Shown: positions 1-64,000 of the stretch, in pieces
Layout of the letters: each line of letters starts with the position of its first letter
How positions within the stretch are numbered: position 1 is the stretch's first letter
NCBI GenBank assembly: GCA_020439745.1
Contig: JAGQSC010000050.1
Span: 1-64,000 of the forward strand
Direction of reading: 5' to 3'
Origin: Acidobacteriota bacterium
Lineage (GTDB): Bacteria > Acidobacteriota > Holophagae > Acanthopleuribacterales > Acanthopleuribacteraceae
DNA length: 64,000 bases
Notes under the pieces: generated by a model
Seen by the model: only the letters and a program-made list of their open reading frames with translations
Databases searched by the model: none
What the model was told of the DNA's origin: nothing
Program-made: the position numbers and the translations under genes

Positions 1-16
1 CAGCCGCGCGGTGGCA

Positions 17-61
17 TGTGGAAATATGGAAAGACGCTATCGCGTTTCCCACATTCCCACA
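17..61. repeat. Imperfect long inverted repeat
   Basis: A left arm at about 17-36 (TGTGGAAATATGGAAA) faces a right arm at 42-61 (TTTCCCACATTCCCACA) across a short loop. The pairing has a two-base bulge and two mismatches. There is no T-run, so it is not an ordinary intrinsic terminator. The remainder of 1-160 shows no gene. Function unknown. Confidence 0.35.
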
Positions 62-160
62 AGCTCGACGGCTACGACTAGGACAAATAAGAATTCTCCT
101 GTCTAGTCTTTATGGGGAGCGCTAGGAATTAGGCTTGGTATGCCAAGTCTGTGCTTGTCG

Positions 161-421
161 CTAAGACCAGTTGTTGTCGAATTCGTTGTCATGATGCTTT
201 ATCGCTTCCTCCATTGAATCAAACGATTCAAAATCAGAATCTTGCCAAAGCAGTAGATCCATGAACTGCTGTTCATGTTCCTGCATTCTTTTCAGATCGT
301 TTGAAACGTAGAAATCAGCGCTTTGTACTCTAAACCTGCCTGTTTCGACCGACTCCAAGATCCTATAACGAAGAAGTGACCCATTGGCCATCGGTCTCCA
401 CACGCTAATCTCCTTAAACAT
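161..421 (-). CDS. Small hypothetical protein (86 aa)
   Basis: An 86-residue, acidic, soluble protein that I do not recognise. It has no signal peptide or membrane segment. The N-terminal half looks like short beta strands and the C-terminal third is rich in Asp, Glu and His. The ATG at 421 follows a GGAG eight bases upstream, which argues for a real gene rather than a chance ORF. It lies 160 bp downstream of another small minus-strand gene, and nothing in the context suggests a function. Confidence 0.55.
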   Translation of the reverse strand: MFKEISVWRPMANGSLLRYRILESVETGRFRVQSADFYVSNDLKRMQEHEQQFMDLLLWQDSDFESFDSMEEAIKHHDNEFDNNWS

Positions 422-583
422 TCATTTGCTCCAAATCAAATTGCCGATTCCCGATTAGGTTTCCAGAAAAGTAAAAACATGCCATTGGATAACGCGATTG
501 TAATCACATCACGAAATTCAAGAAACGGTGGGTTTGGCTTGTGACATTAAATCCGACGCACGCGTCTAAGAATAAATCCAAAA

Positions 584-886
584 CTAAGGTACTTGGTCAT
601 TTATGTCAGGTAATGAATTTTTCTGACTTTTTCGCGCATTCAGAATTGAGCCCAACGCAATCCCTGGATAACCCCAGCATATCGCTTTTTGAATCACACC
701 GTGCCTACCGACAAACAAACCAATCAAAAACAAAATGAACGCGGAAACAAAAACAAAACGATCCAGATAGACCACTTTGGGCTTACTGGCTATTCTCCTT
801 CGCATCATCATGATGATCTCAACACATATCGTCACCGATGCGACAGTGAAAACCAGTAACAAAATCTGCTTAGCGTCGAGAGCCAT
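584..886 (-). CDS. Small membrane protein, hypothetical (100 aa)
   Basis: A 100-residue protein with hydrophobic segments at about residues 8-26 and 43-61, and a weaker one around 66-84. A run of arginines (MMMRRRIASK) follows the first segment and would form a cytoplasmic loop. An AAGG lies seven to eight bases before the ATG. No family recognised. Two plus-strand ORFs lie antisense to it (541-738 and 777-1088); neither has a comparable ribosome-binding site or protein-like composition, so this strand is preferred. Confidence 0.6.
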   Translation of the reverse strand: MALDAKQILLLVFTVASVTICVEIIMMMRRRIASKPKVVYLDRFVFVSAFILFLIGLFVGRHGVIQKAICWGYPGIALGSILNARKSQKNSLPDINDQVP

Positions 887-1091
887 TCTTGCAACCTTCT
901 ACAATGGCGGCTATTCCCTTCAATCGTTTCATCCCTACTCCAATAATACACTCACTCAATTCCAGACTTTTCAATCGTCCGACGCGCACTCTGGGTTCTC
1001 CTCTTTCTCATCACGATTCTATTGGATCATGTTGATCCATCAGCTGGCATCGAACCTACGTTCAACCAGGATTATTTCTCTGGCTTGACTG

Positions 1092-1164
1092 AACCTGCAT
1101 GTTGGTAGATGTCAATTTTTTATGGAACCTTTTTGCGGTTCGTGCGACTTACACCATGTAGGTT
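1092..1164. promoter_or_regulatory. Inverted repeat bracketing the leader of the ECF sigma operon
   Basis: AACCTGCATG (1092-1101) and CATGTAGGTT (1155-1164) form 9 of 10 complementary positions across 53 bp. Between them lies GGAACC (1124-1129), which resembles an ECF-type -35 element, but I find no convincing -10 at the usual distance. Both arms sit just before the sigma-factor ribosome-binding site, so this could be an operator pair or an RNA stem. Confidence 0.3.
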
Positions 1165-1181
1165 AGGTCAGCAGGAGACAT

Positions 1182-1733
1182 ATGCAGGAGCCTCAACTCA
1201 TTGAAGCCTGTCAACGAAACGATGCGTTGGCATGGGAACAATTGGTCCGCAACTACCAGAACCGCGTGTTTGGTTTTGCCATGACTTTTGTGCATCACCG
1301 CGATGATGCCCATGACTTGGCCCAGGAGATATTCGTGCGCGTCTACAAACATCTCAACAGCTACGACGGATCCTCGTCATTTCAGGCTTGGCTCTTTGCC
1401 TTGGCTCGAAATTGCTGCATCGACCGTATCCGCAGAAACAAAGTCCGATCGCGGTTCATGGCCCACGTGGACGAGGAAGCTGAATTCACCTGTCCCCAAC
1501 CCACACCCCAAGACCTTACGGAAACCAACAATCACCGATCGATGCTTCAGCGTGCCCTGGCCACGCTGAGTGAGCAGAGCCGGGAGATGATCGTTCTTAA
1601 AGAAATACAAGGCCTCAAATTCCGCGAGATTGCAGACATGCTGGGCATTCCGGAAGGGACAGCGAAATCGAGGTCCGGACGGGCTCGTCTGGACCTGGCC
1701 CAAGCACTCACACGCTTGGGATATGGAGGCTGA
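1182..1733 (+). CDS. RNA polymerase ECF sigma factor
   Basis: A 183-residue sigma-70 family factor of the extracytoplasmic-function class. Region 2 is seen at about residues 10-80, with the DAHDLAQEIFVRVY segment typical of region 2.2-2.3 and FQAWLFALARN of 2.4. Region 4 lies at 125-178 (LSEQSREMIVLKEIQGLKFREIA, then the GIPEGTAKSRSGRAR recognition helix). There is no region 3 or long extension. GGAG sits eight bases before the ATG. The next gene starts two bases after the stop and encodes a zinc-type anti-sigma factor, so this is a sigma/anti-sigma pair responding to an unknown envelope or redox signal. Confidence 0.93.
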   Translation: MQEPQLIEACQRNDALAWEQLVRNYQNRVFGFAMTFVHHRDDAHDLAQEIFVRVYKHLNSYDGSSSFQAWLFALARNCCIDRIRRNKVRSRFMAHVDEEAEFTCPQPTPQDLTETNNHRSMLQRALATLSEQSREMIVLKEIQGLKFREIADMLGIPEGTAKSRSGRARLDLAQALTRLGYGG

Positions 1734-1734
1734 C

Positions 1735-2424
1735 ATGCACTGCCAAACCGTTCAATCCAACATAAAGCTGAACCAGCTCACTGAAATCCACATGGAGCAC
1801 ATTCGAAACTGTGACACATGTATGAGTTGCTGGGTAGACCAGCTTGGATCGGTCCCCGATCAAGTCACCGCTTTCATCAAGAACACGTCGCTCGATCCTT
1901 GTCAGGCACTTCAAACTCGTCTGATAGGAGGCATCGATGATGATCTGCTTCAGGAGCACGCCGATCACTGTAAGCCTTGCGGCGAACTGGTGGCTGCGCT
2001 GGATTGGGCCGACAACAACCTGACGGCGCTACGGGAAGACATTCCAGATCCCAATTTCGTCGCAACAGTCATCGCTGTCACATCTGGATCAAGGCCATGG
2101 TGGTCGACGATGATGAAAAAGTTGAGCCAGTTGGCCATGAGGCCTCGTTTCGCCCTGGAAGCGTCCTTCGTCATGTCCATCGTGCTTTTTCCATTCGTAG
2201 GCGACCTCATAGAACATCGTTTGACCAACATACCCACTGACACAACACCCTTTATCACCAACCAGATTCAACAAAAGGTGCAACAGGCAGGTATTTTGAG
2301 CTTTCAGTGGACACAACTGCAAATCGGACACATGCAACCCGTCCAGGTGGAGAGCCCTTGGAAGTGGTACCAATCAATGACTCATTCAGAAACAAAAGGA
2401 GACTCAGATGAGCGAAACCCTTGA
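1735..2424 (+). CDS. Membrane anti-sigma factor with two zinc-binding motifs
   Basis: A 229-residue protein starting at the ATG two bases after the sigma stop; GGAGG at 1725-1729 supports it over an upstream in-frame start at 1630. It carries two HxxxCxxC motifs, HIRNCDTC near residue 22 and HADHCKPC near residue 77. This is the ZAS-type zinc motif of anti-sigma factors, here duplicated. A hydrophobic segment at about 140-158 is the probable membrane span, leaving about 70 residues outside the cytoplasm. It should hold the cognate sigma factor (1182-1733) at the membrane until a signal arrives. The overlap with the next gene is 17 bp. Confidence 0.8.
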   Translation: MHCQTVQSNIKLNQLTEIHMEHIRNCDTCMSCWVDQLGSVPDQVTAFIKNTSLDPCQALQTRLIGGIDDDLLQEHADHCKPCGELVAALDWADNNLTALREDIPDPNFVATVIAVTSGSRPWWSTMMKKLSQLAMRPRFALEASFVMSIVLFPFVGDLIEHRLTNIPTDTTPFITNQIQQKVQQAGILSFQWTQLQIGHMQPVQVESPWKWYQSMTHSETKGDSDERNP

Positions 2425-2962
2425 ACCCACCAGCCTCCCGGCTGAACAACCCAAAATGACCAGACACACCTATCGCTCCGTGGACCCTAGGACTAAATCG
2501 CCCTTCCTAGCCGCATTTCTGTCGCTGATACCCGGTTTGGGGCAAGTATACGTCGGTTATTACCAGCGTGGCTTTACCCACCCGATTGTCGTGGGACTGG
2601 TTATAGGAATGCTGATCGTTGCAGGCGATCAATCCAGACCACCCTTCTACTTTCCGCTGGGCATCATTTTCCTGATCTTCTTTTGGCTGTATAACATCAT
2701 CGATGCCTGGCGACGTGCCATCCACTACAACCTTGCACTTGAAGGCTTGGAGAACATCCCATTACCCAATGAAATGGGCAGCCCCACCTTTGCAGGCTCG
2801 ATGTTTGGCGGCGCGGCCTTTTTCCTAATAGGCTTTGTGATCCTGCTGCATACGCGGTTCGGCTTGCCTTTGGAGGTATTGGAAGAGTGGTGGCCAGTGG
2901 TGCCTATGGCGTTTGGCGGGTACCTCTTCTATATGGGATGGCGTGACAAACACTCCAAGTAA
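2408..2962 (+). CDS. Polytopic membrane protein with TM2-like PGLGQ motif
   Basis: A 184-residue protein with four to five predicted membrane segments. After a cytoplasmic N-terminus it has SLIPGLGQVYVGYYQRGF at about residues 40-57, the glycine-rich signature of TM2/DUF5683-type small membrane proteins. The last two helices are at about 130-150 and 163-178. It overlaps the anti-sigma gene by 17 bp and has its own ribosome-binding site (AAGGAG seven bases upstream), so it is probably the third gene of the sigma operon and a candidate sensor or target. Exact function unknown. Confidence 0.7.
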   Translation: MSETLEPTSLPAEQPKMTRHTYRSVDPRTKSPFLAAFLSLIPGLGQVYVGYYQRGFTHPIVVGLVIGMLIVAGDQSRPPFYFPLGIIFLIFFWLYNIIDAWRRAIHYNLALEGLENIPLPNEMGSPTFAGSMFGGAAFFLIGFVILLHTRFGLPLEVLEEWWPVVPMAFGGYLFYMGWRDKHSK

Positions 2963-2988
2963 AAAAAAAGGGCCGCGTTCAGCGGCCC
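2961..2988 (-). terminator. Intrinsic terminator (rpmB side)
   Basis: A 7-bp GC stem GGGCCGC/GCGGCCC with a GTTCA loop (2970-2988). A run of nine A on the plus strand precedes it, which reads as a T-run after the stem for minus-strand transcription. It lies just past the rpmB stop, and the same stem may weakly stop the convergent sigma operon. Confidence 0.8.
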
Positions 2989-3013
2989 TCTTCGATTCAT
3001 AGATAAAACTGAC

Positions 3014-3253
3014 TCAGGTGACGTCAGACAAGGTTAATCCTTGCTTGTGCAAATAGGTCAAAAAACCCACCTTGGTGATGCTTTTCAATGTGCGTGCGGC
3101 CACGCGAACACGTACAAATCGTCCCAACTCAGGTACAAAAATACGTTTCGTGACCAGATTCGGACGAAAATGCTTATTGGTTCGGATGTGCGAGTGCGAC
3201 ACCTTTTTTCCTTTAAGCGGTTTCTTACCAGTAATTTGACAAACGCGAGACAT
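3014..3253 (-). CDS. rpmB: 50S ribosomal protein L28
   Basis: A 79-residue basic protein with the L28 signature: the start [15 protein letters not shown], then [14 protein letters not shown] and [17 protein letters not shown]. It is a structural protein of the large ribosomal subunit. Length is normal. It has only one Cys in the N-terminal half, so it is a zinc-free form. AGGAG lies eight bases before the ATG. It is monocistronic, ending at the strong terminator at 2961-2988 and separated from carB by about 100 bp that contain a possible promoter. Confidence 0.97.
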
Positions 3254-3301
3254 GTCGTGCTCCTATACGGGAATCCAGAAAAGGCCGCAGCCAAAGTCAG
3301 T

Positions 3302-3330
3302 AGCCTAGCGGCTTTTCCCTATTAGGTCAA
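3302..3330 (-). promoter_or_regulatory. Possible sigma-70 promoter for rpmB
   Basis: On the minus strand, TTGACC (3325-3330) is followed after exactly 17 bp by TAGGCT (3302-3307). The -35 is good, the -10 poor. It lies about 50 bp upstream of the rpmB start. Confidence 0.35.
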
Positions 3331-3353
3331 GGGATATTCAAGAAAAAACCTGG

Positions 3354-6300
3354 CTAACGCTTGGTTCGGTGCTGGGCCGTGTCCTGTAACGCATGCACTT
3401 CAAGACGTTCAGATTTGATCGCGCGAATCGCGGAAACAATAGCTCGTGCGGCCGAAGACGTGGTGATGCAAGGGATCTGTGCCTTCATGGCTTCAAATCG
3501 AATATAACGATCGTCGTAGTGGGAGTCGCGTCCTACCGGTGTGTTGATAACAATCTTGACGGCCCCCGAGCGAATTTGGTCCGTGATGTTAGGTGAGCCC
3601 TCGTGGACTTTGGCGATCTCTGTGACCTCCAAACCACACCCTCGTAGGTGCCGCGAGGTTCCTTTTGTGGCGATCAGGTCAAAACCGAGTTGATAAAGTC
3701 CTCTAGCCACGTCCACGACTGCCTCTTTGTCTCGATCGTTCACTGACACGAAGGCTGCTCCAGATCGCGGTAGTTTTAGACCCGTGGCTCGATATGCTTT
3801 AGCGAATGCATTGCCCAGCGAATGAGAAGATCCCATGACTTCACCGGTGGATTTCATCTCGGGCCCCGTGATGGGGTCTTCACCCAGCAATTTATTAAAC
3901 GGAAACACCGGTGCCTTCACGTGCCACATGATGGGGGCCGGCAACAGCGGAACGTCCAGATCGCGCAGTTTGGCGCCTGCCATCACACGAGCTGCAATCT
4001 CAGCGACCGGGTAACCAATCGATTTAGCGGCAAAGGGAACGGTGCGTGAGCACCGAGGATTGGCCTCAATGATGTAGACCTGATCCTCATGGATGGCGAA
4101 TTGGACATTGATGAGACCGCGCACCTTCAACGTGCGTGCTAAGACTTCAGTTTGGCGGCGCAACTCGTCCGCCAGGCGATCGCCAATCAGGACTGGAGGC
4201 AACACACAGGACGAATCACCGCTGTGGATACCGGCTTCTTCAATGTGCTGCATCACGCCGGAAATCATGACCTCTTCCCCATCGGAGACAGCATCCACAT
4301 CCAACTCAATGGCGTCATCCAAAAATCGGTCCAATAGAATCGCTTGATTAGGAGCGGCCGCGATGGCATTGCCGATTGCTTGTTCCAGATCCGCAGCATC
4401 AAAGGCAATGGTCATGGCGCGACCACCCAATACAAAGCTAGGACGTACCATGAGCGGGAATCCAATACGTTCCGCAGTGCGACGCGCTTCTTCGGCGTTG
4501 TAGGCAATGCCGTGCTCGGCTTGCATCAGATCCAAGCGATCCAGCACTTGAGCAAATCGTTCCCGATCTTCGGCCAAGGCAATCGATTCTACGGACGTGC
4601 CTAGTATGGGGTAACCTAAATCATGAAGTGGTTGCCCCAAATTAAGTGCCGTTTGACCACCAAAAGACACCACCACCCCGTCAGGCTTTTCAAAATCCAG
4701 GATTTTGATGACGCGTTCCAGGGTGAGTGGCTCAAAATAGAGTCGGTCGGCCACATCGAAATCCGTTGAGACGGTTTCAGGGTTACAGTTAATCATAATC
4801 GCCTTGTAACCTGACTTTTGAAAGCCCCAGACACCTTGCACACAGCAATAGTCAAACTCGATACCTTGCCCTATTCGGTTGGGCCCGCTACCCAGGATCA
4901 CGACCTTGGGCCCCTCCAAAGGCTCAACCTCGGATACCTCACCATAACTGCCATAGAGATAGGGTGTGGCTGCGGGAAACTCACCCGCACAGGTATCCAC
5001 CGATAGGAACCCGTAGGGCACCGAATTGGCCAGCTTTCTGATTTCGACCTCGTCCAGACCCCAAAGACGCGCGATCTTATGGTCGGAGAAGGCCCACAAT
5101 TTGGCCTTATGCAACAGGTCCAAGGATCCAGGATTTGCTTCCAGTTCTATGGCAAGTTGTACGATTTCCTGGATGTGGGCCAAGAACCATGTATCAATGC
5201 GCGTCAGTTCGGCAACCTGATCTATGGAGAAACCCTGTCTAAAGGCAACGCCTATGTACCTCAATCTTTGCCAGTTCGGAACGGCCAACCCTTTCGTCAG
5301 TTCCTCGTGAGGCAATTGGACGTCCGATGCTAGTCCATCCCAGCCTACCTCCAGGCCTTGAATGGCTTTTTGCAGCGCTTGTTTGAATCCACGACCCAAT
5401 GACATGACCTCACCCACGGACTTCATTTGTGTGGTCAAAGTGGCGTCGGTTGCTGGAAACTTCTCAAAAGCCCAGCGGGGAATCTTCACCACCACGTAGT
5501 CCAGAGCAGGTTCAAATGATGCAGGCGTACATTGCGTGATCTCGTTGCGCAACTCGTCCAGCGTATAACCGATGGCTAGTTTGGCGGCTACCTTGGCGAT
5601 TGGATAGCCCGTCGCCTTACTTGCCAGCGCACTTGAACGGCTTACCCGCGGATTCATCTCCACGATGACGGTTCGCCCACTTTGGGGATCAACCGCAAAC
5701 TGAACATTGGATCCGCCTGTATCCACGCCCACCAGGCGCAGCACACGCAAAGAGATATCACGAAGATTCTGATATTCCTCATCGGTGAGTGTTTGAGCTG
5801 GCGCTACCGTAATCGAATCGCCTGTGTGAATGCCCATGGCATCGATGTTCTCGATCGAACACACAATAATGGCATTGTCGGCCTTGTCGCGGATGACTTC
5901 GAATTCAAATTCTTTCCAGCCAATAATCGATTCTTCGACCAGGATTTGACTGTTAGGCGATGCCGATAATCCCCGCGCCGCAATCTCCATGAATGTGGGC
6001 CAATCTTCGGCCACACCGCCACCCGATCCTCCCAGCGTGAAACTGGGCCGGATGATGATGGGAAAGTCCAATGATTCTGCAAGCACTTTGGCTTCGTTGA
6101 GATTGTGTGCGAACCCACCGCGACACGTATCAAGCCCGGCTTGTGTCATCAGGTCTCGGAATAACTCCCTGTCTTCGCCCAACTGGATGGCATGCACGGA
6201 TGCCCCAATCATCTCCACACCGTATTTTTCAAGGACACCGCGTTCGTGAAGCTGGAGCGACAGATTCAGCGCGGTCTGTCCACCCATGGTCGGTAACAAC

Positions 6301-6554
6301 GCATCGGGACGTTCACGCTCAATGATCTTTGTCAAAAACGACACGGATAAAGGCTCAATGTAAGTCCGGTCCGCCAGTTGGGGATCCGTCATCACCGTTG
6401 CGGGATTGGAATTCGCCAAAATGACAAACAGGCCTTCCTCTTTCAAGGCTTGCAATGCTTGTACCCCAGAATAATCAAACTCACACGCTTGACCAATGGT
6501 GATGGGGCCGCTGCCCACCACGAGAACCGACTTGAGATCATCCCTTTTGGGCAC
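3354..6554 (-). CDS. carB: Carbamoyl-phosphate synthase large subunit
   Basis: A 1066-residue CarB, close to the usual 1070. It makes carbamoyl phosphate from bicarbonate, ammonia (delivered by CarA) and two ATP, for pyrimidines and arginine. The two homologous ATP-grasp halves begin with [19 protein letters not shown] and [19 protein letters not shown]; a C-terminal MGS-like allosteric domain follows from about 930. The GTG start at 6554 is chosen because it begins [18 protein letters not shown], matches the family N-terminus and follows GGAGG inside the carA end. A longer in-frame ORF to 6677 only runs back through carA. It overlaps carA by 17 bp. Confidence 0.97.
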
Positions 6555-7626
6555 TGTGGGCCTCCATGTGCGCGATGAATTGATCGAACAGATAGGCGCA
6601 GTCGCGTGGACCGGGCGCTGCTTCTGGATGGAACTGAACTCCGAACACGGGTTTATCGGGGAGGCGGAATCCTTCAAGTGAATGATCGAATAGCGACTGG
6701 TGAGTTAGAACCACTCCAGCCCGGTCCAAGCTCTCTGCAGCTACCGCAAAGCCATGGTTTTGAGATGTGATGACCACGCGGCCAGACTCGAGCTCCTTGA
6801 CGGGATGGTTGCCACCGCGGTGTCCAAAAGGCAGCTTATAAGTGCGACCACCCAAAGCCAGTGCCATCAACTGGTACCCAAGACAAATACCAAACACCGG
6901 TAACGCCGTCATCAGTTGGCTGATCACTTCCGTGACTCCATGTACGGCTTCTGGATCTCCTGGCCCGTTGGACAACAAAACACCCGAAGGTTGATACGAC
7001 ATAATCCCATCAAGGGGTGTATTCCAAGGCACCTGTATCACTTGGCAGTTTCTCTTGACGAGATGACGTATGGTGTTTTGCTTAATGCCATAATCCATCA
7101 AAACCACTCTGTGATCTCCATCGCCGTGCACGACACTGACGGTTGTCGAAACGTCAGGCACCAGGTTGGCGCCCGTCATGGGTGGTTCCGCCTGGATGGC
7201 TGTCTGGATATCCTTGAGGTCCGTGTCTGCGGGTCCCATCCAAACTGTGGTCGGGCCGCAGTCCCGGATTCGTCGCACAAGTTCACGGGTGTTCACTTCT
7301 GTGATCATGGGTATGCCGCTCTGAGCCAAATACTCATGAAATGACGCTTGGTTGGTTCGATGAACCGCTATGGGACTTTCATGACGAACGATCATGCCTG
7401 AAGCACCACCCAATCGGGATTCAATGGCGTCCTCGCAGGTGCCATAGTTACCGATTTCAGGTGTGGTCAGCACGACAATCTGACGGTGATAGCTGGGATC
7501 CGTCACGATCTCCTGGTATCCAACCACTGAGGTGTTAAAAACCAACTCTCCAGTGGCAGCGCCTTGGCTCCCCCTCAATTTGCCGTGGTAAATCGTACCA
7601 TCGGCCAGAACCAATACGCCGTTCAT
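6538..7626 (-). CDS. carA: Carbamoyl-phosphate synthase small (glutaminase) subunit
   Basis: A 362-residue CarA, the glutamine amidotransferase that supplies ammonia to CarB. The N-terminal domain (residues 1-150) starts [13 protein letters not shown]. The class I amidotransferase domain from about 175 has the nucleophile Cys in [16 protein letters not shown] and the His-Glu pair in [12 protein letters not shown]. Length is normal. It forms a tightly overlapping operon with carB. The 107 bp upstream hold a nested stem-loop (see 7644-7682) rather than an obvious promoter close to the start. Confidence 0.97.
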
Positions 7627-7643
7627 ATCCCCATCCCCAAGGG

Positions 7644-7682
7644 ACTCGACCCACTGTTACCCTCGTAGGGTTCCCGTCGAGT
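7644..7682 (-). promoter_or_regulatory. Nested stem-loop in the carAB leader
   Basis: ACTCGAC (7644-7650) pairs with GTCGAGT (7676-7682). Inside, ACCCT (7659-7663) pairs with AGGGT (7667-7671) over a three-base loop. It lies 18-56 bases upstream of the carA start on the transcribed strand. There is no T-run, so it is not a plain terminator. It could control carAB translation or be a protein-binding site. Confidence 0.4.
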
Positions 7683-7733
7683 GTCCATTGGGACCCTTAT
7701 TCTATGCCCACTATGAGGGCGATTCAAGTCAAT

Positions 7734-8642
7734 TTATGATCGAGGGAACGCTTTGAGGGTCAAAACGGCACAGGGCGCACTCCGTACGACTTTTTCGGTG
7801 ACACTGCCCAACAGAAAGTGCTCGAGTCCTGTAAGGCCGTGGGTTGCAATCACAAGCAAATCCGCCTTTTGCAACCGAGCAAATTCGGCGATTTCCTTGG
7901 CAGGATGCCCTTTCGTCACATGAACGCTGGCAGACTTCGGCGCTTCTTCGAACAGCGAAACCAAGCGACTCAATTCGTTTTCCGTCTGTTCAGCTAGTTC
8001 TGGGGCTGAGGCCAGGTGGTCCACACCCACCATATAGAATGGCGGCAAAACGGCCTCTTCGATTACATGCAACAACATGACACTGGCTCCAAATCGCGCA
8101 GCCAGTCCGGCCGCCACCTCGATGGCCTTTTTACTGTGATCCGAGAAGTCCACAGGGACCAGAATCCGCTCGAACGTACTCTTGTTCGCGTCCACACACG
8201 AGGGATTGAGGGTGAGAACCGGGCATTTTGCCAGCTGGACCACTTCCTCAGTGACACTGCCGAGTAGCACTTTGGAGAGCCCTCTTCGGCCATGAGTACT
8301 CATCACAATCAAGTCAATATGGTTCTTCTCGGCATACTCAAGGATCATGGGACCTGCAGCCACGCCTCGTTGATGCACGCGCACCACGGCCAGGTCTTCA
8401 GCATGGTGTTCCTTCAGAATCTGACTCAACTCGGTCTCGGCCTTATCTCGCAAGTCGTGAAAAACGCGATCCACATCTGGAAAATGATAGGCCGGGTTGT
8501 AGGGGTCGTCGGCAAAAAGTACCACCGCATGGAGCACATGCAGTTCGGCTCCATAGCTGCGTGCCAGCCCAATTGCATCGTCTAAAGCCCTGAAAGACAA
8601 CGGGGTAAGATCAGTGGGAAACAAGATGCGTTGCACGTTCAT
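7734..8642 (-). CDS. Tandem-domain universal stress protein (UspA family)
   Basis: A 302-residue protein with two UspA domains (about 1-150 and 155-300). Each ends in the ATP-binding glycine signature: STHGRRGLSKVLLGSVTEEV in the first, ATHGLTGLEHFLLGSVTEKV in the second. Each domain also starts with the usual RILFPTDLT / RILVPVDFS strand. The ATG at 8642 is preceded by AAGGAGGGG, better than the in-frame ATG 15 bp upstream. Likely a cytoplasmic nucleotide-binding stress protein. A dyad overlaps its probable promoter (8660-8691), suggesting regulation by a dimeric factor. Confidence 0.92.
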   Translation of the reverse strand: MNVQRILFPTDLTPLSFRALDDAIGLARSYGAELHVLHAVVLFADDPYNPAYHFPDVDRVFHDLRDKAETELSQILKEHHAEDLAVVRVHQRGVAAGPMILEYAEKNHIDLIVMSTHGRRGLSKVLLGSVTEEVVQLAKCPVLTLNPSCVDANKSTFERILVPVDFSDHSKKAIEVAAGLAARFGASVMLLHVIEEAVLPPFYMVGVDHLASAPELAEQTENELSRLVSLFEEAPKSASVHVTKGHPAKEIAEFARLQKADLLVIATHGLTGLEHFLLGSVTEKVVRSAPCAVLTLKAFPRS

Positions 8643-8659
8643 GATCCCCTCCTTCACTA

Positions 8660-8691
8660 TGTAATCTACACCCTGGCGATTACAGGAGCAA
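8660..8691 (-). promoter_or_regulatory. Putative promoter with overlapping operator dyad, universal stress gene
   Basis: TGTAATC (8660-8666) and GATTACA (8678-8684) are perfect inverted 7-mers with an 11-bp spacer. On the minus strand a possible -35 TTGCTC (8686-8691) and -10 TAGATT (8663-8668) are 17 bp apart, so the dyad covers the -10 and spacer, as a repressor site would. Confidence 0.45.
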
Positions 8692-8704
8692 ATGGTCCGA
8701 CAAT

Positions 8705-10144
8705 CTATCTTGCATAATTGATCATCAGGCCGCGATCACTTACGGCAACGACGCCATCCTTACTGATTGCCGGACACGTGCTGACTCGATCTTTCAGGTC
8801 ATTGCGGGCCTGTAACTTCTTACCGCTCAAAGGGTGACGCAACTGAAACTCACCATCTGAGGTAAGGATGACCACATGTTTGCCTGCAATCATGGGTGAA
8901 GCCACTAAACCCTTATCGTCGCAATTGGCACGCCAAATTTCGTCGCCAGACGTGATGTCAAAAGCCAGTAGTTGTCCGTTTTCCAATCCCAAGTAACCTA
9001 TGTCAAACGCGCATGCGACCGATGTGGACGGCTTTTTTGCCGTTGATGTCCGCCATATCTCATTTCCCTGGGCACTGAATGCGACCAACTCCTGTCCCAT
9101 GACACACACAAAGGACTCACCCGTCCATGTGGGTGCGGGTGTTGTTGACGTGTCTTGACCTGAAAAATCAAACTGAATGTCGCCCTGGGCTGGACTTGCG
9201 TCGGAACCCATACCGTGACGCCAAAGCTCAGCACCGGATTCCAGGGAGAACGCCAACAACTCATCGAACTCGGTTTGTGTCAGCGCTACGTCCCCACCAA
9301 TGGTTGGATGGGAAACACGCCCGCCCAGCAACTCCCAGTCCCGTCGCCACTTTTCTTTCATGGGGACCTTGCCGAACAAACTCTTTTCGGTTTTCAAAAG
9401 GTGCACGCTACCTTCTGCCGTCAAAGTTAGTAATCCCTGGGGCGTGGCGGTCAACGAGGTGGCGAAACTCCCCAGACCCAGTTCGCCTTTTTTCTTGCCA
9501 TCCTTGATGCGGTAGGCATCCAAAGAGCCACGGTCATTGGCTGCAAATACGTAGTCCCCCACAACTGCAGCGGGCGTGTCTGATCCAATGTCTGCTCCCT
9601 GCCACAAACGCTGACCTGTTTGGGCATCGAACGCCACCAACTGTAGGTCTCGTGTCGCAACATACACCACACCGTCCACAGCGATCGGGGCAGCCCGAAC
9701 CCGCTGACCAATTTCAACCTGCCAGGTGGGCATGAGCTCATCAGCTACTTCCAGGTCTATGTGGCCCCTTCGGTCTATGTCGCCATGATAGGAATAGGTC
9801 GTCTCGGCTGGCTGAAAGGTCTGCCAATTCATGGTCACTTCTGCACTGTCGCCTTCGCTTAACATAATCTCGGTCTTGCCAAATCGGTTCCCATCTAATG
9901 ACCAGACTCGGTGACGACCGGCGGGCAATTTCACCTTCGTTCCCGCCGCATATGCTGTACCATCGATGGCATACTCTGAATCTCCTACGGGCAATTGAAT
10001 ATAGGATGGCTCCACGGACTTGGTCGTGAATTTGACCTCTACTTCTGGTTCTGGCTGTGGTTCTCGCGGTGGCTTGTTGGTCATATACCAATAACCGGCA
10101 GCTCCAAGCCCGACCAAAATCAAAAAAATAAGTACCTTCTTCAA
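8705..10144 (-). CDS. Membrane-anchored PQQ-type beta-propeller protein
   Basis: A 479-residue protein. Residues 3-22 form an N-terminal membrane anchor or signal, followed by a Pro/Glu-rich linker. Residues about 50-110 resemble a PEGA domain (IDGTAYAAGTKVKLPAGRH). From about 135 to the end come PQQ/WD-like propeller blades, recognised by repeats such as VYVATRDLQLVAFDAQTG and LGLENGQLLAFDITSGDEIW. The start is a TTG at 10144 with GGGGGA upstream; MKKVLIFLILVGLGAAGYW is a sound leader. It probably faces the periplasm. It resembles BamB in fold but not in context, so no specific role is assigned. Confidence 0.8.
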   Translation of the reverse strand: MKKVLIFLILVGLGAAGYWYMTNKPPREPQPEPEVEVKFTTKSVEPSYIQLPVGDSEYAIDGTAYAAGTKVKLPAGRHRVWSLDGNRFGKTEIMLSEGDSAEVTMNWQTFQPAETTYSYHGDIDRRGHIDLEVADELMPTWQVEIGQRVRAAPIAVDGVVYVATRDLQLVAFDAQTGQRLWQGADIGSDTPAAVVGDYVFAANDRGSLDAYRIKDGKKKGELGLGSFATSLTATPQGLLTLTAEGSVHLLKTEKSLFGKVPMKEKWRRDWELLGGRVSHPTIGGDVALTQTEFDELLAFSLESGAELWRHGMGSDASPAQGDIQFDFSGQDTSTTPAPTWTGESFVCVMGQELVAFSAQGNEIWRTSTAKKPSTSVACAFDIGYLGLENGQLLAFDITSGDEIWRANCDDKGLVASPMIAGKHVVILTSDGEFQLRHPLSGKKLQARNDLKDRVSTCPAISKDGVVAVSDRGLMINYAR

Positions 10145-10170
10145 GGGATCCCCCTAGCATCGTGAATGGC

Positions 10171-10176
10171 TATAAT
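10171..10176 (+). promoter_or_regulatory. Possible -10 element for the exported hypothetical gene
   Basis: A perfect TATAAT in the divergent region, 57 bp before the start at 10233. No good -35 is seen at 16-18 bp, so activity is uncertain. Confidence 0.3.
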
Positions 10177-10232
10177 GCGGCGACCGGCATTCTTACATAC
10201 TCGGCCAGAAAGCACATCTTTGGGAGCGAAAT

Positions 10233-11009
10233 ATGAACCTTTTACTGCTGGTTTACGCCTTTTTCACACGGCCGAGTGATGTGGTGGGGTCCTGGCAGAA
10301 AAAAGACCAACTCCTTGAGACCCTGTGTTTCGATGAATTCGGTAATCTGAGAGTGCGCGGCACCTTCAATTACGACGGCACGTTTGAGGCCGAGGACACC
10401 AAGTTGATTTTTCATCTGAGCATTAATGATGTCATTGTCACGACGGTTCTTCAGGTAGAACAACTATCAACTCAGACCATGATCCTCGCCGATCAAAACG
10501 GAAAGCAGCAGACCTATCAACGTCTAACACAAGAGTGTGCGGCGCCACTAGCCAAGCCGAATTGGCAACAAATGAGGGCCGGTAACTTGCGCGTATGGTT
10601 GCCGGAAAACTGGTCGTTTGAGCCGGACGACGCAGATGAAAGCGGATTCCAACGAACCTTGGTGCAAAGTCCCGATGGCTTGAGCACGGTTTTGTTTCTG
10701 CGTCTACCCTACGACATGATCCCCAATCCTGGTGAGTTTGACTATTTTGTCAAGGGCCTGTTCCGCGAGTTCCTTTTGGCGGCTAATCCCGAGGAGTCTT
10801 TTATTGAACAAGACATGGAAGGCTTACTCTTTGGTCGAACAGGGACCGTTTTTTCGTCTCATTTCCGATTGGCGGAACAACCGGTCTATGCTCAGGCGAT
10901 CTGTCCGAAAGCCGCGCTGGCTTATAACCTGGTGATTTTCACATTGGCAGCACACAACGAATCAGCGGCTCTTAGACGTGTGGTTTTCGAGGCCGAGTTG
11001 GTTCCTTAG
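10233..11009 (+). CDS. Exported hypothetical protein (258 aa)
   Basis: A 258-residue protein starting with a short hydrophobic leader (MNLLLLVYAFFT). Residues 17-100 look like a small lipocalin-type beta domain (VVGSWQ, then a DGTF strand and alternating strands). The C-terminal part from about 110 resembles a DUF1795/PsbP-like fold (NLRVWLPENWSFEP, SGFQRTLVQSPDG). No catalytic motif is seen. GGGAG lies seven bases before the ATG. It is expressed divergently from the propeller gene, and its last 48 bp overlap the end of rarD on the other strand. Confidence 0.65.
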   Translation: MNLLLLVYAFFTRPSDVVGSWQKKDQLLETLCFDEFGNLRVRGTFNYDGTFEAEDTKLIFHLSINDVIVTTVLQVEQLSTQTMILADQNGKQQTYQRLTQECAAPLAKPNWQQMRAGNLRVWLPENWSFEPDDADESGFQRTLVQSPDGLSTVLFLRLPYDMIPNPGEFDYFVKGLFREFLLAANPEESFIEQDMEGLLFGRTGTVFSSHFRLAEQPVYAQAICPKAALAYNLVIFTLAAHNESAALRRVVFEAELVP

Positions 11010-11888
11010 CTGTTCCTGCCTGCGCAGCACCAGGGCCCCTTCCACCGAATACAGAATGAGGGCAAACCAAATCAGGCCAAACGTCACGAGATGAGTCCGG
11101 GTGAACCGCTCACCATAAACAAAGATCCCCAACAGAAACGTACATGTGGGCGTGAAGTACTGAATCAGACCCATGGTAGATAGTGGGAGACTGCGAACAC
11201 CTCGCGCAAAACACATCAGCGGAACGGCCGTGATGAGTCCTGTGCCAATCAACAACAAGGTTGTGGACATCGATTCGGTGAACTGACCTACATTCTGAAT
11301 CTCCCAATATGCGATAAAGCCTACGGATGGGACCGTTAACGCCATGGTCTCAATCAGGAAACCGTTAATGGAGCCCAATGCGCCCGTTTTCCGCAGCAAA
11401 CCATAAAAGCCAAAGGTGATGGCCACACCCAACGAGATCCAAGGCAGGCGACCAAATTCTGCCGCCATAATAGACACCGCCGCGGCCACAAGGAGCACGG
11501 CCATCCATTGCAACCGACGCAAACGCTCACCCAGGAAAACGACGCCCAGAAATACATTAAACAATGGGTTGATGTAGTAGCCCAGTGACGTATCCAAGAT
11601 CCGATCACTGTTGATGGCATATACGTAGATGTACCAGTTGGCACCCAAGCAGGCAGCAGACAGTGCTGCACGCATGAATACCCGAGGTTGCCCAAAAACG
11701 GCTTTGGTCTGTGGCCATTCCCCCCGTGCCACCACTAGCATCCAAACAAAAACCAATGCCCATAACGATCGATGTGCCAGTATCTCGTATGCCGGAACAT
11801 GCTTGATAAATTTCCAATAGATGGGATTCAATCCCCAAATCGTAAATGCCGTGATACCAAAAAAAAGACCTACTTTACGGTCGTTCAT
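10962..11888 (-). CDS. rarD: RarD-type EamA/DMT permease
   Basis: A 308-residue inner-membrane protein with about ten helices in two EamA repeats. WGLNPIYWKFIKHVPAYEILAHRSLW at residues 19-44 and STMGLIQYFTPTCTFLLGIFVYGE near 235-258 match RarD closely. RarD proteins are drug/metabolite-transporter-superfamily members related to chloramphenicol sensitivity; the natural substrate is not known. The start overlaps the stop of the sigma-54 activator gene by four bases, so the two are translationally coupled. Confidence 0.85.
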   Translation of the reverse strand: MNDRKVGLFFGITAFTIWGLNPIYWKFIKHVPAYEILAHRSLWALVFVWMLVVARGEWPQTKAVFGQPRVFMRAALSAACLGANWYIYVYAINSDRILDTSLGYYINPLFNVFLGVVFLGERLRRLQWMAVLLVAAAVSIMAAEFGRLPWISLGVAITFGFYGLLRKTGALGSINGFLIETMALTVPSVGFIAYWEIQNVGQFTESMSTTLLLIGTGLITAVPLMCFARGVRSLPLSTMGLIQYFTPTCTFLLGIFVYGERFTRTHLVTFGLIWFALILYSVEGALVLRRQEQLRNQLGLENHTSKSR

Positions 11889-13258
11889 AAAGACCCGTCG
11901 ACACCGTATTTCTGCCAGTAATAGCGAAACTGATGATAAGACAGGCCCAAATACTTTGCGGCCTCAGTCTGATTATGCTTGCATTTCTTCATAGCATCTT
12001 GAACCAGGCGTTGTTCAAAAGCGGCAACCCTCTCCTTAAAGTCACCCCCCGGTACCATGTCTTCCATTCGCGGAACCAGTCCGATATCCGTGGGGGTGAT
12101 TTCGTTGGTGGTGTCGCGGTACACAGCGCGCTCAATGATGTTTTTGAGCTCTCGAACGTTTCCCGGAAAAGGGTACTCCTTCATGGCATCAATGGCTGAG
12201 TCGGACAGAAATTTACCCTGAAAAGCCGGCACTTCGTCCATAAATCGGTCCATGAAATACTGTGCAAGGTGCATCAAATCACCGGTTCGCTCGCGTAATG
12301 GCGGAACAGCGATCACCTCAAAAGCCAACCGGTCATACAAATCCGAAAGAAACGTCCCCTGTTTCATCCGTTCGGCCAGGTTGGCATTGGTTGCCGCAAT
12401 GATTCGCGTCTCGACGCGCAGTTCTTCCTGGCCACCCACGCGTCGGTAGGTGCCGTACTCGACAACCCGGAGAATCTTCTTCTGAAACGCATGGGACATA
12501 TGGCCAATTTCGTCGAGAAACAAACTTCCGCCATGAGCCATCTCAAATTTGCCCTTGGATCGGTTTGCAGCGCCCGTAAAGGCCCCTTTTTCATGTCCAA
12601 ACAACTCGCTTTCTAACAGTTCGTCAGAAAATGCCGCACAATTGACCACAATCATGGGCCGGTCATGAGAACAGCCGGCATTGTGAATGGCCCTTGCCAC
12701 AAGCTCTTTGCCCGTCCCGCGTTCACCGGTAATCAAGACAGGTCTGGGGATAGCCGCTACCCGTTCTATCTTACGAATAACTTCCAACATCTGAGGCGAT
12801 GATCCCACCATTTGGTATCTCGCTAGCGCCCTTTGATGCAATTCTGCATTCGCCGTTTTTAACGATCGGTTTCGTTCAATCAATGCCATCCAATGCTTCA
12901 GTTTCTGCACTTGAGAAGCCAAAAGGTCTTCGAAGTCGGGTCCGTACAGCAACGTGTCGGCTGCACCCGCATCTTGATAAAGGCGCGATATGGTTTGATC
13001 GGATGGCACGATGGTCACAATTGGAACATCAGCATCATACCGCCTGATTCTTTCGATCGTATCTGTGGAGTGCTTCCGGCCATGGGCGCCATAGTCCAGA
13101 ATCACAAGTTCCCAGTCGTGAGCCATCATGTCACACAACTCTGATTCACTTTCGGTAACACAAATCTTGCTTTTACCCTGCGTGGCACTGTCGACAGCTT
13201 CCAGAAATCCACTCAGACTGCTGTTGGGATCGTCATAGATTAAGATTCGCTTTGGCAC
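11885..13258 (-). CDS. PspF-like sigma-54 activator with degenerate receiver
   Basis: A 457-residue sigma-54 enhancer-binding protein. Residues 1-120 look like a receiver: an early DD pair and an Asp in VILDYGA are kept, but the conserved Lys-Pro near the end is replaced (LLYGPDF), so phosphorylation may not operate normally. The AAA+ domain (about 148-375) has Walker A GERGTGKE, the GAFTGA loop and LFLDEIGH. The C-terminal Fis-type HTH reads NQTEAAKYLGLSYHQFRYYW; the YHQFR motif is typical of PspF. The GTG at 13258 with GGGGAG five bases before it is preferred over an ATG-less extension to 13327. No pspA is nearby. Confidence 0.87.
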   Translation of the reverse strand: MPKRILIYDDPNSSLSGFLEAVDSATQGKSKICVTESESELCDMMAHDWELVILDYGAHGRKHSTDTIERIRRYDADVPIVTIVPSDQTISRLYQDAGAADTLLYGPDFEDLLASQVQKLKHWMALIERNRSLKTANAELHQRALARYQMVGSSPQMLEVIRKIERVAAIPRPVLITGERGTGKELVARAIHNAGCSHDRPMIVVNCAAFSDELLESELFGHEKGAFTGAANRSKGKFEMAHGGSLFLDEIGHMSHAFQKKILRVVEYGTYRRVGGQEELRVETRIIAATNANLAERMKQGTFLSDLYDRLAFEVIAVPPLRERTGDLMHLAQYFMDRFMDEVPAFQGKFLSDSAIDAMKEYPFPGNVRELKNIIERAVYRDTTNEITPTDIGLVPRMEDMVPGGDFKERVAAFEQRLVQDAMKKCKHNQTEAAKYLGLSYHQFRYYWQKYGVDGSL

Positions 13259-13409
13259 ACAAACTCCCCGTTCGCCTGTGAATTCTCGCCACTGTTCCAT
13301 CAAAGTGCAAGCCCCAAGGTCATTCAATCGCTCGGGGGATGAAAAAAAGAGGGGCGTTTACTTCCATTTTGTATCTCACCGCCGAACCATGGGCACTCGT
13401 CTTGGAGAT

Positions 13410-13418
13410 TGATAGAAT
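13410..13418 (+). promoter_or_regulatory. Possible extended -10 promoter, aldo/keto reductase gene
   Basis: TGATAGAAT fits an extended -10 (TGnTAnAAT), 32 bp before the TTG start. No good -35 is seen. Confidence 0.35.
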
Positions 13419-13449
13419 ACCTAAGGCACCAAAACACAGGAGGCGACAC

Positions 13450-14448
13450 TTGATAGACATGATTTATCGTAGGATGGGCAAGTCTGGCTTGAAACTGAGC
13501 GCATTCTCTTATGGATCTTGGCTTACCTTTTCCAATCAGATGGCTTTGGAACCCGTCAAAGAGTCACTGGCCATGGCTTATGATCACGGCGTCAATTTCT
13601 TTGACAATGCGGAGGTCTACGCCAATGGTAAGTCCGAAGAGCTGATGGGTGCGGCCATCCATGAACTGGGTTGGCCCAGAGATTCTTTTTGCGTTTCGAG
13701 TAAAGTGTTTTGGGGCGGTAGTCTGCCGACACAAAGGGGTTTGAGCCGGAAACACATCACGGATGCCTGCCACGCAGCTTTGAGACGCCTTCAAGTCGAT
13801 TATCTCGATCTGTTTTTTTGTCACCGCCCGGACAATGACACTCCGGTCGAAGAAACCGTACGCGCCATGGACGCGTTGGTACGACAGGGCAAGGTGCTTT
13901 ATTGGGGAACCTCAGAATGGGACGCTGTGCGGATCGTTGAAGCTTTCGCAGTGGCAGAAAAATACAACCTCACACCTCCATCTGTGGAACAGCCTGAATA
14001 CAACATGTTTCACCGGCACAGAATAGAAGTGGAATATGGCCGACTGTTTAATGAGTTCGGACTGGGGTCAACGGTTTGGTCGCCATTGGCGTCAGGGATT
14101 CTCACGAATAAATATGCTGGTGGTATCCCCGAAGAGTCCCGCGCCAATCTGCCCGGTTACGAATGGCTACATGAGCGTTTCCGCTCCGAAGAAGGGATGA
14201 GACGCATCAAAACAACAGCCGCCATGAATGAGATTGCCAATCGTTTGAATGCCACCATGGCACAGTTGGCTCTGGCTTGGTGCCTCGCCAACACCAACGT
14301 GTCTACAGTCATCCTGGGGGCTTCAAAACCATCACAACTCAAGGAAAATCTGGGTGCGCTGGCTGTATTGGATCAATTGGACGCCAGTGTACTAGACGAA
14401 CTTGAAGGCATTCTCGGCAATAAGCCTCAGCCTTTACCCAGTTTTTGA
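13450..14448 (+). CDS. Aldo/keto reductase, Kv-beta/YghZ subfamily
   Basis: A 332-residue NADPH-dependent oxidoreductase. The catalytic tetrad is visible: Asp and Tyr in FDNAEVYANG, Lys in VSSKVFW, His in LFFCHRPDND. The sequence GWLHER-type loop and ILGASKPSQLKENL near the C-terminus fit the voltage-gated K-channel beta-like group (AKR6/AKR14). The TTG start at 13450 has AGGAGG at 13438-13443, six bases away; the longer ATG ORF from 13339 lacks a site. It is convergent with pncA, with one base between stop codons. It probably reduces cytosolic aldehydes; substrate unknown. Confidence 0.88.
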   Translation: MIDMIYRRMGKSGLKLSAFSYGSWLTFSNQMALEPVKESLAMAYDHGVNFFDNAEVYANGKSEELMGAAIHELGWPRDSFCVSSKVFWGGSLPTQRGLSRKHITDACHAALRRLQVDYLDLFFCHRPDNDTPVEETVRAMDALVRQGKVLYWGTSEWDAVRIVEAFAVAEKYNLTPPSVEQPEYNMFHRHRIEVEYGRLFNEFGLGSTVWSPLASGILTNKYAGGIPEESRANLPGYEWLHERFRSEEGMRRIKTTAAMNEIANRLNATMAQLALAWCLANTNVSTVILGASKPSQLKENLGALAVLDQLDASVLDELEGILGNKPQPLPSF

Positions 14449-14449
14449 G

Positions 14450-15061
14450 CTAACCCACACATTCAGCAAACGAGCTAATTAGCGCACCACGCTGCTTTAG
14501 TTCCGCCAAAGCTGCAGCACCATCTCCTTCACGCAAATCGACTGCTCGAGTCGCATCAGATATCACCACGGTTTTGAACCCACTGCTGATTGCATCCAGG
14601 GCCGTGAACTTAACGCAATAATCAGTTGCTAATCCGGTTATGAAGAGCTGGTCTACACCCTTTGCCCGCAGGTACCGTTCCAAGCCCGTGTCTGCCAAAT
14701 GCCCATTGTCAAAAAAACCACTGTAGCTGTCTATGTGTCGCTGTGTCCCCTTTCGAAAAACCACAGCTCGTTCAGGCAAATCCAATGCAAACGAGGCACC
14801 TTTCGTGCCTTGAACACAGTGGTCAGGCCAGAGAACCTGTTCCAGCCCTCGCAACATGATGACATCGCCAATAGAACGGCCCTGATGTTGTGATGCGAAG
14901 CTGAGGTGGTCTGCGGGGTGCCAGTCCTGAGTGGCGATCACATGTTCGAATCTAGGGATCAACTCGTTAATAACCGGTATGACTTCATCGCCTTTTTGAA
15001 CGGCTAAAGTGCCTCCTGGCAAAAAGTCATGTTGCACATCGACGATAATCAGTGCGTCCAT
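14450..15061 (-). CDS. pncA: Nicotinamidase
   Basis: A 203-residue isochorismatase-fold enzyme that hydrolyses nicotinamide to nicotinate and ammonia. It has the catalytic Asp in IIVDVQHDFLPGG, the metal site ATQDWHPADHLSF, the Lys in the WPDHCVQGTKG region, and the nucleophile Cys in GLATDYCVKFTALDA. Length is normal. The gene overlaps the end of pncB by 13 bp, forming a two-gene salvage operon: nicotinamide to nicotinate to NaMN. Confidence 0.95.
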   Translation of the reverse strand: MDALIIVDVQHDFLPGGTLAVQKGDEVIPVINELIPRFEHVIATQDWHPADHLSFASQHQGRSIGDVIMLRGLEQVLWPDHCVQGTKGASFALDLPERAVVFRKGTQRHIDSYSGFFDNGHLADTGLERYLRAKGVDQLFITGLATDYCVKFTALDAISSGFKTVVISDATRAVDLREGDGAAALAELKQRGALISSFAECVG

Positions 15062-16506
15062 GATCCCCCCATTTGTCTGCGCAGAACTTGGCGTGTCATC
15101 GACAACCCCTTACTAATAAATACGTTCATGGCTGCCGGTTCGTTCAAAGCGAGACACTCGGGACTGATCGTTTGTAAACCATCAAGGCACCGTTTTCGAC
15201 TATCTTCTATTTCTACGGCCGGTATCTGAATCACGCCATCATCAAACACCGGAATTAGTAACGGTTCACAATGCTCCCATTCCATGGACACGCTTTCATC
15301 GGACATTCGATGGACCGGTTGCTGGGAACACTCCTCATCTAACTCATCGAAAATCATATCGGCTACCATCCTGCCATCACGATAAAAACGAGTCACGTTT
15401 AGCCGGCCAGGAAGGGTTGCCTTTTCCGCCTGAGCGGACGTTTTCATGACGCGCTTCCAGCTTCCCTCGTTATGTACATAAGCACCTAATTTGTAAACGC
15501 CACCTAGTGCCGGCTGATCGTATGCAGTCACCATTTTGGTTCCGACACCCCAGAGGGTAATCGGCGCACCCAATTGCTTGAGACGCGCAATCTCATACTC
15601 ATCCAGATCGTTGCTGGCCATGATCTGAGCATTAAAGAAACCAGCATCGTCCAACAATGCCCGTGCTTGGCGACTGAGCGTTAAGAGATCGCCTGAATCC
15701 AATCGAATGCCAAGCAGTTCGTGCCCTTCGCGTCGCAGATTCTCGGCGGCCTCAATTGCGTACCTGATGCCTTGAACCGTGTCGTAGGTGTCGACCAAAA
15801 AGACACAGTTGTTGGGCATCGCATTCGCATAGGCAGCAAAGGCGGCAGGTTCATCTTCAAAGGACATCACCCAACTATGGGCGTGGGTGCCTTTAACCGG
15901 TATTCCAAACTGCGCACCAGCTTCCACATTTGAAGTCCCAGCACAGCCCCCAACGAATGAGGCATAGGAAGCACTCAACGCCCCATTCAAGCCATGTGCG
16001 CGCCTCATACCGAATTCGATGACTGGATCTGGGGAAGCTGCCATGCATATGCGCGAGGCCTTCGTGGCGATAAGGGTTTGATAATTCACAATGGTTAGCA
16101 AGGGTGTTTCCAGCAATTGGCATTGCCATAAGGGACCTTCAACTCGAAGTAAGGGTTCATGGGCGAAAACCGGTGTCCCTTCCGGCACAGCGTCGATACG
16201 GCAGGTAATGCGCAAATCCTTCAGATCGTTCAAGAAATCTGGATCAAACAGTTTCTTTCCATCGCGACCTCGCAATTCGTCCATGTAGGACAAATGTGCG
16301 TCTGTGAACTGCCAAGATGAAACGAAATCCAAAACCTGCTTCAGCCCACATGCAACGGAATACGAACCGCCAAAAGGTGCTTGGCGAAAGAAGAGATGAA
16401 ACACGGATTTTCGATTGTGAATGCCGCATTTCCAATAGCCATAAGCCATGGTCAGCTGATAGAGGTCGGTGGATATCGCGCTTCTCAAATTGAGGCCTCC
16501 CGTCAT
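15049..16506 (-). CDS. pncB: Nicotinate phosphoribosyltransferase
   Basis: A 485-residue NAPRTase that forms nicotinate mononucleotide from nicotinate, PRPP and ATP. The N-terminal STDLYQLTMAYGYW is the family signature; EFGMRRAHG and the phosphoribosylated-His region GTHAHSWVMSF are present, as is GIRLDSGDL. The ATG at 16506 has a weak AGGCGG site; a TTG at 16488 with GGGAGG seven bases upstream is an equally good start and would begin six residues later. It is the first gene of the pncBA operon. Confidence 0.94.
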   Translation of the reverse strand: MTGGLNLRSAISTDLYQLTMAYGYWKCGIHNRKSVFHLFFRQAPFGGSYSVACGLKQVLDFVSSWQFTDAHLSYMDELRGRDGKKLFDPDFLNDLKDLRITCRIDAVPEGTPVFAHEPLLRVEGPLWQCQLLETPLLTIVNYQTLIATKASRICMAASPDPVIEFGMRRAHGLNGALSASYASFVGGCAGTSNVEAGAQFGIPVKGTHAHSWVMSFEDEPAAFAAYANAMPNNCVFLVDTYDTVQGIRYAIEAAENLRREGHELLGIRLDSGDLLTLSRQARALLDDAGFFNAQIMASNDLDEYEIARLKQLGAPITLWGVGTKMVTAYDQPALGGVYKLGAYVHNEGSWKRVMKTSAQAEKATLPGRLNVTRFYRDGRMVADMIFDELDEECSQQPVHRMSDESVSMEWEHCEPLLIPVFDDGVIQIPAVEIEDSRKRCLDGLQTISPECLALNEPAAMNVFISKGLSMTRQVLRRQMGGSWTH

Positions 16507-16542
16507 TCTAGCCGCCTACAAATACCATGGGCAATGTGTGAG

Positions 16543-17472
16543 TTAAGTGGCGTGGGGACCAGCTCTCACGTGTTCATTGTAGAGATTAAACGTGAGCCGA
16601 TAAGGGCGCGCCTCTTGATGCTGACCCTGCTGCAAATCAAACCGCTCGATGATGTTCCGACAGAACAGCTCAGAGCCGACAACCACGCTATGCACCAACC
16701 ACTTGGATCGACGCAGCGCTAGTTCAACAAGCGCATCCCAACGTTGTGGCTGAAATTGTTTAAGCTCGGGAAAAGAAGGTGTTTTCACGCCCTGAAGCTC
16801 TGCTTGGGCCAAGCCATCCACGAGATTTGAAAATACTTGAAGGCGACCGGAATCGTCTAAAACCTGCCTGAACACATCGAATTTTGGAACGACCACGCCC
16901 GCAGCGTTTGAGCCACCCAGATGGAACCTTCCCGTGCTGCACCATCGATAAGACAACGGGGACCTGCATAGGTTGGCACGTACGCAATTCATTTCCACGT
17001 ACACCATGCAGGCTAACAATCCAGCATCCTCTTCAATGAGCACACTCTTAAATCGCTCCCCCCAGATACTACCCACCTTCCCTGCACGCCGATTGACCTC
17101 CAACGAAATCGTACGATTGAGGTCTTTCATGAACACGGACAAATCTGTAAGTCGTTGATACCATTCATCTACTCGCCAGGAGTACCACTTCATCGGGATC
17201 CGCTTTCGTGCTTGAAACCGTTCAAACCGGGCCTTGAGATCGGGCACATCCAACCCTGGCCGCAACATGCTGAGCACGATGTGATAGTGGTTATCCATCA
17301 CGGCGATGCTGTGCAACTGCACGTAATAGACGTCGGCCAGATCCAGGACCGTTCGATAAATTCGTTCTTTGATGTAAGTGTCCTCAAAAAAGAAGGCTTG
17401 ATGCGCCGTTCTGGTCATCACATGATAGGTAGCGCCAGAACCGCTGATCTTTACTCTAGGAATGCGTCCCAT
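16543..17472 (-). mobile_element. REP-associated tyrosine transposase (RAYT, Y1 HUH family)
   Basis: A 309-residue Y1/IS200-like transposase of the RAYT type. The HUH metal site is DNHYHIVL near residue 65; the YQRLTDLSVFMKDLNRTIS helix carries the candidate catalytic Tyr, and GSIWGERFKSVLIE with YVEMNCVRANLC is the usual RAYT C-terminal core. About 110 further residues follow (from about 200). The ATG at 17472 is ten bases after TGGAG; the ORF extends to 17622 without a site. I see no REP palindromes or inverted ends near it, so it looks like a domesticated single copy rather than an active element. Confidence 0.85.
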
Positions 17473-17587
17473 GGCTTTATAACTCCATTTTAATTTACCC
17501 GGTACATTATTTAGTAGATCAAATGCAGATGTCAATCGATTTCTTGAGCGGGGTTCAGTACAATAGGCGCTTTTAGCGGGAGGTTGC

Positions 17588-20113
17588 ATGGCTCGGTACG
17601 AACCCTCACTCATCGAACCCAAATGGCAGGACTACTGGGATCAACACCAGACCTTTGCCACACCCACAGCCTTGAATGGACCCAAGTACTACGTGCTTGA
17701 TATGTTCCCCTACCCTTCAGGAGCCGGTCTACACGTGGGTCACCCTTCTGGCTACACCGCCACGGACATCATGGCCCGATACAAACGCGCAAAAGGATTC
17801 AACGTGCTGCACCCTATGGGTTGGGATGCATTTGGGCTGCCTGCCGAGCAATATGCCATTCAAACTGGTACCCATCCTGAGGTCACGACACAGAAAAACA
17901 TCGCCAATTTCAAACGCCAATTGAAATCACTCGGATTCTCTTATGACTGGACACGAGAACTGAGTACGACTCATCCAGACTACTATCGCTGGACACAATG
18001 GATCTTCTTGCAGCTGTACCAGCGAGGTCTGGCCTATGTCGCCGAAGTACCCGTGAACTGGTGCCCTGCCCTGGGAACGGTTTTGGCCAACGAAGAAGTT
18101 ATTAACGGCCGATCCGAACGGGGTGATCACCCGGTGGTTCGAAAGCCCATGCGTCAGTGGATGTTACGCATCACTGATTATGCGGACCGTTTGCTAGACG
18201 ATCTGGAGTCCCTGGACTGGCCCGATTCCATCAAAGAGATGCAACGAAACTGGATTGGTAAATCAATCGGTGCCGAAGTCGATTTCAAAGTAAGCGATCA
18301 CAACGCCAACATTCGCGTATTCACCACGCGACCCGACACCCTATTTGGGGCGACCTATATGGTACTAGCCCCTGAACACCCGTTGGTTCAGACGTTGACC
18401 ACGAACGCGCAACGGGAGTCTGTGCAACAGTACATCGATCAAGCAGCGACCAAGTCCGACCTGGAACGCACCGAGTTGGCCAAGGAAAAAACGGGCGTGT
18501 TCACCGGTGCATACGCCATCAATCCCTTAAATGAAGCGCGAATTCCAATCTGGGTCGCTGACTACGTCCTGATTTCCTACGGAACCGGGGCCATCATGGC
18601 TGTGCCTGGACACGATCAACGGGATTACGAATTTGCGCGAACCTTTGATCTGCCTATCATCGAAGTAATTACCGGCGGAGATATCAGCGAAGCGGCCCAT
18701 ACCGGACATGGAACACTTGTTAACTCGGGGTTTATCAATGGTTTATCCGTAGAAGAGGCAAAAGCGGTGACCATCGATTATCTGGTGAAACATGGGCTCG
18801 GACAAAAAGCCATTAACTATCGACTTCGCGACTGGTTGTTTTCACGTCAACGATATTGGGGTGAACCCTTCCCCGTTGCCTGGGACCAGTCCAATCAGCC
18901 CCATCCTCTCCCCGAACAACAGCTACCGTTACGACTGCCAGAGCTGGCCGATTTTCAGCCGTCGGAATCCGGTGATCCGCCCCTCTCAAAAGCGACCGAG
19001 TGGCTCCATTTTGAGATGGATGGCCTGCCAATGCGCCGCGAAACCAACACCATGCCCCAGTGGGCAGGATCCTGTTGGTATTACCTTCGCTTTGTCGATC
19101 CCCACAATCAACATCAAGCGTGGGACAAAGAAAAGGAGCGGTATTGGATGCCCGTCGACCTTTATGTAGGCGGCGCTGAACATGCGGTGTTGCACCTGCT
19201 CTATGCTCGTTTTTGGCACAAGGTGCTTTACGATGCAGGATACGTTTCCACCGCAGAACCCTTCATGAAACTGATCAATCAAGGACTAATCACTTCTTAC
19301 AGTTTTAAGGATGCCTCCGGTAGGTATGTACATACCGACGACGTAGATTTTGATGGGAATCAAGCCATTGATTCCAGAACCGGTGAATCCCTGGAATTTC
19401 AAGTAGAGAAGATGTCCAAAGGGAAAATGAATGTCATTAACCCCGACCGGATCATTGAATCTTACGGTGCGGATGCCTTCCGCTTGTACGAGATGTTCAT
19501 GGGTCCCCTGGAAATGTCAAAACCGTGGAATACCAAGAGCATTGATGGCGTCCGCCGCTTCTTGGAACGTGTTTGGCGCCTGGTCGTCGACGAAGAGACA
19601 GGTGCACTGGCTACCGGGCTCTCAGACACCGCGCCCAATGACGCCATCAAGCGGCTCTACCACAAGACGATTCAGGGTGTTTCTGACGATATTGAGGCCC
19701 TCCGATTCAATACGGCCATCAGCAAGATGATGGTGCTGGTCAACGGTCTCACCAAAGAGGATGTCCGACCACGAGAGGCCGTTCAAGGGCTGCTTTTGAT
19801 GCTCGCTCCATTCGCTCCACATCTTGCCGAAGAACTTTGGTGCCGGTTGGGACATCAACAATCCATCGCCAAGAGTGCGTTCCCAGTTGCCGATCCCGAA
19901 TGGTGCGTGGACGATTTGATCACCATCGTCGTGCAGATAAATGGCAAAAAACGCGAGGCGCTTGAATTGCCTGCGGATATCGAGCAGGCAGAGGCCCTAA
20001 GTGCCGCTAAAAACAATGAACGAGTGGCCAGCGCCTTACAAGGTCAGCAAATTGTACGCGAAATATTTGTACCGGGACGTTTGATCAATCTGGTGGTGAA
20101 ACCAAGAAGATAG
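17588..20113 (+). CDS. leuS: Leucyl-tRNA synthetase
   Basis: An 841-residue class Ia synthetase charging tRNA-Leu. The HIGH-type motif is [12 protein letters not shown] near residue 50, the KMSKS loop is [10 protein letters not shown] near residue 615 (final Ser replaced by Gly). The CP1 editing domain (about 225-420) has [20 protein letters not shown] and [19 protein letters not shown]. The anticodon-binding and C-terminal domains are complete. GGGAGG lies five bases before the ATG. It stands alone: the divergent RAYT is upstream and an unrelated protease downstream. Confidence 0.98.
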
Positions 20114-20259
20114 ACAGCATTGAAGACATTGTCCCCTACCCTCGAATTTTGTCGCGTGGGTTTGTAGCACATTCCGCATGTGATCGCTGTTATGTAATCA
20201 TTGACGACAGCCGATAAAAACCACATCAGACACACAAACCGAGGTGCCTAGGAGGAATT

Positions 20260-23200
20260 ATGTTTCTTCGCTTTTTGACTATCTTTGCCACCTGCGTCGG
20301 ATTTGCAGGTGACTTCGGTCAGATCCCTGCCGACCAGCTTCAGAACGTCCATGCAAAGTACATAGGGCACATGACTCAAGACCTTGCAGGCCTCGCCCAA
20401 TTCAGTAAGAACCATGGCGAACTCATCCACGTGCAAACGAATAGCGTGACTCAAACGCCGAGGTTCATCACGGGTCAACTGACATCGCCGTCATCTCGGG
20501 ATGCCCTCTCGATTGCGACCGAATTCCTCCAACTGCGTCGCGAGTCCTTCAAAATCAACTCAACCATCGCTTTTGTACCGCTTCCCGTTGAACGGGATAG
20601 CCTGGGTATGACTCATATTCGCTTTAACTTGGCCATCGATGGCGTGCCCGTTTGGCCAGCCCAGGTTGCTGTCCATTTAGACCACCGCGGTGTCATTCAC
20701 ACGGTGAACGGAGTATACAGAGGTGATTATCAAGTACACACAAAAGCCAAGCTCTCAACAGAACAAGCTATCGAAATTGCCATGGCGGAGTTGGGGTTGG
20801 ATTCCCAAGCGAAGTTCGAAACGGATCTAATAATTTATGACTGGCAGATTGATGAGCCCACCCTCGCCTATCGCGTCAAAGTGCATCACCCCTCCGATAT
20901 CCTGTTTCATCGAGATTTGTTCATCGATGCCCATTCAGGTGTCCTGATCAATCAAATCGATCAGGTTTGCACGGGTCTTCCCGTTTTCGAAAACAACTTC
21001 AAAGAAGCCGTTAACTGCACGGTATTTCCCAACCGAACCGACAATCAGAGTGCCACCGTTTCCGGTTGGCGCGACAGCAACCAGATCTTTCTGATCAACT
21101 CCAGCAAGCCTATGTTCCCGGGCCAACTGGATCCCAACACATTGGCCGGCACGATCTATCTGCTGGAATGTCTACACACCAACCAACCCCAAGGCTTGTC
21201 GATTGATCCCAACGCTGACGCCTCATTCAATGACAACAATGATACGAAGGCTGCTGGAGCGGCCGCATACAACATGTCGCGCACTTACGACTGGCTGCTC
21301 AACACGTTTAATCGCAACAGTTTCGACGGGAAAGGCAGCGCCCTGCGCATGTTTGTCAACTTCCGTCAGGATCCGAACCAGGGTTTAGACAACGCGTTTT
21401 GGAACGGCCAAGAACTGGTGTTCGGCGATGGTGGCATGATTTCCTATAACTGGGCTTTTTCCTTGGATTTCATGACCCATGAGATATGCCACGCCATTAC
21501 ATCTTCATCCGCCAACCTGGTCTATCAATTTCAGTCGGGCGCACTCAACGAATCTTTTTCCGATATGTACGGAGTCACTCAGGATGATGACGACTGGTTG
21601 ATGGGCGACACCATCATCAAACAGGAGGTCTATATCAGTCCTGGCCTGCGCGATCTATCCAATCCCAATCAAGCGGTCCAAGCTGGCGACTACTTTCATG
21701 GCTGGCAACCGGCCCACATGAACGAATACCAAAACCTAACCGCTGCGCAGGACAATGGCGGTGTTCACATCAACAGCGGTATCCCCAATTTCGCGTACTT
21801 CAAGTTGGCATCGGCGATCGGACGCGCCAAAGCCATTCAAATCATGCATCGAACTTTGACGATGTACCTCACCCGCAACAGCGAGTTCACGGACTTTCGC
21901 GCTGCGGCCGAAAAGGCAGCCGCAGACCTCCACGGAGCTGGCTCTGCGGAACAAAACGCTGTTTCAACCGCGTGTGCGGCGGTAGGTATTGGTGCCGGAA
22001 CACCCCCTCCGCCGCCGGGCGGCAACTCCGCCACCACGCTCTACTACCCCTTTGTGGCACCTTTCAGTTATTACAATCTGGATTACAGCGGCATCTTCAC
22101 CGTATCCAACGTTACCGCTAATACGCTTTCTGGGACGGTGACATACTACGATGCGCAAGGCGTGGCTGCGTCCACAGAATCCTTCAACATCGGCCCCAGA
22201 CAAACCCTGATTGGCACATCTGGCGCCAGCGACCTTTGGTTAAAAATTGAGGCATCCGGACCCATTATCGGTTCTTATCAGCACATGACCGGAGACGGTT
22301 CATCCTGGTCGATGATTCCGGCCACTCGATACATCAGCAACGGTATGTTTGTGCCACACATTGCCACCAATACCCAGAAATTCTGGACGGTAGGTGCCAT
22401 CGCAAATGTCCGTGACACACCCTCCTCCATCATCTATGTGGACAACCTGAATTCGGGCTGGACCATAGGCATCGATCAAGTAGGTCAGGGGATCGCCTTC
22501 GATTTTGAAACCGATCTCTACCAAACCTATCCCAATACATCCGCACTTGGCGGATTGTGGGGCTTCTTTCTCAACTACGACCTGAACGGCAGCAAAGTGT
22601 TGGAACACAACATGACAGGCGCTGAAATCTTTGGACGCAAAGATGCCAACCAGATCGCAGGCTTGATTACTGATGCCTCCAGCGGTCGGGCATTGCTGTT
22701 TACCCATGTGGCGGCCAACACGCAAATCTTCTGGACGGGTTATTCCGTCATCAATCTAACCGACCAGGTCGCGCAAGTGGCCGTCACCGCCTACGACAAT
22801 AGCGGGAGTCAACTATCCAATAACGTGGTCTCCATCCCAGCATTCGGTAAGCTCTTGCGAGTGACTGGCGATAGTTTGGTGCCCCCAGGCACATCATGGT
22901 TTATTGTGTCTGGCCTTTCAGAAACCACCGTTCTAGCGGGTATGGAACTATTTGGTTCCCTGGATGATCGCCAACTTGCGGGATTTCAAGCGACCCCGCT
23001 TGTGGGCACCAAATACTACTTCCCGTTTGTCATATCCGGCACCTCAAACCGACCCCAGATTTTCGACGGCCTCGTAGGCAACTGGACGGGACTTTCTGTG
23101 GTCAATCCGAACGCAGCCACGGCGAATGTCACACTGCGCATTTTCAGGGCTGACGGTTCTGGCGTGGAGGGTAGCCTTTCGGTTGCCAGCAACAACAAGT

Positions 23201-23349
23201 TGCTAAACACCATCCAAGGCATGGCGGGCATCACCAATTTCTACGGATATGTAGAGATTGAATCCGATCAGAACACAGCTGGTTTCTCACTATCCGGATT
23301 TGACAACCAACAGGAACTTGCGGGCAATCCCATGGTATTTGCCGAGTAG
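20260..23349 (+). CDS. Secreted M4 (thermolysin-family) metalloprotease with C-terminal repeats
   Basis: A 1029-residue exported protease. Residues 1-18 are a signal peptide; about 60-235 an FTP/PepSY-type propeptide. The M4 catalytic domain (about 280-570) has the zinc motif HEICHAITS and the second-site Glu in ALNESFSDMYG, plus the substrate-side GGVHINSGIPN. A PPPPPGG linker at about 585 leads to some 440 residues of beta-rich tandem modules, each ending in a motif like EIFGRKDANQIAG. AGGAGG precedes the ATG. It probably digests extracellular protein; the modules may anchor or bind. See also the M36 gene at 25448. Confidence 0.92.
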   Translation: MFLRFLTIFATCVGFAGDFGQIPADQLQNVHAKYIGHMTQDLAGLAQFSKNHGELIHVQTNSVTQTPRFITGQLTSPSSRDALSIATEFLQLRRESFKINSTIAFVPLPVERDSLGMTHIRFNLAIDGVPVWPAQVAVHLDHRGVIHTVNGVYRGDYQVHTKAKLSTEQAIEIAMAELGLDSQAKFETDLIIYDWQIDEPTLAYRVKVHHPSDILFHRDLFIDAHSGVLINQIDQVCTGLPVFENNFKEAVNCTVFPNRTDNQSATVSGWRDSNQIFLINSSKPMFPGQLDPNTLAGTIYLLECLHTNQPQGLSIDPNADASFNDNNDTKAAGAAAYNMSRTYDWLLNTFNRNSFDGKGSALRMFVNFRQDPNQGLDNAFWNGQELVFGDGGMISYNWAFSLDFMTHEICHAITSSSANLVYQFQSGALNESFSDMYGVTQDDDDWLMGDTIIKQEVYISPGLRDLSNPNQAVQAGDYFHGWQPAHMNEYQNLTAAQDNGGVHINSGIPNFAYFKLASAIGRAKAIQIMHRTLTMYLTRNSEFTDFRAAAEKAAADLHGAGSAEQNAVSTACAAVGIGAGTPPPPPGGNSATTLYYPFVAPFSYYNLDYSGIFTVSNVTANTLSGTVTYYDAQGVAASTESFNIGPRQTLIGTSGASDLWLKIEASGPIIGSYQHMTGDGSSWSMIPATRYISNGMFVPHIATNTQKFWTVGAIANVRDTPSSIIYVDNLNSGWTIGIDQVGQGIAFDFETDLYQTYPNTSALGGLWGFFLNYDLNGSKVLEHNMTGAEIFGRKDANQIAGLITDASSGRALLFTHVAANTQIFWTGYSVINLTDQVAQVAVTAYDNSGSQLSNNVVSIPAFGKLLRVTGDSLVPPGTSWFIVSGLSETTVLAGMELFGSLDDRQLAGFQATPLVGTKYYFPFVISGTSNRPQIFDGLVGNWTGLSVVNPNAATANVTLRIFRADGSGVEGSLSVASNNKLLNTIQGMAGITNFYGYVEIESDQNTAGFSLSGFDNQQELAGNPMVFAE

Positions 23350-23355
23350 GACCTC

Positions 23356-23385
23356 GGGCTTGGGGGACAAACGTCTCCCTGGCCC
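23356..23385 (+). terminator. GC-rich hairpin after the M4 protease gene
   Basis: A two-tier stem: GGGC (23356-23359) with GCCC (23382-23385), and GGGGGAC (23362-23368) with GTCTCCC (23373-23379) containing one G-U pair. It begins seven bases after the stop. No T-run follows. Confidence 0.35.
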
Positions 23386-23423
23386 CCTTGCTCACCACAC
23401 AACCGTGAACGACCCCCAAAATC

Positions 23424-23810
23424 TCAAGCGACCGTCGAGTAGATCAGAAATCCGCCAAGCAGTCCCGCCATCATGCCATAGGCGATCACGTATTTTTGTG
23501 CCAACGGAATGACTAGCAACCCAAATCGATGGTGCCAACGCCAAGGCAAAGCGATCAGAACCAGGGCGGTCACGACAATCGCCCACCCAAGTACTTCAAA
23601 AAAGGTCGAAAATCGCATATGTGGACTATTGCCCAGTAACCCCAAGCCCGCGATCAATCGAGCAAACTGTTCCTTATAGTGCGCCGAGGCCGAGCTCGCG
23701 AAAAGCCCCACAAACCTTCTAGCGTCGTCTGTGCGCACTACCGACCAGACACAAAATCCGAGCAAGGTGACTCCGAACACCACGACCAGAGCACCAAAGA
23801 ACCATGTCAT
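23424..23810 (-). CDS. Small membrane protein, hypothetical (128 aa)
   Basis: A 128-residue protein with three hydrophobic segments: residues 2-22, 71-89 and 98-122. The middle loop (about 25-65) is polar and probably periplasmic. I do not recognise the family. The ATG at 23810 (MTWFFGALVVVFG) starts directly in a membrane helix and has a weak AGAAG seven bases upstream; the longer ORF to 23975 adds a basic, unconserved-looking leader. It is convergent with the M4 gene and divergent from the beta-helix gene. Confidence 0.55.
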   Translation of the reverse strand: MTWFFGALVVVFGVTLLGFCVWSVVRTDDARRFVGLFASSASAHYKEQFARLIAGLGLLGNSPHMRFSTFFEVLGWAIVVTALVLIALPWRWHHRFGLLVIPLAQKYVIAYGMMAGLLGGFLIYSTVA

Positions 23811-23925
23811 GCTTCTAGCATAACCCGAACAGGGTGTGATCTCACGCACATCGATGCGACTTACTCTGGATTTTGAGTGACGCGCGCGCAACAATACGTC
23901 ATCCCTATTGACAACCCGAGGTCTT

Positions 23926-25413
23926 ATGAAGCGCATCGCTCTTATGCTGTGGCCGTGCCATTTGGTGTTAGCCACGACGTATTATGTTTCACCCAACGGC
24001 AGCAATCTGGCAGATGGCAGCCTTGTGACGCCCTGGGCCACGCCTGGTTATGCGTCGCGTCAATTATCTCCGGGCGATCGGCTCATCATTTTGGGGGGCC
24101 GGTATGTGCTTTCAGAATACGATGCCGACATCATGATTCCCCCTAGTGGTTCAATTGGCGCCTGGATAACCATTGAGGGAGAGCCAGGAAATCGACCTGA
24201 ATTGGTGGGTCGAAACAATCTCTTTAGCGCCGCCATCCTCAGTGATGTGCACTATCTACACTTTAAGAACCTAGAAATCACCCACGACGACCAAGCTACG
24301 GGTCCCGACATTAATTTTCGCGAGGCCTTCGATTTGGGCGGGTCCCCATGCAGCAATCTCGTTTTCGAAGACTTGTACATTCATCATGTTGACGAATTCG
24401 GCATCAATGCAGGCGACATCGACCAAGTGCTGATCACAAACTGCCGCATCGAGTATTGTGGATTTGGGGCTTTGGGCGGACCGTCCGGCGTTGCTGGTGG
24501 TTGGCGCAATGTGTGTATTTTGGAGTCCACTCTTTCCTATGGCGGGCACTATTATCAAGGTGGCGACGGCAGTACGCGCCCTTATGAGCGGCCGGATGGA
24601 TTTGGCATCGAAGAAAGTAATGGACCGATCTTACTCCAGGACTGTGTTTTGGCACATAACTACGGCGACGGACTGGACTCTAAGTCCAATAACACCGAGG
24701 TATCGCGCTGCATTATTGCCAACAACTCCTGTGACGGTCTCAAGTTGTGGGGCGGCGGGTCGCGTGTGGAAAACACGCTGATTTATGGGCGTGGCGACGG
24801 CAACCCAACTACGTCACCTTGGTCGGCAATCGTGATTGCTGCTTCGCAAAGCGGTCAATCATTTGAGTTGGTCAACGTGACGGTCGATGATCAATTGGGC
24901 AACAACTACATCATGCACGTCCAATATGACGACCCGGAATCTGTTGATCTTTTGATCCAGAACTGCGTCTTTCGGGGCGCAGGGCCCAATTGTCCGATTT
25001 GGCTTCGCGACAATACTTCCGTGACATGGGATCACAACACATTCTACTTTCCCCAAATCACGGAATTCATCCATCAAGGTAGCAATTCCTGGACATCGGC
25101 GAACATTGGGACGTTAGGCATTGCTAACACCTATGAGGATCCCCTGTTCATGGCACCAGCTTGGGGCTCAGATGGAGACTACCAACTTCAAGACTTGAGC
25201 CCGCTCATCGATACAGGTGAGCCCGTTGGAGCGCCTTCGGATGACTTGACGGGAACGCAGCGTGATGCCTGGCCCGACCGCGGATGCTACGAAAAGACCA
25301 GTTGCATCTCTAACTTTTTTGCTCAGTTATTTGCCAGTTTTGCGGCACAACAATGGCCGCTAACACATGACATCATGACCTATGTGAGCTGGTTGAACGC
25401 CTGTTCGGAATGA
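23926..25413 (+). CDS. Secreted right-handed parallel beta-helix protein
   Basis: A 495-residue exported protein. A signal peptide (about residues 1-17) is followed by TTYYVSPNGSNLADGS, a common N-terminal entry into DUF1565/pectate-lyase-like helices. From about 80 to 400 there are short repeating coils such as HYLHFKNLEITHDD, NLVFEDLYIHHV, ILLQDCVLAHNYGDGLDSKSN and VSRCIIANNSCDGLKLW. This is the fold of polysaccharide lyases and adhesins; no catalytic residues can be assigned. The ATG at 23926 has GAGG four bases before it. It sits between two secreted proteases. Confidence 0.85.
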   Translation: MKRIALMLWPCHLVLATTYYVSPNGSNLADGSLVTPWATPGYASRQLSPGDRLIILGGRYVLSEYDADIMIPPSGSIGAWITIEGEPGNRPELVGRNNLFSAAILSDVHYLHFKNLEITHDDQATGPDINFREAFDLGGSPCSNLVFEDLYIHHVDEFGINAGDIDQVLITNCRIEYCGFGALGGPSGVAGGWRNVCILESTLSYGGHYYQGGDGSTRPYERPDGFGIEESNGPILLQDCVLAHNYGDGLDSKSNNTEVSRCIIANNSCDGLKLWGGGSRVENTLIYGRGDGNPTTSPWSAIVIAASQSGQSFELVNVTVDDQLGNNYIMHVQYDDPESVDLLIQNCVFRGAGPNCPIWLRDNTSVTWDHNTFYFPQITEFIHQGSNSWTSANIGTLGIANTYEDPLFMAPAWGSDGDYQLQDLSPLIDTGEPVGAPSDDLTGTQRDAWPDRGCYEKTSCISNFFAQLFASFAAQQWPLTHDIMTYVSWLNACSE

Positions 25414-25437
25414 CCCCGCAGGCAAAAACCTGCGGGG
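25414..25437. terminator. Perfect 9-bp hairpin between convergent genes
   Basis: CCCCGCAGG / CCTGCGGGG with a CAAAAA loop, starting at the first base after the beta-helix stop and 10 bp from the M36 stop on the other strand. No T-run on either side; likely serves both convergent transcripts. Confidence 0.6.
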
Positions 25438-25447
25438 CCCATCGCCA

Positions 25448-27868
25448 TTACTCATTCAATGACGTGACGTTCCCGATTGCTGGTTCGGACAGGTTGTTGA
25501 ACACAAAACCCACGCCGGTGATCAGTGCGCCCGACGATTCGGCAATCATATATACGTCCGTAGAACCTGCTGGTACCAAGTTATTGGCCACAGCAGCAAA
25601 CGGCCGAAACGGGGATAGATTTGCCAACGTCGTCGTGTCGGTCGCGATCAATGTCCCGTTCTGGTTGTAGTACTTCATAGTGACATTGGTGTTGCTACTA
25701 CCCAGGTTCACAATCACGGGTGCCGAGGTCAGGCCATTTGTGATCGGAAGATAACTGAACAGTAACTTGGTTCCCACGCGTTCTCCAGCTGTTGACGGAG
25801 AGCTAGGTACCACAACTGCCACACCCTGTGAAGGCGAACGGCCTGATGCCGCCTCCAGGTTATTGGTCACCCAACCACCTCGCACAGTGGCCTGGTCGGA
25901 TTCCACCTTCACCGTATAGCCTGTGCCGTCGCCCAAAGACGGGAACAGCGATGAAGCAAACTCACTCAAGAACCCGTTGGCAGGAACCGTACGGGTTGTT
26001 GCAGCCGAACCGCCTGTGGACCTTTGCGCAGTCAGGGTCAGGTTTGCAGCTGTGCTGCCGTAGTTATTGACCACGACAATGCTCTCAAATTGAGAGTTGT
26101 TCGAAACCCAAGCATAGACCAATGTGCGGGCCACTGTGGGTGGTGGCGGGGTCATCACCGTGGTCTGAATGTTATGCACGGCGAACTTATCGTGAAACAC
26201 CTGTGCATGAGGACCGGTGGGATAGAGATTTGAAGCTGAATTCACAATAGCCTGTGCCATTTCGGAGATCTTTACATTAGATCCGAATCCGAAATGAGCT
26301 TGAAGAATTACTCGATCGACTTCGGAGCGCGGAACACCCATTTGCAGCAGGGAAAGCAATGACTGAAATAGAGGTGTGGACCACAATTCATCAGAATAAA
26401 CGCCACCTACAAACTCATGGGCATCATAGCTTAGGTTTGAGTTGTATTGATATTGGGTCTGGTCCATGTCGCGACCCCCCCAGCAGTTGTTGTGGCCGTC
26501 CCAAGGAAAGGCCCAAGCCGGGTTAAAACTCAGGCCATTTGGCGTGGACATGCGGTAGCTGCCAGCCCAGTAGTCGCCGAAACCCTCACCCATGGCACCC
26601 GTGTCGCCACCAAACCAATTGTTATTAATGCTGTGATGAAGGGCATGACCGTATTCATGCAAGATCACAAAGGCATCTTCATTATCGTCCACGCAACCGT
26701 GACCAAAACTCATGGCATTGGCGTTGGGCGAAAAGAACGAGTTGTCTGCGCCACCCGCGCCATCGGAATCCACCCGAATAGAATTAAACTGAATGCCTGT
26801 GCTGCCTGTAAAACCCAATGACTGGATGTAGCGCTGGTTCTGGTCCACATGGAAGTAACTCATGGCATCGTTAAAGGCATTGTTGCCACGTCTCGCCGTC
26901 CAGGCACCATTTGAAGTGGTGCTGGGTGGTGTGGCTGGCGGATCAAAATTCTCGATCCTTACCCAGGGGCCCACCAACGAGAAGGTACCGCCCGATTGCG
27001 TAATGTCCAACAGCGACCGGTTGAAATAGGCGGCATCAAAGGTACTTGAGGGATTGGTATCGCGGAGTCCCGAATTCATCAAGGTGGTCACTGGATCGGG
27101 ATCAAACACATCGGCCGTGCCATTCGCTTTCATACCCGATTTGGCAATGTCCGCCAATTCTCGAGCATAAAACTCGGAAAAGGCTCGGACACGGTCGATG
27201 GCTGGTCCAGAAACCAGTGTTCGAGTATCTTCGATCGGTTTGCGTGAAATGATGGTTTGTCGAACGTCCAAAACCGTGCCTGTGACCGCATCGATTTTGT
27301 GTTCCCAGTAGCCATAGGGCTCAGTCACCGCGAGATCGACCAAATAAACAAGCCTCAGTTGATTGCCTTCCGGATAAAGCACCAATCGATCTGACGGTGG
27401 CAGAATCAATGACCCTTGAACGGCTAAATCTTCCCACGCGATGTCGTAGGCATCGTCGGAAGTCATAAGGGTTTGAGAAACGATCTGTTTGTTCGCGTCA
27501 GTCAGAGGATGGGTGTTGTTGTAGACCTGATAGACACGACCATCATGCCTGACAGACACAACAATTTCGGCACCGTACACAGGCACGCCACGATGATTTT
27601 GCGAGAAATGATAGTGGTTGCCCAACAAGCTCTGCTTGACTTGCGTCAGCTCCAGATTCTCAAGGGCGGGCTGCAATCCGTAAAGCTTTGCGTGGGACTC
27701 CAAATAATTCCGGGCCACTTGCATTCCATCCTCACTCGATGGTTGTGATTGGATTGTCACCATCTTGGCGAAATCGGATCTCCAATCCTGATGGTAGGAT
27801 TCAACGATGCTTGACGTGTCCGCTCCTGAAAGGAATGAAGACATCAAGGCCAACAAAATCAACGACAT
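25448..27868 (-). CDS. Secreted M36 (fungalysin-family) metalloprotease
   Basis: An 806-residue exported protease. Residues 1-16 are a signal peptide, then an FTP/PepSY propeptide (about 35-215). The catalytic domain has the zinc motif ILHEYGHALHHS near residue 407 and the downstream Glu in GEGFGDYWAGS. MSFGHGCVDDNEDAF and SDELWSTPLFQSLL are family-typical. The last 235 residues, after TPPPPTVAR, form two beta-sandwich modules similar in style to the M4 protease tail. AAGGAG precedes the ATG by eight to nine bases. Both proteases, with different zinc folds, flank the beta-helix protein. Confidence 0.92.
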   Translation of the reverse strand: MSLILLALMSSFLSGADTSSIVESYHQDWRSDFAKMVTIQSQPSSEDGMQVARNYLESHAKLYGLQPALENLELTQVKQSLLGNHYHFSQNHRGVPVYGAEIVVSVRHDGRVYQVYNNTHPLTDANKQIVSQTLMTSDDAYDIAWEDLAVQGSLILPPSDRLVLYPEGNQLRLVYLVDLAVTEPYGYWEHKIDAVTGTVLDVRQTIISRKPIEDTRTLVSGPAIDRVRAFSEFYARELADIAKSGMKANGTADVFDPDPVTTLMNSGLRDTNPSSTFDAAYFNRSLLDITQSGGTFSLVGPWVRIENFDPPATPPSTTSNGAWTARRGNNAFNDAMSYFHVDQNQRYIQSLGFTGSTGIQFNSIRVDSDGAGGADNSFFSPNANAMSFGHGCVDDNEDAFVILHEYGHALHHSINNNWFGGDTGAMGEGFGDYWAGSYRMSTPNGLSFNPAWAFPWDGHNNCWGGRDMDQTQYQYNSNLSYDAHEFVGGVYSDELWSTPLFQSLLSLLQMGVPRSEVDRVILQAHFGFGSNVKISEMAQAIVNSASNLYPTGPHAQVFHDKFAVHNIQTTVMTPPPPTVARTLVYAWVSNNSQFESIVVVNNYGSTAANLTLTAQRSTGGSAATTRTVPANGFLSEFASSLFPSLGDGTGYTVKVESDQATVRGGWVTNNLEAASGRSPSQGVAVVVPSSPSTAGERVGTKLLFSYLPITNGLTSAPVIVNLGSSNTNVTMKYYNQNGTLIATDTTTLANLSPFRPFAAVANNLVPAGSTDVYMIAESSGALITGVGFVFNNLSEPAIGNVTSLNE

Positions 27869-27981
27869 ACACTAACTCCTTCGATGTGTAAAAAGTGTGG
27901 TTCCTGACTCTAATCTATGACGCGACAGAAATAAAGCAAGTGGGCCAAAGTCTTTGAGAGCACTTTTCGTGCCGACGACCA

Positions 27982-28013
27982 GAAAAAACAAAGGCCGCGC
28001 GAGGCGGCCTTTG
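27982..28013 (-). terminator. Intrinsic terminator of the OmpA-like gene
   Basis: A 10-bp stem CAAAGGCCGC/GCGGCCTTTG (27989-28013) with a GCGAG loop, followed on the minus strand by a T-run (plus-strand A at 27983-27988). It lies 22 bp past the stop of the 28035 gene. Confidence 0.85.
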
Positions 28014-28034
28014 TAGGTTTGGATCATGAATAGG

Positions 28035-30212
28035 TTAGAACACAGTGACGAGTACGTCATCGGTGTCGATGCCGCCTTTGCCGTCACTGACCACCAAGCG
28101 GAAGATGTAGTTGCGTGACAACGAACCTTCAAAGCTAGGTGTTGCAGTATGGTCCCCTGCCAGCGAAACCACTTCACCAGCAATCTGAATCCACTGATAA
28201 GTCAGGTCATCGCCATCGGGGTCAAATGATGCCGTACCATTCAACATGATTGTTCCGGCACCGTTGCGGAAGATATCTGCACCGGCGTGAGCCACAGGCG
28301 CTGTGTTGGGTTCTTCCACTTCGACGGGATTAACGGTGATGGTGACGGTTTCACTGACCGTGCCCTGATCGTTGGTCGCAGACAAGGTGTACACGATACT
28401 TTCAGTCGGGCTCAAAACCAGGCTGCCTTGTGCATTGACTTGACCATAAGGCGTCAACATCACCGTATCAGCGTGATCTGTAGACCAGGTCAGGTTCACC
28501 AGTTCACCTTGCGTGATGGTAGTCGGTGCAGCCGTGAAGAAGTTAATCACAGGATCAAATACTTCTTCGGGTGCAGCTTCCATGAAGATACTAACAATGT
28601 CACTGCCACTGGCACCAAACTCATCGCGTACCGTCAACATGAAGGAATAGGCTGCTCCAGCTGCACCTTCAAATGTCGCAATCGCCGAATCAGAGTTTGC
28701 GATCTGAGTCAGCGGACCAGAAACCTGTGTCCATGAGAAGCTCAATGCATCGCCTTCAGGATCACTGGAAGCCGAACCGTTCAAGGTCACGGTGCCAGCG
28801 GGTACATCGGTTTGTGTGGGACCCGCTTCAGCAATCGGTGACGTGTTACCTGTGCGGGTATCGCGAGTGGCAAGTTCATAACGAATACGCGGAATCATGA
28901 CCGGTGTAACCTGGTCTGATGACATGCTGCGCGCTTGACCCCAGCTACCCAATCGGATACCCGTTGCATAACGCTCACTGTCATCGTCAGTGATCAGATT
29001 CTCGTTCAGTTCAAATTCGAGGTACCACGTGAGATTGTCACGCAGGTTCAAACCGAAACGCAGGTTTCCGCCGATATCGGAATCATGATCGGTATCAAGC
29101 GATGCGATCGAACCGGACAGAGCGGCTTTCGACCCGATGTTAAAACCGAAACTCAAGCCAAACTGCTGTACGACGTCCACATAGGTTTCGCGGACGTAGG
29201 CGAAATTCAGTTGGGAGGTATCCACCACGTCGCCATCGTCAAATGGAGCGGTACCAAACAGGCCGATGCTGCCATTATCAAAGGTGATATCGGCAATCAC
29301 GGAACCCTGGCCCACAATTGCAGTACTGAATCCGTCCATATCAATCATTTTGTACGAAGCAGCGCCAGCCATCTTGAAGCGACCGATCTGATAGATCAAC
29401 GCTGCATCGAATTGGCCCTCACCAAGGGTGTCGTAGTAGGTGTAGTCACCTTGAGCCTGCACACCGAACTGATCGGTGATGGCCTTGAAGTATTGACCCG
29501 CAATACGGCCGGTGAAGTCATCGTTGTCATCGATACCAATGTCAAAACTCACGCCGGAAAAGCCTTGGAAATTCATTGAACCACTGAGGGTGGTCTGATT
29601 CCACTTGTTGCGACCGTTTTCGTCAGTTGTCGATTGGGCCGGTTTCATCATTTCAGCGTGCTTAGCCATTGCGTCTTTGAATTCAGCTTGTTGTTTTTCT
29701 AGATCGGACAGCTTTTGGAGGATCAATTGATGATGTTCGTCATCTTCCGCTTTGGGTGTTCCGTCAAAGAAGAGTTCAATCAAACGATGGTAACTAACCA
29801 ACTTGCGCGTGCCATCTACGGTTTCGTACAGCAGTAACTCAACGCGGCGATTTTGAAAACGACCTTCACGACTGTCATTCGCGGCCACAAAATTAATCTC
29901 GCCTTTGCCAGTAGCCGTTACGCGCGAACCATCCACACCTCGACTTTCGAGATATGCCTTGACGCTTTTGGCACGGCGCTCAGCCAATGCACGGTTGTAA
30001 TTCTCGGTGCTGATGTCGTCGGTGTACCCTACGACTTCCAGCGAAAGATCCGGATATTTCTTCATGACATCGCCCAACAGGTCCAAACCTTGGAACGCAT
30101 CCACAACCACGGATGAGTTGAGCGGGAAGTTAACATGTTCTAGGCCGTCGTGATCTCCAGCCATCGCTACGGGAGCCAGGCACAGCAGGCATGCCATTAA
30201 GATCGTCTTCAT
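28035..30212 (-). CDS. OmpA-domain outer-membrane protein with PKD/Ig tail
   Basis: A 725-residue exported protein with unusual order. Residues 1-19 are a signal peptide. The OmpA peptidoglycan-binding domain comes first (about 25-135), with GYTDDISTENYNRALAERRA and NRRVELLLYE. A short coiled coil follows (about 155-190). Residues about 200-440 alternate Gly/aromatic strands and may be a beta barrel. Then come a PKD/REJ module (GSASSDPEGDALSFSWTQVSG), an Ig-like module (about 545-635) and a second PKD (ASFDPDGDDLTYQW). Usually OmpA domains are C-terminal. ATG at 30212 with GGAGG 11 bases upstream. It may link wall, outer membrane and surface. Confidence 0.8.
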   Translation of the reverse strand: MKTILMACLLCLAPVAMAGDHDGLEHVNFPLNSSVVVDAFQGLDLLGDVMKKYPDLSLEVVGYTDDISTENYNRALAERRAKSVKAYLESRGVDGSRVTATGKGEINFVAANDSREGRFQNRRVELLLYETVDGTRKLVSYHRLIELFFDGTPKAEDDEHHQLILQKLSDLEKQQAEFKDAMAKHAEMMKPAQSTTDENGRNKWNQTTLSGSMNFQGFSGVSFDIGIDDNDDFTGRIAGQYFKAITDQFGVQAQGDYTYYDTLGEGQFDAALIYQIGRFKMAGAASYKMIDMDGFSTAIVGQGSVIADITFDNGSIGLFGTAPFDDGDVVDTSQLNFAYVRETYVDVVQQFGLSFGFNIGSKAALSGSIASLDTDHDSDIGGNLRFGLNLRDNLTWYLEFELNENLITDDDSERYATGIRLGSWGQARSMSSDQVTPVMIPRIRYELATRDTRTGNTSPIAEAGPTQTDVPAGTVTLNGSASSDPEGDALSFSWTQVSGPLTQIANSDSAIATFEGAAGAAYSFMLTVRDEFGASGSDIVSIFMEAAPEEVFDPVINFFTAAPTTITQGELVNLTWSTDHADTVMLTPYGQVNAQGSLVLSPTESIVYTLSATNDQGTVSETVTITVNPVEVEEPNTAPVAHAGADIFRNGAGTIMLNGTASFDPDGDDLTYQWIQIAGEVVSLAGDHTATPSFEGSLSRNYIFRLVVSDGKGGIDTDDVLVTVF

Positions 30213-30299
30213 GATTCTAGATACCTCCAACTTTCAGGGAGCTTTTGAGTCTGTGGATCATTTCCCTAAGACTCCTCAAAAATATACACGCAGAGAAGT

Positions 30300-30327
30300 A
30301 TTGTAGCAGATGCCAATGGGCGGCCAA
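30300..30327 (-). promoter_or_regulatory. Probable promoter of the OmpA-like gene
   Basis: Minus strand: -35 TTGGCC (30322-30327), 16-bp spacer, extended -10 TGCTACAAT (30300-30308). A weaker -24/-12 candidate (TGGC-N7-TGGC) overlaps at 30312-30326, so sigma-54 use cannot be excluded. It would give a leader of about 80 bases. Confidence 0.5.
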
Positions 30328-30372
30328 AGGTTTGTTTTTAAACAAGGTGGCATTGGTCACAATTGAAATCAC

Positions 30373-31380
30373 TCAATCACTTAATGTGATTTGTCGAGCC
30401 GCAATTGCATGTGCTTTCAGGGTCCTTTTCATTTCGTCCGCAGTAATCAAACGCTTCACGGTTTTTCGCTTTCTTAACATCAAGGGTAGTCCTTTGATGG
30501 CCGACCAGTGTGCCTTAAAAAAGACAGCCATCAGCTGCCATTTTGAATGTTCTGCCGCAAAACCACCTGCCGATCCGGAACCGGAGAAAACGGCCCAGAT
30601 ATTTAGAAAGTGACGTTTGAAGGTGTAAAAGGGAGAGGCGAGGATCATCGTCCAAGGAAAGGTCTTGACCATTAGCCAGATGCGATTTCGTTCCACATAA
30701 AAGACCTTGTTCGGCGAAAATTTGCCCAAAGAGACGGAGTGCTTGTGAAACACACGCGAATCGGAACGATAAAGACAAGAAAACCCTGCCCACCGACCTC
30801 GCATGCCCCACTCGGCATCTTCGCCATAGAGAAAGAAGTCCTCGTCCAGCAAACCGATTTCACGGATCATCGACATCGTATACAGGCCTGCACAGCCATC
30901 GGGCCAAAGTGTTTCCCGATGTGGGTCCCAACGCTCGTCGTTCGGTGTTCCTGTGCCACAACCGCGATTAAGTCCATCGGCATACATGAGATGGCCTACC
31001 TTGTCGATCTGGTCCCGCTGATAATAACGGATCACTCGGCAAGCGACCATTCCGACCTTTGGGTTCTGAAACCCTCTCAAGCCAGCCTTCAACCAATCTG
31101 GGTCGGGCACAGCGTCGTTGTTCAATAGGGCTACCACCTCGCCTTTCGCCTGTTTGATGGCAGCATTGTTGCCGGCGGCAAAACCCGTGTTTTCGGGAAG
31201 CAGGATCAATTTCAAGCGGTCCCATTCATAGGCCCGCAGGATTTCGACCGATTCATCGACACTCCCGTTGTCCACCACGATGACTTCGAGAGCAGGATGA
31301 CTCTGCGCCCGAACAGCATCCAGGCATTCAAGCAGGAGCGGTGCGCCATTCCAATTAACGATGACAACCGAGACGTTCAC
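30373..31380 (-). CDS. Family 2 glycosyltransferase (rhamnosyltransferase-like)
   Basis: A 335-residue GT-A enzyme with no N-terminal membrane segment. It has VSVVIVNWNG at the start, VDNGSVDES near residue 36, the acidic motif LLNNDAVPDPDWL near residue 88, and the acceptor-side LYGEDAEWGMR near 190. The pattern resembles WbbL-type rhamnosyl- or related glycosyltransferases of surface polysaccharides. A short hydrophobic stretch at about 235-250 could make it membrane-associated. It lies five bases after the next GT2 gene, in the same transcription unit. Confidence 0.88.
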   Translation of the reverse strand: MNVSVVIVNWNGAPLLLECLDAVRAQSHPALEVIVVDNGSVDESVEILRAYEWDRLKLILLPENTGFAAGNNAAIKQAKGEVVALLNNDAVPDPDWLKAGLRGFQNPKVGMVACRVIRYYQRDQIDKVGHLMYADGLNRGCGTGTPNDERWDPHRETLWPDGCAGLYTMSMIREIGLLDEDFFLYGEDAEWGMRGRWAGFSCLYRSDSRVFHKHSVSLGKFSPNKVFYVERNRIWLMVKTFPWTMILASPFYTFKRHFLNIWAVFSGSGSAGGFAAEHSKWQLMAVFFKAHWSAIKGLPLMLRKRKTVKRLITADEMKRTLKAHAIAARQITLSD

Positions 31381-31385
31381 GGATA

Positions 31386-32060
31386 TTAGCCGAACAGACG
31401 TTTCTTGACCAAAAACCAGAGGTTGCGCATCCCATCGCGATAAGGCTGAAGCTTAATTTCCCCTTCTCTCGCGGAGTACTTGATGTGTTCTTCCTTAAAG
31501 CTGAGCTTGGGGTGGCGAATGACTTCAATTTTGATTTCTTCCGAAAATGGCATGCCGGTAGACGTGAGTTTGATGTGTTCCAGGATTGAACGACGAAACA
31601 CCCACATACCGGATTGTGAATCTTCAATGGGCACCTTAAACAGAATGGCAAAAGCAAATGACAACAACTTGTTGCCGATCCAGTGCTTGAAACTCATGGC
31701 TTCTTGATTGAGGATGGGGAAACGGCAGCATGAAAGGAAATCCACACCGTAGTGCAGATAGACATCGATCAGTCGGTCCAAATCGGCTATGGGATAGGAA
31801 TGATCGCCATCCAAACAAGCGATAATATCAGTTTTTGCGTGGGCGAATCCGGTTTGATAGGCCCTGCCATATCCCCGTTGGTTCTCCGAGATGACGTAGG
31901 CGCCCAGTGAGCGGGCCACCTCAGCGGTACGATCGGTACTGCCATTGTCGACGACCACGATCTCATCGATCCAGTCTGGTGCCGCCTGTAATACGGATCG
32001 AATCCCTTCCTCTTCATTGAGACAGGGAATGACAACCGTTACACTCAAATCGCGATACAT
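31386..32060 (-). CDS. Family 2 glycosyltransferase (DPM1/polyprenyl-phosphate type)
   Basis: A 224-residue GT2 enzyme. LSVTVVIPCLNEEEGI at the N-terminus, VVDNGSTDRTAEVA, and the DxD-like ACLDGDHSYPIADL near residue 88 match dolichol/undecaprenyl-phosphate sugar transferases, but there are no C-terminal membrane helices. The ATG at 32060 has AAGGTGG five bases upstream; the ORF extends to 32114 into the neighbour. It probably transfers a sugar to a lipid or nascent glycan together with the adjacent GT2 and methyltransferase. Confidence 0.88.
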   Translation of the reverse strand: MYRDLSVTVVIPCLNEEEGIRSVLQAAPDWIDEIVVVDNGSTDRTAEVARSLGAYVISENQRGYGRAYQTGFAHAKTDIIACLDGDHSYPIADLDRLIDVYLHYGVDFLSCCRFPILNQEAMSFKHWIGNKLLSFAFAILFKVPIEDSQSGMWVFRRSILEHIKLTSTGMPFSEEIKIEVIRHPKLSFKEEHIKYSAREGEIKLQPYRDGMRNLWFLVKKRLFG

Positions 32061-32088
32061 GAATCCACCTTTACACCAGCGGCCCACT

Positions 32089-33048
32089 CTAGACGGGGTT
32101 GCCACCATTTTCAAGACCTGGTTCGCTTCGCTTTTCAGCCAGGACCGTGATCATGCCACCTTTTTGCAAGATTGCTGCCCATCGCTCCAGGGGCGTAATT
32201 AGAGTGGTCAATCCCAAATACATCAACTGTTTCAGGGTGTTCTTGCGGCCGTGAACCAGTTGGTAGGTTGGCTCGCCGGTGGGCAACAAAGACGAACTCC
32301 ATGCCGGTGGTCCATCACGCCAGGACCAGGTACTCCATCGATGAATCTCGAAGCCGCATTCGTCCAACAATCCCAACAAAGCTTTGGGCGTAAAGTTGAT
32401 GAGGTGACGTGGCGGCTCCAACCCCTTCCAACCTTCTTTAAACCATTTCCCTTGCCACGAATCGATGTTTGGCACCCTGATCAGCAATACTCCTGGCTGT
32501 CTCAATGCCTGGTGACACAGCAGAAGGAATCCTTTGGGGTCGGTCAAATGTTCAAGGACATGAAAACAGGTGATGGCATCGATCGACTGAGGTTCAGGAC
32601 ACCAGTCCTCCAAATCGGAGTGGATCACATTCAGCTTGTGCACGTCACGGGCGTGTTGCACGGCTCTCAAATCACCTTCCACGCCTTGGGTCTCCAGTCC
32701 ACGGGCGCGCATCTCTAGGAGCCAATCTCCCCGACTGCAGCCAACGTCCACAACCCGTGCTTGTGGTTTCAGTCGCATCCTTTGCACCCAGCCCATTAGG
32801 TCAGCCCGCATCAGGAATCGGACGTACACGCGCTGGAGGCTGGAAACGAGGCCTGACGGCTTGGTTTCCTGCCAATATCCGGACCCGTAAAACTGGGCGG
32901 CCTGATTTCGGTCAGGCAACGGAACCTGAAAAAGGACCCCACAGTCGGTGCATTTATGGAGTTCGGCCTCGTAGTCCGTGAACTTATAGAACACATCAGA
33001 AACACGAAACGCAAACTGAGACGTCGCATGGCACAAGGGACAGTTCAT
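32089..33048 (-). CDS. Zinc-ribbon class I SAM-dependent methyltransferase
   Basis: A 319-residue enzyme. Residues 1-45 hold a zinc ribbon (CPLCH...CTDCG), as in methyltransferases acting on nucleotide sugars or glycans. The Rossmann core starts near 100 with VVDVGCSRGDWLLEM and continues with ITCFHVLEHLTDP near 165. The ATG at 33048 lies one base after the rnr stop, so translation is coupled. It neighbours two GT2 genes and may methylate a surface sugar; the acceptor is not evident. Confidence 0.85.
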   Translation of the reverse strand: MNCPLCHATSQFAFRVSDVFYKFTDYEAELHKCTDCGVLFQVPLPDRNQAAQFYGSGYWQETKPSGLVSSLQRVYVRFLMRADLMGWVQRMRLKPQARVVDVGCSRGDWLLEMRARGLETQGVEGDLRAVQHARDVHKLNVIHSDLEDWCPEPQSIDAITCFHVLEHLTDPKGFLLLCHQALRQPGVLLIRVPNIDSWQGKWFKEGWKGLEPPRHLINFTPKALLGLLDECGFEIHRWSTWSWRDGPPAWSSSLLPTGEPTYQLVHGRKNTLKQLMYLGLTTLITPLERWAAILQKGGMITVLAEKRSEPGLENGGNPV

Positions 33049-33049
33049 C

Positions 33050-35278
33050 TCAGCGCCTGAACCGACCTTTTCCTCGTGGCGGACCGGGGGGTCGCCCCCT
33101 TCCTCGCCCTGATCGATGCCGTTCTCGTCTCGGTCTATCTCGATCCCCAAACATGCGCTTCATGCCGGCGATGCCAAAATCAAGACGCCGTGTGACCAGA
33201 TCAACGCGGTCGATGCGCACACGCAGTCGATCGCCAATGGTAAATCGTTTTCCCGTCGCCAAGCCCACCAACATGCAGTCATCAGCGTTGTATTCGTACC
33301 TATCATCAGAAAGGACGTCCATGGAGATCAGTCCGTCCACCCAGTAGTCGTCCAGTTCCACAAACAGGCCATTGGGCTTCACATCAGTGACCACACCATC
33401 AAACTCGTCTCCCACACAGTTCATCAAGTGGCGCATGATTTTCAATTTCACGAATACTCGTTCGGCCTTTTCCGAGTTACGTTCGGTGATGGATATGTCC
33501 CGACACACATCAGCAAGCGCGCCATCATCAAAATGTTCAGGTCCCCATTTTGGATGTTCCAGCACAGTGGTCAGACGGCGGTGGACCACGAGGTCCGCGT
33601 AGCGGCGGATGGGGCTGGTGAAATGGCAGTAGCAGTCTGAGGCCAATCCAAAATGCCCACCATTTTCAGGTGCATATTCGGCGAGCTTCAAACTGCGGAG
33701 GATCTGAAATTGGTAGACCCGCTGCAAATGTTCCTCCGACCCTTTTATCTGTTTGAGTAATTGATTGATGCCACTAGCGGGGTCGCGTAACAAGTGGCGG
33801 GTATCAAATCCTCGGGCACTCATCAGATTGGCCAATTGTTCGAGTTTCTCAAGGTCAGGGGTTTCATGGACACGGTACGGTAAGCCAATGCCCCGTTCGG
33901 TCAAATACCTGGCTACCAATTCGTTGGCAAGGACCATGAACATCTCAATCATCCGATGTCCCTCATGACCAGAATAGGGCTTCACGTTTTCCAGGCGTTG
34001 GTCGGCAGTGAGGGTGAGATGTTGTTCGGCGAGATCCAGCGAGAGACTGCCAGAATGGGTGCGTTTTTGGGCTAACACGTCTGCCAACTTCAATGCCAAG
34101 TCCAAGCGCTCGGTTAATTCCTCAGATTCTGCTCTGCGCGAGGCCACCTTTAACACCCCAATTTCATGGACATCCGTGTAGGTCAGCCGATAGGCACTTC
34201 GAATTAGACTCCGACAAACGCGATATTCAAGTACTTTGCCTTGCTGGTTGAGCGATGCGATCACCGACACGGTGTAACGCGGTTGGTGAGGTACCAAAGA
34301 GCATAAGTCCGTGGACAAGCTGGCTGGCAGCATGGGAAAAGCGCGATGAGGTAAATAGGTGGAGTTCCCCAGTCGCTTGGCCCAACGGTCCAAGGGCGAA
34401 TCTTCGACTACGTAATGACTGACGTCGGCAATATGGACACCGAGCACATAACCTGATTCAGTGGCTTTGATATGGATCGCGTCGTCAAAATCTCGAGCGT
34501 CTGCGCCATCAACCGTAAATACGGCTTCTTCGGTGAAATCTTCGCGCCCACCTAACTCAAAATTGCGATTGGCAGCAATTTCTTCGGCTTCATCACAGAT
34601 TTCTTGCGGGATCTCTGACACCACACCGTTATCAACAAGTGCAAGCGACTCATCAATGGCCGGATCATCCATTTGACCCAAAACGCGATCAAATCGGAAC
34701 CCCTTGTCAACTCTCCGCCAGAGCGAGACAGAGCCCTCGATGAATTCGCCTCCCCCTCTCAAATCTTTTTCGGTGACCTGAGTCGTGCCTAATGGTAACT
34801 GGACAAGTCTTCGACCTTCCCGCACCGAAACCGTCAACAACTGCTCACGACCTTTGCGTTCGATACCAATGACCTTGCCTGTTTTTCTGCCACGGGGCCC
34901 GTATTCGACATATTGAGCGCGAACCGTATCTCCGTGCTGGGCGCCACTAAGTGCATAGTCAGGAATAAACCAATCGCGTTCAGGGGAGGCATCCACAAAA
35001 CCAAAACCTCTGGGATGAAGGGTTAGTCTTCCTGTGACCTGGTTTGCTTTCTTGGTCTTCTCCCTTTTGACTGATCGGGACTGCCGTTTTCCGTCAGGCA
35101 CCCAATAACGGGACCCAACCTTAACCACTCGCCCCTGTCGGACCAGTTCGCCGATCAGGGACTTGAGCAGCTGTCGATCGCTGCCTGGCAGCGATAATCC
35201 ACGTAGAATACCGCGCAAACCTGTCGGATCCTCACAGCGTGACAGGAACTCTATGACTTGATTTTGGAGATTGATCAT
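33050..35278 (-). CDS. rnr: Ribonuclease R
   Basis: A 742-residue 3'-5' exoribonuclease of the RNB family that degrades structured RNA. In order: N-terminal winged helix (residues 1-65), cold-shock OB domains (about 85-220), catalytic RNB domain with VDGADARDFDDAIH near residue 258 and LGVHIADVSHYV, then an S1 domain (about 625-710) and a basic Arg/Gly-rich tail of about 30 residues. Start ATG at 35278. A hairpin joins the only Shine-Dalgarno-like sequence and the start region (see 35279-35299). Confidence 0.95.
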   Translation of the reverse strand: MINLQNQVIEFLSRCEDPTGLRGILRGLSLPGSDRQLLKSLIGELVRQGRVVKVGSRYWVPDGKRQSRSVKREKTKKANQVTGRLTLHPRGFGFVDASPERDWFIPDYALSGAQHGDTVRAQYVEYGPRGRKTGKVIGIERKGREQLLTVSVREGRRLVQLPLGTTQVTEKDLRGGGEFIEGSVSLWRRVDKGFRFDRVLGQMDDPAIDESLALVDNGVVSEIPQEICDEAEEIAANRNFELGGREDFTEEAVFTVDGADARDFDDAIHIKATESGYVLGVHIADVSHYVVEDSPLDRWAKRLGNSTYLPHRAFPMLPASLSTDLCSLVPHQPRYTVSVIASLNQQGKVLEYRVCRSLIRSAYRLTYTDVHEIGVLKVASRRAESEELTERLDLALKLADVLAQKRTHSGSLSLDLAEQHLTLTADQRLENVKPYSGHEGHRMIEMFMVLANELVARYLTERGIGLPYRVHETPDLEKLEQLANLMSARGFDTRHLLRDPASGINQLLKQIKGSEEHLQRVYQFQILRSLKLAEYAPENGGHFGLASDCYCHFTSPIRRYADLVVHRRLTTVLEHPKWGPEHFDDGALADVCRDISITERNSEKAERVFVKLKIMRHLMNCVGDEFDGVVTDVKPNGLFVELDDYWVDGLISMDVLSDDRYEYNADDCMLVGLATGKRFTIGDRLRVRIDRVDLVTRRLDFGIAGMKRMFGDRDRPRRERHRSGRGRGRPPGPPRGKGRFRR

Positions 35279-35299
35279 TAAAGAGCTACGTCGGCTCCT
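35279..35299 (-). promoter_or_regulatory. Hairpin over the rnr translation start
   Basis: On the minus strand AAGGAGC, at the end of the preceding gene, can pair with GCTCTTT directly before the rnr ATG (seven pairs, one G-U). The AAGGAG is otherwise too far from the ATG (about 16 bases). The fold could either hide the site or bring it closer to the start. Confidence 0.35.
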
Positions 35300-36132
35300 T
35301 AATTGTCATCGTCTTCAGGGTCGATGGTGTAATCGTCAATTTTTTGGGATCGTATCGTCAAATCGTCATCATTATTGCTAGTGGCTTGCGTACGAGGTCG
35401 GTTTTTGCGTTCCAAATCGCGGACACCTGCAGCTTTGGCCTCTTTCTGGAGTCGCGACACTTCGCTGTCCTTATCCGATTTCTTTTGCTCAAGCTCGGCG
35501 ATTTTCGCGCGGAGCTTCTCTTGAGACTCGTACAAAACGGACGAATTGTCACCAAATGCGCTTTCCTGCTCGAGCGCTGTCAAGGCAGACCGCGCGGTCT
35601 GTAACTCGTTTTCTATTTCTTCTGACTCTTTCAGCGATTGCTTGTAGGATTCACCAAAGGCTTGGGCATCAGCGGCCATATCTGAGGCCGAACGCACGGA
35701 AATGCCACCCCCGGTTTGTACACTATTGTCAGCAAGTGGATTCTCTCGTACGTATTCGGACATACTGGCGGAATCAATCGTGAGGTCGCTTCGAACCGGA
35801 TTGTCTTCGTCGCGGCTCACTTCGATGGCATTGGCCACATCAGCTATGGTCTTTACCACTTCGGGTTTCTCTTTTTCTGCCGCTTTTGCCGCTTCCGCTG
35901 CGGCGATGGCTGCTTCGCGCTCAGCAGTCAATTGATGAGAACGCTCAACATCCACCATCTTCAAGGGCAGTTGCAGTAAATCGCCATCTTCGTTGGTATA
36001 GACGACATATGCGCCTTTCACTTCAAACGAGCCAGGTATCTCTAACGTCTGACCATTCTTCAGTGCGATGATGTCCGCAACCGACCAATTTGCAAGGCCC
36101 AAAAGGGCGCAGAGGTACAGGTATCGTTTCAT
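35299..36132 (-). CDS. Exported coiled-coil protein, hypothetical
   Basis: A 277-residue protein. A signal peptide (about residues 1-19) is followed by a short beta domain (IIALKNGQTLEIPGSFEVKG, about 20-65), then Ala/Glu-rich helix, a spacer and a second coiled coil (about 165-235, NELQTARSALTALEQ...KLRAKIAELEQKKSD). The tail is acidic (DPEDDDN). GAGG lies six bases before the ATG at 36132. No enzyme motif. Likely a periplasmic structural or envelope protein; it shares a transcript with rnr downstream. Confidence 0.7.
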   Translation of the reverse strand: MKRYLYLCALLGLANWSVADIIALKNGQTLEIPGSFEVKGAYVVYTNEDGDLLQLPLKMVDVERSHQLTAEREAAIAAAEAAKAAEKEKPEVVKTIADVANAIEVSRDEDNPVRSDLTIDSASMSEYVRENPLADNSVQTGGGISVRSASDMAADAQAFGESYKQSLKESEEIENELQTARSALTALEQESAFGDNSSVLYESQEKLRAKIAELEQKKSDKDSEVSRLQKEAKAAGVRDLERKNRPRTQATSNNDDDLTIRSQKIDDYTIDPEDDDN

Positions 36133-36222
36133 GGGGAACCTCACTTCAAGTCCCATTCTACGCCCAAAACCGCACCTGATTCAATCTTAGGGGCGCGCGG
36201 ACCGTTGGCCCGCGCCTCCAAT

Positions 36223-36801
36223 TCAGCCGAGATTCCGATTGGCAAAATCCCAATTGACGAGTTCCCAAAAGGCCTCAATGTATTTGGGCCGCGCATTGCG
36301 GTAGTCAATGTAATAGGCATGTTCCCAAACATCACAGGTCAGAATGGGTGTTTTGCCTTCAGTGAGTGGGCAGCCGGCATTGGCGGTCTGGTCGATGCTC
36401 AATGATCCATCAGAATTCTTGACGAGCCACACCCAGCCGCTACCGAATAGGGTCGCTGCTTTCTTGGTGAAGGCTTCTTTGAATGCAGCGAATGAACCAA
36501 ATTGGCTGTCGATGGCCGACGCGATTTTTCCAGACGCCGACCCGCCGCCATTGGGACTCAAGGAGTTCCAATAGAAAGTATGGTTATAGATCTGGGCTGC
36601 GTTGTTGAACATGCCGCCACTGGATTTCTTGACGATCTCTTCGAGCGTTGCCGATTCAAATTCAGTGCCCGGAATCAAGCCATTTAGGTTGTTGACATAG
36701 GCATTGTGATGTTTTCCGTAGTGGAACTCCAGGGTTTCCTGAGAAATGTGAGGTGCCAGAGCATTCATCGCATAGGGCAATTCGGGTAATTGATGTGCCA
36801 T
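36223..36801 (-). CDS. sodB: Iron superoxide dismutase
   Basis: A 192-residue Fe/Mn SOD that converts superoxide to peroxide and oxygen. Metal ligands: His in [13 protein letters not shown], His in [11 protein letters not shown], and Asp/His in [10 protein letters not shown]. The Gln in AAQIYNH is the iron-type marker, as in E. coli Sod[10 protein letters not shown] is also present. No signal peptide, so cytoplasmic. AAGGAG precedes the ATG. It appears monocistronic, with a promoter candidate just upstream. Confidence 0.96.
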
Positions 36802-36834
36802 CTTGTTCTCCTTTTTCCTTCATCTTGCCGCGTC

Positions 36835-36864
36835 ATCTTAACCAGAATCCCGCAATCAATTCAA
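36835..36864 (-). promoter_or_regulatory. Possible sigma-70 promoter of sodB
   Basis: Minus strand TTGAAT (36859-36864), 18-bp spacer, TAAGAT (36835-36840); 4 of 6 matches each. It places the transcript start about 27 bases before the ATG. Confidence 0.4.
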
Positions 36865-36878
36865 ATATCGGCGTGTTC

Positions 36879-38219
36879 TTACAAGGCGATCTCTGGCTGA
36901 CGAAATACGTTTCGGGCCGCCCAACCCAGGGTGGCGGTTCGAAAGGCCATGTAACTCACCATGGATAGCCACAAAAGATGCGGACTGGATTCGAAGTGAG
37001 ACCACCATGCCAACGGAAGAAACCCCACTACAGTTGAAATGAGCATGGCGTTACGCAAGGTTCTTCCCTGCGTCAGCCCGATGAAAAACCCATCGTAGAT
37101 GTAGGCGAATCCCGAAAACAAGAGTACGACGCACAACCAGGGTACCCATCTCATAGCCTCGGCAATTACATCGTCATGCCGTGTAAGTGCACCTATGATC
37201 GACTCACCCAGGAAAGCGAACAACGCGACAAACAACAGCACACAGCCCACATTCCACGCGAGCGATAGGTTGAGTGCCCGACGAAGGGCTTGAATTTTTC
37301 GCGCACCGGCATAGGCCCCGGCCATGGATTCCAATGCAAACGCGAAACCGTCAATAAAGTAGGCAGCCATGCCAAGTAACTTCAAGAGAATCGCATTGGC
37401 CGTTAGAATTAGCGTTCCCAACATGGCCGAGAGATTGGTAAACACAGCAAATGAAGTGATCAGACAAAAGGTACGAATCAGAATATTGGTTTGAAGCGCG
37501 AAAAGTGACTTGAACGCATCGGCCCGCCAAATATCACGCTTAAAATCGAGCGGTTGTTTGGGCCAATCTCGACGTACCAGTAGCATTGCCGTACCAACGG
37601 CCAACCACTCCGATGCCATCGTGGCAAGGCCCGCGCCGGCCGGGCCCCAACCCAGGAATCCGATAAACCAAACGTCAAAAATGATATTGGCGCCATTCAG
37701 GACACTGGCCAGGACCAGCGCCGCACCTACGCGCTGCCGACCCAAAAGGTATCCGTGAAAGACATACACACTGAGTGCGGCTGGAGCGCCCCATATTCGG
37801 GCATGGACATACTCCAGACCTGCGCGTTCCACGTCGACTTCACCCTGAAGTAGTTCGAAGCCAAATCCCATTAGGGGCCCTTGTAAGACCAGTATCGCGA
37901 TACCGACGATTGCCGCAATGATCAAGGACCGCCAAACCACGAGCTTTGTATTCATATCGTCTTGAGCACCAAAAGCCTTGGCAACAAGTCCTGTGGTGGA
38001 CATTCGTAAGAAGCCAAAACTCCAGTAAAGATAATCAAACAGGATGACACCTAGTGCCACACCGCCGAGAGCTTCGACTCGGTCCAGGTGACCCAATAAT
38101 GCGAGATCAACCAGTCCTGCGAGGGGCACCGTCAGGTTTGTGAGCACATTAGGCACGGCCAGGCGGAGAAAGTCCCTCTGGGATGGTTCACGAGCAGCAC
38201 TGTTGGGAGCAGGAGTCAG
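36879..38219 (-). CDS. MATE-family efflux transporter (DinF-like), probable CTG start
   Basis: A 12-helix MATE exporter (446 residues from the CTG) of the DinF/NorM group, coupling Na+ or H+ entry to drug or metabolite efflux. NLTVPLAGLVDLALLGHL is in helix 1, and FGFLRMSTTGLVAKAFG in helix 2. The usual ATG/GTG start would be GTG 38156, but it has no ribosome-binding site and drops QRDFLRLAVPNVL, which matches DinF N-termini. No ATG, GTG or TTG exists further upstream in frame. A CTG at 38219 overlaps the stop of the phosphatase-like gene (CTGA) with AGGAAG five bases before it. Confidence 0.85.
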   Translation of the reverse strand: MTPAPNSAAREPSQRDFLRLAVPNVLTNLTVPLAGLVDLALLGHLDRVEALGGVALGVILFDYLYWSFGFLRMSTTGLVAKAFGAQDDMNTKLVVWRSLIIAAIVGIAILVLQGPLMGFGFELLQGEVDVERAGLEYVHARIWGAPAALSVYVFHGYLLGRQRVGAALVLASVLNGANIIFDVWFIGFLGWGPAGAGLATMASEWLAVGTAMLLVRRDWPKQPLDFKRDIWRADAFKSLFALQTNILIRTFCLITSFAVFTNLSAMLGTLILTANAILLKLLGMAAYFIDGFAFALESMAGAYAGARKIQALRRALNLSLAWNVGCVLLFVALFAFLGESIIGALTRHDDVIAEAMRWVPWLCVVLLFSGFAYIYDGFFIGLTQGRTLRNAMLISTVVGFLPLAWWSHFESSPHLLWLSMVSYMAFRTATLGWAARNVFRQPEIAL

Positions 38220-38869
38220 GGTGCTTCCTGTTCCAGCTCATACGAGCGCGCGACGGCTGTCTTTAGGTGCGACAAATCATTCCACTGAATCAATTGAAAG
38301 GGTCCGCCCTCGAACAAACGAGCAAAAGACGAAACCCCACCGCAGTCTATTCTAAAACTCAGCGCACTGTTTAGTGGCAGATCCAAGATCCCGCAGCACA
38401 GTACGCGAAGAATCGTGGCTGGCGCCACAACCACCAAACTCTCGTCGGGATCGCGACGTTCAACCAGCGAAACCAAATCCGGGAACGCGCGGCGATAAAT
38501 ATTGCGCAGCGATTCGCCACCGGGAGCCGGAAAATCCACATCTGAGCGCCACTCCTCAAAACGCGCGGCGTCACTGCCCAAGACCCATTCTCGGCGTTTA
38601 CCTTCCCATTCACCCAGGTCCACGCCTTCGAATCCACCTACCAACTCTGGTGTCAGGTCCACGGCGTCACAGATCCTCATGGCTGTAGACACGGACCTTC
38701 GTTGCGGGCTGACCGCAACGTGGTGAATCCCATTCTCGCGAAAACGACGTGCCAAGCACTTGGCTTGCCAATGACCTGTGTCACTGAGACTCGGATCACG
38801 GCGACCTACCAAAAGGCCTTGTTCCTGCTCATCGGTTTGCCCTGAGCGTACCAGGAAGATTCGTGGCAT
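38216..38869 (-). CDS. Histidine-phosphatase-fold pseudoenzyme
   Basis: A 217-residue phosphoglycerate-mutase-like protein. The fold is clear: IFLVRSGQTDEQEQGLLVGRRD, then SPQRRSVSTAMRI, GVDLGEWEGK and VVVAPATILRVLCC. However, the nucleophilic His of LVRHG is Ser, and the second catalytic His of the VVxHG motif is Pro. The Arg and Glu positions remain. Phosphoryl transfer is therefore unlikely, and a binding or regulatory role is inferred. ATG at 38869 with AGGAG five bases upstream. The MATE gene follows with a four-base overlap. Confidence 0.85.
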   Translation of the reverse strand: MPRIFLVRSGQTDEQEQGLLVGRRDPSLSDTGHWQAKCLARRFRENGIHHVAVSPQRRSVSTAMRICDAVDLTPELVGGFEGVDLGEWEGKRREWVLGSDAARFEEWRSDVDFPAPGGESLRNIYRRAFPDLVSLVERRDPDESLVVVAPATILRVLCCGILDLPLNSALSFRIDCGGVSSFARLFEGGPFQLIQWNDLSHLKTAVARSYELEQEAP

Positions 38870-38935
38870 ATAGGCTCCTGCGGCCATTATAAGGAGCCGT
38901 GAAAGAAGTGGTCAAGCTAGCCCACGGAAAGAGAT

Positions 38936-39949
38936 TTACGCTGCGAGCAAGAAATCCTGCTCAGGCAGAAGTCCCTCCCGCAGCAAAAGGCGTTCGATTT
39001 CCTCTCGAGCTCCGTGGGAGCCTACGTAAGAAACGACAAATTCGCTCTTGAGATCACAGATCCGACGTCCATCATATACAGGTCGGCCCTGAACCGTTTG
39101 CCCGATTTTTTTGCCGTCGATGTCCAGAAATGCGCCAATCTCGATGCCATGGTCGCAAAGATAATTGGCTCTCTTTCGCGATGTCTTGCCAGCGCCCCAG
39201 ACCCAAATGCGAGATACGCCCCTTTTTTGCAACCATCGGGCAAGGTATTTCGCTTTTAACTGATTGACTTGATCGATATGGTAGCGGGCATGGGTTCGAG
39301 TGAGGCGCTCAGGTCGGTCTCGCCAATGCAATAACAGCTGGGGCAACTTAACCATGCGAACCCCAGATTCCAGTAAGCGCAGCCATAATTCGTAATCCTC
39401 TGGGAAAGGTCCATCCAAATAACCCCCGAGATCCATGACCAGTTGACGCCGGAACATAACCGAGGGGTGTGCGACCGGTGCATCGACAAATCTGTATCGA
39501 AAGATGCTTGCCGCGTCACAATTTTGGTTTAACCACCATACATACCTGGCAAATCCCCTCCCGTCCAGGGCACCAGACAGAAACCCGACTTGTGATGAAA
39601 CGAGCCCTATTCCGGGGTTACGGATTAGGAAATCAGACTGTAATGCCAAGCGCTGGGGGTGGCACAAGTCATCACCGTCCATTCGCGCGATGAACTCGCC
39701 TCGGGCCACAGACAAACCGTAATTCAAGGCAGCCACGATGCCACGATTGTCGGGCCAATCCACCACCACAAAACGAGGGTCATTCCGTACACAGCGATGA
39801 ACTTCAGACAAGGTGCCATCCTCTGAACCGTCATTAATGACGATCACCTCAAAATCGGCATGTGTTTGTCGTGCCAGCGAATCGAGTGTCTCGCTGATGT
39901 GTGCCTGCACGTTGTGTACGGGCAACACAACCGAAACAAAAGGCCTCAC
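38936..39949 (-). CDS. Family 2 glycosyltransferase with C-terminal Rossmann-like region
   Basis: A 337-residue protein. The GT2 domain (1-230) has VSVVLPVHNVQAHI, VINDGSEDGT and the DxD ARMDGDDLCHPQR. The last 95 residues (from about 240) carry ISRIWVWGAGKTSRKRANYL, a nucleotide-binding-like loop seen in some GT2 C-termini. GTG start at 39949 overlaps the CNNM gene stop (GTGA), so the two are coupled. Acceptor unknown; probably extracellular glycan. Confidence 0.86.
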   Translation of the reverse strand: MRPFVSVVLPVHNVQAHISETLDSLARQTHADFEVIVINDGSEDGTLSEVHRCVRNDPRFVVVDWPDNRGIVAALNYGLSVARGEFIARMDGDDLCHPQRLALQSDFLIRNPGIGLVSSQVGFLSGALDGRGFARYVWWLNQNCDAASIFRYRFVDAPVAHPSVMFRRQLVMDLGGYLDGPFPEDYELWLRLLESGVRMVKLPQLLLHWRDRPERLTRTHARYHIDQVNQLKAKYLARWLQKRGVSRIWVWGAGKTSRKRANYLCDHGIEIGAFLDIDGKKIGQTVQGRPVYDGRRICDLKSEFVVSYVGSHGAREEIERLLLREGLLPEQDFLLAA

Positions 39950-41019
39950 GAAGCCTCCTCGCTGGCCTCCATCGCTTTGATTCGTGCCAACCTACGCTCT
40001 CTCAGTTCCTGGGCTTTCTCTTGCAAATCGGCAATCTGATCTGATTCATCGACGATTTCGACCCCGAGAATCGTTTCAAAAAGATCTTCCAGTGTGACCA
40101 ATCCACTGACTCCACCATACTCATCAACCACAATAGCCATGTGGTCACGTTCCGCCAACAAGCTCTTTAGGGCAGCCCCGACCGTAAATCGCTTCGGCAA
40201 GAATCGAATGGGACGGAGGAACCTTAATACACCGCGATCGCTTCTCCCTCCCATGGCCACCGACTGAAGCACTTCGCGAACAAGAACGTATCCCTTGACG
40301 TCGTCGATGTTCTGATCAAAGAGCGGGATACGACTAAATGTTTTTAGCGCTGGATGGGCGACAAATTCCGCAACAGTCGATGAAAGCGGCAGCATGGAAA
40401 CCACCGGCCGGGGCGTCATGACATCATCCAGTTTGATACTCTCAAACGCCAAAAGGTTAGCCAGAGCCTGTGATTGATAAGCCGATAACGTTCCCTCTCG
40501 AGCGGCTAGAGCAACCATCGCGTTGAGTTCCCCACTGGTGACCGCTTTTCTACTGGAACGTGAAAGGATGCGTGTCAGAGCTCGCGTAATAACGAGTAGC
40601 GGAGACATCACCGTGACCAGAAGCTGCGTCGTCATGCCCACATAGGGTGCCAGTCGTGTGGCATGAACGGTGCCCAACGTCTTGGGAATAATCTCAGTGA
40701 TCACAAGAATTAGCAGTGTCAACACACCTGAAAAGACGCCTACCCATCGATCGCCAAATACAACCGCAGCTTGAGCACCCGCCATAGCAGCACCTACTGT
40801 ATGAGCGATGGTGTTCAGAGTGAGAATGGCGCTTATGGCATCATCAATTCGATGTTGTTTGAGGTTGAGGAGCATACCTGCACCCCGTGAACCGGTATCT
40901 TTCAATTCGATTAGGCGCGAAATACGAACAGAAAGCAGCCCTGCTTCAAGAATGGAACACAAAAACGATATAGAGAGGGCTGCACCCACAAGGACTAATA
41001 AGATTACCAAGGGTGCCAT
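39946..41019 (-). CDS. CNNM/DUF21-CBS membrane protein lacking CorC domain
   Basis: A 357-residue protein. DUF21 membrane domain with four hydrophobic segments (residues 1-150), including the ILEAGLLSVRISRL and ITEIIPKTLGTVHATRLAP motifs typical of CNNM/HlyC-CorC proteins. A CBS pair follows (about 190-320: VMTPRPVVSMLP, SRIPLFDQNIDDVKG, HMAIVVDEYGGVSGLVTLEDL). The C-terminal CorC_HlyC domain is missing; a short charged helix ends the protein. The family handles Mg or other divalent ions. The AGAGG is very close to the ATG. Confidence 0.87.
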   Translation of the reverse strand: MAPLVILLVLVGAALSISFLCSILEAGLLSVRISRLIELKDTGSRGAGMLLNLKQHRIDDAISAILTLNTIAHTVGAAMAGAQAAVVFGDRWVGVFSGVLTLLILVITEIIPKTLGTVHATRLAPYVGMTTQLLVTVMSPLLVITRALTRILSRSSRKAVTSGELNAMVALAAREGTLSAYQSQALANLLAFESIKLDDVMTPRPVVSMLPLSSTVAEFVAHPALKTFSRIPLFDQNIDDVKGYVLVREVLQSVAMGGRSDRGVLRFLRPIRFLPKRFTVGAALKSLLAERDHMAIVVDEYGGVSGLVTLEDLFETILGVEIVDESDQIADLQEKAQELRERRLARIKAMEASEEAS

Positions 41020-41194
41020 TCCTCTCTACTACTATAAGGGCCTTCGTTCAATCAATTCACCTGTGTGTCAGTAACCCAGCCCATCGGAAAAGCGCATAGG
41101 CTCTACGAAATGTACAACAAGTGGCCATTCTGTTGCAAATATGCGTGCATTGATGTCCCGACAACCATCCCCAAATGGGGAACTTGAACCTCAT

Positions 41195-42553
41195 TTAGGG
41201 TGAAAGTTGATGCTTCTCTAATCGATACAGAAACGCTTTGTAAGGCAAGTTCAGCAGTCGCGCGGCGCGGGCACGGTTTCCTGCAGCCAATTCGAGCGCT
41301 TGCTCCAGGCAAGATCGTTCATGATGCTCCCAATCCATGCCAGCTGCGGGCAGTTGAAAGGTATGTTCTGGCGCCGTATTTTCCCGCAGAGAATCGGGTA
41401 GATCTTCCCGTGAGATCCGCCCATCATCCGACAATAAAACCAACCGTTCAACGGTGTTTGCCAATTCCCGAACGTTTCCGGGCCAACTGTAATCCACCAA
41501 CTGCCGCATCACCGCAGACGGGATCTTTTCCACCTTTGTTCGGTGTCTTCGTGATGCCTTACGGGCAAAAAAGTGGACCAATTGCGGAATATCTTCTCGC
41601 CGGTCCCGCAAAGGCGGTAGGGAAATGCTGAGCACGTTGAGTCGGTAAAAGAGATCCTCACGAAACCGTCCAGCAGCAACGTCTGCTTTCAGGTCGCGAT
41701 TTGTAGCGGCGATTAACCTGACATCAACTTGCCTTTCCTCATTACTGCCGACACGACAGAGACGGCCATCTTGAACGACGCGTAGGAGTTTTGGCTGAAT
41801 GGCGATAGGTAGCTCGCCGATTTCATCGAGAAACAAGGTTCCGCCATGGGCTGCTTCAAACTTGCCAGGACGCGATTTTTCTGATCCGGTGTAGGCGCCA
41901 CGTTCGGCACCAAAAAATTCAGACTCAATGAGGCCTTCGGGGATGGCTGCACAGTTGACCGCGACAAAAGCGCTATCCTTTCTTCGCGACAACGCGTGGA
42001 GCGCTCGGGCGGTCAGTTCCTTGCCGGTCCCACTTTCGCCAGTAATAAGCACCGTCGCGTCGGTCCCCGCCACTTTTTCAACCGTACGAAAAAGGCGCTG
42101 CATGCTGGGAGCGGAGCCAATGAGTTCCACCAAACGGTCCCGCTCCCCCAAGGCTTCGGTCAATCGTCTGTTTTCGTCAACAAGACTACGTGCCGCGTAA
42201 GCGCGATCGACCGCTAGCAGGAGCGCTTCGCGTTCAAAAGGCTTGGTGAGATAGTCATCTGCGCCATGGCGAATCGCGTGTACGGCGTGGGTGATGGACC
42301 CGTAGGCAGTAACCATGATGAATGCCACAGAAGCATCCATTTGTCGGACCTGCTTGAGTAGTTCAAATCCATTCATCTGCGGCAGTTTCCAATCAGAGAT
42401 CACCAGATCAAAGACATGATCACGCAAGAGTTCAAGAGCCTCTTCAGCTGACTCAACATCGCTAACCGTGCACCCTTCGTGTTTGAGGATGGACGCCACA
42501 ATTCGCCGCTGATCGGGCTCGTCTTCAATCAACAAAATGTCCATTCGTTCCAT
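41195..42553 (-). CDS. NtrC-family sigma-54 response regulator
   Basis: A 452-residue activator. A full receiver (5-120) has LLIEDEPDQ, the phospho-Asp in VISDWKLPQMNG and the LTKPF lysine. AAA+ (about 145-375): Walker A GESGTGKE, LFLDEIGE, and the sigma-54 loop as GAYTGS instead of GAFTGA/GAYTGA. The C-terminal Fis-type HTH is GNRARAARLLNLPYKAFLYRL. It overlaps the sensor kinase stop by one base, so the pair is co-expressed. Targets unknown. Confidence 0.93.
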   Translation of the reverse strand: MERMDILLIEDEPDQRRIVASILKHEGCTVSDVESAEEALELLRDHVFDLVISDWKLPQMNGFELLKQVRQMDASVAFIMVTAYGSITHAVHAIRHGADDYLTKPFEREALLLAVDRAYAARSLVDENRRLTEALGERDRLVELIGSAPSMQRLFRTVEKVAGTDATVLITGESGTGKELTARALHALSRRKDSAFVAVNCAAIPEGLIESEFFGAERGAYTGSEKSRPGKFEAAHGGTLFLDEIGELPIAIQPKLLRVVQDGRLCRVGSNEERQVDVRLIAATNRDLKADVAAGRFREDLFYRLNVLSISLPPLRDRREDIPQLVHFFARKASRRHRTKVEKIPSAVMRQLVDYSWPGNVRELANTVERLVLLSDDGRISREDLPDSLRENTAPEHTFQLPAAGMDWEHHERSCLEQALELAAGNRARAARLLNLPYKAFLYRLEKHQLSP

Positions 42554-43917
42554 CAGTTCCTGCTATCCGCATGTAAGGTGATGACCGCTCGAGTACCGTT
42601 GGGCTGCCGATCCTCCAGCGATACTTTGCCGTTGTATTTATTCTGTGCAATCCGCTGGGCAAGAAAAAGGCCCATGCCGGATCCGTGACTTTTGGACGTG
42701 ACATGAGGGGTGAATAATCGTTCTTTGATATGTGCTGGAACACCGGGGCCCGAGTCCTCAACGACCAGGATGAGTTTGTCGTCTTCGCGCAAAACTTCTA
42801 CGGTCACGATGCCTTGATCGGGTGAGGCTTCCATCGCGTTGACGACGATGGCGTGAATCAGGCTTCTCAATTCGGGCAACACCCCCCAAATCTTCAAGTC
42901 GTCACCAGAGCTTTTGAATTCCAGGCCCACATGGCTCATGCCGTCCTGGGTGAGGTTCAACATAACCTCTTGGGTGAGCGAGGAAAAATCAATCCATTCA
43001 TGCACACAGCCGGAATCGTTTGCCAAAGACAAGAAGGAGCGGATCCACTGGTCCACGCGTTTTATTTGACGCCGGCCCGCACCTGCTAATGCCTGAGCTT
43101 CGTCGCTATTGCCCGAAAGCGAAGCTAACTGGTCCATGGATAGTCCGATCGCATTCAATGGATTGCGGATGGTATGGGCCAATCCCCTCGCTATTTCACC
43201 CAGTTCCGACATGGCCTGCTTTTCCCGGAGGATGCGTGATTCGTGATCGAGCTCGTAGAGCTGACTGGACATTTGATTGAAGGCGTCAATGGCCAAACCC
43301 TCTTCCCCACCCACAGACGACGCATCTACCTGCACACCTAGTTCACCAGCGCCCACTTGATGGGCAGCCACGGCGAGTTGTCTCAAAGGAGCAGTGGCAC
43401 GATGTGCCAAATAACCAACAGCCACGAGACCGATCATAATCAGCACCATGGAGCCAATCACCAGATTCAAGGACACACGCTCAATTGTTTCTTGGATACC
43501 GCGTTTGGGGATGGGGATCCTGTGGTCAATATCATCGCTCTTGAGGACGACATAGTTCGTTCCCTGATTACTCTTCTGATCAACCTGAAGTTCCACGGTC
43601 ACGAGATCGAGCAATGCCTTGTCATTCTTAATTTCGCTGGTTACATCACCGGAATGGGTCCAATGAAACTCTCGCCTAATGCGCACTTCACCCGGTTTTG
43701 GCTCCATGGTAATAATCTGAACGTCATCTGCGTTTTTGACTTCATGCTGCTCGTCGGTTACGAACGCCGAAACCACGTCCCGGCCCATGGAAAAAGCCAC
43801 CAGATCCACTTCCCCGGACAATTCACTGGATAGACGTCGCACCATTAACAGTTGCGCCACCATCAACGCAAATATGAGGGCACCAAAGGTCAGGATCAGA
43901 CGTAACCGCAAACTCAT
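42553..43917 (-). CDS. Sensor histidine kinase, partner of the NtrC-type regulator
   Basis: A 454-residue membrane kinase. Helix 1 at about 6-26, a periplasmic sensor of about 120 residues, helix 2 at about 148-170, HAMP (to about 225). HisKA contains the phosphoacceptor in LAHTIRNPLNAIGLSMDQL; the ATPase domain has VVNAMEASPDQG (N box), VEDSGPGVP and SGMGLFLAQRI. It phosphorylates the regulator encoded directly downstream. The signal is unknown; the sensor region is unlike standard PAS domains. Confidence 0.93.
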   Translation of the reverse strand: MSLRLRLILTFGALIFALMVAQLLMVRRLSSELSGEVDLVAFSMGRDVVSAFVTDEQHEVKNADDVQIITMEPKPGEVRIRREFHWTHSGDVTSEIKNDKALLDLVTVELQVDQKSNQGTNYVVLKSDDIDHRIPIPKRGIQETIERVSLNLVIGSMVLIMIGLVAVGYLAHRATAPLRQLAVAAHQVGAGELGVQVDASSVGGEEGLAIDAFNQMSSQLYELDHESRILREKQAMSELGEIARGLAHTIRNPLNAIGLSMDQLASLSGNSDEAQALAGAGRRQIKRVDQWIRSFLSLANDSGCVHEWIDFSSLTQEVMLNLTQDGMSHVGLEFKSSGDDLKIWGVLPELRSLIHAIVVNAMEASPDQGIVTVEVLREDDKLILVVEDSGPGVPAHIKERLFTPHVTSKSHGSGMGLFLAQRIAQNKYNGKVSLEDRQPNGTRAVITLHADSRN

Positions 43918-43956
43918 CTTCCACCTCGCCCTGCCGGGAGCAAGATCGATACCAGA

Positions 43957-45840
43957 CTAGGTTCGCTCGCCGGTCAATCCCCAACGCGAGGTGTGGAGCC
44001 AGTCGCGAACATCTTCAACCGGCAAGGGCATGCCCATCCAGAAGCCTTGGGCCACATCGCATCCTAATTCGGAAAGCTTGTTCCAAGTTTCCTCGTTTTC
44101 AACGCCTTCGGCAGCGACACGTAGGTTCAAGGTATGGCCTAAATCGATGGTGGATTTTACGATGTTGGCATCATCGCTGTTGGTGCACATATCAAAAACA
44201 AACGATTGGTCAATTTTCATTTCGTCCACGGGAAGTTTCTTCAAATAGGCCAGCGACGAATAACCGGTGCCGAAGTCATCGATGGACATCTTGATGCCTA
44301 ACCTGCTGAATTCGGACAAGATCTGCTTGGCCTGCTCCGGATCCTCCATCATGGCACTTTCCGTGATTTCCAAGATCAGCTTGGTGGGGTCCATGCCACC
44401 ATCTTCAATGATGCGGATGACCTTGTCCGGTAAATCCGAATCCAATAAGTCTCTAGCGGACAGGTTCACCGAAACGGTAAGATCCAACCCACTGCGGTCC
44501 CATTCCTGCCAATGTTTGGAAACCTCCTTGATGACCCACAACGAAATCGGTTTGATCAAGCCGCTGCGCTCAGCAAGTGGCACGAACTCGGCGGGCGATA
44601 ACAGTCCATGCTTGGCGTGATGCCAGCGAATTAAGGCTTCGAAGCCCACCACTCGATGGGATTTCATTTCCACTTTTGGTTGGTAGTGAATGCGCAAATC
44701 GTCTTGTAGAATTGCAGCCCTCAATTCACCCAGCAGAGTGAGGCGTTTCGCGCTGTAGTGATCGAAATTGGGATCGTAAAAGGTAAATCCCGGATCAGAC
44801 GTTTTGGCTACGGACATGGTCATGTCCGCACGTCGCATCAAGGTGTCAGCATCTTCACCGTGAACCGGATAAAGAACAATCCCGATACTTGCGCGAACCT
44901 CCAATTGCAATTCATCGACATCGAACAGCGGTTCGAGAGCATCGTGCATTGCCTGTGCCTCGCGGGCAGCCTCATCATGTGTACAAATGCCGGGCAAGAA
45001 GATTGCAAATTCATCGCCACCAAAACGCGCCACTGATCCCCGTTTGCCAATCAGATTAATCAATCGGTGAGCCATTTGCTGCAGGATCAAATCACCATTC
45101 ATGTAACCGAGTGTGTCATTGATTTCTTTGAAGCGGTCCAAATCAATGAAGAATACCGCCAGTCCGGACTCTTTATTTTGTGCATCCCCGATCGCTTCGT
45201 GAAGACGAGAAACGAATTGCGTTCGATTGGCCAAGCTGGTCAAGACGTCGTGATGTGCCAGGTAGTCCAAGCGTTCTTCTGACCTGCGCCGCTCAGTGAT
45301 TTCGTTTTCTAACTGTGACACGTACAGACGGGCTTGGCGGTGTAGATTCCATTTTCGCGTCAAGGAAAGGGCCATCTGTTTCACTGCAGTGGTATCAAAA
45401 GGCTTTCTCAAGAACAACAAACGGTCCGTGGTGCCCAATTCCTGAATGATCTTCTCCCAAGAGTAATCGGAGTAGGCTGTGCAAATCACCATTTCAATGT
45501 CTGAATGGCGTTCCCAAATTTTCGAAATCGTTTTTATGCCGTCCCAGCCGGGCGGCATACGAACGTCCATAAATACCAGCGCATAGGGTTCGCCGTCTTG
45601 TTCCGCTTTTTCAACCATATGCAGCGCTTCTTGGCCCTGGAAAGCAGAGTCTACTTCATAAATCGGGGTGTCTACGTCGTCTTCGCTGTCGGACGACTCA
45701 TCTGCAAACAGTTCTCTTTCCAGGGACTTAAACTCGTTCTCGCCAAAAATCTTGTCTTGGGCCAACACCTTCTTGAAATCGTTGTGGATGGCAATGTTGT
45801 CATCAACAATCAAGATACGAGCAGTTATCTCATTGCCCAT
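43957..45840 (-). CDS. Response regulator with GGDEF and EAL domains
   Basis: A 627-residue cyclic-di-GMP enzyme. The receiver (5-160) has ILIVDDNIAIH, phospho-Asp in VFMDVRMPPGWDG and LRKPFD, with an unusual acidic insertion (about 45-60, DESSDSEDDVD) early in the domain. A coiled coil leads to GGDEF (about 185-355; ARFGGDEFAIF intact) and EAL (about 370-620; FEALIRWHH, SIDDFGTGYSSLAYLKKLP intact). It could both make and degrade c-di-GMP. ATG at 45840 with AAGGAA five bases before it. Confidence 0.94.
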   Translation of the reverse strand: MGNEITARILIVDDNIAIHNDFKKVLAQDKIFGENEFKSLERELFADESSDSEDDVDTPIYEVDSAFQGQEALHMVEKAEQDGEPYALVFMDVRMPPGWDGIKTISKIWERHSDIEMVICTAYSDYSWEKIIQELGTTDRLLFLRKPFDTTAVKQMALSLTRKWNLHRQARLYVSQLENEITERRRSEERLDYLAHHDVLTSLANRTQFVSRLHEAIGDAQNKESGLAVFFIDLDRFKEINDTLGYMNGDLILQQMAHRLINLIGKRGSVARFGGDEFAIFLPGICTHDEAAREAQAMHDALEPLFDVDELQLEVRASIGIVLYPVHGEDADTLMRRADMTMSVAKTSDPGFTFYDPNFDHYSAKRLTLLGELRAAILQDDLRIHYQPKVEMKSHRVVGFEALIRWHHAKHGLLSPAEFVPLAERSGLIKPISLWVIKEVSKHWQEWDRSGLDLTVSVNLSARDLLDSDLPDKVIRIIEDGGMDPTKLILEITESAMMEDPEQAKQILSEFSRLGIKMSIDDFGTGYSSLAYLKKLPVDEMKIDQSFVFDMCTNSDDANIVKSTIDLGHTLNLRVAAEGVENEETWNKLSELGCDVAQGFWMGMPLPVEDVRDWLHTSRWGLTGERT

Positions 45841-45976
45841 CAACGTTCCTTGTCTTTGTAGGCCGAATCAGATTCAGAACTGACATCCCGGTTCTCTACT
45901 TAACTTTATCGGTAAATATGATGGGAATTTTAACACCTTGGGCAAAAAAAAGTGCAAGAAATTCAAATGAAACGAG

Positions 45977-46537
45977 TTACAGCTCTGAACCAGCGTCCAC
46001 CAAACAGACTTTCTTGAATTGCCGTTCGCTGCGGTCGTCAGCCCAGGTGTACAGGACTACTCGGTCAAAACAAAAACGTAAATTTGAAACATCAAGGGTT
46101 GCCCCCCAGGCGAGCAAATCAAGGCGAGCCGCAACGGAAGCACGGCGCCGAGGCCGTCCAATGGTGACATGTGGTAATGGCGGTCTCCTGTCCAGCGGTA
46201 TCCCTGCTGTGCGATGTAGATCATCGCGATAGGCCGACATGACAGCCACCATTTCGTTTCTGCCTTCCCGCAACTCGAAACTCAATGCGGAGAAGCGTTT
46301 CGCGTTTGGCAGAGGCAATAACTTACCAAGCGTCGCTTCAACGCGAGGCCATTTGCAAGTTCTCAGTAACTGTGTCACATGGTGTTGAGCCGTGGCTTCA
46401 AGCGCACCTAGGAACGCAATAGTGAGATGCATATCTTCGTGATGAAAGGGTCTCAAGCCGTCGGGTGCATGGTCCAAGAATGGCAGAAGGCGCTCACTTC
46501 GATCCAGAGGATAGGCCACAAACCAATTGGGCCTCAT
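45977..46537 (-). CDS. thpR: RNA 2',3'-cyclic phosphodiesterase (2H family)
   Basis: A 186-residue 2H phosphoesterase. The two HxT/S motifs are HLTIAFLG near residue 37 and HVTIGRPRR near residue 121, the active site of ThpR/LigT enzymes, which open 2',3'-cyclic phosphate RNA ends. Length is typical. It starts within the end of the SAM-hydrolase gene (four-base ATGA overlap), so the pair is an operon. The 133 bp downstream to the GGDEF gene hold an A-run but no clear hairpin. Confidence 0.88.
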   Translation of the reverse strand: MRPNWFVAYPLDRSERLLPFLDHAPDGLRPFHHEDMHLTIAFLGALEATAQHHVTQLLRTCKWPRVEATLGKLLPLPNAKRFSALSFELREGRNEMVAVMSAYRDDLHRTAGIPLDRRPPLPHVTIGRPRRRASVAARLDLLAWGATLDVSNLRFCFDRVVLYTWADDRSERQFKKVCLVDAGSEL

Positions 46538-47289
46538 GAGGACTGCACCTCGACCTGATCTCCAGGCTTCAGACCCAGCTCAAGGGTGGCGTTCCCGTCG
46601 CGCATCGCAAGTTCCAGGAATCCCGTACTGCCCCAGAGCGCAACCATTTCTCCCTTTGCCACATCCGCGTAGATGCGTTTCATTGGAATGTTGCGACCGG
46701 CCACAGAAACCAGCGTCGGTTTGAATGCGTCATCGCGATGCAGGGACAAGATAATATTGCCAAACCCATCTATATGCACAACGTCGCAGCGACAACCGTT
46801 GGATGTGAACACCGGGTGATCAAAACTGGCCGAAACGGGGTCGATCACCCTGGGCCCCACTTCCTCGAACCGACCACCTTTTGCCAAACGCACCGCACAC
46901 GGGCAAAACACGTCTCGACCGTGAAACGTGGCGGATACAGGTTCATCCACCGATATTTCGCGAATGGCACCAAGGTGCATAAAACGGGTTAACAGCCCCA
47001 ATAAGCCATTGTCCGGGCAAATCACAAATCCCGACCTGTACTCAGCCACCAATGGTCGGCGGTCGCTGCCCACCGTGGGATCCACCACGATGACGTGCAC
47101 CGAATGGGGGGGGAAGTAGGGTAAAGCAGACCCGCAAACCCAGGCAGCAGCGCGTAGGTTCTGTGGCGGGATTTCGTGGGTAATATCCACAATCATGGCC
47201 CCAGGTGCCGCGCTGTAACACACGCCTTTCATGGCTGCGACGTAGCCATCGCGGGAGCCGAAATCGGTGGTCAGTGTGATCGGTCGCAT
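46534..47289 (-). CDS. S-adenosyl-L-methionine hydrolase/halogenase-fold protein (DUF62)
   Basis: A 251-residue protein of the SAM hydroxide adenosyltransferase family. ITLTTDFGSRDGYVAAMKG at the start, IVDITHEIPPQNLRAAAW, VDPTVGSDRRPL and PDNGLLG are the family motifs. These enzymes split SAM into adenosine and methionine using a water molecule. The halogenase-specific insertion is not obvious. It lies upstream of thpR in the same operon, divergent from the tRNA. Confidence 0.88.
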   Translation of the reverse strand: MRPITLTTDFGSRDGYVAAMKGVCYSAAPGAMIVDITHEIPPQNLRAAAWVCGSALPYFPPHSVHVIVVDPTVGSDRRPLVAEYRSGFVICPDNGLLGLLTRFMHLGAIREISVDEPVSATFHGRDVFCPCAVRLAKGGRFEEVGPRVIDPVSASFDHPVFTSNGCRCDVVHIDGFGNIILSLHRDDAFKPTLVSVAGRNIPMKRIYADVAKGEMVALWGSTGFLELAMRDGNATLELGLKPGDQVEVQSS

Positions 47290-47336
47290 GCAGCTTTGGG
47301 AACACTCGAGCGGTTGAATGAGTGCATCTTATCACG

Positions 47337-47365
47337 TTGACAGGCCCCAGGGCCGATGATAGGAT
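47337..47365 (+). promoter_or_regulatory. Strong sigma-70 promoter of the initiator tRNA
   Basis: TTGACA (47337-47342) is perfect, the spacer is exactly 17 bp, and TAGGAT (47360-47365) is a fair -10. The predicted start lies about six bases before the mature tRNA. Confidence 0.8.
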
Positions 47366-47377
47366 ACGGCTCGTTGA

Positions 47378-47454
<77 letters not shown>

Positions 47455-47530
47455 AAGCTCCTCTGGATCTGCACGTATTTGGATTGCATGTTTTTAATCG
47501 TTGGCAGAGCCTGAGATTTTGATGATCACC

Positions 47531-47559
47531 TTGCGATCCGCTGGAGCACGCACGATAAT
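47531..47559 (+). promoter_or_regulatory. Probable sigma-70 promoter of pckA
   Basis: TTGCGA (47531-47536), 17-bp spacer, GATAAT (47554-47559, 5 of 6). The leader includes a small CGTGC/GCACG hairpin at 47563-47575. Confidence 0.6.
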
Positions 47560-47595
47560 AAACGTGCAAAGCACGAAGACATGAAGGAAGGCATC

Positions 47596-49161
47596 ATGTA
47601 CGGTTTGGATCGTTTTGGATTGAAGCCCGGCACGGTATTCCGCAACTTGCCGGTGGAAAAGCTCGTGGAACACACAGTGGCACGCGGTGAAGGCGTCATC
47701 GGAATGGGTGGGGCCACCATGTGCAAGACCGGACGTTTTACCGGACGTTCACCCAAAGATAAGTACTTCGTGGACGAACCCTCCTCCACTGACAATATCT
47801 GGTGGGGCTCGGTCAATCAAAAAGTCAGCGAAGGCACTTTCGATAAACTGCTGCAAAAAGTGATCAAAGGACTCGAAGGTACAGATCTCTATATATTCGA
47901 TGGCTTTGCGGGCGCTGATTTGAAATACCGTCTACCTGTGCGTATCGTGACCCAAAAGGCGTGGCACGCCCATTTTGCCAGCAACATGTTCATTCGCCCT
48001 TCGGTCGAAGAGTTGGCCGAGCATAGACCAGAATTCACCATCCTTAATGCATGCGATTTGACTGCGGATGACTACCAAGAGTTAGGACTGCGCAGTGAAG
48101 TGTTTGTCGTATTCAACCTGGCCAGAGGCATTGCGATCATCGGCGGCACTATGTATGCCGGTGAAATGAAGAAGGGCATATTCAGCGTGCTCAACTACAG
48201 GCTACCTTTACAAGACGTATTGAGCATGCACTGTTCAGCTAACGTTGGCGATTCAGGGGACGTCGCACTGTTCTTCGGCTTGTCGGGTACCGGCAAAACA
48301 ACCTTGTCGGCCGATCCCAATCGCATGCTCATCGGCGATGACGAACATGGATGGTCTGACAACGGCATTTTCAACTTTGAAGGTGGATGCTACGCGAAAT
48401 GCATCAACTTGACCGAAGAAAAAGAACCCGATATCTGGCGGGCTATCCGCTTTGGTGCCCTGCTGGAGAACGTGGTGTACGACGAAGATACTCGAGAAAT
48501 CGACTTTGACAGCAAGGCCATTACGGAAAACACGCGTGTCTCCTACCCTATTCATCATATTGATAATGCGTTGATTCCTTCCCACGCAGGACACCCCAAC
48601 ACCATTATCTTCCTTACCTGCGACGCTTTTGGCGTGATGCCTCCGGTAGCCAAACTAGAGCCCGGCCAAGCGATGTACCATTTCCTTTCTGGTTACACAG
48701 CCAAGGTTGCAGGCACGGAACGAGGTGTAACAGAACCGACAGCGACCTTCTCCAGCTGTTTTGGTGCACCCTTTCTTCCGTTACACCCAACCCGCTATGC
48801 CAAATTACTGGGCGAAAAAATGGAACGACACCAAGTTCGCGCTTACCTACTCAATACAGGTTGGACCGGTGGACCTTACGGCGTAGGCAAGCGTATGGAT
48901 TTGCCATCCACGCGTCGCATGATCCACGCCATTCTCGACGGATCGATAGAACAGAGTGAATTCAGGGACGACCCTTATTTCGGATTCAAGGTCCCATTGA
49001 CCCTCAGTGGCGTGGACAGCAAAGTTTTGGATCCCGCCCAAACTTGGGCCAACCCGCAAGCTTTCCGTGAAACCGCTGAAAAGCTGGTGGGATTATTCAA
49101 AGACAACTTCAAGACCTTTGAGCCTCAGCCCGGCACTTACACCGCGTTTGGACCCAAATGA
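47596..49161 (+). CDS. pckA: Phosphoenolpyruvate carboxykinase (ATP)
   Basis: A 521-residue ATP-dependent PEPCK converting oxaloacetate and ATP to PEP, CO2 and ADP in gluconeogenesis. The P-loop is [13 protein letters not shown] near residue 230; [27 protein letters not shown] and the [12 protein letters not shown] region are typical. AAGGAAGG lies four bases before the ATG at 47596; an ATG 15 bp upstream is less well placed. The stop overlaps the glutaredoxin start (ATGA). An important enzyme for growth on peptides, in line with the secreted proteases. Confidence 0.96.
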
Positions 49162-49445
49162 CCGACTTGATACACCAGGAGCGCGTGGTGGTTTTCTCCA
49201 CGCGCCATTGTGGCTATTGTGTCCGGGCCAAACGGCTCCTTGAACGCAAAAACATCCCATTCATCGAGATCGACTTGAATCGCAGCTCTGAAACGCGCCA
49301 GTGGCTGGTCAACAAAACAGGTATGTGGACCGTACCCCAGATCTTCGTTGATGGAGAAGTCATAGGCGGGTATCGAGAACTGGAAGCTATGGCACAGCAA
49401 GGTCGCTTTGATGACTTCGTCCTTTCTTCAATTACCGGTCATTGA
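49158..49445 (+). CDS. grxC: Glutaredoxin (GrxC type)
   Basis: A 95-residue dithiol glutaredoxin. Active site HCGYC at residue 18-22, [18 protein letters not shown] with the cis-Pro and the GSH-binding GG. It reduces protein disulfides and glutathione mixed disulfides in the cytoplasm. The ATG overlaps the pckA stop by four bases, so the two genes are co-translated; a functional link (redox protection of carbon-metabolism enzymes) is only inferred. Confidence 0.93.
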
Positions 49446-49592
49446 CAAGCTGCCGGAGAAGATAGCTCAGGACGCCAATCAGTTGCGAGAATGAAACAAA
49501 GGCTTCCTATCATTGGGATTCAAAGTAGGATACCCCCTAAGAACGGGGGGGGTGACATCAGTGGGTGCTCGATCCGTTCTATGCTCATGACC

Positions 49593-49623
49593 AAAAAAGA
49601 GCGGGACACGCCCGCTCCTTTTT
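49593..49623. terminator. Bidirectional intrinsic terminator
   Basis: GAGCGGG/CCCGCTC (49599-49617) with an ACACG loop, A-run before (49593-49598) and T-run after (49619-49623). It ends both the grx transcript and the hcp transcript from the other strand. Confidence 0.9.
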
Positions 49624-49643
49624 CTATCTTGATTGAGTTGTGA

Positions 49644-50111
49644 TTAGCCCAGTTCCCATTTGTCGGTGTATTCGTTGCCCTCTTCGTCACCGATCTTGAT
49701 TTCTTCAAACACGAAGCGAACCTCTTCCATATCGCGAAATTTCTTGGAGAGCTCATCACAGGTGTTGGGCTTCCACGCCGAGATACCCACCACTTTGACC
49801 TTCTTCATTTCATGGGTGAAGTATTTGACGATATCGCCGCTATTGGGATCTGGTTTGTAGTGGGAGACCGTGACTGTCGCAATTTCTAGGTTCTCGCAAA
49901 TGTGTTTGGCGAACAAAGGGGATGCCTTGTCCAACTCGTGGACGATGGAGAAATGTCCGTGCTGGCGACGACCCGTGATTGATCCATCCCGCACGTCGGT
50001 TGGGAGTTCCAAACTGTAACGGAACTCGTAGGTTTCGATTTGGTCTTCAACGCCCTTGCCTTTGGCTGGTCCGGGAACGCCGTCGATCTTCGCGTAGGAT
50101 GAAACTGACAT
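49644..50111 (-). CDS. hcp: Hcp-family type VI secretion tube protein, orphan
   Basis: A 155-residue Hcp. The N-terminal SSYAKIDGVPGPAKGKG matches the Hcp entry, with the beta-barrel pattern HGHFSIVHELDKASPLFAKHIC and later ATVTVSHYKPDPNSGDIVKYFTHEMKKVKV. Hcp hexamers form the tube ejected by type VI secretion. No other tss gene is in the window. ATG at 50111 has GGAGG eight bases upstream; the ORF extends 15 bp further. It has its own sigma-54-like promoter and terminator, so it is a single-gene unit supplying tube protein to a machine encoded elsewhere. Confidence 0.9.
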   Translation of the reverse strand: MSVSSYAKIDGVPGPAKGKGVEDQIETYEFRYSLELPTDVRDGSITGRRQHGHFSIVHELDKASPLFAKHICENLEIATVTVSHYKPDPNSGDIVKYFTHEMKKVKVVGISAWKPNTCDELSKKFRDMEEVRFVFEEIKIGDEEGNEYTDKWELG

Positions 50112-50162
50112 GGGTAATACCTCCAAAATGTTTGGCGAATGCCTTGACGAGACTCTTTACTG

Positions 50163-50177
50163 GCCAGTTCCATGCCA
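50163..50177 (-). promoter_or_regulatory. Sigma-54 (-24/-12) promoter of hcp
   Basis: Minus strand TGGCATG-GAAC-TGGC: the invariant GG and GC are present with the correct 10-base gap, and 9 of 11 conserved positions match TGGCACG-N4-TTGC. Transcription would start near 50151, leaving a 40-base leader. Confidence 0.65.
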
Positions 50178-50242
50178 AACAAACTAAATACATCAATATC
50201 AGCACTTTACAGAATATACCAGACTTCGTGAAGCCTAATAAT

Positions 50243-50281
50243 CGTTCGGAAACACAAATAGGGTGTTCGCCTGTTCGAACG
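50243..50281 (-). promoter_or_regulatory. Dyad upstream of hcp, possible enhancer
   Basis: Outer arms CGTTCG (50243-50248) and CGAACG (50276-50281), inner arms GAAACAC and GTGTTCG, around an AT-rich centre. It lies about 92-130 bases before the predicted start, the usual position of a sigma-54 activator site. Confidence 0.45.
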
Positions 50282-50300
50282 GTTTTGGTAATCCCGTGAG

Positions 50301-51101
50301 CTAGTTCACGCCCATATCTCGGAACAGGTGACGCATGGTCCAGCGCAAGAGCCATGTGGGTGAGAAACGCCCACTCCATACTGATAATCGATTCAACCAC
50401 CCGGCAACTACCTGGGCCTTTCCTTTGACCATTGCATCGATCCCAATACGCGCTACATCCCTGGGCGACATCACGTTGGAAGACACAAAACGCGAGTTCC
50501 GCATGCCTGCCACATCAAAAAATTCCGACTCTGTTTTCCCGGGCATCAAGCAGGTTATCCTCAATTTCGAGTGGGCAGGTTGTTCAAAAGTCAGGCCCTG
50601 TGACAAGTGATTCACGAAGGCTTTGGTGGCCGCATAGGCGGCCATATGCGGGACACCCTGTGCTCCAGCAATACTTCCGACATTCAGGATACGTGAACCC
50701 TGCTCGCATCCGGCCAAAGTGGTCCACATGGCATGTGTTAGTTGCATCATGAAGCATACATTTAATTGAATCATTCGTGAGAGGGCCTCAGGGTCACCCA
50801 TATGAAAAGGCCCCGTCACACCAACCCCTGCATTATTGACTAATACACTCACGGGCAATTCCAGAATATGCCCCAGCAAGGTCGAAACCGCATCCGGGTG
50901 TGTCAGATCCAAGGCGATCGCTTTCGCTTCCACCTTGAATTGCCCACTCAATTCCTTCGCCAGCCCGTCAAGTTCACGTTGCCTCCGCGCGACGAGAATG
51001 CAATGCGTTCCGCGGCTCGCCAACTCCCTGGCCAACGCTGCACCAATCCCAGACGACGCACCTGTGATCAGGGCCCAGCGATCTTTGAGGACAAAGGTCA
51101 C
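50301..51101 (-). CDS. SDR-family short-chain dehydrogenase
   Basis: A 266-residue classical SDR. Cofactor motif TGASSGIGAALARELA at residue 14, NNAGVG near 91, the catalytic Ser in LNVGSIAGA and YAATK near 157. Similar to the YqjQ/DltE-type group acting on fatty or lipid-like carbonyls; substrate unknown. The C-terminus is hydrophobic and basic (WLNRLSVWSGRF), perhaps membrane-associated. GTG start at 51101 overlaps the stop of the upstream gene (GTGA). Confidence 0.88.
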   Translation of the reverse strand: MTFVLKDRWALITGASSGIGAALARELASRGTHCILVARRQRELDGLAKELSGQFKVEAKAIALDLTHPDAVSTLLGHILELPVSVLVNNAGVGVTGPFHMGDPEALSRMIQLNVCFMMQLTHAMWTTLAGCEQGSRILNVGSIAGAQGVPHMAAYAATKAFVNHLSQGLTFEQPAHSKLRITCLMPGKTESEFFDVAGMRNSRFVSSNVMSPRDVARIGIDAMVKGKAQVVAGWLNRLSVWSGRFSPTWLLRWTMRHLFRDMGVN

Positions 51102-51700
51102 GATTTCACACGCACCGACGACACCTCAACCAGTCCGATATCTTTTAGATCCATTTCCTTGTGGATGCTGAAGTTCAGTTGAGAGGTGTCATCATTTGTA
51201 ATCTCTAATGTGGCTCGGTGCTTGGGCTGCCCCTTGAAATCGTAGAAGGTAATCTCCAGCAATCCCTTGGTGGCGCGATCAATGATCAAACTAAACTGGG
51301 TTTCATTTTCTTTTGCATGGACACACCATAACCGTTGAACCAAGTTATGCGCCTGTCTCCCTTCCATATTCTTTCCATAGGCATCGACATGCCTCACTCG
51401 CATATGTACAAGACCGTCTCTTTCATAAGTGATGCCCGTGCCCTGAATGCGGCGTTGATGGATGTTCTTGTAGGGCCGAGCAGGTCGACGGCCCAGCAAT
51501 CTGAAAGAGAAATAGTCTACAGAACGCACCCACTCCCGGGACAACACGATTTCTTCGGTACCTTCGATAAAGCGGTAGTTGTAGTGATCTTCTTTGACAT
51601 CGGCGATGGTTTTGAATACGGTTCCGTCTTTCATCGTAAACGTCATTCCGTCCACATAATAGTACTCTTGAAAGACCAGACCCAACAGCATCAAGAACAT
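51098..51700 (-). CDS. Exported hypothetical protein (200 aa)
   Basis: A 200-residue protein with a short hydrophobic start (MFLMLLGLVF). It is beta-rich: MTFTMKDGTVFKTIADVKEDHYNY resembles a periplasmic SH3-like or carboxypeptidase-regulatory strand set, and residues 100-190 form alternating strands. Not recognised. AGGAGAG lies about ten bases before the ATG. Translationally coupled to the SDR gene downstream. Confidence 0.65.
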   Translation of the reverse strand: MFLMLLGLVFQEYYYVDGMTFTMKDGTVFKTIADVKEDHYNYRFIEGTEEIVLSREWVRSVDYFSFRLLGRRPARPYKNIHQRRIQGTGITYERDGLVHMRVRHVDAYGKNMEGRQAHNLVQRLWCVHAKENETQFSLIIDRATKGLLEITFYDFKGQPKHRATLEITNDDTSQLNFSIHKEMDLKDIGLVEVSSVRVKS

Positions 51701-51786
51701 CGCCTAACTCTCCTGCTTTTCGAGGCATTCTAGCACGCTGAACACAAGTGGACCGCTCGTGTTATGCTTGGGTTTTGGGGAGCCAC

Positions 51787-52020
51787 ATGACACTTGCTGA
51801 TGAGATCAAACACCGATTAATCCACCAATTCGAAGACGCAGTGATCGCCTTGACGGATACAGGGGGCGGTGACCATTGGCACTTGGAAATTTCGACCAAA
51901 CATTTAGAAGGCTTAAGTCGAGTCAAGCAGCATCAAGCCATCTACAAACCGCTTCAAGACCTGATTGCTGCGAACCGCATACACGCCTTACAAATTGTGG
52001 TCAATCCAGCACCTGCCTGA
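51787..52020 (+). CDS. BolA/IbaG-family protein
   Basis: A 77-residue small protein of the BolA family: ADEIKHRLIHQFEDAVIAL, then GGDHWHLEISTKHLEGLSRVKQHQAIYKPLQDLI, the class II KH-like fold with the invariant His. Such proteins pair with monothiol glutaredoxins in Fe-S handling. ATG at 51787 with GGGGAG five bases upstream; an in-frame ATG at 51748 is poorly placed. Its last 20 bp overlap the fused shikimate gene on the other strand. Confidence 0.88.
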   Translation: MTLADEIKHRLIHQFEDAVIALTDTGGGDHWHLEISTKHLEGLSRVKQHQAIYKPLQDLIAANRIHALQIVVNPAPA

Positions 52021-53332
52021 ATCTGATTTCCTGAAGTGCAGCCTGACGTTCAAAGAATGTGCTGCCCAAGATCACCGAACACCCTTGCTTGGTCGCCATA
52101 TCAACCAAACGAGTTCGTTCCGGTTCATAGATCGACTCAATCAACACCTTCATCGAGGCAGGAATCATATCCAGCGGGGAGTCCTGATTCCCCATGCCAC
52201 AAGAGGTCGCTTGTACCAGTATTTCGAATGGTCCGTCATGGCGTTCAGCCCACGGTACGAAACCCACCACACCCTCTAATTCTGTGCGGTTACTCACAGT
52301 AACGGATCGACCAAGCGCCCGAGCAGCCGCAACAGCCACTTGCCCCAACCCGCCATAACCAAGCACACGGATCCGCCATTCTTCGGGATATTCCGAAAGC
52401 AACGCCAACAGCGCCGCGTAGTCGGTATTGTCCACCTGCCATTGATCGCTGATTCGCACTGCGGTGTTGATCGCACCCGCTGGGTGACTCACATGCCAAA
52501 CTGAGTTGGCATAAGCGGCTGCCCATCCCTTGGCAGGCTTGGTAATGGCCAAGCCACACAATTCAGGAAACATCTCCAGCAGAAGGGCAAAGTCTCGTGG
52601 TTGTTGTACGGGCATACCCAAAAAAAGCGCATTGCTGTCCAAGGCGCGGAGATATGGTTCATGTCGTTTTGGCGATTTTGAATGCCCAATCGGATGGCCA
52701 ACAATGGCAAATAGACGCGGTGACTTTGGCAAATCCCGTCCCACGACATCGTCCAACTCGAGCTGGCCCGGGGCCACAGCATCGCCGGGCAGGGATACAA
52801 AGGTAAATGGTGCCCCGTACACCAGGCTCAACCACCGAGTACAGGCAAATTCCGCGCCCATATAGAAATGGACCAAAGCAGGACCCTGCCAATCGGAATA
52901 GACAAGACGTTGATTACACACGTCTTCTGTCGTTGACCCTGTGCCTATCACTTTCAACACATCGATATGGTTCAGATCCAAGGGTGGCAGCGAAGCAAAC
53001 GGATCGCCAGCATCCAAAATATGATGGGATAATACGACCCTCGTACCCAAGTCTCGCAAGGCTTCAATTTTCTCGTTCAAACCCCGCTCGTCAGATTCCA
53101 AGTCCACCCAACGAGCGCCCCTTCGAGCACATGCCAGTCTAGAAGCCCAACCCATACCTTCCCGATCCTGAGCATTCCCCTTGCCACCATGTGCCGCAGT
53201 CCGGTAAGTGGCAATCCAATGGCAGGGCAATTCCGTCCACGCCGCCAAGGGCGACAAATCCAATCGGACCTCATAACCCACATCATGACGATACGATGGT
53301 TGCGGCCGAGGCAGCGAAACAATGGCTTTCAT
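52001..53332 (-). CDS. aroDE: Fused 3-dehydroquinate dehydratase (type I)/shikimate dehydrogenase
   Basis: A 443-residue bifunctional enzyme for two consecutive shikimate-pathway steps. The N-terminal half (1-210) is type I DHQ dehydratase with the His in VVLSHHIL and Schiff-base Lys in DVLKVIGTGSTTEDV. The C-terminal half (210-443) is AroE with FAIVGHPIGHSKSPKRHEPYL, the Lys in LAITKPAKGW, GAINTAV...DNTDYAALL, and the NADP loop VLGYGGLGQVAVAAA. This is the arrangement of Chlamydia and plant enzymes. ATG five bases after sdhB, with no clear site: coupled translation is likely. Confidence 0.88.
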   Translation of the reverse strand: MKAIVSLPRPQPSYRHDVGYEVRLDLSPLAAWTELPCHWIATYRTAAHGGKGNAQDREGMGWASRLACARRGARWVDLESDERGLNEKIEALRDLGTRVVLSHHILDAGDPFASLPPLDLNHIDVLKVIGTGSTTEDVCNQRLVYSDWQGPALVHFYMGAEFACTRWLSLVYGAPFTFVSLPGDAVAPGQLELDDVVGRDLPKSPRLFAIVGHPIGHSKSPKRHEPYLRALDSNALFLGMPVQQPRDFALLLEMFPELCGLAITKPAKGWAAAYANSVWHVSHPAGAINTAVRISDQWQVDNTDYAALLALLSEYPEEWRIRVLGYGGLGQVAVAAARALGRSVTVSNRTELEGVVGFVPWAERHDGPFEILVQATSCGMGNQDSPLDMIPASMKVLIESIYEPERTRLVDMATKQGCSVILGSTFFERQAALQEIRFRQVLD

Positions 53333-53340
53333 TTTGGAAC

Positions 53341-54099
53341 TTATCGTTTACAGATGGAGGCCTTTACCCATTCTCGATTGAGCCTTGCGATGTTTTCCAG
53401 CTTAATCTCCTTGGGACATTCCACTTCGCAGGCACGTGTGTTCGTGCATGCGCCAAACCCCTCGTCGTCCATAGCCTCTACCATGCGAAGAACCCGGTCC
53501 TTAGCTTCGGGTCTACCTTGTGGCAGAAGTCCCAGATGAGAGACCTTGGCAGAAACAAAGAGCATGGCCGAAGCATTCTTGCAGGCTGCGACGCAAGCAC
53601 CACAACCAATACACGCTGCAGCGTCCATGGAAAGTTCCGCTTCAGGTTTCGCCACGAGCACCGCATTGGCGTCGGGAGCACTGCCCGTGCGTGCCGTGAC
53701 ATAACCGCCAGCGGAAATGATCCGGTCAAAGGCCGAGCGATCCACCACCAGATCCTTGATGATTGGAAATGCCGTAGCTCGCCATGGCTCAATCACAATC
53801 GTGTCGTTGTTTTCAAAACGCCGCATGTGTAGCTGACACACAGTGGTACCTGAATCAGGCCCATGAGGCCGGCCATTGACAACGAGGCTGCACGCTCCGC
53901 AGATACCCTCGCGACAATCATGGTCGAATGCAACGGGCTCCTCGCCTTTTGCCTCCAACTCAGAATTGAGTGTGTCTAGCATTTCGAGAAACGACATTTC
54001 GGTAGAAATGCCTTTCATGTCGTAGTCCACCAATTCACCCTTGGTGTTCTTGTTCTTCTGCCGCCAGATTTTCAGTTTGAGGTTTAGCTGATCGGTCAC
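53341..54099 (-). CDS. sdhB: Succinate dehydrogenase/fumarate reductase iron-sulfur subunit
   Basis: A 252-residue electron-transfer subunit. The [2Fe-2S] site is [17 protein letters not shown] plus a later Cys in TTVCQLHMR; the [4Fe-4S]/[3Fe-4S] sites are [17 protein letters not shown] and [15 protein letters not shown]. It passes electrons between SdhA and the membrane cytochrome b. It overlaps sdhA by four bases. Third gene of sdhCAB. Confidence 0.96.
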
Positions 54100-56006
54100 T
54101 TGTAGCTCCTCGTGCTCGGTTTGACATAATCAAATTCCAGCTTTTCCTTGTGCAGGGTTGGTGGCTTATCGACGCCGTTGAATTCCCAAGCGGCGACATG
54201 ACAGAAATTCTCGTCGTCGCGCAGGGCTTCACCTTCCTCAGTTTGGTATTCCTCGCGGAAATGCCCACCACAGGATTCGTTTCGTGTCTGGGCATCGAGT
54301 GCCATGGTTTCGGCGAATTCCAAGAAATCAGCTACCCGACCGGCTCGCTCCAAGACCTGGTTCAACTCGCCTTCGGAACCCGTAACGTTGACATCGTTCC
54401 AGAAGGCTTCGCGCAGCTTGGGTACTTCATCACGCACCTTTTGTAAGCTCTCTTTGGTTCGAGCCATGCCACAGTTGTCCCACATCAACTTACCCAACTC
54501 GCGATGGATGTCATCCACAGTTCGCGAACCCTTATTGTTCATCAACTTATTGATGCGGTGTTCCACGTCACGAGATACATCGGTAAATGCGGCCTGATCG
54601 GGCTGAACGGGCTTGAGGGTATTCCCAGCCAGGTAACCACCAATGGTGTAGGGAATAATGAAATAGCCATCTGCAAGGCCTTGCATTAACGCACTGGCGC
54701 CCAATCGATTGGCCCCATGGTCCGAGAAGTTGGCTTCGCCGAGTACGAACAACCCTGGAATCGATGACATCAAATTGTAATCCACCCATAATCCACCCAT
54801 GGTGTAGTGAACGGCCGGGTAGATGCGCATGGGTGTTTGATAAGGATCTTCACCGGTGATCTTCTCGTACATTTGGAACAGATTCCCGTATTTCTCACGG
54901 ATGGTGTTTTCGCCGTCGCGTTTGATGGCATCGGCGAAATCGAGATATACCGCTAACTTAGAGCTACCCACACCATACCCGTCGTCACAAACAGCCTTGG
55001 CTGCACGCGAAGCTACGTCGCGAGGCACCAGGTTACCGAAACTGGGATACCTGCGCTCCAAGTAGTAGTCTCTTTCAGCGTCTGGAATATCGCGCGGTCG
55101 GCGCGCATCGCTGGCATTTTTTGGCACCCAAACACGGCCATCATTCCGAAGCGACTCGCTCATAAGCGTGAGTTTCGATTGGTGGTCGCCACTGACTGGA
55201 ATGCAGGTGGGATGGATCTGCGTAAAGCACGGATTGGCGAAGTACGCCCCGCGTTTGTGGCATCGCCAGGCGGCGGTCACATTGCAGGCCTTGGCATTGG
55301 TGGAGAGGAAAAACACGTTGCCATAGCCGCCGGTGGCTAGTACCACAGCGTCGCCCGAATAGCGTTCAATTTTTCCGGTCACCAAGTCGCGTACCACCAC
55401 ACCACGGGCGGCACCATCTACGACGACCAGATCCATCATTTCGCGGCGCGCATACATTTGTACGCGCCCCGAATGTACTTGCGCCATCATGGCCTGATAG
55501 GCGCCCAACAACAACTGCTGACCAGTCTGTCCTCGTGCGTAAAAGGTCCGAGAAACCTGAGCACCGCCAAAAGACCGGTTTGCCAAAAGTCCGGAATACT
55601 CACGGGCAAACGGCACGCCTTGGGCCACGCACTGGTCAATGATGTTGTTACTGATTTGCGCCAGTCGATAAACGTTGGCTTCACGTGCTCTGAAGTCACC
55701 GCCCTTAACCGTGTCATAAAACAGACGATATACGGAATCGCCATCGTTGGGATAGTTCTTCGCAGCGTTGATGCCGCCTTGGGCAGCAATACTGTGGGCG
55801 CGCCTCGGCGAATCGGATATACAAAAGACCTTTACCCTGTATCCCAACTCACCCAACGAGGCCGCAGCGGAAGCGCCAGCCAAGCCAGTCCCCACCACAA
55901 GTATTTCAAACTTGCGTTTGTTTGCAGGGTTCACAAGTTTCAGGTTGAACCGATGTGTGTCCCAGGACTTTTCGATGGGTCCGCCCGGTAGTTTGCTATC
56001 CAACAT
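54096..56006 (-). CDS. sdhA: Succinate dehydrogenase/fumarate reductase flavoprotein subunit
   Basis: A 636-residue flavoprotein. FAD site [20 protein letters not shown] near residue 37, the covalent-FAD His in [32 protein letters not shown] and the catalytic Arg region in [11 protein letters not shown]. The length and N-terminal extension fit the non-classical B-type enzyme (Bacteroidetes/epsilon/acidobacterial form), which oxidises succinate or reduces fumarate. Overlaps sdhC by one base. Confidence 0.96.
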
Positions 56007-56659
56007 CAGGCGCCTCCTTTCTCAATCAACCAGGCCCACAAAGGTAATGACGAAAAACCAATCGTCAAGATAAGGGCCAACGCGACGCAGATCACTTTGA
56101 TACTGCGCATGTAAACTGGGTGGTTCCAACCAAATGTTTGAATCACGCTCTGAATGGCATGGACCAGATGAAACCCTAGAACTACCATAAACAACACGTA
56201 CATGATGGAAAACCAGGGTTGGGAAAAACGCTCCATCACCAAGCCATACAGGCCGTCCACATGGTCCTGATAACCACCATACTTAAAGTGAATCAGGTGC
56301 AAAACCAAAAAAATGAACACCAAAAGGCCCGAAAAAATCATCGTGCGAGAGGCCAACGTGGCATCTGAAGCCGATTTAGCCACATACGTGGACGCCCGAG
56401 CTGCGCGATTTCTCGTCGTGAGCCGGATTGCCAAAAACATATGTGTCACGAGCACACCCACCAAGAACAGTTCGACAGGTATTAGCCAAACCTGACTTGA
56501 TAAGAATTCAGCATAGGCGTTGAATTTTTCTGCGCCGGCAAATAGCAGGAAATTACCCGACAAATGACCGATCAAGAATCCAGTCCAAATTAATCCCGTA
56601 ATCGCCATCAGCTGTTTCTGGCCGATGGACGAGGATAAAAATCGCGATAGTCGACCCAT
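56006..56659 (-). CDS. sdhC: Succinate dehydrogenase cytochrome b subunit (B-type)
   Basis: A 217-residue membrane subunit with five helices, the single-subunit diheme type. Heme-ligand candidates: HLSGNFLLF in helix 1, HMFLAI in helix 2, HLIHFKYGG in helix 4 and [10 protein letters not shown] in helix 5. It anchors SdhAB and exchanges electrons with menaquinone or ubiquinone. GAGGAGAG lies before the ATG. First gene of the operon; an extended -10 promoter is at 56744-56752. Confidence 0.94.
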
Positions 56660-56743
56660 GGAAATCTCTCCTCACATGTTCGAAAAAGCACTGTGAACCC
56701 GTTTCAGAAAAGGCTTATCGGTTCACCAGCTTCCGCGTCTCAA

Positions 56744-56752
56744 AATATAGCA
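56744..56752 (-). promoter_or_regulatory. Extended -10 promoter of sdhCAB
   Basis: Minus strand TGCTATATT, 5 of 6 to TATAAT with the TGn extension. Just upstream is AGACGTCTGACGT, containing the palindrome AGACGTCT. No good -35. Confidence 0.45.
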
Positions 56753-56780
56753 CGTCAGACGTCTGCAAGGTAGCCAAAGG

Positions 56781-57878
56781 CTAGCCATCAAAGGAGATAT
56801 CTATTTGTAGACGAATCGGTTTTCCAGCTAGTGAAGCCGGAAGCGTGATGTTTACGGGGACCGAAATGGGCTCCACGTCATCAGATTTCACATCACGACC
56901 CTCAGAATTCCTTCCCTCGGAAGCTAGATTGGCAATTTCAGCCATCTCATCCAGCTCAGCAACTTCCAACGGACCCATATCGTCCAATTCAATCACTTCA
57001 GAATCATCCAATTGAGGAAGCTTGTCCTGAGCAGATTCTGAGGGAAGCGAGCCCACACTATTGGCGGAACCTACTTCTTCATCCTCAAATTCGATCTCAT
57101 CCACACTCATGGGAATGGGCTCTTCGTCAAAGGGGTTGGAAGGATCAGGCGCCAGTGGTGCACTGGTTTGAGGTTTAGGCAAAGCAGGCGCAGGTGAAGC
57201 GGGCCTCTGCGCACCCACTGGAGGAAGACTAGGCGGCTTTCGGGCTGGTGCCGCACTTGAAGCAGCCAGTTTGTCCTTCTCCATTTCCAAACCGTACTTG
57301 GCCGTCAAATTCTTCAGCACAAGTTTGCTGATGCCTTTGAGTGTCTCAAAAACACCATCTCCCTTAACCGCAATGGCCTCGAAATGAGGCATGTTGAAGC
57401 GGTTGACTTCTTTCTCCAACTGCTCAATCGTCAACGCATTCTTCATGTCTCGTTTGTTGTATTGGATGACATGGGGGACCGTAGAGAGATCCTGATTTTG
57501 TTCCTTGAGATTGGTGATCAGGTTATCGAAGCTGTCGATATTGGCTTCTAACATAGGCTCTTGTGAGTCCGCGACAAATACAACGCCGTCGGCACCCTTG
57601 AGCACCAATTTCCGAGTGGTGTCGTAAAAAACCTGGCCTGGTACCGTGTACAGCTGAATTTTTGTTTTCATGCCCCGAATACTTCCCAGATCGATGGGCA
57701 AAAAATCAAAAAACAGGGTTCGGTCGGTCTTCGTGGCCAAAGACAACATCTTGCCCTTCGAAACATCCGGCAAGGTGTCGTAGATGTACTGCAAATTGGA
57801 TGTCTTGCCACACAGGCCGGGTCCGTAATAAACCACTTTTGCCGTTAACTCTTTGGTGGCGTAATTGAATAAAACCAT
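56781..57878 (-). CDS. MglA-like GTPase with long C-terminal extension
   Basis: A 365-residue Ras-like GTPase. Residues 1-195 are MglA-type: P-loop YYGPGLCGKTSNLQYIY, switch region TDRTLFFDFLPIDLG, YTVPGQVFYDTTRK, and NKRD. The remaining 170 residues are a Pro/Ala linker (about 210-245), an acidic, probably disordered stretch, and a C-terminal strand block ending VPVNITLPASLAGKPIRLQIDIS. MglA sets cell polarity or motility with a Roadblock GAP (MglB). A second, short GTPase with a Roadblock gene is at 59245-60326. GGAG lies seven bases before the ATG. Confidence 0.88.
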   Translation of the reverse strand: MVLFNYATKELTAKVVYYGPGLCGKTSNLQYIYDTLPDVSKGKMLSLATKTDRTLFFDFLPIDLGSIRGMKTKIQLYTVPGQVFYDTTRKLVLKGADGVVFVADSQEPMLEANIDSFDNLITNLKEQNQDLSTVPHVIQYNKRDMKNALTIEQLEKEVNRFNMPHFEAIAVKGDGVFETLKGISKLVLKNLTAKYGLEMEKDKLAASSAAPARKPPSLPPVGAQRPASPAPALPKPQTSAPLAPDPSNPFDEEPIPMSVDEIEFEDEEVGSANSVGSLPSESAQDKLPQLDDSEVIELDDMGPLEVAELDEMAEIANLASEGRNSEGRDVKSDDVEPISVPVNITLPASLAGKPIRLQIDISFDG

Positions 57879-57937
57879 TCATTATCTCCGAGGCATCAGA
57901 GCGTCCTGGCGACAGAACATGGGTAAGAATCCTGTGC

Positions 57938-57970
57938 GATACTGTATCACGATTTAAGAAATCAAGACAA
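57938..57970 (-). promoter_or_regulatory. Possible promoter with palindrome, long MglA-like gene
   Basis: Minus strand TTGTCT (57965-57970), 18-bp spacer, TACAGT (57941-57946). The perfect palindrome GATACTGTATC (57938-57948) covers the -10, like an operator. Confidence 0.35.
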
Positions 57971-58053
57971 TTCCATTGCCTCCAGCGGATTGGCAAAAAA
58001 GCGGCCGCCAATTGACATGGTTTTGATCCGTTGCGGTTTGATGGTTTAGGTGG

Positions 58054-58082
58054 TTTTCAACCTCGCCCGCTTAACCTATGAT
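58054..58082 (+). promoter_or_regulatory. Probable promoter of udk
   Basis: TTTTCA (58054-58059), 17-bp spacer, TATGAT (58077-58082, 5 of 6). The leader would be only about 13 bases. Confidence 0.45.
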
Positions 58083-58101
58083 TCTTCTCTGGGAGGTTGG
58101 C

Positions 58102-58737
58102 GTGATTACAATTGGCATCGCTGGGGGTTCCGGAAGCGGCAAGAGCACCTTTTCCAAACTGGTCATGGAAAACCTCCATCAAGAACGCGTGGCGTGCATC
58201 AAGCATGATGCATATTACAAGCCTTTGGACCACCTATCTCTTGAGGAACGCGCCAAAGTGAACTTCGACCACCCCAGCTCCTTGGACACAGGCCAAATGA
58301 TCGAAGACATTATGGCACTCAAAAACGGCCAGGCCATTACCGTTCCTGAATACGATTTCAGTCGCCATACCAGGGCCACCGAATCTCATCTGCTGGAACC
58401 ACCCGTGGTGCTCATCGTGGAAGGGATTCTCATATTTGCGGAACCCGAACTTCGCGGTCTTTTCGATATTAAGGTGTTTATTGATGCTGATGATGATGAC
58501 CGCTTGATGCGCCGCATGTTACGTGACATTCATGACCGTAGCCGCGACGTATCGAGCATTGTGGAACAGTATTGCGCCACGGTCAAACCGATGCATTTGG
58601 AATTCGTGGAACCCAGCAAGCGGTGGGCCGATATTATTGTTCCGGGAGGTGGCCAAAACAAGGTCTGCCTGGACCTCATCAGTCGCAAACTTCACATGCT
58701 CGTGAACCGCGAATATCCTGAACAATTGCACAAATAG
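58102..58737 (+). CDS. udk: Uridine kinase
   Basis: A 211-residue P-loop kinase phosphorylating uridine or cytidine. GIAGGSGSGKSTFSKLV at the start, KHDAYYKPLDHLS, FDHPSSLDTGQM, PEYDFSRHTR and VEGILIFAEPELR are the udk family motifs. The GTG at 58102 with GGGAGG five bases upstream is preferred to an ATG at 58078 without a site. Pyrimidine salvage, complementing carAB. First rightward gene after the leftward block. Confidence 0.95.
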   Translation: MITIGIAGGSGSGKSTFSKLVMENLHQERVACIKHDAYYKPLDHLSLEERAKVNFDHPSSLDTGQMIEDIMALKNGQAITVPEYDFSRHTRATESHLLEPPVVLIVEGILIFAEPELRGLFDIKVFIDADDDDRLMRRMLRDIHDRSRDVSSIVEQYCATVKPMHLEFVEPSKRWADIIVPGGGQNKVCLDLISRKLHMLVNREYPEQLHK

Positions 58738-58738
58738 T

Positions 58739-58757
58739 CCCGATTAAACGGGCTTTT
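58739..58757 (+). terminator. Weak terminator after udk
   Basis: CCCG/CGGG stem over ATTAAA, then CTTTT. It begins two bases after the udk stop. The stem is short. Confidence 0.35.
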
Positions 58758-58763
58758 GGCCAC

Positions 58764-58986
58764 CTTTCCACAAAGCCTGTGGAAAACTTTGCGGAAAATG
58801 GTGTGGAAAACGGCTTCCGTCGCCACATATGCAGCGATTGTGCAGATTGAACTCAAGATTGTGCAGCTCAAAAACAGAGACGGGCACCAATTATTTTGCT
58901 TGACACAGCGCCCGGCTTCCATGGTAGCCCAAATCGTCACCACCGGAGAAAATCGTGGAAAACACCTGTGGAAAATTTGTGGAAAA
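58764..58986. other. oriC: DnaA-box-like cluster, candidate replication origin
   Basis: Within the 507-bp gene-free stretch 58738-59244 there are four exact TGTGGAAAA copies at 58778-58786, 58802-58810, 58967-58975 and 58978-58986. One-mismatch copies lie at 58764-58772 (opposite orientation, CTTTCCACA), 58790-58798 and 58954-58962. TTTTCCACA is the cyanobacterial DnaA-box consensus and one base from TTATCCACA. Two direct GATTGTGCAG copies sit 21 bp apart at 58836 and 58857. An AT-rich stretch follows at about 59160-59220. Gene direction changes here from mainly leftward to rightward. dnaA itself is not in the window. Confidence 0.55.
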
Positions 58987-59168
58987 TTCGCCCAATTGAC
59001 CAAAAATCAGCGCTTTATGACCGATTCGGGGGCGCGTTTTTGCGGTCAATGGACCAGTCCTGAGACATCGCGAAATGCGATGTGAAGGACCACCTAGTCA
59101 TAAGGGCTACAAATCCTTCATTTCTTGCGGGCACTTCAACCAGTTTGGTGAGCAGAATGCACTATCCT

Positions 59169-59177
59169 TGCTATAAT
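59169..59177 (+). promoter_or_regulatory. Extended -10 promoter of the Roadblock/MglA operon
   Basis: TGCTATAAT, a perfect extended -10, 68 bp before the Roadblock gene. No good -35, as is usual for this class. Confidence 0.65.
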
Positions 59178-59244
59178 GACTAAGTTTTGAATAATATGAC
59201 CACAAACAGCAGCATATAGGTCGGATCAAAAGGGTGAATCATCT

Positions 59245-59727
59245 ATGGATCTAATTATGTTTGACGAGGAATATCGAAAGATTCAGGCCGTCATCGACCA
59301 GCTGCACGCTGACGCGCGTAGCAAAGTTGTTTTCCTGGTAGACAAGAATGGCCAACATATCGCAGGGTCTGGAGAAGTAGAGGCAATTGACGCCACTTCT
59401 CTTGCATCCTTGACTGCAGGCAATGTTGCAGCAACCGATGGCTTAGCAAAACTGATTGGCGAAAAAGAATTTTCCATATTGTTCCACGAAGGAAAGCGTG
59501 ACCACATTCACATTTCGATCGTAGCCAATCGATTGATCCTGGTCGTCATTTTCGATGACCGGTCCTCCCTGGGCTTGGTGCGATTGCGTGTGAAAAAAAC
59601 GTCGGGTGAACTTGAGGACATTTTCAAAGAAATCATGGAGAAAGCCTCAAGGAGCCAGAAGTCCGAAGAGATCGAATCGGCATTTGCCGAAATTACCGAT
59701 GAAGACATTGATAACTTGTTCGGCTAG
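59245..59727 (+). CDS. Roadblock/LC7-domain protein (MglB-like)
   Basis: A 160-residue protein. The Roadblock/LC7 fold spans about residues 10-120 (VVFLVDKNGQHIAGSGEVEAIDATSLASLTAGN, then FHEGKRDHIHISIVANRLILVVIF). The C-terminal 40 residues are a charged helix (EIMEKASRSQKSEEIE). In the Mgl system this is the GTPase-activating partner of MglA; the MglA-type gene follows 11 bp later. ATG at 59245; AGGG lies about 11 bases upstream. Confidence 0.88.
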   Translation: MDLIMFDEEYRKIQAVIDQLHADARSKVVFLVDKNGQHIAGSGEVEAIDATSLASLTAGNVAATDGLAKLIGEKEFSILFHEGKRDHIHISIVANRLILVVIFDDRSSLGLVRLRVKKTSGELEDIFKEIMEKASRSQKSEEIESAFAEITDEDIDNLFG

Positions 59728-59738
59728 GAAATAAACAC

Positions 59739-60326
59739 ATGGCGTTCATCAATTACGCATCCCGCGAAGTCAATTGCAAAATCGTCTATTACGGACCTGG
59801 TCTCTGTGGAAAGACGACGAACCTGCAATACATCTACGACAAGACCAATCCCAACACCAAAGGGAAATTGATTTCGCTTGCTACAGAAACGGACCGCACT
59901 CTTTTCTTTGACTTTCTGCCCCTCGATTTGGGCATGGTGCGTTCGCTACGAGTTCGCTTTCACCTGTACACGGTACCTGGGCAGGTGTTCTACGATGCCA
60001 GTCGCAAACTGATCCTGAAGGGTGTGGATGGCGTGGTTTTTGTCGCGGACTCTCAAGAAGCCCGATTCGACGCGAACTTGGAATCCATTGACAACCTGGA
60101 AAAGAACCTAGGGGAACAGGGCTTCGACATCATGAAGATTCCCTACATCTTGCAGCTCAATAAACGAGACCTTCCCACGGCCATGCCTGTAGATACGTTG
60201 GTAGAAGAATTGCGCATTAAGGGTGAACCCGTTTTTGAGGCTATCGCCCCTCAAGGCATTGGCGTTTTTGAAACGCTCAAAGCGTGCGCCAAACAGGTAC
60301 TCACCGAATTGAAAAAGAACGGGTGA
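59739..60326 (+). CDS. mglA: MglA-like small GTPase
   Basis: A 195-residue Ras-like GTPase of normal MglA length. P-loop YYGPGLCGKTTNLQYIY near residue 18, TDRTLFFDFLPLDLG, YTVPGQVFYDASRK, VFVADSQEARFDAN, and LNKRD. Strongly similar to the N-terminal domain of the 56781-57878 protein. It lies 11 bp after the Roadblock gene and probably forms an MglB/MglA-type polarity switch. Confidence 0.93.
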   Translation: MAFINYASREVNCKIVYYGPGLCGKTTNLQYIYDKTNPNTKGKLISLATETDRTLFFDFLPLDLGMVRSLRVRFHLYTVPGQVFYDASRKLILKGVDGVVFVADSQEARFDANLESIDNLEKNLGEQGFDIMKIPYILQLNKRDLPTAMPVDTLVEELRIKGEPVFEAIAPQGIGVFETLKACAKQVLTELKKNG

Positions 60327-60351
60327 TCCCTCCCGTTTCGGTTTGCAAACC

Positions 60352-61734
60352 ATGTCACAAACACTGATCCCTTGGTTCGTTCTGGCTTTTGGCATAGGAA
60401 CCGCGATCGGCTCTCTATGGGTATGGCTGATCCAGAAGCGCAAGTTGCACGCTCTGACCCAAGACATCAACCATCTAAGAGAAAACGAAATACGACTTTC
60501 TACCCAAATGACCGAACACGTCCGTCGACTAACTGAGGAACAGAAGGAGTTTGAACGGCTGCACACAAAACTGGAGGAGCAACAGCAAAAACGTCAAGAG
60601 GCTGAACTCGACGCGGCACGGCTAACCACGCAAATCAACGATCTGCAGCAACATATGCAAGAAAAACTCAGTTTCCAAAACGAGACCCGCGAGCATTTGA
60701 TGCAGGCGTTCAAGTCTCTTTCTGCCGATGTCTTGGATGTCAATGCCAAGCGCTTCTTAACCCTCGCCAAGCAGCAATTTGAACAGCACCAACAAACCTC
60801 TCAGGCCGATCTCGACAAACGCCGCAGCGACATTGAACATATGGTGAAACCGCTCGCCACGACGTTGGACCAACTCAAGCAGCACAACACGCAGTTGGAA
60901 AAAAACCGGGCCGATGCCTACGGTCGAATGACCGAGATGGTCGAACATCTGCGTCGTGAAACCAGTCAGCTAGCCAAAGCCATGCAAACGCCAAGTTCAA
61001 GAGGAAGGTGGGGTGAAATTCAGCTTCGACGGGTGGTTGAGCTGGCCGGGATGGTTTCGTACTGCGATTTCTATGAACAGGTCGCCTCCGACCAGGAAAG
61101 CAGCCGCCAACGGCCGGATCTGGTCGTCTATCTGCCCGAATCGCGAGAAATCATTGTGGATGCCAAAGCACCGCTCAGTGCATACCTGGAAGCAGTAGAA
61201 GCGGACGATCCCCAATCCAAGCAGGATCACCTCAAACAACATGCCACCCATATCGCCAATCACGTACGTCAGCTGTCCAGCAAAAAATACTGGAGTGAAT
61301 TTGACCGGGCACCGGAATTTGTCGTCTTGTTTGTGCCCGGTGACCATTTTCTAAGTGCTGCCTTGGAGGTACGTCCCGATCTCATCGAGAGTGCGGCGGT
61401 ACAGCGTGTATTGTTGGCGACACCTGCGACTTTGATCGCGTTGCTGAAAGCTGTTGCATACGGTTGGAGCCAACAGAAAATGGCGGAGAACGCCCGAGTG
61501 ATGGTGGACCTTGGCAAGGAACTTTACGAGCGCATGTTGAAGTTTGCCGAACACCTGGATGGTGTCGGCAAGGGCCTCGCCAGCGCTGTGAAAGGCTACA
61601 ATTCATGTCTGGGCTCGTTTGAGAAACGTTTGATGGTGACAGCTCGGAAATTTGAAGAGTTGGGAGTCGAGTCAACCAAGCAGGATCCCGATTTGCAACC
61701 TCTCCCGCTTCCCGATAGCATCAATTCGACTTAG
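60352..61734 (+). CDS. rmuC: DNA recombination protein RmuC
   Basis: A 460-residue protein. A membrane anchor (about 4-25) is followed by a long coiled coil (about 30-190), then the RmuC nuclease-like domain with SSRGRWGEIQLRRVVELAGM near residue 215, RPDLVVYLPESREIIVDAKAPLSAYLEA and ATPATLIALLKAVAYGW. In E. coli RmuC limits rearrangements at short inverted repeats. A TTG at 60343 is an alternative start; no clear ribosome-binding site. It shares a likely transcript with mglA. Confidence 0.9.
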   Translation: MSQTLIPWFVLAFGIGTAIGSLWVWLIQKRKLHALTQDINHLRENEIRLSTQMTEHVRRLTEEQKEFERLHTKLEEQQQKRQEAELDAARLTTQINDLQQHMQEKLSFQNETREHLMQAFKSLSADVLDVNAKRFLTLAKQQFEQHQQTSQADLDKRRSDIEHMVKPLATTLDQLKQHNTQLEKNRADAYGRMTEMVEHLRRETSQLAKAMQTPSSRGRWGEIQLRRVVELAGMVSYCDFYEQVASDQESSRQRPDLVVYLPESREIIVDAKAPLSAYLEAVEADDPQSKQDHLKQHATHIANHVRQLSSKKYWSEFDRAPEFVVLFVPGDHFLSAALEVRPDLIESAAVQRVLLATPATLIALLKAVAYGWSQQKMAENARVMVDLGKELYERMLKFAEHLDGVGKGLASAVKGYNSCLGSFEKRLMVTARKFEELGVESTKQDPDLQPLPLPDSINST

Positions 61735-61784
61735 CATCCCCGCTCAGTCAGCCGATACGGAATCAATAACACCAAAGGGTGGCC

Positions 61785-62603
61785 ATGCACCAGGCCGAAC
61801 GACAAAAGCTACGCATCCGTCGATGGATGATGGGATTGGGGGCCTATGCCATCAATTTGAGCTTCGTCAAGATGGCAGAAATCATAGAACTAGACACTAT
61901 GCCCAAGCCCGCGTTTGTGCTGATGATTACCACGGTCATTGCCTGGAATGCCTTGATTTATTTGGCTTTCAGGACCAATTTCAACCTCAGATTCACAGAT
62001 CCCAGTATGACTTTGATCCAGATGTCGTTCAGTTATTACTGGGGCATTATTCCCCTGTATACCATGCCACACGTGCGCTTGCTCGTCATCCTGGCGATCC
62101 TGCCTTCATTCTGTTTCGGTATGCTGCGTTTGAACCTCGCAGGACACTTGAAAGCGGCAAGCACGATCTCACTCGTATACCTAGGTGTATTAATCGCCGA
62201 TTTTCTGCAGCAGAGACCCGATTTCAACCTGTCACTGGAACTGTTTCAGTTTGTCGTGGTGCTGGTGATGTTGGTCTGGTTCACCGTATTCGGTAGTTTT
62301 GTATCCAACATGAGACATAAACTCCGGCGTCAGGGAACCGAACTTCAAAAGATCAACTCCGCGTATGTCGACGAAATTGAACAGCGAAAAGAAGCCCAGC
62401 ATGAGTTAGAACAGGCACTTGCCAAGGTCAAGAAACTAACCGGTTTTATTCCCATCTGCGCGCACTGCAAAAACATTCGTGATGATTCCGGTTACTGGAC
62501 TGAACTCGAAGTGTATCTTTCTGAAAACTCCGAAGCCGCTCTGAGCCACTCAATTTGCCCCAAATGCAAGGAACACTACTTTCCTGATTATGAATTCGAT
62601 TAA
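61785..62603 (+). CDS. Polytopic membrane protein with coiled coil and C-terminal zinc ribbon
   Basis: A 272-residue protein. Six hydrophobic segments in residues 15-175, a coiled coil (about 180-220), then FIPICAHCKNIRDDSGYWTELE and HSICPKCKEHYFP, two CxxC pairs. This zinc-ribbon ending is known as the tail of sensor kinases and GGDEF or receiver proteins, where the membrane and coiled coil precede a signalling domain. Here no GGDEF or kinase is present. ATG at 61785 after AAGGG; GTG 61779 is an alternative. It overlaps murQ by four bases at its 3' end. Confidence 0.78.
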   Translation: MHQAERQKLRIRRWMMGLGAYAINLSFVKMAEIIELDTMPKPAFVLMITTVIAWNALIYLAFRTNFNLRFTDPSMTLIQMSFSYYWGIIPLYTMPHVRLLVILAILPSFCFGMLRLNLAGHLKAASTISLVYLGVLIADFLQQRPDFNLSLELFQFVVVLVMLVWFTVFGSFVSNMRHKLRRQGTELQKINSAYVDEIEQRKEAQHELEQALAKVKKLTGFIPICAHCKNIRDDSGYWTELEVYLSENSEAALSHSICPKCKEHYFPDYEFD

Positions 62604-64000
62604 GGGTTCATCCATTCATGGATCGGCACACCTGAAGCCAGAGCTTCACAAGCATCATCGCGTGCCAAATCACGCCGCGCCATGATAATGGCACGAGGAA
62701 CCACTCCAGTCTGACCGGCACAAACCGTCACCCTCTCATCGATGGACATGTCGGGCGTCAAACCCGCCGCTTGCAGGAGCACCGATTCGGCTTCTATTGA
62801 CTCCAGCTGGGCCACTTGTTGTACGATGCGTACGGCACGTAACCACAGCTTTCGGTTGCTGATCCGCAAGTCAATCATCAGGTTGCCCAAGACCTTGCCT
62901 GCCCGCACAAAGCCGAGTGACGAAATCACATTCAAGGCCCATTTCACGGTCAACAACTGCAGCCAACCATTTTCACCCATGGCCGGTTGCAAGATTGCAG
63001 TCAAATCAACGGAATCCCTGACGGTTTCCCCCAACGCAATGCAAGTACCCAAGCAGGTAGGCCGCCTGGAAAACGCAATCGATTCCGGAGGCGTGTGGGA
63101 AAGCCGGTAGTTTCGCCAGCCACCTCGAACAAATGCTCGCACATCGCTGAAAGAAGCACCAAAAGTGGGACCGCATTCGGCCGCATCCATGATTGCCGAC
63201 AATCCATAACGCCGGTCAGTCAGGTATTGAACGCCCCTACCACTCCGCAACGACTGGCCAACACTGGCAACCGTATCGCTCAAGCGATGTGCGCGCTTTA
63301 AGTATCGATCGAGCGTTTGTTCCAACGCGGACAAATCTGGTGCACTTTCGCCCAACAACCAACTCAAAAGAACCCAGGTAGCACTTCCGCCCTTCAGCCT
63401 GGTTGACCCTGTGATGGCCTCAGGTCCCAACACCGGATTCATCAACATACCCCGATCCAATTGCCTTAAGCTGACGAGGAAATCTGTGACGGTAAGCGCA
63501 CCAATCGCAATAGATGACACACTCTCAGGTGAATTAAACCCCAACACAATCACCCGTGCCCCTTGGTTGTGCATCCAGTGCGCCGCATGTAACACGTAGG
63601 GCGCCGATAATCCGCAGGTGACACCCAGCAATAAGTGCGGACCGGGCATGCGATTCATGAGCGCCTTTAGCTGTTCTACACCGGATCCTGGATTGTCTTC
63701 AGCACCCTCTTGGGCGCGGATAAGCGCCGCTGAACCGCCGGCCATCAGGAAGGCCACCCGCCGATGCTTCGACGAGAAATGATCGGTAGCCATGAATGCT
63801 ATTCGACCACTGGTGCCTGCACCCATAACCACGACGGTTCCGCCCCTGCCCCACGTCTCATGAACCCAGCCCCTACCCTCCAAGACTTGACTCATCAGTT
63901 CAGGTGATCGGAGTCCAGCACCCCAGTCAGAACCCAGCAGCTCGCTGTCGACCTCAGAAAATACTCGTATCTGTTCGGCCAAATCCATTTGATCCAGGCG
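62600..64000 (-). CDS. murQ: MurQ/GCKR-like double-SIS protein, partial at window edge
   Basis: At least 466 residues; cut at 64000. The frame is open to the edge and RLDQMDLAEQ resembles the MurQ N-terminus, so the true start is outside; an ATG at 63988 is only an internal Met. SIS1 has VVMGAGTSGRIAFMATDHF and EGAEDN. VLGPEAITGSTRLKGGSAT and, later, GNLMIDLRISNRKLWLRA match MurQ, but about 120 residues are inserted between them, as in double-SIS glucokinase-regulator-like proteins. MurQ cleaves N-acetylmuramate 6-phosphate. C-terminal lid from about 400. Confidence 0.78.
   Translation of the reverse strand, partial: RLDQMDLAEQIRVFSEVDSELLGSDWGAGLRSPELMSQVLEGRGWVHETWGRGGTVVVMGAGTSGRIAFMATDHFSSKHRRVAFLMAGGSAALIRAQEGAEDNPGSGVEQLKALMNRMPGPHLLLGVTCGLSAPYVLHAAHWMHNQGARVIVLGFNSPESVSSIAIGALTVTDFLVSLRQLDRGMLMNPVLGPEAITGSTRLKGGSATWVLLSWLLGESAPDLSALEQTLDRYLKRAHRLSDTVASVGQSLRSGRGVQYLTDRRYGLSAIMDAAECGPTFGASFSDVRAFVRGGWRNYRLSHTPPESIAFSRRPTCLGTCIALGETVRDSVDLTAILQPAMGENGWLQLLTVKWALNVISSLGFVRAGKVLGNLMIDLRISNRKLWLRAVRIVQQVAQLESIEAESVLLQAAGLTPDMSIDERVTVCAGQTGVVPRAIIMARRDLARDDACEALASGVPIHEWMNP

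What the first reader, a model, noticed from the sequence alone, without database searches (positions are those of the whole stretch)
58764..58986. Cluster of TTTTCCACA DnaA-type boxes at a gene-direction switch: candidate oriC
Seen directly: four exact TGTGGAAAA and three one-mismatch copies in 223 bp, six in one orientation, within the only gene-free stretch longer than 300 bp. From knowledge: TTTTCCACA is the cyanobacterial-type DnaA box and a common variant of TTATCCACA. Left of the site (about 23-58 kb) most genes run leftward; right of it udk, Roadblock, mglA, rmuC and the zinc-ribbon gene run rightward, as around an origin. An AT-rich stretch follows. Inference: an origin away from dnaA, or a DnaA-titration/regulation site controlling the flanking GTPase genes.
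Basis: partly seen in the sequence, partly recalled or inferred. Interest (0 to 1): 0.85.

Follow-up and report, generated by a model that had tools for sequence, protein, structure and literature searches.

The report
DARS-like DnaA-box element in an acidobacterium
A cluster of binding sites for the replication starter protein DnaA is not the chromosome's origin; its exact site spacing matches the E. coli DARS sites that recharge DnaA, which suggests that this control system extends well beyond proteobacteria.

Summary
In detail: four exact and three one-mismatch TTTTCCACA boxes in 223 bp (P about 1e-11), while the 9-mer occurs at chance level genome-wide. The oriC reading is refuted. The genome has a standard oriC (dnaA-boxes-dnaN, GC skew changing from minus to plus there), and the window's contig keeps one skew sign for 334 kb.

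The cluster is a fixed-geometry element: box I (+), 14 bp, II (-), 12 bp, III (-), 12 bp, IV (-), then a distal box pair at +203/+214. The sister species keeps every spacing although the spacer DNA has diverged and the udk-plus-cluster segment is inverted. The 14/12 geometry equals the cores of E. coli DARS1 and DARS2, the sites that reactivate ADP-DnaA.

In 386 Acidobacteriota genomes, box triplets of every other recurrent spacing class that I tested lie at dnaA; none of the eleven 14/12 triplets does. A 14/12 pattern finds exactly one place in this genome, and matches 132/386 Acidobacteriota (reversed control 5) and 186/219 genomes of the gammaproteobacterial class. Acidobacterial copies also share a TTGCACA-N-TGTGCA-like site at +83 to +103, whose binding protein is unknown.

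Best reading: a DARS-like DnaA-recycling site outside Proteobacteria. The biochemical activity is untested.

The parts
58764..58986 (+). Whole DARS-like element (box I to the last distal box), orientation given by box I
   Evidence: Geometry +14 / +12 / +12 / +165 / +11 (starts), identical in the sister species
58764..58772 (+). DnaA box I, CTTTCCACA (1 mismatch), inverted relative to the others
   Evidence: exact TTTTCCACA in sister genome G001
58778..58786 (-). DnaA box II, TTTTCCACA, head-to-head with box I (14 bp start to start)
58790..58798 (-). DnaA box III, TTTTCCGCA (12 bp from II)
58802..58810 (-). DnaA box IV, TTTTCCACA (12 bp from III); no such box at this spacing was found in E. 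coli DARS1/2
58847..58866 (+). Conserved accessory site TTGAACTCAAGATTGTGCAG (offset +83 to +102), the local form of TTGCACA-N-TGTGCA; binding factor unknown
   Evidence: Positional conservation in Acidobacteriota copies
58900..58905 (+). TTGACA word at offset +136, shared by 4 of 13 copies in the family (6 of 13 within +135 to +139); role unknown
58954..58962 (-). Extra one-mismatch box TTTTCCACG, not found at this place in the sister species
58967..58975 (-). Distal DnaA box V, TTTTCCACA (offset +203)
   Evidence: Conserved at +203 in the sister; exact boxes cluster at +180 to +219 in the family
58978..58986 (-). Distal DnaA box VI, TTTTCCACA (offset +214)
   Evidence: Conserved at +214 in the sister as a one-mismatch box
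58078..58737 (+). Flanking gene: uridine kinase family (udk), PF00485; inverted together with the element in the sister species
59245..59727 (+). Flanking gene: Roadblock/LC7 protein (PF03259); its TATAAT (59172-59177) is kept in the sister although the element is no longer on this side

Best explanation
The cluster is a DARS-like chromosomal site where DnaA is recycled. Shown here: a core of four DnaA boxes with box I facing boxes II-IV at exactly 14/12/12 bp, a conserved accessory site at +83 to +102, a distal box pair at +203/+214, a position away from oriC, and conservation of the arrangement while the DNA between diverges. Inferred: ADP-DnaA binds the head-to-head core (I/II) as the E. 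coli protein does on DARS1/DARS2, and the AAA+ contact makes it release ADP. A protein bound at the accessory site, with DnaA on the distal boxes, would bend or loop the DNA and set the timing. Released apo-DnaA rebinds ATP and can start the next round at oriC (dnaA-dnaN).
For: Core geometry equals E. coli DARS1 (813107+/813121-/813133-) and DARS2 (2969135+/2969149-/2969161-); the DARS2 core is pinned by published deletion primers flanking boxes I-III (PMC4585315), and DARS literature describes three uniquely arranged boxes with I and II opposed (PMC8682772). The sister species keeps spacings 14/12/12/165/11 although the udk+element block is inverted and the spacer is not alignable by blastn. 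Loci chosen only for tandem 12/12 boxes have their opposed box at 14 bp in 21 cases and at any other distance 9-30 in one. Every tested triplet of the other recurrent spacing classes (11/12, 13/12, 15/11, 18/11, 11/11 and others) has dnaA within about 2 kb; none of the eleven 14/12 triplets does. No dnaA, dnaN, recF or yidC near 60 further loci. The 14/12 pattern has exactly one hit in this genome, hits in all seven family genomes, none for the reversed control in 33 genomes; 132/386 Acidobacteriota against 5 control genomes; 186/219 in the gammaproteobacterial class, where DARS is known. IHF consensus sites recur near +120 in several copies from family f3 and from beta/gammaproteobacteria.
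Against: No biochemical or genetic test exists. The window's copy has no IHF consensus near +120, and Fis sites could not be assessed. Box III is one mismatch off, as is box I. The whole genome could not be searched for Hda, DiaA or IHF. Pattern matching cannot separate a nucleotide-exchange site from another head-to-head DnaA complex. The genome is a draft, so the distance to oriC is unknown. Some Acidobacteriota families (f2, most of f10, most of f47) have no hit, either because the element is absent or because their box sequence differs.
Confidence: 0.72

Rival explanations
1. A datA-like or titration site: the boxes simply bind DnaA (or promote ATP hydrolysis) and lower free ATP-DnaA, as datA does in E. 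coli and as DnaA-box clusters do in B. subtilis and Streptomyces.
For: Six or seven boxes in a non-origin locus; clusters with a titration role are known (PMC5742627; PMC13220808). Some larger genomes of the family carry more copies.
Against: All essential datA boxes have the same direction (PMC5742627), whereas here a strictly spaced opposed box (14 bp) is the most constrained feature. Titration alone does not need exact spacing conserved across a phylum.
Confidence: 0.17
2. A DnaA-dependent transcription switch for a neighbouring gene (udk, the Roadblock-MglA operon or the divergent MglA-like gene).
For: The element lies in an intergenic region upstream of the Roadblock-mglA genes.
Against: In the sister species the element sits on the other side of udk, away from Roadblock, whose TATAAT is still conserved. 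Loci from different genera share no neighbouring gene.
Confidence: 0.07
3. The chromosomal origin oriC, or a second origin away from dnaA.
For: A dense DnaA-box cluster next to a partial change of gene direction.
Against: dnaA-dnaN on another contig has boxes and the skew switch; the window contig has uniformly negative skew over 334 kb. In Sulfidibacter corallicola the skew turns at dnaA (4.93 Mb) while the elements lie at 0.73 and 1.95-1.98 Mb. The 14/12 class is never at dnaA.
Confidence: 0.02
4. A site for some protein other than DnaA that recognises TGTGGAAAA.
For: DnaA binding itself was not measured.
Against: The same 9-mer fills the dnaA-dnaN origin of this and related genomes, and box substitutions follow the DnaA consensus TTWTNCACA (TTATCCACA forms appear in G002 and in proteobacteria).
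Confidence: 0.02

Closest known systems
E. coli DARS1 and DARS2 (DnaA-reactivating sequences)
   Same: Box I opposed to II and III with 14- and 12-bp spacing; non-coding, away from oriC; a further accessory region 3' of the core; distal DnaA-box-like sequences about 200 bp downstream (DARS1: one-mismatch minus boxes at +203 and +223; DARS2: exact plus box at +211).
   Different: Boxes are TTTTCCACA rather than TTATCCACA; a fourth in-phase box and a tandem distal pair; no IHF consensus near +120 in the window copy; a conserved TTGCACA-N-TGTGCA-type site instead; host phylum Acidobacteriota. Activity untested.
E. coli datA (DnaA-ATP hydrolysis / titration site)
   Same: Non-origin DnaA-box cluster with separated box groups.
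   Different: datA's essential boxes all face one way and flank an IHF site (PMC5742627); here the opposed 14-bp pair is the conserved feature.
B. subtilis and Streptomyces non-origin DnaA-box clusters
   Same: DnaA-box clusters outside oriC that restrain initiation (PMC5742627, PMC13220808).
   Different: I did not test their spacing; a phylum-wide fixed 14/12 core is the feature found here.
Bacterial oriC at dnaA-dnaN
   Same: Same box sequence.
   Different: Different spacing classes, dnaA adjacent, GC-skew switch; all absent here.

Membership tests
DARS (DnaA-reactivating sequence) | Core of three DnaA boxes, I opposed to II and III | tested here: met
   58764(+), 58778(-), 58790(-)
DARS (DnaA-reactivating sequence) | Exact core spacing as in E. 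coli DARS1/DARS2 (14 and 12 bp) | tested here: met
   E. coli boxes measured in NC_000913; window and relatives identical
DARS (DnaA-reactivating sequence) | Non-coding locus away from oriC | tested here: met
   Intergenic 58738-59244; oriC at dnaA on another contig; no dnaA near 14/12 loci
DARS (DnaA-reactivating sequence) | IHF-binding site in the regulatory region (DARS2 type) | tested here: not met
   No WATCAANNNNTTR with up to 1 mismatch near +120 in the window copy (its only such match is at +241); present near +120 in several f3, Lysobacteraceae, Burkholderiales and Hahella copies. As I understand it, E. coli DARS1 does not need it
DARS (DnaA-reactivating sequence) | Fis-binding site (DARS2 type) | not tested
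   Fis sites not scanned; Fis is reported only from gammaproteobacteria related to E. coli (PMC4245941)
DARS (DnaA-reactivating sequence) | Promotes ADP release from ADP-DnaA; deletion lowers initiation | not testable with these tools
   Needs biochemistry or genetics
oriC | GC-skew minimum / sign change at the site | tested here: not met
   Uniform negative skew over 334 kb
oriC | Adjacent dnaA/dnaN, as in relatives | tested here: not met
   dnaA is on C63; none near 14/12 loci
datA | Essential boxes in one orientation around an IHF site | tested here: not met
   Opposed box at fixed 14 bp; no IHF consensus between the box groups

The most novel reading that the evidence does not exclude
DARS-type DnaA recycling is an old and widespread bacterial system, not a proteobacterial one. 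In Acidobacteriota it has its own architecture: four-box core, distal box group, and a conserved TTGCACA-N-TGTGCA accessory site at +83 to +103 read by a so far unknown regulator that takes the place of IHF/Fis in timing replication.
Probability: 0.55. Interest if true: 0.85.

Novelty: new variant of a known kind. Interest (0 to 1): 0.74.

Why it matters
DARS loci were described in E. coli and reported as conserved in proteobacteria (PMC10380432, PMC4245941), and a 2026 review calls it unknown whether B. subtilis regulates DnaA-ADP/ATP interconversion at all (PMC13220808). A 35-bp geometric signature that finds such loci in another phylum, and separates them from oriC, makes the generality of DnaA recycling directly testable and points to an unknown accessory DNA-binding factor.

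Tried and rejected
oriC and second-origin readings: rejected on skew, the position of dnaA, and spacing class. Promoter control of Roadblock/MglA: rejected because the element is inverted to the other side in the sister species and has unrelated neighbours elsewhere. Structured RNA: no Rfam match and an ordinary fold. Intrinsic terminator: none found. A second DnaA-like gene on C65 looks like an IstB-type ATPase of a mobile element, by its length and weak match, not a replication regulator. Genome-wide check of the pattern in E. coli: that record was not held for search, so calibration rests on the two E. coli loci and the class-wide sample. IHF consensus in family f1: not found near +120.

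Full report
Observation. In the whole 5.1-Mb draft genome the 9-mer occurs 67 times, as often as its reversed control (70), so the word is not enriched genome-wide, but four copies within 209 bp have a Poisson probability of about 2e-12 and seven boxes in 223 bp about 1e-11. The 507-bp gap is the longest internal gene-free stretch but not the only one above 300 bp, and the change of gene direction is to the left of udk, not at the boxes.

Not oriC. dnaA is at C63:575.6-576.9 kb with dnaN directly after it; the gap holds TTTTCCACA boxes, and GC skew turns from negative to positive there. The window's contig C33 has negative skew in every one of 33 10-kb steps over the first 330 kb, with no change at 58.8 kb. 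In the complete genome of the same family (G003, Sulfidibacter corallicola NZ_CP071793) skew also turns at dnaA (4.93 Mb), whereas the related elements lie at 0.73, 1.945, 1.946 and 1.976 Mb. Sampled skew elsewhere in that genome is mosaic.

A fixed architecture. In the sister species (G001) the segment with udk and the cluster is inverted relative to the MglA-like gene on the left and the Roadblock gene on the right. The cluster keeps its place at the 3' end of udk and all its spacings (14, 12, 12, 165, 11 bp between box starts), although blastn aligns only 47 bp around the core in the intergenic DNA that carries the cluster. The Roadblock gene keeps its TATAAT without the cluster. All seven genomes of the family have one to four copies; loci from different genera have no neighbouring gene in common. 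This points to a protein-DNA assembly site that works irrespective of its neighbours.

The geometry is that of DARS. In E. coli MG1655 I found, in the bioD-uvrB gap, boxes at 813107(+), 813121(-) and 813133(-), and near mutH boxes at 2969135(+), 2969149(-) and 2969161(-): 14 and 12 bp in both. That these gaps hold DARS1 and DARS2 is partly from memory; for DARS2 the primers used to delete boxes I-III flank exactly this trio (PMC4585315). The literature describes the DARS core as three uniquely arranged boxes with I and II opposed, promoting head-to-head contact of ADP-DnaA and ADP release (PMC8682772).

Three tests of the geometry. (a) Loci picked only for three tandem boxes 12 bp apart: the nearest opposed box lies 14 bp upstream in 21 cases and at any other distance from 9 to 30 bp in one. 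(b) A pattern with two free gaps in 386 Acidobacteriota genomes gave several spacing classes. All tested loci of the classes 11/12 (24 loci), 13/12 and 15/11, 18/11 (5), 11/11 (5), 13/14 (2), 15/22 (1) and 12/11 (1) have dnaA within about 2 kb. Of the eleven 14/12 loci none does. A few isolated spacings without dnaA are compatible with chance. (c) The relaxed 14/12 pattern has exactly one place in this genome, the window cluster; it matches 132 of 386 Acidobacteriota genomes against 5 for the reversed pattern and 186 of 219 genomes of the gammaproteobacterial class, the home of known DARS. None of 60 fetched loci is near dnaA, dnaN, recF or yidC.

Further conserved parts. Exact distal boxes cluster at +180 to +219 (f1: 11 of 13 copies by bin counts). 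Most acidobacterial copies have TGCAC or GTGCA words at one narrow offset: TGCAC at +85 to +87 in most of 39 copies outside f1/f3 and at +84 in 7 of 7 f3 copies; GTGCA at +97 to +99 in 10 of 13 f1 copies. The full site looks like TTGCACA-N-TGTGCA. Lysobacteraceae carry a different palindrome (TTGGTGAAAAAAGTGCCAA) at the same place, and IHF consensus sites recur near +120 in f3, Lysobacteraceae, Burkholderiales and Hahella copies. The window copy lacks the IHF consensus there. The factor at the +83 site is unknown.

Mechanism, with steps marked. Shown: architecture, conservation, and location. From established knowledge: DARS cores in E. coli let ADP-DnaA exchange its nucleotide. Inferred: the same happens here; the accessory site and distal boxes set timing or geometry. 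A titration or datA-like role is the main rival. It explains a box cluster but not the strict opposed pair, since datA's essential boxes all face one way (PMC5742627). The claim 'it works like DARS' rests on geometry. The claim 'it is a DARS' stays open until ADP release is measured, and the DARS2-type IHF feature is not met in this copy.

Limits. The organism is identified only by kinship (Holophagae-type Acidobacteriota, family of Sulfidibacter corallicola). The 34% hit rate in the phylum should be read with care: the pattern assumes TTWTNCACA boxes, so it misses divergent copies, and a few hits at three mismatches will be chance. The hits in the gammaproteobacterial class were not checked one by one. 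Conservation claims for families other than f1 and f3 rest on pattern-selected loci, so the core is biased by selection there, but the distal box, the +83 site and the absence of dnaA are not.

Noticed in passing
window 58700-59200 versus L024/L157 (G001:C38): A roughly 1.1-kb segment with udk and the DARS-like element is inverted between the two species of the genus, while the flanking genes keep their order.
   Followed up: yes
L059, L070, L127 (G003, Sulfidibacter corallicola): Four copies of the element in one 11.8-Mb chromosome, two of them 741 bp apart; other large genomes of the family also have several copies.
   Followed up: partly
L215-L239, L265-L284: Acidobacteriota origins fall into lineage-specific DnaA-box spacing classes (11/12, 13/12 with 15/11, 18/11, 11/11), a possible marker for predicting oriC.
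   Followed up: partly
L265-L272: In family f22 two box sets of opposite orientation, about 1.8 kb apart, lie around dnaA, which suggests a bipartite origin.
   Followed up: no
L309-L314: Lysobacteraceae copies carry a conserved palindrome TTGGTGAAAAAAGTGCCAA and, in most, an IHF consensus at +121 next to the DARS-type core.
   Followed up: partly
window 56781-57878: MglA-like Ras/Arf GTPase with a long acidic, proline-rich C-terminal extension, a second MglA-type gene close to the Roadblock-MglA pair.
   Followed up: no
L021 (G000:C65): A 4.7-kb contig carries an IstB-like ATPase and an RHS/intein-like protein.
   Followed up: no
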